A stretch of DNA of 32,156 nucleotides, from the NCBI GenBank assembly GCA_002869635.1, contig PKUF01000114.1, positions 1 to 32,156 of the forward strand, given 5' to 3'. Numbering within the stretch: position 1 is the stretch's first letter; every line of letters starts with the position of its first letter. Source of the stretch: Desulfuromonas sp. Its GTDB lineage: Bacteria; Desulfobacterota; Desulfuromonadia; Desulfuromonadales; BM515. Under the pieces are notes generated by a model that saw only the letters and a program-made list of their open reading frames with translations, was not told the origin of the DNA and did no database searches. Positions 1 to 32,156 of the stretch are shown in pieces. The translations under genes were made by a program, and so were the position numbers.

Positions 1-40
1 CAACAAAAGGCCCCCCGGAGAACCGGGGGGCCTTTTGTTG
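1..40. terminator. Perfect 18-bp inverted repeat with AGAA loop; likely terminator of nrdJ (minus strand) and possibly bidirectional
   Basis: caacaaaaggccccccgg-agaa-ccggggggccttttgttg, lying just past the nrdJ stop codon. Confidence 0.8.
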
Positions 41-55
41 TTGGATATATGCAGG

Positions 56-2287
56 TTAGGCACACTCACTGTAGCCGCAAGCGCGACAGACACAGCAGCC
101 ACCTTCATGCTCAACGGGGCCACCACACTCGGGACATGCGCCGCCGTTTTGAGCGTGGGTCGTTTCAATCCCTTCCTCATGTTGCATGTGCATCATGATC
201 GCCTTGGCGACGGCATCGGCACAGCTGGTAATGCGGTTGTCGCCGAAACCAGCAGGTTTATGGCAGGTAATACCGATCATCTGCTTGATCGCCTGGCGGG
301 CCTGAACACCACTGCGCCAGGCGAGAGAGACAAGGCGACCGATCGCTTCGCACTGGCTGGCGGCGCAGCCGCCGGCTTTCCCCATGGTGGTGAAGAGCTC
401 AAAGAGGCCGTTGTTGTCCTCGTTGATGGTCACATAGAGTGGGCCGCACCCCGTCTCCATCTGATAGGTACTCCCTTTAAGGGCTCGGGGACGCTCACGC
501 TTGCGGCCGTTCTTGTGGCTTTCCATCGGGACAGTTGTCTCCGGTTCACTCTCCTCTTTTTTAGCCACTGAGAGGACTTGCATGTCACGAGAACCGTCAC
601 GGTAGATCGTCACCCCTTTGCAACCGAGTTCGTAGGCAAGGCGGTAGACAGTGGAGACATCCTCTTTGGTTGCGTCGTTACAGAAATTCACGGTCTTAGA
701 GACTGCGTTGTCGGTATGCTTCTGAAACGCAGCCTGCATACGGATATGCTCTTCAGGAGTGATATCGTGGGCGGTCACGAAAACCTCGCGCAGATCTTCG
801 GGAACTTCCTTGATATCCTGAACCGTGCCGCGCTCAGCGATCAGTTTCATCAGTTCGGGTGAGTAGAAACCCCTCTCGCGCGCGATCTGCTCAAACAGAG
901 GATGGACCTCAACCAAAATATCGTTGTCAAGAACCTGCCGTACATAACTGACGGCAAAGAGGGGTTCGATGCCGCTGGAACAGTTGGCGATGATCGAAAT
1001 CGTTCCTGTCGGGGCGATGGTGGTGCTGGTCGCATTGCGAATCCCTTTCCCCCCCTTACGGTCAAAGATGCTCCCGGTGAAGTTCGGGAAGTTCCCACGC
1101 TCTGCGGCAAGTTCTTGTGACATTTTACGTGCTTCTTCGGTGATGAACTTCATGATTTTTTCACCGAGGGCAACCGCTTCCTCCGAGGCGTAAGAGAGTT
1201 TCAGGAGGATCAGCAGGTCGGACCATCCCATGACACCAAGCCCAATCTTTCGGTTGGCGCGTGTCATCTCATCGATTTCGGGGATTGGATAATTGTTGAT
1301 CTCGATTACGTTGTCGAGAAAGCGGCTGGCAAGACGAACCGTCGCACGCAGTTTTTCCCAGTCGAATTCGTCATCAGCGGTAAGCATTTTAGAGAGGTTG
1401 ATGGAGCCGAGGTTGCACGACTCGTAAGGAAGAAGGGGTTGCTCACCGCAGGGATTTGTCGCCTCGATTTCTCCGATGTGCGGAGTTGGATTGTCGCGGT
1501 TAAGACGGTCGAGAAAGATGATTCCCGGCTCACCGTTGGTCCAAGCGAGATCGATAACATGTTCGAAGACCTTACGAGCAGGAATCCGCTTAAGTACAGT
1601 GCCGCAGCGAGGGTTGACGAGGTCGTACTCGCTGTCATGTTCTACCGCCTCCATGAATTTTTCGGTCAGTCCCACCGAAATGTTGAAGTTGGTCAGGACA
1701 TTCTGATCGCGCTTGGCCATGATGAAATCCATGATATCGGGATGATCGACTCTCAGGATTCCCATATTGGCGCCACGGCGTGTTCCCCCTTGCTTAATCG
1801 TCTCGGTCGCCGCATCAAAAACCTTCATGAAGGAGAGAGGCCCGCTTGAGACACCGCTGGTCGATTTGACAACGTCGTTGGCCGGCCGAACTCGGGTGAA
1901 TGAAAAGCCGGTTCCGCCGCCACTTTTATGGATCAGCGCTGTTTGTTTGATCGCCTCAAAAATCTCGGCAAGAGAATCTCCAACAGGCAGAACGAAGCAA
2001 GCCGAAAGTTGGCCGAGATCACGTCCTGCGTTCATCAATGTCGGAGAGTTGGGGAGAAACTCTAGGTTGGTCATCGCCTGATAGAATTCCTCTTCAAGTG
2101 AGGTGATGTCAGCACCTTTTTTGAAGCGACTTTCTGCGCCAGCGATGGTATGTGCCACACGTCGGAACATTGCGGCAGCTGTTTCCAGCGGTTTACCGTC
2201 GGGGTCTCGCTTGAGATACCGTCTCTCGAGAACGGTCAGGGCGTTTTTCGTTAAAGGAAGGGGGGTGGGGGTCGCTTGGTCGGTCAT
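56..2287 (-). CDS. nrdJ: Vitamin B12-dependent (class II) ribonucleoside-diphosphate reductase
   Basis: Translation has RNR core motifs (NPCGEQPLLPYESCNLGSINLSKM, NFNISVGLT, ATSTTIAPTGTISIIANCSSGIEPLFAVSYVR), a TSCPD-like C-terminal region and a Cys-rich tail (CPECGG...CCVCRACGYSECA). The track start (2413) lies over the promoter/NrdR box; ATG at 2287 preceded by GAAAGGACGC is the better start. Confidence 0.95.
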   Translation of the reverse strand: MTDQATPTPLPLTKNALTVLERRYLKRDPDGKPLETAAAMFRRVAHTIAGAESRFKKGADITSLEEEFYQAMTNLEFLPNSPTLMNAGRDLGQLSACFVLPVGDSLAEIFEAIKQTALIHKSGGGTGFSFTRVRPANDVVKSTSGVSSGPLSFMKVFDAATETIKQGGTRRGANMGILRVDHPDIMDFIMAKRDQNVLTNFNISVGLTEKFMEAVEHDSEYDLVNPRCGTVLKRIPARKVFEHVIDLAWTNGEPGIIFLDRLNRDNPTPHIGEIEATNPCGEQPLLPYESCNLGSINLSKMLTADDEFDWEKLRATVRLASRFLDNVIEINNYPIPEIDEMTRANRKIGLGVMGWSDLLILLKLSYASEEAVALGEKIMKFITEEARKMSQELAAERGNFPNFTGSIFDRKGGKGIRNATSTTIAPTGTISIIANCSSGIEPLFAVSYVRQVLDNDILVEVHPLFEQIARERGFYSPELMKLIAERGTVQDIKEVPEDLREVFVTAHDITPEEHIRMQAAFQKHTDNAVSKTVNFCNDATKEDVSTVYRLAYELGCKGVTIYRDGSRDMQVLSVAKKEESEPETTVPMESHKNGRKRERPRALKGSTYQMETGCGPLYVTINEDNNGLFELFTTMGKAGGCAASQCEAIGRLVSLAWRSGVQARQAIKQMIGITCHKPAGFGDNRITSCADAVAKAIMMHMQHEEGIETTHAQNGGACPECGGPVEHEGGCCVCRACGYSECA

Positions 2288-2403
2288 TAAAAGCGTCCTT
2301 TCGTTATGTCGGAAGACTTTCTTGAGATAAGGAGTCTGGTGGTTGATGGGGATTGGCGGGGGGTACGGTCTCCGCCATGACTGTATGCAGTATGCCGGGT
2401 CAA

Positions 2404-2432
2404 TAAAGAACACAATATCTAGTGTCTGTCAA
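2404..2432 (-). promoter_or_regulatory. nrdJ promoter: -35 TTGACA (2432-2427) with a weak -10 (about 2409-2403)
   Basis: Reverse complement reads cTTGACAgacactagatattgtgttctttattg; the -35 is perfect, the -10 is poor. Confidence 0.55.
2410..2425. promoter_or_regulatory. NrdR box
   Basis: acacaatatctagtgt closely matches the NrdR-box consensus (ACACwATATwTwGTGT-like) and lies in the nrdJ promoter spacer. Confidence 0.75.
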
Positions 2433-2487
2433 GCTGTTCGGCGTGGATATTTTTTCACGAAAACACGCCGTTTTTTGAAATAACCGC

Positions 2488-2516
2488 TTGCAAATTCAAG
2501 GGGAATGGGCTAATAG
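2488..2516 (+). promoter_or_regulatory. Possible upstream tandem promoter TTGCAA-N17-TAATAG for the yceD-rpmF-plsX-fab operon
   Basis: ttgcaa 2488-2493, taatag 2511-2516. Confidence 0.35.
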
Positions 2517-2557
2517 AGACGCGTGCTTGAGGGGCGGGTCCTGAAAGAGCTTTTCCC

Positions 2558-2585
2558 TTGACAATCAAGGGGCAAGCTTTATACT
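2558..2585 (+). promoter_or_regulatory. Sigma70 promoter TTGACA-N16-TATACT for the yceD-rpmF-plsX-fab operon
   Basis: ttgaca 2558-2563, tatact 2580-2585, about 30 bp upstream of the yceD start. Confidence 0.8.
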
Positions 2586-2616
2586 GTCCGCCTTCTAGCC
2601 GCCGGGAGTCTGTCTG

Positions 2617-3165
2617 ATGCGAGTTCATATCGATGATATCAAGGACGAAGGCCTTAACCTTGAGTTCGTTGAGGAGGCTGATACTCTTCCGGAATTACAG
2701 ACGCTGGCCCTCGAGGAGGGGTGGGCGCTACGCTCACCTTTAAGGGTGCGTCTGCGCCTGTTTCGAATCGATACATTGATAGAGGTCGAGGGTGAGATTG
2801 CTATTGATGTTGAGTTGGCCTGTAGTCGCTGCCTAGCAACCTACGTTTCACCGGTCGATGGACGTTTCTCTTTGACCTTTGCTGAAACACTTCCTGAGGT
2901 TGAGGTTGAAGATGGTGACGAGGTTGAGCTTGATGCGGAAGAGATGGGGATTACTCTTCTTGAGGGGGAAGAGCTTGATCTTGATGCCGCAATTCACGAA
3001 CAGGTTCTTTTGGCCTTGCCCCTGCGTCCCCTGTGTGACGAGGCGTGCAAAGGGCTTTGTAGTAACTGTGGAGAAAATCTCAACGATGGCGATTGCGGCT
3101 GCGATCAGCACGTTCTCGACCCACGATTTGCAGCACTGAAAAATCTTAAAATCGACCAGAAATGA
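2617..3165 (+). CDS. yceD: DUF177/YceD family protein
   Basis: CSRCLATY...CDEACKGLCSNCGENLNDGDCGC Cys motifs typical of YceD; located directly upstream of rpmF. Confidence 0.85.
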   Translation: MRVHIDDIKDEGLNLEFVEEADTLPELQTLALEEGWALRSPLRVRLRLFRIDTLIEVEGEIAIDVELACSRCLATYVSPVDGRFSLTFAETLPEVEVEDGDEVELDAEEMGITLLEGEELDLDAAIHEQVLLALPLRPLCDEACKGLCSNCGENLNDGDCGCDQHVLDPRFAALKNLKIDQK

Positions 3166-3245
3166 TCGATTGCTATACTGAGGTGGGAAATAGATCCCTC
3201 CGACGAAAAAACCGGCCTTGTCCGGATGCTAAGGAGACCTGAAAA

Positions 3246-3425
3246 ATGGCAGTCCCCAAGAAGAAAACATCCAAGTCGAAACGTGATATGCGTCGTGCCC
3301 ATGATGCCCTTTCCGCTCCGGGCATCTCCGTTTGTCCTCAATGTAAAGAGCCGAAGCAGCCGCATCGCGTTTGCCCGAGCTGCGGTACATACAAGGGGCG
3401 TGAGATTATCGGGACCGACGAGTAG
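3246..3425 (+). CDS. rpmF: 50S ribosomal protein L32, zinc-binding form (59 aa; missing from the supplied ORF track, which lists nothing shorter than 60 aa)
   Basis: [59 protein letters not shown]; two CxxC pairs; between yceD and plsX. Confidence 0.95.
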
Positions 3426-3436
3426 GGGTTGATCGT

Positions 3437-4492
3437 TTGAGCGATCGCATTGTAGTTGCGGTGGATGCCATGGGGGGTGATCACGCTCCCGCCACGGAAG
3501 TGGATGGTGCTGTCCAGGCTGCACGTAAATGGAACATCCCTATTGTCCTTGTCGGTGATACCGAGCGTCTTCAGGCTGAACTTGACCGCCACGACACGAG
3601 CGGTCTTGAAATCTCGCTGCATCATGCCAGTGAGGTTGTCGGGATGCACGATTCGGCCTCAGACGCTGTGCGCCGGAAAAAAGATTCGTCGATACGCGTT
3701 GCCTATCAGTTGGTGCGCGATGGTAAAGCGGATGCGGTTGTCAGTGCGGGAAACTCTGGCGCGACGATGGCGGCTGGAATGTTCGTCCTGAAACGACTTC
3801 CCGGTATTGACCGCCCGGCAATCGCTACGATCATGCCGAATGTCAAAGATCAGACACTCGTGCTTGATGTTGGCGGTAACGTAGATTGTAAACCGCCGCA
3901 CCTCGCACAGTTTGCCCTGATGGGTGAGGTCTATACCCGCAAGGTTCTTGGCAAGCCAGCCCCTAGGGTTGGTCTGCTCTCTAATGGTGAAGAGGAGAGC
4001 AAAGGGAACGAACTGACTCGTGAGGCGCATCGCCTGCTAAAGGATGCGCCCTTTAGTTATGTCGGATATGTCGAAGGACGTGATATCTTCAATAGCAAGA
4101 TAGATGTCGTCGTTTGCGACGGTTTTGTTGGAAATGTTGCCTTGAAGGGTTTTGAGGGGTTGGCTGAGGCGATTGGGACCATGCTCAAGGATGAGATCCG
4201 AAAGCGTTTCTGGGCGCGAATCGGCTATCTCTTGGCACGTCCAGCCTTTGCAGCCTTCAAGAAAAAAGTCGACTATGCCGAATACGGAGGGGCACCTTTG
4301 TTGGGGATCGCGGGAACCGGCATGATCTGTCACGGTGGTTCAAACGCCAAGGCGATTATGAATGCCATCCGTATGGCTCGGGAATTTGTCAGTCAGAAGG
4401 TTAATGCGGGCTTGATTGAACAACTTGACAATGTATCCCCTGTGGCAGTTCCCGTATCGGAGCAGAGTCATGAAAGGCCACATAAAGCGTGA
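3437..4492 (+). CDS. plsX: Phosphate acyltransferase PlsX (TTG start)
   Basis: [13 protein letters not shown]-terminus, [37 protein letters not shown]. Confidence 0.95.
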
Positions 4493-5469
4493 AACGTGCA
4501 CGAATTATCGGCACCGGAAGTTATCTGCCGGAAAAAATACTGACCAACCACGATCTTGAGCAGACTCTCGATACTAGCGACAGCTGGATCGTGACGCGGA
4601 CCGGCATTCGCGAGCGCCGGATCGCTGCAGAAGGGGAGAATACCTCTGATCTCGCAGCGAAAGCAGGGGCGAAAGCTCTAGAAATGGCCGGTGTGAAGCC
4701 GGACGAAGTCGATTTAATTGTGGTTGGAACGATCACCGGTGATTTCCCTTGGCCCGCCACGGCTTGTATGGTTCAGCAAAAACTCGGTTGTTCAAACGCC
4801 TTTGCTTTTGATCTCTCGGCGGCGTGCAGCGGGTTTGTCTACGCACTGACGACCGCGGGGAAGTACCTCGAGAGTGGGACAGCGAAGCGGGCGTTGGTGA
4901 TTGGCGCCGAGGTGATCAGCCGCATCCTTGATTGGGAGGATCGCAACACTTGTGTCCTCTTTGGAGATGCTGCTGGCGCGGTTGTTCTTGAAGCCCAGGA
5001 GGGTGAGAGTGGACTGCTCTCCAGCCACCTGCACAGTGATGGTAAGTACTGGGACCTGCTCTACCAGCCTGGTTTCGGTGCGGTGCACCCTCCAACATCC
5101 CAGGCGATGGAGGAAAGGCTTCAATATCTGAAGATGCAGGGGAGTGAGGTCTTCAAGGTCGCAGTGCGGATGCTCTCCGAGGTTGCTCAGGAAGCCCTTG
5201 CGGCGCACGATCTGAGCTCTGAGGCGATCAAGCTTTTTATCCCACATCAGGCAAATATGCGAATCCTTGAGGCGACCGCCAAGCGCGTGGGATTTGCCCC
5301 CGAACAGGTCTATATCAATGTTGACCGTTTGGGCAATACGTCTGGCGCGACCATTCCGGTTGCGTTGGATGAAGCGAACCGGCTAGGAATGCTCAATGAG
5401 GGTGACTTGATCCTGCTTGATGCCTTCGGTGGAGGTTTTACCTGGGGGGCATCTCTGGTTCGCTGGTAA
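4489..5469 (+). CDS. fabH: 3-oxoacyl-ACP synthase III
   Basis: [30 protein letters not shown] (active-site Cys), [37 protein letters not shown]; overlaps plsX. Confidence 0.97.
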
Positions 5470-5502
5470 TGATGCACTGGACTTGACGAAGAGGCTTGTG
5501 AT

Positions 5503-6426
5503 ATGAAAACGGCATTTGTTTTTCCCGGCCAGGGGGCTCAACACCCCGGTATGGGCAAAGAGTTTGCGGATTCTTTTGCCATTGCCCGGCAGACCTTTGA
5601 GGAGGCGAACGACGCTCTCGGTTTTGATCTGGCAGGTCTCTGTTTTGATGGCCCTGAGGAAGATCTGCGTCTGACCGCCAATACTCAGCCGGCGATTCTC
5701 GCAACCAGCGTGGTTGCTCTGCGGGTACTGCGTCAGGAGTGTGGTCTCAGCGCTGACTACACGGCTGGGCATTCTCTTGGGGAATACTCGGCGTTGGTTT
5801 GTGCCGGGGCGCTCGATTTTGCCGACGCACTAAGAACGGTTCGGCAGCGTGGGACCTTTATGCAAGAGGCGGTTCCCGTCGGGACCGGCGCGATGGCGGC
5901 GATGCTCAGCATTGATGCCGCAGAACTCGCGGCGATTTGCGAAGAGGCTGCTCAGGGAGAGGTGGTCGCTCCTGCGAATTTCAATTCTCCCGGTCAGATT
6001 GTCATTGCTGGCCATAGTGACGCTGTCAACCGTGCCATTGTGCTCGCTAAAGAACGTGGTTATCGTAAAGCAATGCTTCTGCCGGTGAGTGCACCTTTCC
6101 ATTGTCCATTGATGCAGCCCGCAGCCGATCGCCTTGCTGAGGTGCTAGGGGGGGTCAGTTTGTCGACGTTGACAATGCCTGTAGTTAGCAATGTCGAGGC
6201 GACTCCGAATCAAGAGGCTGAGCGCGTCAAAGATCTTCTTGTTGCTCAGGTCTGTGCCCCGGTACGCTGGGAGGAGTCGGTCAAGAAGATGCTTGAGCTT
6301 GAGGTCGAGAAGTTTGTCGAGATTGGTCCAGGAAAGGTCCTCTCCGGTCTCGTTAAACGTATCGCTAAGGGAACGAACGTCTGCAACGTCGAAGGTGTTG
6401 CGGGTATATCGTCGCTGGCGGAGTAG
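5503..6426 (+). CDS. fabD: Malonyl-CoA:ACP transacylase
   Basis: FPGQGAQHPGMG, GHSLGEYSALVCAGAL, FNSPGQIVIAG, VSAPFHCPLM. Confidence 0.97.
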   Translation: MKTAFVFPGQGAQHPGMGKEFADSFAIARQTFEEANDALGFDLAGLCFDGPEEDLRLTANTQPAILATSVVALRVLRQECGLSADYTAGHSLGEYSALVCAGALDFADALRTVRQRGTFMQEAVPVGTGAMAAMLSIDAAELAAICEEAAQGEVVAPANFNSPGQIVIAGHSDAVNRAIVLAKERGYRKAMLLPVSAPFHCPLMQPAADRLAEVLGGVSLSTLTMPVVSNVEATPNQEAERVKDLLVAQVCAPVRWEESVKKMLELEVEKFVEIGPGKVLSGLVKRIAKGTNVCNVEGVAGISSLAE

Positions 6427-6468
6427 TTTGGGCGCCAATTTGTTCGATTGATCTTTAAGGAGTTAGAT

Positions 6469-7206
6469 ATGCCTAAAGGTAAAGTTGCCGTAATCACGGG
6501 AGCATCCCGTGGAATCGGACGTAGTATCGCGATGGCTCTAGCAGGTCAGGGGGCAAACATCGTTGTCGTCGATCTCGGGCAGGAAGGTGTTGATGCTGCG
6601 GTTGCTGAGATTAAGGAACTTGGCGTTGAGGCTCTTGGAGTGGTTGGCAATGTGACGGTGACGGCAGATTGCGAGAACGCTTTTGCAAAAGCGATGGAGA
6701 CCTTCGGTCGTGTCGATATCCTCGTTAATAATGCTGGAATCACCCGGGATGCACTGTTGCTTCGAATGAAGGACGATGAGTGGGATGCTGTCTTGAGCGT
6801 GAACCTGAAAGGGGCTTTCCTCTGCAGCCGTGCCGCCGCCAAGGTGATGAGCAAGCAGCGTTATGGTCGCATCATCAACATTGCCTCGGTTGTGGGGCAG
6901 ATGGGGAATGCCGGGCAGGCGAACTACTGTGCCAGTAAAGCTGGTTTGATGGGACTGACCCGCTCCAACGCCCGCGAACTGGCTCGCCGTAATGTGACGG
7001 TCAATGCTGTCGCGCCCGGTTTCATAGCGACCGATATGACAGATGCTTTGCCGGAGAAGGTTCGTGACGAGTTGACAGCCCAAATTCCCTTGGCTCGTCT
7101 TGGTAGCGCCGATGATATTGCCAATGCTGTCCTTTTCCTCGCTTCTGAAGCGTCTGGTTATGTGACCGGTCAGGTTGTTGCGGTCAACGGCGGGATGTAT
7201 ATGTAA
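6469..7206 (+). CDS. fabG: 3-oxoacyl-ACP reductase
   Basis: SDR motifs GASRGIG, NNAG, YCASKAG; start at MPKGKVAVITG with upstream AAGGAGTTAGAT. Confidence 0.97.
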   Translation: MPKGKVAVITGASRGIGRSIAMALAGQGANIVVVDLGQEGVDAAVAEIKELGVEALGVVGNVTVTADCENAFAKAMETFGRVDILVNNAGITRDALLLRMKDDEWDAVLSVNLKGAFLCSRAAAKVMSKQRYGRIINIASVVGQMGNAGQANYCASKAGLMGLTRSNARELARRNVTVNAVAPGFIATDMTDALPEKVRDELTAQIPLARLGSADDIANAVLFLASEASGYVTGQVVAVNGGMYM

Positions 7207-7319
7207 GATGGCGCTTGCGCCTTTTGCACCAAAGAGCAGATAGTAGGCCCCTATTTCTTAAACCTTAATCTTACGTAAGACCGATTTGATCGGTTGAACC
7301 CAACCATGGAGGTGAAGCA

Positions 7320-7553
7320 ATGGCTTCTATTGCCGAAAGAGTAAAACAGATTGTTGCCGAGCAGCTCGGAGTGGACGAAGATCAGGTGACCGACGAGGCT
7401 TCTTTCATGGAAGATCTTGGTGCTGATTCCCTCGATACCGTTGAGCTCGTTATGGCGCTTGAGGAGGAGTTCGACATCGAGATCTCCGACGAAGACGCCG
7501 AGAAGATTCAGACCGTTCAGCACTCCGTTGATTACATCAACGCGAACGCCTAA
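7320..7553 (+). CDS. acpP: Acyl carrier protein
   Basis: [23 protein letters not shown]...[24 protein letters not shown]. Confidence 0.98.
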
Positions 7554-7558
7554 TCTCT

Positions 7559-7591
7559 GATAGCGGGGGAGGCTCATCCTCCCCCGCTATC
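7559..7591 (+). terminator. Strong hairpin after acpP (14-bp stem, CTCAT loop), without a good U-tract; partial terminator or mRNA-stabilising element
   Basis: gatagcgggggagg-ctcat-cctcccccgctatc. Confidence 0.6.
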
Positions 7592-7666
7592 CGTTATTCG
7601 ATTTCATCTTTTGAGCGTCTTTTCGGCTCGAAAGAGTTACGGATCCTTCACGGAGGAAACCAGAAC

Positions 7667-8899
7667 ATGCGAAGAGTTGTCATCACAGGGCTGGGGGTTA
7701 TCTCTGCTCTGGGTACCGGTGTTGAGAAGAACTGGACATCCCTGATGCAAGGGAAGTCCGGCATCGGCCCAATAACACGCTTTGACTCGTCGATCTTGCC
7801 GACTCACATTGCCGGCGAGGTGCCCGACTTTGACGCCGAAGCGTTTATGGACAAAAAAGAGATTAAGAAGATGGATCTCTTTATTCAGTATGCTCTGGCC
7901 GCTTCCGAGCTGGCGATGCAGGATTCCGGCCTTGAGATCACCGAAGAGAATGCCGAGATGGTGGGCGTTCTGGTCGGAGCCGGTCTTGGCGGTCTTCCTG
8001 CCATTGAGAAGTATCATGACGCCTTAAAAAAAGGTGGTTATAAGAAGATTTCTCCCTTCTTTATCCCGATGCTGATCATCAACCTTGCACCGGGACAGAT
8101 CTCCATGCGATTTGGCGCTAAGGGGCCAAATATCTCGTCGGTTTCTGCTTGTGCTACCGGTACACACTCTATCGGTGATGCTTTCCATATGATCAAGCGC
8201 GGTGATGCCGACGCCATGATCGCTGGCGGTTCAGAGGCGACCATCACCCCTTTGGCGATGGGGGGCTTCAACGTTATGAAGGCTCTCTCGACCCGTAATG
8301 ACGACCCGACTGGTGCCAGTCGTCCTTTTGACAAAGGGCGTGATGGTTTTGTCATGTCAGAAGGAGCGGGGATTGTCGTCCTCGAAGAGTACGAGTCCGC
8401 CAAGCGCCGTGGGGCTAAAATCTACGCTGAGGTTGCCGGTTATGGTGCCACAGGTGACGCCTATCACTTGACCGCGCCTGCTCCCGGTGGGGAAGGGGCG
8501 GCACGCTGCATGCGTATGGCGATGCGCGGTGCCGGCGTTAATCCCGAGCAGATTGGCTACATCAACGCTCACGGTACCTCGACTCCTTTCAACGACCTCT
8601 ACGAGACGATGGCGATCAAGAGTGCTCTCGGTGATCAGGCGAACAAGGTCATGATCAGTTCGACCAAGAGTATGACCGGTCATGCCCTCGGGGCTGCAGG
8701 CGGTCTTGAAGCGGTCTATAGCGCTTTGGCAATCTCTCGCGAGGAGATCCCGCCGACCATCAATTACGCGGACCCTGATCCTGAGTGCGATCTTGACTAC
8801 GTACCCAATGAAGCGCGTAAGGCGAAGGTTGACGTCGCGCTCTCCAATTCCCTCGGCTTTGGCGGAACCAACGCCACTCTGCTGTTGAAGCGGGTTTAG
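7667..8899 (+). CDS. fabF: 3-oxoacyl-ACP synthase II
   Basis: [72 protein letters not shown]. Confidence 0.98.
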
Positions 8900-8908
8900 G
8901 AGGTCGGG

Positions 8909-9361
8909 ATGATTGTTGTCGCCAGTGATCATGGTGGGCTGAGCCTTAAAAGTGCCATCTGCGCTGTACTCAAGGAACGTGAAATCGTCTACCGCGACCT
9001 CGGAACTGACAATGGTGACTCTGTCGATTATCCAGACTTTGCAGCCAAGGTTGCAGCGCAGGTCTCCAGCGGCGAGGCAGAGCAGGGAGTTCTGATCTGC
9101 GGCACCGGGATTGGCATCTCCATTGCCGCCAATAAATACCCCGGAGTGCGTGCTGCGCTGGTGCATGATCCGTTTACAGCCAAGATGTCGAAAGAGCACA
9201 ACAACGCCAACATCTTGGTGATGGGGGGACGAGTGCTCAGCGAAGTCGAGGCTCGAAATCTGGTCACGATCTGGCTTGATACCGCGTTTGAAGGGGGGCG
9301 TCATCAAAAACGCCTCGATAAGATCACCGCGATCGAAGAGAACCTCCGCTCGTCGCGTTAA
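8909..9361 (+). CDS. rpiB: Ribose-5-phosphate isomerase B
   Basis: VASDHGGLSLK, DLGTDNGDSVDYPDFA, ICGTGIGISIAANK, EHNNANILVMGGR. Confidence 0.95.
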   Translation: MIVVASDHGGLSLKSAICAVLKEREIVYRDLGTDNGDSVDYPDFAAKVAAQVSSGEAEQGVLICGTGIGISIAANKYPGVRAALVHDPFTAKMSKEHNNANILVMGGRVLSEVEARNLVTIWLDTAFEGGRHQKRLDKITAIEENLRSSR

Positions 9362-9376
9362 GCGTGGTTGAGCGGC

Positions 9377-9408
9377 AGGCAGGCCCTTTTGGCCTGCCTT
9401 CTTTTTTT
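9377..9408 (+). terminator. Intrinsic terminator after rpiB
   Basis: aggcaggcc-ctttt-ggcctgcct followed by tcttttttt. Confidence 0.9.
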
Positions 9409-9451
9409 CACCCGGGCGTATGCCACAATTTTATTGCTCTGGAGGTTCACC

Positions 9452-10702
9452 ATGAGTGCTTCGCTTGAGATGTTTGACTCAGAAATCTTTACCACAATCC
9501 GCAAAGAGACTCAGCGGCAGGAATACAGCCTTGAATTCATCGCTTCGGAGAACTTTGTCAGTGAGCGGGTTCTTGAGGCCCAAGGGTCGGTTCTGACCAA
9601 CAAATATGCCGAGGGGTACCCTGGCAAGCGCTACTACGGCGGCTGCGAAGTCGTCGATGTCGCTGAACAGTTCGCCATTGACCGCGCTTGCGAGCTTTTT
9701 GGTGCTGAGCACGCTAATGTTCAGCCTCACTCCGGTTCGCAGGCGAATATGGCGGTCTACTTCTCGGTCTGTCAGCCAGGCGATACTGTTCTCGGGATGA
9801 ATCTGGCGCACGGTGGTCACTTGACCCATGGCTCACCGGTTAACTTCTCCGGAAAACTCTTTAACATCGTTCCTTATGGTGTAAAAAAAGAGACCGGAAC
9901 TCTCGATTATGAAGAGATGGAGCGGCTTGCTCTTGAGCACAAGCCGAAACTGATCGTTGTCGGTGCCAGTGCTTATCCTCGCGCCATCGATTTCGCTGCC
10001 TTCCGCGATGTCGCCGACAAGGTCGGGGCGAAGGTGATGGTGGACATGGCCCACATTGCCGGTCTGGTCGCGGCCGGTGAACACGATAATCCGGTCCCGT
10101 ATGCCGAGTTTGTCACCACCACGACCCATAAAACCCTGCGTGGCCCCCGCGGGGGGATGATCCTCTGTCGTGAGGAGTTTGCTAAAAAGGTCAACAGCAA
10201 CATCTTCCCCGGCATCCAGGGCGGACCGCTGATGCATGTTATCGCCGCCAAAGCTGTCGCCTTTAAAGAGGCGCTGCAGCCTGAGTTCAAGAGTTACGCG
10301 ACGCAGGTGGTCAAAAATGCCAAAGCACTTGCTGAAGGGCTGATGGAGCATGGCTTCAACCTCGTCTCTGGCGGTACCGATAACCATCTGATGTTGGTGG
10401 ACCTCTCCGGTACGGATCTCACCGGTAAGGTGGCGGAAGAGACCCTTGAGAAGGCCGGGATCACCGTCAACAAGAACGCCGTCCCCTTCGATACCCGCTC
10501 TCCCTTCGTCACCAGTGGCTTCCGCATCGGAACCCCGGCAACCACCAGCCGTGGCCTGAAAGAGGCTGAGATGAAACAGGTTGCGGTCTGGATTGACCGG
10601 GCTCTGAAGAATGTGGAGAACGACGACGCCCTCGGGGCGATTCGGGGTGAGGTTCGCGATCTCTGCAGCCGCTTCCCTCTCTACGCCCATCGGCTCGTCT
10701 AG
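9452..10702 (+). CDS. glyA: Serine hydroxymethyltransferase (start corrected from 9368)
   Basis: [13 protein letters not shown]..., [32 protein letters not shown] (PLP Lys); RBS ggaggttcacc before ATG 9452; the longer ORF start precedes the rpiB terminator. Confidence 0.97.
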
Positions 10703-11169
10703 TGGAACGCCCCTCCTGGGACGACTACTTTATGGAAATCGCCCGACTGGTGGCCAGGCGTTCAACTTGCCTGCGCCGCCAGGTCGGAGCGGTGGTTGTC
10801 AAGGGGAAGAATATCCTCGCAACCGGCTATAATGGGACGCCATCCGGGATTCGTCACTGCTCTGAGGTCGGCTGTCTGCGGCAGCAACTTGGAGTCCCCT
10901 CGGGCGAGAGGCATGAACTCTGCCGAGGTTTGCATGCCGAACAGAACGCTATCATTCAGGCCGCCAAGCACGGTATCAATATCGACGGCGCGACCCTCTA
11001 CTGTACCAATTCCCCCTGTGTCATCTGTTCTAAAATGCTGATTAACGCTGGTGTCGAGCACATCATCTATCACGAGGGATATCCTGATAATCTCTCGCTG
11101 GCGATGCTTGAAGAGGCGGGGATCCGCGTCGAAACTTCGACAGAACGCTCTGCCGAGGTGACCGAATGA
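10702..11169 (+). CDS. comEB: dCMP deaminase / ComEB-like cytidine deaminase (GTG start overlapping the glyA stop)
   Basis: [18 protein letters not shown] and [16 protein letters not shown] zinc motifs. Confidence 0.9.
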
Positions 11170-11633
11170 GATGCCCTTTTTGCAGTGAAAACGACACCCG
11201 GGTGATTGACTCACGTCTCGGAAAAGAGGGGAATAACATCCGACGCCGTCGCGAGTGTATGGCCTGTGGTAAGCGTTTTACGACCTATGAGAGGATCGAG
11301 GAGAGCCTGCCACTGGTCGTCAAAAAGGATGGACGGCGCGAGCCCTTTGATCGGGTCAAGATCATTGCCGGCATGCAGCGAGCCTGCGAGAAACGTCCGG
11401 TCTCGATCTCCACGATCGAGCGGATGGTCGAAAAACTCGAATCGACGTTGCAGGAGAGCGGTGAGAAAGAGGTTGATGCTTGTCGTATCGGCCAAGCAGT
11501 GATGGACGCCCTGCACGATATCGATGAGGTCGCCTACGTCCGTTTTGCCTCTGTTTACCGACAGTTCCGTGACATCAATGAGTTTATGGCTGAGCTTAAA
11601 GAGATCCTCGCCAAGGGGGGAAACGACGCCTGA
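11166..11633 (+). CDS. nrdR: Transcriptional repressor NrdR
   Basis: [17 protein letters not shown]...[12 protein letters not shown] Zn-ribbon followed by ATP-cone; ATGA overlap with the upstream gene. Confidence 0.98.
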
Positions 11634-11674
11634 CGTCGACTCTCTGTGGGCGGCTAACGGGATGATTCCTCTCC

Positions 11675-12775
11675 ATGACCCCCTCTGATTACATGCGGCT
11701 CGCTCTGGCTCTCGCGCGGCGGGGAGAAGGGCGTACGGCTCCCAATCCTCCGGTTGGAGCCCTTCTGGTGCGTGACGGTAAGATCGTTGGCGAGGGGTAC
11801 CATCCTGCCGCTGGCCAACCTCACGCCGAAATTTATGCCCTGCGACAGGCCGGTAAATTAGCGCATGGGGCTGACCTTTATGTGACTCTTGAGCCGTGCA
11901 GCCATCATGGTCGTACCGGTCCCTGCGCTGAGGCGGTGATCGCTGCTGGTGTACAGCGGGTTTTCATCGGTTGCGGTGACCCCAACCCCTTGGTCAATGG
12001 CCGTGGCGTTGCCTTACTGCAAAAGGCTGGGATTACGGTCGAGACCTCTCTCCTCGAGCCGGAGTGCCGGCGTCTGCTGGCCCCCTTTGTTCGTCACCTC
12101 CAAAAGAAGCTCCCCTTTGTGATCCTTAAGGCAGCGACGACCCTTGACGGCGCCACCGCGACCTGCAGTGGCGAATCCCAGTGGATCTCCGGTGAAGCGA
12201 GCCGTCACCATGTCCATGAACTGCGCGATCGGGTCGATGCGATCATGGTCGGTAGCGGGACGATGCTAAGGGACAACCCCCGCCTGACTTCACGAATTGA
12301 AGGGGGGCGTGACCCCTTAAGGGTGGTGATCGATTCAAGTCTTAAGACGCCGCTTGATGCGGCCATGATTTCACAGAGTTCGGACGCAGTTACTGTAATC
12401 GCGACGGCTGTTTCTCCCGACCACCCTAAGGTGGCACCTCTGCGCCAGCAGGGCGTCGAAATTCTTTTTTCACCGGCTGCGGATGGGAGTGTCGATCTGT
12501 TACGGGTTATGCAGGAGTTGGGCAAAAAGAATGTCATGACTCTTCTCCTTGAAGGGGGGGCGACCCTCAATGCAGCGATGCTGCGGGCGGGTCTGGTGCA
12601 GCGGGCGATGATCTTTGTCGCACCGCTGCTGCTCGGTGGTGCTGGCAAGGGGATCTTTGCCGGAGAGGGGGTCAGTCGTCTGGCGCAGGCGTTACGTCTT
12701 AGGGATCTACGCTTTCAACCGTTTGAAGGCGATCTTCTTATCGAAGGAGAGGTAGAGGGATGTTTACCGGTCTGA
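11675..12775 (+). CDS. ribD: Bifunctional diaminohydroxyphosphoribosylaminopyrimidine deaminase / 5-amino-6-(5-phosphoribosylamino)uracil reductase
   Basis: HAEIYALRQAG, TLEPCSHHGRTGPC, KAATTLDGATATCSGESQWIS, LLLEGGATLNAAMLRAGL. Confidence 0.97.
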   Translation: MTPSDYMRLALALARRGEGRTAPNPPVGALLVRDGKIVGEGYHPAAGQPHAEIYALRQAGKLAHGADLYVTLEPCSHHGRTGPCAEAVIAAGVQRVFIGCGDPNPLVNGRGVALLQKAGITVETSLLEPECRRLLAPFVRHLQKKLPFVILKAATTLDGATATCSGESQWISGEASRHHVHELRDRVDAIMVGSGTMLRDNPRLTSRIEGGRDPLRVVIDSSLKTPLDAAMISQSSDAVTVIATAVSPDHPKVAPLRQQGVEILFSPAADGSVDLLRVMQELGKKNVMTLLLEGGATLNAAMLRAGLVQRAMIFVAPLLLGGAGKGIFAGEGVSRLAQALRLRDLRFQPFEGDLLIEGEVEGCLPV

Positions 12776-13410
12776 TTGAAGATCTCGGAACTGTGCGGGG
12801 GCTGCAGCTTAGCGGTAACGGTGGCCAGCTAACGGTCGCAACAGCCTTGCCGACTGCTGAATTGACTCTTGGCGAAAGCGTTGCGGTCAATGGGGCCTGC
12901 CTGACGGTGGTTTCCATTGATGTTGGAAGCTTTGCGGCCGATGTCTCCCCTGAGACCCTTACCTGTACAACGTTGGGTGCGCTCAAGCCAGGGGGGCGGG
13001 TCAACCTCGAGCGGGCGATGCGTCTTGGCGATCGTCTTGGTGGCCATCTGGTCAGCGGCCATATTGATGCTTGTGCTGCGGTGACAGCCATTCAGCGTGA
13101 CGCTAACGCCATCCGTTTTAGCGTTCGTTTCCCTTCAGAAATTGCGCGCTATCTTGTTCCAAAAGGGTCGGTGACCATCGACGGGATCAGCTTGACCATC
13201 AACAGCGTCGAGAACGACACTTTTTCAGTGGCGATCATCCCTCACACCCTTGCCATGACCACCCTGCAGTTCCGCCAACCCGGCGACAAGGTCAACATCG
13301 AGACGGACTTGATCGGACGCTATGTCGAGAGGCTTTTGAGCCCCGCAAAAGAGGGTGATGATACCTCAGGTGTCAACCTTGAATTGCTTGCCAAGCATGG
13401 CTTTCTGTGA
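12760..13410 (+). CDS. ribE: Riboflavin synthase alpha subunit
   Basis: [42 protein letters not shown] duplicated lumazine-binding fold. Confidence 0.96.
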
Positions 13411-13446
13411 CATAGTCGCGTGTTACGAAAGGACGAAAAAGTTACC

Positions 13447-14652
13447 ATGCCGATTGAACGAATTGAAGCTGCACTCGAAGATATCCGCCAGGGGAAGATG
13501 GTCATCCTTGTCGATGACGAAGACCGGGAGAATGAGGGAGACCTGACTATGGCCTCCGAATTGGTTACCCCTGAAGCGATCAACTTTATGGCGAAGGAGG
13601 GGCGAGGATTGATCTGTCTCTCCCTCACCGAGGAGCGTGCCGACCATCTGGAACTACCGTTGATGGTGCGGGAGAACTCATCCTCCTTTGGGACCGCCTT
13701 TACCATCTCGATTGAGGCCCGTCGTGGCGTCACGACCGGCATTTCCGCCGCCGACCGCGCCCGCACCATTCAGGTGGCGCTCGACGATGCGAGCAGTGCT
13801 CACGATCTGGCTCGGCCTGGTCATGTCTTCCCTTTGCGGGCCAAAAAAGGTGGTGTTCTGGTACGGGCCGGACAGACCGAAGGGTCGGTAGATCTCGCCC
13901 GTCTGGCGGGGCTCAAACCTTCCGGCGTCATTTGTGAGATCATGAACGATGACGGGACGATGGCGCGGATGCCGGAGTTGCGTAAGTTCTCCGAGAAGCA
14001 CGGCCTCAAGATCATCAGCATTGCCGATCTTGTCGCTTACCGCATGCGTAAAGAGTTGCTGGTGCGGCGGGCTGCAGAGACGATCATCCCGACCCCTTTT
14101 GGCGGCGAATTCCGGGCGATTGCCTACGAGAACGACGTCGATAAAGCTCAGCATCTTGCCTTGGTCAAGGGAGAGATCGACAGTGAAACGCCGACGCTGG
14201 TGCGGGTTCATTCTGAGTGTCTCACCGGTGATGTTTTCGGTTCCCAGCGCTGTGACTGTGGTGATCAGCTACAAGCCGCTATGGCACAGATCGACCGAGA
14301 AGGGAAGGGGATCATCCTCTACATGCGCCAGGAAGGGCGGGGGATTGGTCTTATCAACAAGTTGCGGGCCTACGCCCTGCAAGATAAAGGGCACGATACG
14401 GTGGAAGCAAACGAAGCCCTCGGGTTCAAGGCAGATCTGCGTGATTACGGAATCGGAGCGCAGATTCTTGCCGAACTCGGGGTACGACGCATTCGCCTGA
14501 TGACCAACAACCCGAAAAAAATCGTCGGTCTTGAAGGGTATGGGATGGAGATCGTCGAGCGAGTGCCTATCGAAATGGAGGCGACCGGCTCCAATCGGCG
14601 CTATCTGCAGACCAAGCGTGAGAAGCTTGGGCACCTGCTTGAGAACCTTTAA
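13447..14652 (+). CDS. ribBA: Bifunctional 3,4-dihydroxy-2-butanone-4-phosphate synthase / GTP cyclohydrolase II
   Basis: [50 protein letters not shown]; start at [13 protein letters not shown] preferred over 13420. Confidence 0.97.
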
Positions 14653-14678
14653 CACGAACCGGACAAAAGGAGAGTCGG

Positions 14679-15143
14679 GTGAGTCACGTGATCGAAGGAA
14701 TGCTGGACGCCAAGGGGCTCAAAGTTGCCCTCATTGTGAGTCGTTTTAACAGCTTCATCAGCGAGCGTTTGGTTGAAGGGGCAATGGATGCGCTGGTGCG
14801 TCACGGCGCCGACAGCGACACGATAGATCTGGTCCGTGTCCCTGGTGCCTATGAGATTCCGCTTGCCGCTAAAAAGGTGGCACAGAAGGGCGGGTATGAT
14901 GGGGTGATCTGTCTCGGAGCGGTGATTCGTGGGGCAACCCCGCACTTCGACTATGTGAGCGCAGAGGTCTCTAAAGGGATCGCTTCGGTAAGTTTGGAGT
15001 GTGGTTTGCCGATCGCTTTTGGTGTTCTGACCACCGACACCATTGAGCAGGCAATTGAGCGTGCCGGGACCAAGGCAGGGAACAAGGGTTTTGAGGCCGC
15101 CATGAGCGTGATCGAGATGGCCAATCTCTGTCGCTCCCTGTAA
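14679..15143 (+). CDS. ribH: 6,7-dimethyl-8-ribityllumazine synthase
   Basis: [57 protein letters not shown]. Confidence 0.97.
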
Positions 15144-15158
15144 CCCTGCGGAGAGGAC

Positions 15159-15626
15159 ATGAATAAAGGTGTACGCCGCCGGGGGCGCGAACTCGGCTTG
15201 AAACTGATCTACAGTTTGCAGGATCTCGAGGGGGAAGTTGCTGTCCTTCTCGATGATTTCTGGGGAAATTTCCGTTTTCAGGACGACGTTCTGGGAGAGC
15301 CGCTTGATGATCTAAGCGAGTCGGTCCCGGTCGAGGTTCGTCGTTTTGCTGAAGGTTTGGTGCGTGGTGTTGCCGAACACTGTGCCGACCTCGACGCTGA
15401 GATCTCCCGATTCTCCACCAACTGGAGTATTGAAAGGATGGCCCGGGTTGATCTCGCCCTGCTGCGCATGGGAAGCTACGAGCTGGTTCACTGTCTCGAT
15501 GTCCCGACCAACGTGGTGATTAACGAAGCGATTGAACTCGGCAAAGTCTACGGCACCAAAGAGACATCGGCCTTTATCAATGGCATTCTTGATCGCATCT
15601 CGCGGGCTCATCGCCCGCAACCCTGA
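15159..15626 (+). CDS. nusB: Transcription antitermination factor NusB
   Basis: RRRGRELGLKLIYSLQ...VDLALLRMGSYEL...VVINEAIELGKVYGTKETSAFINGILDRI. Confidence 0.95.
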   Translation: MNKGVRRRGRELGLKLIYSLQDLEGEVAVLLDDFWGNFRFQDDVLGEPLDDLSESVPVEVRRFAEGLVRGVAEHCADLDAEISRFSTNWSIERMARVDLALLRMGSYELVHCLDVPTNVVINEAIELGKVYGTKETSAFINGILDRISRAHRPQP

Positions 15627-15670
15627 TCTGTTATTTGGGTTTGTCCCTCTTCCAACGTTGAGGAGTTGTC

Positions 15671-16981
15671 ATGAAGGAGATCCGTATCGGCCTGCTCGGC
15701 TTCGGGACCATCGGGACCGGCGTCGTCAAGGCTCTGCAAAATAACGCCGAACTGGTCAGCCAGCGTCTCGGTGCTCGTCTCACTCTCGCTAAAATTGCCG
15801 ATCTCGATATCACCACTGATCGTGGGGTCAAGGTCGATCCAGCCCTGCTCACGACCAACGCCGAAGAGGTGATCAGCGGCGACGATATCGATATCGTCAT
15901 CGAGTTGATCGGAGGTTACGAGCCGGCTCGCAGTTTCGTTCTCAAGGCGATTGAAAACGGTAAGCATATCGTGACCGCCAACAAGGCTCTTTTGGCGCTG
16001 CACGGGGAAGAAATTTTTGCCGCGGCCGCCGCCAATAGGGTTGAGGTTCTTTTCGAAGCCTCGGTTGGGGGAGGGATTCCCGTCATCTCGGCAATTAAAG
16101 AGAATCTCGGCGTCAACAGTTTTGCGAGCGTCTTCGGCATTCTGAACGGGACCTGCAACTACATTCTGACGCGAATGACCGATGAAGGAGCCGACTTCTC
16201 AGAGGTCCTCAAGGATGCCCAGGCCAATGGCTATGCCGAGGCAGATCCGACCTTTGATATCGAAGGGGTTGATACAGCTCACAAGCTGGCACTTCTTATC
16301 TCACTCTGTTTTGGCACCAAGATCGACTTCGACGCCATCTACAGTGAAGGGATTAGTGGCGTCTCGGCCCTCGATATTCAGTATGCCCGCCAGTTTGGTT
16401 ATGCTCTCAAACTGTTGGCCATCAGCAAATACGACGCCGGTCGAATCGAAGCCCGCGTCCATCCGACCATGATTCCGCTGCAACATCCTCTGGCCGATGT
16501 CTCAGGCGTCTTCAATGCCGTGAGATTGGTTGGGGACTTTGTCGGGCCGGTGATGCTCTACGGTCGTGGTGCTGGAATGGAGCCGACCGCCAGTGCCGTT
16601 TGTGGTGACCTAATGGCGATCGGGCGCAACATCCTCGCCGGTGGGGCGAGTCGTTCGCCGGCAATGGGCTGTCCGCCCGAGACGATGTCGACCCTTGAAA
16701 TCAAAGGTATGGAAGAGATCGTCAGTCAGTACTATCTCCGCTTTGCTGCCACCGATCAGCCCGGTGTACTCGCCCATATCTCCGGGATTCTCGGTCGCTA
16801 CGATATAAGCATCGCCTCGATGATCCAGCCTGAGCGCAAGGCGGGGGGGCCGGTGCCGATTGTCATCATGACCCATGAGGCGCTTGAAAAGAATGTCCGT
16901 TCGGCGCTGGCCGAGATCGATCAACTCGACGTGGTACTCAATAAGAGTTGCTTTATCCGCATTGAGAGCGACCTTGACTAA
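15671..16981 (+). CDS. hom: Homoserine dehydrogenase
   Basis: IGLLGFGTIGTGVVKAL, VTANKALLA, EASVGGGIPVI, GILNGTCNYILT, C-terminal ACT domain. Confidence 0.97.
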   Translation: MKEIRIGLLGFGTIGTGVVKALQNNAELVSQRLGARLTLAKIADLDITTDRGVKVDPALLTTNAEEVISGDDIDIVIELIGGYEPARSFVLKAIENGKHIVTANKALLALHGEEIFAAAAANRVEVLFEASVGGGIPVISAIKENLGVNSFASVFGILNGTCNYILTRMTDEGADFSEVLKDAQANGYAEADPTFDIEGVDTAHKLALLISLCFGTKIDFDAIYSEGISGVSALDIQYARQFGYALKLLAISKYDAGRIEARVHPTMIPLQHPLADVSGVFNAVRLVGDFVGPVMLYGRGAGMEPTASAVCGDLMAIGRNILAGGASRSPAMGCPPETMSTLEIKGMEEIVSQYYLRFAATDQPGVLAHISGILGRYDISIASMIQPERKAGGPVPIVIMTHEALEKNVRSALAEIDQLDVVLNKSCFIRIESDLD

Positions 16982-17007
16982 CGACGCCCTCGCTACGTTA
17001 AATGAAT

Positions 17008-17044
17008 AAAAAAGCCCCGTGACATCTGCTCACGGGGCTTTTTT
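17008..17044. terminator. Bidirectional intrinsic terminator between convergent hom and the histidine kinase gene
   Basis: aaaaaagccccgtga-catctgc-tcacggggctttttt. Confidence 0.92.
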
Positions 17045-17098
17045 ATATGTCTTTTAAACATTTTTCTGAAATCGGGGGAGGGGACTCGTTACCACTGC

Positions 17099-18217
17099 TT
17101 AAGAGCCAACGGGAAAGTAAAGCTGAAAAGTTGTTCCCGCAACCCGTGATGTTGATAGGACGATCTCGCCACCGAGGTAGGTTTCAAGCAGAAGACGCAT
17201 ACTGTATGTTCCCAAACCACGTCCTTTCCCTTTTGTCGAAAAGGAACGTTGAAATATCTGTTCTCGAACATCCTCGGAAATAAAACCAGGATTGTTAATC
17301 GTGAAAAGGACGAAACCCTCTTTGGGTTTTTCAACGGTCAGCGACACCGTTTCAGAGCATGAACATGCCTCGATGGCATTTTTAAGTCCGTTTACCAGAA
17401 TTCTGCGGGCAATGGCAGTATCTGTGACAATTGAGTCAGGTGCTTCTTTCAGGTCCAGTCCCAGATTGACCTGAGAACGCTCCGCAACACCTGAGACACT
17501 ACGAATGCAAGAGTCAAGCAGGTCCGAAAGAGGAATGCTCCTCTTGTGTAAGGTGAGGCGCCCCTCCTCTGCTTCCATGAGAATTTTGTGGCCACTTAGA
17601 TCGTCGATCAGATGGCCAACTTGCTGCCTCATAACAGCCACATCTTCTTTGAGAGACTCCAAGGATGTCGCCTCAGGGGCAAACTCGGTAAGGAGGCTAA
17701 GGGCGTTCAGGGTGTTATTGGCATCGTGGTAAAAAATAGCCTCAAGACACTCTCTTCTTTTTTGTGCACTGATGTCTTCGAAAAAGACCAAGGTCATTTT
17801 TTCAGATTCAAGCCTAAACGGTTGAGCCGTGACCCGGATGTCCATGGAAAGAGGGTGCTCGTGCGGTTGTACGGTAACGCGTGCCTCCTTAACGACTTGT
17901 CGCTTGTCGTTTTGGCTTTCGATAACAGCCAAAACTGCACCACAATATCTGCATCCCGTGGCATCCCCGCAACTTCCTGAGTTCTTTGCGTGAACACATT
18001 GGAAAAGTTCTCCGGGACGAAGTCCAAGGGCCTTCTTAATGTTTTTCAGTCCAAGATTCGTTATCGTTGCCTTGTTGCCGTGAACAATTTGTCGGCTTTT
18101 TGTGAGGAGTAACGCCATATTGGGGATCTGGTCCAGTATGGCGATATAGGCTGGGTGTTGTGCTACATGCATGAACTTCTTGTGCATTTGGTCCTGAGGA
18201 AGACGCGCCGCTTCCAT
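17099..18217 (-). CDS. Orphan PAS-type sensor histidine kinase with a Cys-rich motif
   Basis: H-box-like IFYHDANNTLNALSLL, N-box NGLKNAIEA, FQRSFSTKGKGRGLGTYSMRLLLE G2 region; Cys cluster CVHAKNSGSCGDATGCRYCGAV. Start moved to ATG 18217 (GGGGG at 18222-18226) because the track start (18283) precedes the terminator hairpin. Confidence 0.85.
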   Translation of the reverse strand: MEAARLPQDQMHKKFMHVAQHPAYIAILDQIPNMALLLTKSRQIVHGNKATITNLGLKNIKKALGLRPGELFQCVHAKNSGSCGDATGCRYCGAVLAVIESQNDKRQVVKEARVTVQPHEHPLSMDIRVTAQPFRLESEKMTLVFFEDISAQKRRECLEAIFYHDANNTLNALSLLTEFAPEATSLESLKEDVAVMRQQVGHLIDDLSGHKILMEAEEGRLTLHKRSIPLSDLLDSCIRSVSGVAERSQVNLGLDLKEAPDSIVTDTAIARRILVNGLKNAIEACSCSETVSLTVEKPKEGFVLFTINNPGFISEDVREQIFQRSFSTKGKGRGLGTYSMRLLLETYLGGEIVLSTSRVAGTTFQLYFPVGS

Positions 18218-18240
18218 AAATCCCCCAAACATAAAAATGA

Positions 18241-18278
18241 TAAAAACAAAAGCCCACTTCGAAAAAGCCGAAGTGGGC
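18241..18278 (-). terminator. Intrinsic terminator forming the expression platform between the GEMM aptamer and the kinase CDS
   Basis: Minus strand: gcccacttcg-gctttttc... stem gcccacttcg/cgaagtgggc (18278-18269 / 18261-18252) followed by ttttgttttta. Confidence 0.85.
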
Positions 18279-18294
18279 ACCAATCACATATGAC

Positions 18295-18378
18295 TTCCCC
18301 CTCGGCATCCCGGCTATCCTCACAAGAGAGGACCCGTGGCTTTGCGTCCCTGCATTACTGCAGGTTTGCTTTTGACAA
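18295..18378 (-). ncRNA. GEMM-I (c-di-GMP-I class) riboswitch aptamer, A20-type variant (candidate 3',3'-cGAMP sensor)
   Basis: Minus strand: tgtcaaaaGCAAACCtgcaGTAAtgcaGGGACGCAAAGCCacgggtcctctcttgtgaggaTAGCCGGGATGCCGag; P1b hairpin with GUAA (GNRA) tetraloop, GGGACGCAAAGCC core, AGCCGGG-UGCC 3' core. Confidence 0.93.
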
Positions 18379-18389
18379 GATTAAAGGGT

Positions 18390-18416
18390 GTTATCATCTG
18401 GATCGTTTCAGGTCAA
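18390..18416 (-). promoter_or_regulatory. Candidate promoter for the riboswitch-kinase transcript
   Basis: Minus strand TTGACC (18416-18411) then GATAAC (18395-18390) at 15 bp, or TAACAC at 17 bp; predicted start falls just 5' of the aptamer. Confidence 0.5.
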
Positions 18417-18517
18417 GTTAAATATATGGGTCATGACTAGAACAGGAGGGATGCCGCACTGCTGGCCGGCAAATGGGTGGGGGCAATTCGTACAGTTGTT
18501 TGTCGGTAGAACAACGA

Positions 18518-18549
18518 AAAAGCCCGGTACTTTTCAGTACCGGGCTTTT
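18518..18549. terminator. Intrinsic terminator downstream of tRNA-Gly (minus strand)
   Basis: aaaagcccggtac-ttttca-gtaccgggctttt. Confidence 0.88.
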
Positions 18550-18555
18550 GATCGC

Positions 18556-18630
<75 letters not shown>

Positions 18631-18727
18631 AATCAGGGGTGCCGTGTCAGGCGGGCATATAAATAACAAAACGCTTTTGCCGAGTCAACAAAAAAAAGCA
18701 AAAAAGTTTCGCTGACGTGTCTACGGC

Positions 18728-19315
18728 TTATTTGGCGATTACCTTAAAGAATTTAAGCAGATAGTCAACACCTGACCAAACCGTAAGGATGAAGGAGACG
18801 TAAAAGAAGAAGATCCCGACATTATGCATGTTGACGTGCACCCAAGGGTGTTGGATACCGAAGAACCAATCGTAATCGTAGTGGAGCAAAAGTCCGATGA
18901 TTGCCACCATCTGAAAGATCGTTTTGTATTTGCCCAGGTCGCTGGCAGCGATGACAATTCCCTCAGCTGAGGCGATGGAGCGCAGGCCAGTGATGACCAT
19001 CTCGCGGGCGAGGATCACAAAGACTGCCCATGCTGGAACCCGGTCCAAGGGAATAAGCATGATCAGAGCTCCCATGACGATGAGCTTGTCAGCCAGGGGG
19101 TCGAGGAACTTGCCAAGGACGGTAACGATCTGCCATTTGCGTGCAAGGTAGCCGTCAAGCCAGTCGGTGATAGCAGCAATGCTAAAGAGAGCGGCGGCCC
19201 AGAAGCCGGCGGTTCGACTGTCGTTGAAAAGAATCACCACCAGCGCCGGAACAGCGGCAATGCGGCCAAGGGTCAGGATGTTTGGCAGGTTGAGTAACCC
19301 GCTACGTGGATTCAT
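18728..19315 (-). CDS. pgsA: CDP-diacylglycerol--glycerol-3-phosphate 3-phosphatidyltransferase
   Basis: LPNILTLGRIAAVP; DWLDGYLARKWQIVTVLGKFLDPLADK CDP-alcohol phosphotransferase motif. Confidence 0.95.
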   Translation of the reverse strand: MNPRSGLLNLPNILTLGRIAAVPALVVILFNDSRTAGFWAAALFSIAAITDWLDGYLARKWQIVTVLGKFLDPLADKLIVMGALIMLIPLDRVPAWAVFVILAREMVITGLRSIASAEGIVIAASDLGKYKTIFQMVAIIGLLLHYDYDWFFGIQHPWVHVNMHNVGIFFFYVSFILTVWSGVDYLLKFFKVIAK

Positions 19316-19926
19316 AGATACGTGTCTTTCCCTTGCCGGTAAAGGTCGAGAAAATGTTTCACTTTGCGAATGTAATTGACAGTTTCTTTATAGGGGGGGA
19401 CGCCGCCGTGGCGTCGCACCGTTGTTGGGCCCGCATTGTAGGCGGCGAGAGCGAGGTCGGTGTCATTGTCGAAGAGGTCGAGCATTTTACGCAGATAGCG
19501 ACTTCCCCCAAGGATGTTTTCTGCCGGGTTGAAAGGATCGAAAACCTTCATATCGCGAGCTGTTTCCGGCAAAAGCTGCATCATCCCCTGGGCTCCCTTG
19601 GTTGAGATGGCCTTCGGGTTGAAGTCGCTCTCCACCTTGATCACTGCTTTGATCAACGCCTCTTCGAGACGAAAGAGCGATGCGCAACGATTGATGATGT
19701 CGAGCAGGCTCGCCTCGGTTGTGTTGCGATAAGGGCGATAGGCACTTGTGGTCGGAGTGTCGGTAAAATGAATAACCCCGTTAGCATCCACATACTTGTA
19801 GATTTCTCCGTGTGCGGACGGAGTCACCGCAAAAGAGATAGAGGCGGAAAAAAGGATAGTGACAGCCGAGAAGCGCCCCTGTTTCGTCTGCTTGAACATC
19901 TTCGAAATATAGACCAAAATATGCAA
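19312..19926 (-). CDS. Lytic transglycosylase (SLT domain) with N-terminal DUF4124-like segment
   Basis: EIYKYVDANGVIHFTDTP; ALIKAVIKVESDFNPKAISTKGAQGMMQLLPETARDM; LALAAYNAGPTTVRRHGGVPPYKET; overlaps the pgsA start. True start may be MFKQTKQ. Confidence 0.9.
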   Translation of the reverse strand: MHILVYISKMFKQTKQGRFSAVTILFSASISFAVTPSAHGEIYKYVDANGVIHFTDTPTTSAYRPYRNTTEASLLDIINRCASLFRLEEALIKAVIKVESDFNPKAISTKGAQGMMQLLPETARDMKVFDPFNPAENILGGSRYLRKMLDLFDNDTDLALAAYNAGPTTVRRHGGVPPYKETVNYIRKVKHFLDLYRQGKDTYL

Positions 19927-19956
19927 TATTTCAACCTATTTAGGGTGCCAAATCGC

Positions 19957-19985
19957 TTGACAATGGGAACCCATCTCCAGATAAT
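19957..19985 (+). promoter_or_regulatory. Promoter for the nadB operon with an inverted repeat in the spacer
   Basis: TTGACA 19957-19962, N17, GATAAT 19980-19985; spacer begins ATGGG-AA-CCCAT (19963-19974). Confidence 0.7.
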
Positions 19986-20095
19986 GAGCCGTTCTTTTGG
20001 CGTTTACGTCGCCTGTGATGATCTTTTTTGTTATCGCACTTTTCTGCTTGTTTTTCGAGATGAGTTCCTTGCGAAGAGGTTCTCTAGGATGTGAT

Positions 20096-21700
20096 ATGAC
20101 GATGAAAATCACCTCAGACTTTTTGGTGATCGGCAGCGGTATTGCCGGACTCTCTTATGCGCTGAAGGTGGCGGACCGCGGCAGCGTCGCCATCGTGACG
20201 AAACGAGAAATCTCTGAGACGGCGACCAGCTTGGCTCAAGGAGGGATTGCTTCGGTCTTTTCCGAGGAAGACTCCTTTGCCTCCCATGTCGAAGATACCA
20301 TGGTCGCCGGTGGGCATCTGTCGCATCTCGATGTCGTCCAGAAGGTGATAGAGGCCGGACCTGCGGCAATTCACGATCTGATCGACTGGGGGGTTCAGTT
20401 CTCGCGCAATGCGGATCAGGAATATGACCTCACTCGTGAGGGGGGGCACAGCCAGCGTCGTATCCTTCACGCCAAGGATATCACCGGCCGCGAGATTGAG
20501 CGGGCCCTGGTTGAGGCGGTGCGGGCTCATCCCCGGATCACCATCTATGAAGAACATATCGCCGTCGATTTGATCACCGAGGCGAAACTGACGCATCGCC
20601 GTCTTTACCCCAACCGTTGCCTCGGTGCGTATGTCCTTGACATTGGCAACAATGAGGTAGTGACCCTTGGGGCCCAGATTACGGTGCTCGCCACCGGCGG
20701 GGCGGGGAAGGTCTATCTCTATACCTGCAATCCGGATGTCGCTACCGGCGATGGTGTCGCCATGGCTTATCGCGCCGGTGCGACGATCTCCAATATGGAG
20801 TTTATGCAGTTTCATCCCACCACCCTGTTCCACCCCCACGCCAAATCGTTCCTGATCTCTGAAGCGGTACGCGGTGAGGGAGCTGTCTTGCGGCGACGCG
20901 ACGGCACGGCGTTTATGGAACAGTATCATCCCCTCAAAGATTTGGCGCCCCGCGATGTTGTCGCCCGGGCGATCGACCATGAGATGAAACTCCATGGCGA
21001 TGACTGTGTTTTTCTCGATATCACACATAGGGATGAGGATTATATTCGCGACCGATTCCCCAATATCTACGAGACCTGTCTCTCATATGGTATCGACATG
21101 ACCTGCGACCCGATTCCGGTGGTCCCTGCCGCGCACTATCTCTGTGGGGGGGTGCGGGTCGACCATTGGGGAGAGTCCGACATTCGCAACCTCTTTGCCA
21201 TTGGCGAAGTCTCCTTTACCGGTTTGCACGGCGCTAATCGTCTCGCCAGCAACAGCCTTCTTGAGGGAGTGGTTTACGGGACTCGGGCTGCCGAACGATC
21301 GTTGGAACGGCTGCAGGAAACGCCCGAACCTTTCCCCTCGATCGAACCTTGGGATTGCGGCAGTGCGACCAACAGCGACGAAGAGGTGGTGGTTACGCAC
21401 AACTGGGACGAGATCCGTCGCTGCATGTGGAATTACGTCGGGATTGTCCGTACCAGCAAGCGTCTTGTGCGGGCTCTGCGGCGTATCCGGATGATCCAGG
21501 AAGAGATCACCGATTACTATTGGAATTTCTACATCACCTCCGATCTCATCGAGTTACGCAACATTGCCACGGTGGCCGAGATGATTGTCCGCTGCGCTCT
21601 TGAAAGGGAGGAGAGCCGTGGCTTACACTATACCCTCGACTTCCCCGAAGCCGACGATATCCATTGGAAGCGGGATACCAGCATCCGCAAAGAATTTTAA
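20096..21700 (+). CDS. nadB: L-aspartate oxidase
   Basis: FLVIGSGIAGLSYAL, TSLAQGGIA, GGHSQRRILHAKD, EFMQFHPTTL, SEAVRGEGAVL, GLHGANRLASNSLLEGVVYG; start at MTMKITSDF. Confidence 0.95.
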   Translation: MTMKITSDFLVIGSGIAGLSYALKVADRGSVAIVTKREISETATSLAQGGIASVFSEEDSFASHVEDTMVAGGHLSHLDVVQKVIEAGPAAIHDLIDWGVQFSRNADQEYDLTREGGHSQRRILHAKDITGREIERALVEAVRAHPRITIYEEHIAVDLITEAKLTHRRLYPNRCLGAYVLDIGNNEVVTLGAQITVLATGGAGKVYLYTCNPDVATGDGVAMAYRAGATISNMEFMQFHPTTLFHPHAKSFLISEAVRGEGAVLRRRDGTAFMEQYHPLKDLAPRDVVARAIDHEMKLHGDDCVFLDITHRDEDYIRDRFPNIYETCLSYGIDMTCDPIPVVPAAHYLCGGVRVDHWGESDIRNLFAIGEVSFTGLHGANRLASNSLLEGVVYGTRAAERSLERLQETPEPFPSIEPWDCGSATNSDEEVVVTHNWDEIRRCMWNYVGIVRTSKRLVRALRRIRMIQEEITDYYWNFYITSDLIELRNIATVAEMIVRCALEREESRGLHYTLDFPEADDIHWKRDTSIRKEF

Positions 21701-21712
21701 CCGGAGAGCGTT

Positions 21713-21985
21713 GTGACCATCGACGATATAAGGATTGAAATCGACCGTCTCGATCATGAACTTCTGAAGATTTTTAACGAGCGAGCGGGGCTCGCCCTGA
21801 AGATCGGTGAAATCAAAAAAGAGCTTGGCCTGCCGGTCTACGACCCGCAGCGGGAGAAGCGGATCTTCGATAAGATGCGGGGTGCCAATCCGGGACCGCT
21901 CGAAAATGAAGCGATCGTGCGCCTCTTTGAACGCGTGATTGACGAATCTCGCCATCTTGAGCGGGTGCGGACGAAAGGGATATAA
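21713..21985 (+). CDS. Stand-alone chorismate mutase (AroQ class)
   Basis: IRIEIDRLDHELLKIFNERAGLALKIGEIKKELGLPVYDPQREKRIFDKM...ALF-like RLFERVIDESR. Confidence 0.9.
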   Translation: MTIDDIRIEIDRLDHELLKIFNERAGLALKIGEIKKELGLPVYDPQREKRIFDKMRGANPGPLENEAIVRLFERVIDESRHLERVRTKGI

Positions 21986-21988
21986 AAC

Positions 21989-22198
21989 ATGCTGATCGTC
22001 ATGAAAAAAAAAGCAAGCGAGTCAGAGCTTCAAGCGGTGAAGCAATATCTGGTTGATCTCGATTTTGACTTCCATCAATCGACCGGAGCGAATCGGATTA
22101 TTCTTGGCGTCATCGGTGATACGGTAACCTTTGATCTCACCCGTCTCAAAGCTCTAGCCGGGGTTCACGAAGTTTTCAAGATACCTGAAGAAGAGTAG
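21989..22198 (+). CDS. 69-aa protein resembling the N-terminal ferredoxin-like regulatory domain of type I-beta DAHP synthase, free-standing
   Basis: MLIVMKKKASESELQAVKQYLVDLDFDFHQSTGANRIILGVIGDTVTFDLTRLKALAGVHEVFKIPEEE; the MIVVMKKGAxxxEIxxV...GVIGD pattern; no catalytic DAHPS sequence follows. Confidence 0.8.
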   Translation: MLIVMKKKASESELQAVKQYLVDLDFDFHQSTGANRIILGVIGDTVTFDLTRLKALAGVHEVFKIPEEE

Positions 22199-22227
22199 TT
22201 TAACTTTTGGGTTTGCAGGGAGTTTTT

Positions 22228-22707
22228 ATGGCGAACGCGGTCGCACGCTTGCTTGAAACCCTCACCCGACAACTCGGCACCGAAGTTCATGTCGGGGAAT
22301 GGCTCAAGATTGATCAAAAACGGATCGACCTCTTTGCCGAGGTAACAGGGGATAGACAGTGGATTCACATCGACCCGCAGCGGGCTGAAAGTGAGTCGCC
22401 CTATAAATCTACCATCGCCCACGGCTACCTGACCCTTTCCCTTCTCCCTTTTCTCAGCGACAGCAACAGCCCGGAACGCTTCATGCACGACTATCCCGGC
22501 ATGCGCCTGCGTATCAACTACGGCCTCAACAGGGTCCGGTTCCCTTCTCCGGTCAAGGTCCATGCTCGTATTCGGGCTCGTACGACCCTTGTCGCCGCAG
22601 CCGCTGTGGGAGAGGGGGTTGAGGTCATTCACCGCTATACTGTCGATATCGAGGGGCAGGAAAAGCCGGCCTGTGTTGCTGAGTTTGTTGCCCGCCTCTT
22701 TCCCTGA
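22228..22707 (+). CDS. MaoC-like dehydratase / (R)-specific enoyl-CoA hydratase family
   Basis: FAEVTGDRQWIHIDPQRA...STIAHGYLTLSLLPFL...GLNRVRFPSPVKV. Confidence 0.9.
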   Translation: MANAVARLLETLTRQLGTEVHVGEWLKIDQKRIDLFAEVTGDRQWIHIDPQRAESESPYKSTIAHGYLTLSLLPFLSDSNSPERFMHDYPGMRLRINYGLNRVRFPSPVKVHARIRARTTLVAAAAVGEGVEVIHRYTVDIEGQEKPACVAEFVARLFP

Positions 22708-22715
22708 AGGCTTTT

Positions 22716-23426
22716 ATGAGTAAACCCAAGATTCTTCTCGTCGACGATGTCGATTTCTTTCTCGACCTCGAAAGAGACTTTCTTCGTCGCACACCTGCCG
22801 AGATTATTACCGCGCGAAATGGCCAAGAGGCCCTTGATTTGGCGCGTGAGCATCTTCCTTCCTTGATCTATATGGATGTCAATATGCCGGTGATGGATGG
22901 GGTCACCTGCTGTAAGGCGATCAAGGCCGACCCACTGTTGTGCAAGATACCCATCGTGATGGTTTTTGCTACCACCAAGGATGTCGATAACACAGTGGTT
23001 GCGGCCTGCGGCTGTGACGGTGTCTTGAATAAGCCGGTTGATCGTTCGGCGTTTCTGACCTTGGGACGAAAGTACCTCTTTGATGTCGAACGTCGGGAGA
23101 AAAGGGTTCCCTGTCAAGTAACGGTGACCTTTAGTGTCGCCGGAGAGAGCTATCAGGGGATGTCGGTAAACATCAGCGAACATGGCCTCTATATTCAGTT
23201 TCGTGGTACCGTCGAAAAAGAGGTGCGACTGCCGGTCTCATTTTATCTGCCGACGATCAGCACCACGTGCCTCGAAGTTCGGGCCCGGGTGGCCTGGGTC
23301 AATCAGGGCTTTCCGCGGCGGGACATGGATCTGCCTCAGGGCTTTGGTATCGAGCTTTTAAAAATGACGCCTGCGCAAACAGAGGTCATTGAGAGCTACA
23401 TCGAACGCTACGGCGATCCAGCTTAG
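22716..23426 (+). CDS. Response regulator receiver-PilZ domain protein
   Basis: Receiver: LLVDDVDFF, YMDVNMPVMDG, LNKPVD; PilZ: RREKR (RxxxR) and NISEHG (NxSxxG). Confidence 0.9.
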   Translation: MSKPKILLVDDVDFFLDLERDFLRRTPAEIITARNGQEALDLAREHLPSLIYMDVNMPVMDGVTCCKAIKADPLLCKIPIVMVFATTKDVDNTVVAACGCDGVLNKPVDRSAFLTLGRKYLFDVERREKRVPCQVTVTFSVAGESYQGMSVNISEHGLYIQFRGTVEKEVRLPVSFYLPTISTTCLEVRARVAWVNQGFPRRDMDLPQGFGIELLKMTPAQTEVIESYIERYGDPA

Positions 23427-23451
23427 CGGCAAAACATCCCAAACCCGTTTC

Positions 23452-23483
23452 AAGCTTCGGCATCTTTGGGCCGAAGCTTTTTT
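23452..23483 (+). terminator. Intrinsic terminator after the receiver-PilZ gene
   Basis: aagcttcggc-atctttgg-gccgaagctt followed by tttt. Confidence 0.85.
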
Positions 23484-23521
23484 GTGTCTGAGCAGGCGGG
23501 GAGGGGAGAGCGCCTTTTGCC

Positions 23522-23550
23522 TTTACATGACAGGTGAAAGCGGCTATCTT
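23522..23550 (+). promoter_or_regulatory. Candidate lepA promoter TTTACA-N17-TATCTT
   Basis: tttaca 23522-23527, tatctt 23545-23550. Confidence 0.55.
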
Positions 23551-23597
23551 TTCAGATCGTCTTAAATCCCCCCTACTGCAACTGTTTCGGGAGCTGT

Positions 23598-25403
23598 ATG
23601 AACGCGTCACTGATTCGAAATTTCTCGATCATTGCCCATATTGATCATGGCAAATCGACCCTGGCCGATCGACTTCTAGAAGAGACCGGGGCTTTGACGG
23701 CTCGTGAGAAAACCGACCAGTTCCTCGACAAGATGGAACTGGAGCGTGAGCGTGGCATTACCATCAAAGCCCAGGCGGTACGGATCAATTACAAGGCCGA
23801 CGACGGCAAGACCTACATTCTCAACCTTATCGACACCCCAGGACATGTCGACTTTACCTATGAGGTAAGTCGTTCCTTGAGTGCCTGTGAAGGAGCCCTT
23901 CTCGTCGTTGATGCCTCCCAGGGTGTCGAAGCCCAGACGCTGGCGAACGTCTATCTCGCCATCGATCAAAACCTGGAGGTCTTTCCGGTCCTGAACAAGG
24001 TCGATTTGCCGAGTGCTGATCCTGAATCGGTCAAAGAGGAGATTGAGGAGATTATCGGCCTCGACACCTCGGATACTGTCGCTGCCAGCGCCAAAGAGGG
24101 GATCGGTATCGGCGATATTCTCGAGTCGGTTGTCGCCAAAGTCCCTCCCCCGACAGGGGACGCCACCGCACCGCTTAAAGCCTTGATCTTCGACTCCTGG
24201 TACGATTCGTATCAAGGGGTTATCATCTTGGTGCGGATTGTCGATGGCGTTTTGAAAAAGGGGGATAAGATCCAGTTGATGGCCAACCGGAAAAATTACG
24301 AGGTCCTCAAGGTCGGTGCCTTCACTCCCCATCCGTTAGAGATGAGCGAGCTCACCGCCGGTGAGGTCGGCTTCGTAATTGCCGGAATCAAGGTGGTCTC
24401 CGACGCCAAGGTCGGGGATACCATGACCCATCTTCACGCACCGGCCCCCGCGCCTCTTCCTGGTTTTAAGGAAGTCAAGCCGATGGTCTTCTCCGGGCTC
24501 TACCCCATCGATACCGGGGAATATGAAGCGTTGCGAGACGCTCTTGAAAAGCTGCGCCTGAACGACTCTTCTTTTTCCTTTGAGCCAGAGAACTCTCTCG
24601 CCCTCGGCTTCGGTTTTCGTTGCGGCTTTCTCGGACTGCTCCATATGGAGATCATTCAAGAGCGTCTGGAGCGTGAATTCGGGGTCGATCTGATCACCAC
24701 CGCACCGACCGTTGTCTATCACGTCACGACCACTGCGGGTGAATCGTTACGGGTTGAAAGTGCCAACAAACTCCCCGACGTTCAGTACATCGAACGGATT
24801 GAAGAACCCTTCATTCTTGCTTCGATTCATGTGCCGAACGAATTTGTCGGCGCCGTCCTCGCTCTGTGTGAAGAGAAGCGGGGTGTTCAGCGGGAAATCA
24901 AGTACCTCACCGCCAACCGAGTCATGGTTGTTTATGAACTCCCCCTGAACGAGATCGTCCTCGACTTCTATGATCGCCTCAAAACCATCACACGAGGGTA
25001 TGCCTCTCTCGATTACGAACATCTCGACTACCGCGACAGTCATCTGGTGCGACTCAATGTTTTAATCAATGGTGACCTTGTCGATGCGCTCTCTCTTATC
25101 GTCCATCGTGACAAGGCCCAATTCCGCGGTCGTGAACTGGTGTCGAAGATGAAAGAGTTTATTCCTCGCCAGCAGTACGAGGTCGCGATTCAGGCCGCCA
25201 TCGGCAACAAGGTCATCGCTCGGGAAACGGTTAAAGCGTTGCGTAAGGATGTCACCGCTAAGTGTTATGGTGGCGACATCAGCCGAAAGCGTAAACTGCT
25301 GGAGAAACAGAAGGAAGGGAAGAAACGGATGAAGCAGGTCGGAAGCGTTGAGCTGCCTCAGGAAGCGTTCCTTGCCATTCTCAAGGTGAAAGAACAGAAA
25401 TAA
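23598..25403 (+). CDS. lepA: Elongation factor 4
   Basis: [69 protein letters not shown]. Confidence 0.98.
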
Positions 25404-26074
25404 TGTCTGAAGAGAATTTGCCGAACAGTCCCGACGATAAAAAAAACAAGCCGAAAAAACCATGGTATCGCGAGTATGCCGAGGCGCTTGTTGTTGCCGC
25501 GGTCCTCGCCCTGATTATCCGTACTTTTATTTTTCAGGCCTTCAAAATCCCCTCAGGATCGATGGAGGATACCCTGCTCATCGGTGACCATCTGCTGGTC
25601 AATAAGTTTATCTATGGGGTCCAAATCCCTTTTATCGAAGGTCGTTTCTTAACATTACGTGAACCGGAGCGGGGAGACGTAATTGTCTTTGAATTCCCCG
25701 AAGACCGTGACAAGTCGTACTTCAAGAGGCGTGACTTTATCAAACGGGTTGTAGGAACCCCGGGTGATCTGATTGAGGTTCGTGAGAAGCGGGTCTATGT
25801 CAACAATGAGCCGTATGTTATTGAGCAGGAAGTCCACAAAGAAGAGAATCTGATTCCACAGACATACAGCCCACGTGATTTCCTGGCGCCGGTACAAGTC
25901 CCCGAGGGTTCGTATTTCGTTATGGGCGACAATCGTGATCGTTCGTTTGATAGTCGCTTTTGGGGTTTTGTCAGCGAGAGTGACATCAAAGGGCTCGCGT
26001 TTATCAAATACTGGTCGTGGGACAGTGAAGCCTTTTTCCCGCGCTTCGGCCGTATTGGCAAAACGATCGACTAA
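25403..26074 (+). CDS. lepB: Signal peptidase I
   Basis: FKIPSGSMEDTLLIGDHLLVNKF, FIKRVVGTPGD, FVMGDNRDRSFDSRFWGFV. Confidence 0.96.
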   Translation: MSEENLPNSPDDKKNKPKKPWYREYAEALVVAAVLALIIRTFIFQAFKIPSGSMEDTLLIGDHLLVNKFIYGVQIPFIEGRFLTLREPERGDVIVFEFPEDRDKSYFKRRDFIKRVVGTPGDLIEVREKRVYVNNEPYVIEQEVHKEENLIPQTYSPRDFLAPVQVPEGSYFVMGDNRDRSFDSRFWGFVSESDIKGLAFIKYWSWDSEAFFPRFGRIGKTID

Positions 26075-26114
26075 AAGCATCTTTTCGTGTTGCGCGTCTC
26101 CTTCTGAATAGGGG

Positions 26115-26143
26115 TTGACGAGCCGCCAAGAGGTTGTTATAGT
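26115..26143 (+). promoter_or_regulatory. pyr operon promoter TTGACG-N17-TATAGT
   Basis: ttgacg 26115-26120, tatagt 26138-26143. Confidence 0.85.
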
Positions 26144-26165
26144 CGCGAAAATCTGCCGTTTTATG

Positions 26166-26273
26166 TCCCTTTTAAGTTAATCCAGAGAGGTTAGCAAAGG
26201 TGGCCCAAGAAGAAGACTTCACAGCGTTGTCTGCAAGGTGTCTCCCCGTCTGTCACGGGGTGGCACCTTTTTT
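26166..26273 (+). promoter_or_regulatory. PyrR-dependent transcriptional attenuator (PyrR-binding loop plus terminator)
   Basis: aaTCCAGAGAGGttagcaaagg (26179-26200) matches the PyrR-binding anti-antiterminator motif; terminator aaggtg-tct-ccccgt-ctgtc-acgggg-tgg-cacctttttt (26235-26273). Confidence 0.88.
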
Positions 26274-26303
26274 GTTGCCTAGGGCTTGAGTGAAGGAGTG
26301 TCC

Positions 26304-26846
26304 ATGGGAAAGAGTGAAACGACCATTCTCGATACCTCAGGGGTCAATCGCGCCCTGACCCGTATTTCGCATGAAATCCTTGAGCGAAATCGCGGCACCC
26401 AAGATCTGGTTTTGGTCGGTATCCGCAGCGGCGGTGACCATCTGGCCGACGAACTCTGTCGGCGCATTGCTGAGATTGAAGGGGAAGCTCCTTTGGTAGG
26501 GGCTGTCGATATCACCCTCTATCGTGACGATCTCGGCTCCCGCGGCTCTCTGCCGATGGGAAAAACCCAGATCCCTTTCGATGTTGATGATAAAAGAATT
26601 GTTCTGGTCGATGATGTACTCTATACCGGCCGTACTATCCGCGCTGCCATGGATGCCTTGATCGATCTTGGGCGCCCTCGCTCCATCCAACTGGCGGTTC
26701 TTGTTGATCGTGGACACCGCGAACTGCCGATCCGCCCTGACTATATCGGGCGGAATGTGCCGACCTCCCGCGAGGAGGAGATCTCTGTTGTTTTTGACGA
26801 TGCCATGCTGCCGATCGAGGTGCGCCTCGTCAAGGCCGCCACATAA
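26304..26846 (+). CDS. pyrR: Bifunctional pyr operon transcriptional regulator / uracil phosphoribosyltransferase
   Basis: [78 protein letters not shown]. Confidence 0.97.
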
Positions 26847-26871
26847 CTATCCGCTTGAGGGAGGTTGACGC

Positions 26872-27804
26872 ATGTCGTTTCAACACAAACATATTCTGGG
26901 CACCGAACAACTCTCACGCGAGGATATCGAACTAATCCTCGATACGGCAGAGAGTTTTAAGGATATTAATACCCGCGAGATCAAAAAGGTCCCGACACTG
27001 CGTGGGAAAACGATCATCAACCTCTTCTTCGAGGCGAGCACCCGAACCCGGACCTCCTTTGAAATTGCCGGCAAACGCCTCTCGGCCGACACCATCAACA
27101 TCTCGGCCTCGTCATCTTCGGTGGTGAAGGGGGAGACCCTTGAAGATACCGCCCGCAATATTGAAGCAATGCACCCCGATATTATCGTGATGCGCCACGG
27201 TGCCTCGGGGGCGCCGCACTACCTTGCAGAGCGGATCGATTGTTCGGTGGTCAACGCTGGCGACGGAGCCCATGAACACCCGAGTCAGGCTCTGCTCGAT
27301 CTGCTGACGATCCGACAACACAAAACGACGCTTGAAGGGTTGACCGTCGCCATTGTCGGGGATATCACCCATAGTCGTGTTGCTCGTTCTAACCTCTACG
27401 CCATGCGAACTCTTGGCATGAACGTGCGTTTGGTCGGTCCCGGAACCATGGTTCCCAAAGGGATCGAAAAACTCGGTTGTGAGGTCTATACCGACCTCAA
27501 CGAAGCCCTGGAAGGGGTCGATGTGGTGATGATGCTGCGGATCCAGCTCGAGCGTCAGGGCAAAACCTTGCTGCCTTCGCTGCGGGAGTATGCTTCTCTC
27601 TACGGTCTTAATCCGAGCAACCTGAAACTTGCCAAAGAAGATGCGATCGTCATGCATCCAGGACCGATGAACCGCGGGGTCGAGATCTCCTCTTACGTCG
27701 CTGACGGACCACAGAATGTCATTCTTGAGCAGGTAGAAAATGGTGTCGCCATCCGAATGGCGCTGCTTTATCTGGTAGCCGGGGGGAGTGAAGGGGAGGT
27801 TTAA
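26872..27804 (+). CDS. pyrB: Aspartate carbamoyltransferase catalytic subunit
   Basis: [48 protein letters not shown]. Confidence 0.98.
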
Positions 27805-27860
27805 AGCCCCGTATCGTAACCATTGACGCAACGACAAACTCTTTGAAGATGAGGGACGTC

Positions 27861-29135
27861 ATGAAAATCGTAATTAAAAATGGGCGGCTGATCGATCCGG
27901 CCCAAGGGGTGGACGCCACGCTCGACCTGATGATTGAAAACGGTAAGGTTGCAGCCATTGCCGAAAATTTGGAAACAACAGGCGCTGAGGTGATCGATGC
28001 CAGCGGCAAGCTGGTGACCCCAGGGCTGATTGATATGCATGTCCATCTGCGTGACCCTGGTTACGAATATAAAGAGGATATCGCCAGTGGTACCCAGTCG
28101 GCGGTTGCTGGAGGCTTTACCTCCGTCGCCTGCATGCCGAATACCAGTCCGGTGAACGACAACAAGGCCGTCACCCTCTATATTCGTAGTAAGGCCACTG
28201 AAACCGCTGTTGCCAATGTCTTCCCTATCGGCAGTATCACCAAAGGGCTCAAAGGAGACTCTCTTGCCGAACTCGGTGAATTGCAGCAAGCAGGCTGTGT
28301 AGCGGTCTCGGACGATGGGCGGCCTGTCGTCAGTGGCGAGCTGATGCGGCGGGCTCTCGAATATACCCGCCCTCTCGGATTGCCCGTGATCTCGCACGCC
28401 GAGGAGCTCTCTCTGGTGGGAGATGGGGTGATGAACGACGGTTTTGTCGCCACTGAACTCGGTCTTAAAGGGATTCCCTGGGTGGCCGAAGATGCGGCTG
28501 TTGCTCGTGATGTCATGCTCGCCGAATTTACCGGGGGGGCTTTGCATGTTGCTCATGTCTCGACCAAAGGTGCCGTAGAAATCGTTCGTGCCGCCAAGGC
28601 ACGAGGGGTGGCGGTGACCTGTGAGGCGACACCACATCATTTTACCCTTACCGACGAGGCGGTGCGTGGCTACAACACCAACGCCAAGATGAATCCTCCA
28701 CTGCGCAGCGAGGAAGATGTGGCGGCGATTCGTGCCGGTCTCGCCGACGGGACAATTGACGTGATCGCCACCGACCACGCCCCGCATCACCTTGACGAGA
28801 AGAATGTGGAGTTCAACATCGCCATGAACGGGATTGTCGGCCTTGAAACAGCAATCCCCCTGACCTTGGCCCTGGTCGATCAAGGGATTTTCGATCTCAA
28901 TGCGGCGATCGCCACCCTGACGGCCGCTCCGGCCCAGATCCTTAAACTTGATCGCGGCAGTCTTGTCGAAGGGGCTGCTGCCGATGTCACCATCATCGAC
29001 CCCCAGCTTGAGTGGTGTGTCGAGGCGGCGAAGCTCAACTCGAAAAGCAAAAACACCCCCTTCGATGGCGTCACGATGAAAGGTGCCGCGATTTGCACCA
29101 TTGTCGGTGGCAAGATTGCCTACAAAAAGAAATAA
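27861..29135 (+). CDS. pyrC: Dihydroorotase
   Basis: [40 protein letters not shown]; start at [16 protein letters not shown] preferred. Confidence 0.97.
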
Positions 29136-29196
29136 GCACGAAGCGTCGGTGGTTTATCCGGCATTATTCACCTGATACCTTAAGGAGCAACACAGC

Positions 29197-30327
29197 ATGA
29201 AAGCCATTTTGGCATTGGCCGATGGTCGCGTCTTCCACGGTCGGGCTCTCGGAGCCAGCGGTGAGGTTAGCGGCGAGGTCGTCTTCAATACCAGCATGAC
29301 CGGTTACCAGGAGATCCTCACCGACCCCTCCTATGCCGGCGAGATCGTCACCATGACCTATCCTCTGATCGGCAACTACGGCATTAATCCCGAAGATGTC
29401 GAATCTCGCCAGCCTTTTTTGCGGGGTTTTGTCACCAAAGAGGCGTGTGACCTGCCGAGCAACTGGCGTTCAGAGATGTCCCTTGATGCCTATCTCAAAG
29501 AACATCAGATTGTCGGCATTCAGGGGATCGATACCCGAGCGCTGGTGCGGCACATCCGCGATAACGGGGCGCAGACCGGGGTTCTCTCGTCGGTTGACCT
29601 TGATCCGACCTCCCTGGTGGAGAAGGCACGCAAGGCGCCCTCCATCGTCGGCCATGACCTCGTCAAAGAGGTGACCTGCAAAGAGCCGTATCTCTGGGAA
29701 GAGGGGCTCTGGGATCTTGCTGATGGCTATCGTAAACCGACCGAGGCGCCCCGTTTCAACGTGGTTGCCTACGATTTTGGGATCAAGCGCAACATCCTGC
29801 GCAACCTGATCGATGCCGGCTGCAGCGTCACCGTGGTCCCGGCCGACTATCCGGCTGAGAAGGTGCTTGAGATGGCGCCGGATGGTGTATTCCTCAGCAA
29901 CGGCCCTGGGGACCCTGAGCCGATTGTTTATGCTCAGGAGAATATCCGCCAGCTGCTCGGCAAGGTGCCTCTCTTCGGAATCTGCCTCGGGCACCAGCTC
30001 CTCTGCCTCGCTCTTGGCGGCAAGACCTACAAGCTCAAGTTCGGCCATCGTGGCGGCAACCAGCCGGTGCGACGTGGGGAAGGACACAACGTCGAGATCA
30101 CCTCGCAAAATCACGGTTTTGCCGTTGATGCAGCCTCTCTCGATACGACAGCGCTGGTCTCTCATATCAACCTCAACGACAACACGGTGGAAGGGCTCGA
30201 GCATCTGGTCAAGCCGGCCTTCTCGGTGCAGTATCACCCCGAGGCCTCCCCCGGCCCGCACGATGCCCGTTATCTTTTTGGCCGCTTCATCGAACTGATG
30301 GAGACGCACAAAAGCGGCGGTAACTAG
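29197..30327 (+). CDS. carA: Carbamoyl-phosphate synthase small subunit
   Basis: [67 protein letters not shown]. Confidence 0.98.
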
Positions 30328-30378
30328 CGCTCTCTCGTGGCGCTGTGCGCCCATGTTCCCTGACACCGAGGTTTAACC

Positions 30379-32156
<1,778 letters not shown>

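Follow-up and report, generated by a model that had tools for sequence, protein, structure and literature searches.

A GEMM-I riboswitch with a terminator platform lies upstream of an orphan histidine kinase gene on the minus strand of a 32,156-nucleotide stretch of Desulfuromonas sp. DNA, the whole of which is referred to here as the window. Our preferred reading, held with moderate confidence, is that this element is a transcription-terminating OFF switch of the A20 type that would control the kinase, most likely in response to 3',3'-cGAMP. The riboswitch itself is real and intact, and its class is already known; a GEMM-I element is by itself nothing unusual in this group, as 50 of the 58 relatives sampled carry one. 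The more interesting aspects are its ligand selectivity on a G21-C46 background and its predicted OFF polarity. The relevant features, all on the minus strand, are as follows.

18390 to 18416, minus: TTGACC ... GATAAC, weakly promoter-like, directly 5' of the aptamer (spotted by eye)
18300 to 18379, minus: GEMM-I (c-di-GMP-I clan) aptamer with P1, P2 (GUAA tetraloop), and P3 (RF03167, RF01051, and R1 scores)
18370, minus: ligand-contacting A20 (equivalent of Vc2 G20), the base 5' of GCAAACC (sequence and alignment column)
18300 to 18306, minus: GCCGAGG, the P1 3' strand plus C92, doubling as predicted antiterminator 5' strand (growing-transcript folding)
18267 to 18273, minus: CUUCGGC, predicted antiterminator 3' strand, mostly inside the terminator 5' arm (folding; TCTTC/CTTCG enrichment)
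18252 to 18278, minus: intrinsic terminator hairpin GCCCACUUCGGCUUUUUCGAAGUGGGC, 11 pairs (terminator scan; P = 0.85 to 0.99 once complete)
18242 to 18251, minus: terminator U-tract UUUUGUUUUU (sequence)
18221 to 18226, minus: GGGGGA, resembling a ribosome-binding site (sequence)
17099 to 18217, minus: sensor histidine kinase, 372 residues from the ATG at 18217 (open reading frame, Pfam/NCBIfam, alignment)

Aptamer and ligand pocket

In a cmscan search, RF03167 (c-di-GMP-I-GGC) matched positions 18300 to 18379 of the minus strand uncut over model positions 1 to 80 of 80, with 65.2 bits (E = 1.9e-13) against a gathering threshold of 59 bits, confirming a full GEMM-I aptamer. An earlier note on this DNA, made from the sequence alone, had described a complete GEMM-I aptamer with a GNRA loop; this holds, with GUAA as the P2 loop, a P3 helix, the region of the tetraloop receptor, that fits the RF03167 model, and a match extending one base past the boundary noted there. 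The RF01051 search that the same note had proposed gave 71.1 bits in a genome-wide search (E = 5.3e-14; threshold, 35 bits) for this generic family, and our own order-specific covariance model R1 scored the aptamer at 78.7 bits. RF03167 won the clan competition. Its label "GGC" was rejected at face value for the window RNA, because A20 and A47 replace the G20 and G47 of the model consensus. All core positions, P1 to P3, the GNRA loop, the terminator, and the antiterminator complement are intact.

At position 20, GEMM-I RNAs of the cGAMP type carry A and those of the c-di-GMP type carry G. Both the sequence and the alignment column place an A at 18370 as the counterpart of Vc2 G20, as the earlier note had counted by hand, and the ligand-contacting positions of the window element read A20, A47, and C92. 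The pair beside A20, at the bottom of P2, is G21-C46 according to the alignment columns, and nearly all G20 elements of the order share this pair. Judged from these residues, the window element combines a cGAMP-type pocket (A20/A47/C92) with what is nevertheless the P2 pair of c-di-GMP aptamers. It resembles the Geobacter GEMM-Ib riboswitches (pgcA/GSU1761, G. metallireducens pilM, PDB 4YAZ) in its GEMM-I fold, the A20/A47/C92 residues, the terminator platform, and a host with a GacA-type Hypr enzyme, but differs from them in the bottom P2 pair, which is C-G (C15-G40) in the Geobacter cGAMP riboswitch structure (PMC6274999). A C21-G46-type pair, absent from the window element, is a GEMM-Ib criterion taken from that structure, and its obligatory status is not established.

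Terminator, antiterminator, and predicted polarity

The terminator platform of the earlier note is likewise present, as an 11-pair stem (18278 to 18252) with a U-tract from 18251. It starts approximately 20 nt past the aptamer, clear of it, with the aptamer 3' strand as competitor. In folding of the growing transcript, P1 was stable or nearly cost-free until approximately 108 nt (cost of holding P1, 0.2 to 0.8 kcal/mol), whereas at 120 to 125 nt the antiterminator dominated and the cost of holding P1 was 8.4 to 9.2 kcal/mol. Specifically, in transcripts ending past CUUCGGC but before closure of the terminator, GCCGAGG paired with CUUCGGC with a probability of 0.95 to 0.975 (approximately 0.97), displacing P1 and taking C92. 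Once the 3' arm was complete, the terminator took over from the antiterminator, and at 135 nt P1 and the terminator together lay within 0.8 kcal/mol. These values come from thermodynamic folding, which leaves ligand and pausing out of account. Constraining the whole aptamer to the fold given by Rfam was rejected in favor of a P1-only constraint; the energies became unrealistic because lone pairs were forced and P3 was trimmed. The GAAGU:ACUUC pairing put forward in the earlier note as the switch had a probability of 0 at every transcript length, GCCGAGG:CUUCGGC being favored instead.

The antiterminator pairing of the window element is only moderately above shuffles, 2 of 20 reaching it; the ease with which purine-rich 3' strands pair keeps the significance of such per-element tests moderate. 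Evidence for the antiterminator beyond chance comes from a survey of the order rather than from the window element alone, and the informative test sets GEMM-linked terminators against the remaining terminators of these loci, not against shuffles. The survey of position 20 drew on 43 genomes of the order and comprised 109 distinct elements bearing A or G there, 25 of them with A20. For terminators within 5 to 60 nt of a GEMM-I aptamer (n = 78 A20/G20 cases), the 5' arm contained TCTTC in 30 of 78 cases versus 10 of 331 other terminators of the same loci (p = 1.8e-17) and CTTCG in 16 of 78 versus 6 of 331 (p = 3e-8). Both motifs are complements of the aptamer 3' strand CCGAAGA. Where a terminator was detected, it was separate from the aptamer in 80 of 82 elements with G21-C46 and overlapped it, in the ON-type layout, in all four with C21-G46, counts that are small in number and stem from elements that are not independent. 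One GEMM-I element of the order (L145, 1499 to 1577, minus strand) has C at position 20 (TCGCAAACC) with intact core and terminator and is possibly a further specificity variant.

In the Cd1 OFF switch, aptamer and terminator can coexist, and both face competition from an antiterminator in which the aptamer 3' strand pairs with the terminator 5' arm (PMC9262584). The window element has this architecture, i.e., a separate terminator clear of the aptamer, an aptamer 3' strand complementary to its 5' arm, and an antiterminator that excludes P1. It differs from Cd1, a c-di-GMP-I switch of flagellar genes in Clostridioides difficile, in its A20 and in the kinase gene it precedes. While the earlier note gave no direction of switching, the pairing of the aptamer 3' strand in our folding model predicts an OFF switch, i.e., ligand-dependent termination.

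The kinase gene, other A20 elements, and putative cGAMP enzymes

The kinase contains a HATPase_c domain (Pfam, 8.7e-14) and a weak, sub-threshold PAS match, and nearly all of its NCBIfam matches are histidine kinases. As HisKA profiles gave no match in this protein, the phosphoacceptor histidine was assigned by alignment with ten homologues to H164, within an HDxxN box common to all. In the same alignment, cysteines C74, C83, C89, and C92 are invariant; this C..CG..C..C motif sits in the N-terminal PAS-like region and suggests a metal, Fe-S, or redox site. In the window, the gene has no response regulator next to it, in agreement with the earlier description of an orphan kinase. The nearest two-component output gene, encoding a receiver-PilZ protein (22716 to 23426, plus strand), lies approximately 4.5 kb away on the opposite strand; in a relative (L109), a receiver-PilZ gene is preceded by an A20 GEMM-I element. 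Upstream of the riboswitch lie a tRNA-Gly gene (18559 to 18630) and its hairpin, and a consensus promoter scan of the region upstream of the aptamer listed no match, including at 18390 to 18416.

Kinase homologues with 29 to 45% identity are widespread in the order. None of the loci inspected around such homologues in other genomes (at most 45% identity) showed a GEMM-I element, and a paralogue in the same genome as the window lies on a contig (C98) without one; a scan of genome contigs for named kinase relatives yielded only distant matches (25 to 29% identity). A conserved association of riboswitch and kinase was thus not seen at these loci, and within the present sampling the link is confined to this lineage. 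The PAS-Cys4 family of the window kinase is not among the genes behind other A20 elements of the order. Most of these elements share G21-C46 and separate CUUCG-type terminators with the window element but precede different genes (e.g., L132/L181, L102, L113, L129, L131, and L137). With domains assigned partly by inspection, a HAMP-PAS-HisKA-type kinase follows L132/L181, GGDEF or GGDEF-EAL genes follow L102, L113, L129/L180, L131/L183, and L137/L182, and genes for a receiver-GAF-HD protein (L141), a receiver-PilZ protein (L109), and a lone receiver (L146) follow others. Control of signaling proteins by cyclic dinucleotides would thus be recurrent in the order. The gating of the kinase by a cyclic dinucleotide, as suggested in the earlier note, fits this pattern, but the link is not conserved in the orthologues examined and is not unique. 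The A20 elements in front of diguanylate cyclase or GGDEF-EAL genes suggest that one cyclic dinucleotide may control the synthesis of another.

The genome assembly (2.39 Mb in 138 contigs, 74% complete) contains six GEMM-I elements, five of them with A20; compared with 20 of 103 elements in sampled relatives, A20 is thus enriched in this genome (Fisher p = 0.002). Hypr GGDEF proteins are cGAMP synthases characterized by a serine at the selectivity position. A search for them, likewise suggested earlier, located this serine in 2 of 13 GGDEF matches, namely in YGHLAGS on contig C135 and FGHLVGS on contig C100, the other 11 being without the Hypr signature. On contigs C12 and C66, GGDEF reading frames (L068 and L071) carry a single internal stop (TGA and TAG, respectively) and are pseudogenes or assembly errors. 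The C135 protein (896 to 1360, L073) has a REC-GAF-GGDEF architecture by inspection, and its nearest PDB chain is 6D9M (E = 9.7e-58; next chain, 1.7e-32), the Hypr domain of G. metallireducens GacA (GmGacA). By sequence, it is a putative GacA orthologue or GacA-like Hypr cyclase; such orthologues are near-universal in the order, the serine being present in 29 of 29 inspected. A source of cGAMP is therefore very likely present.

The only element of this genome with A20 and C21-G46 (C135, 33947 to 34022, L005) has an overlapping, ON-like terminator and is the closest in the genome to the Geobacter type, whereas the window element is OFF-like. The C135 element shares its contig with the GacA-like gene, approximately 33 kb away. 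On contig C109 (L184, minus strand), tandem A20 GEMM-I elements at 3574 to 3648 and 3293 to 3366 precede the gene for the large subunit of a [NiFe] hydrogenase, behind which lie genes for a probable small subunit and for a protein resembling a membrane sensor; the second of these aptamers is unusual in having T at position 47 and a G-T pair.

Proposed mechanism, alternatives, and meaning

In the proposed mechanism, the aptamer would fold before the rest of the leader and bind a cyclic dinucleotide, most likely 3',3'-cGAMP supplied by the Hypr GGDEF enzymes of this genome. The bound ligand would hold C92 and P1 and keep GCCGAGG in the aptamer, leaving the terminator 5' arm free, and the hairpin would halt transcription before the kinase gene. 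In the ligand-free RNA, GCCGAGG would capture CUUCGGC, the terminator would be delayed, and the kinase would be made. If a ligand keeps C92 and P1 in place during the antiterminator interval, the terminator could thus form, which would make the element a Cd1-like OFF switch.

With regard to the ligand, we rate 3',3'-cGAMP as the likeliest candidate, with c-di-GMP or mixed sensing as a serious rival. That the same riboswitch with the same OFF logic responds to c-di-GMP, or is promiscuous for both, is a reading we consider less likely. Its bottom P2 pair is that of the G20 elements of the order, and this c-di-GMP-type pair means that A20 may here give promiscuous binding; PMC9262584 reports both altered selectivity after mutation of lower P2 and binding of c-di-GMP by cGAMP riboswitches. 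The highest Rfam rank, moreover, goes to the c-di-GMP-I subtype, and most GGDEF matches of the genome are of the non-Hypr kind. Against these points stand A20 itself, the residue separating the classes, and its enrichment in a genome that encodes a GacA orthologue. In addition, a G20A mutant of a c-di-GMP aptamer was crystallized with cGAMP (PDB 4YB1, cited by PMC6274999 and PMC7288161), which shows that this ligand can be bound when A20 sits on a G-C pair.

Polarity could also be reversed, with the ligand preventing termination. In G. sulfurreducens, every cGAMP (GEMM-Ib) riboswitch tested is an ON switch whose genes are activated by cGAMP, and all GEMM-Ib-controlled genes fall upon gacA deletion (PMC6456294). 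In the pilM ON switch of G. metallireducens, however, the terminator is built from the aptamer's own 3' strand and overlaps it (PMC9262584), whereas the window terminator is separate and has that strand as its competitor, and we regard an ON switch here as improbable. More improbable still is a relic aptamer, or one with no bearing on the kinase gene, the latter then being expressed from its own promoter or constitutively attenuated. The kinase orthologues examined are indeed free of GEMM-I, and the upstream promoter match is not good; the aptamer and its platform are, however, intact throughout, and the distance of approximately 25 nt between the U-tract and the ATG at 18217 leaves little room for another promoter.

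Our preferred OFF switch would, if right, place the level of a sensor kinase under the control of a cyclic dinucleotide, with a polarity opposite to that of the cGAMP switches tested in Geobacter, and would bear on the question of whether A20 is by itself sufficient for cGAMP sensing in backgrounds not of the Geobacter type. The order-wide relation between the bottom P2 pair (G21-C46 or C21-G46) and platform polarity is a simple, testable rule. More tentatively, the A20 pocket may have been placed on the OFF-type G21-C46 lineage in this order, yielding cGAMP-sensing OFF switches beside the known ON switches. If so, the ON-like element on C135 would work alongside OFF-like A20 elements in this genome, located ahead of the kinase gene and ahead of the [NiFe] hydrogenase operon, and the same messenger would induce one set of genes while repressing another that includes signaling proteins.
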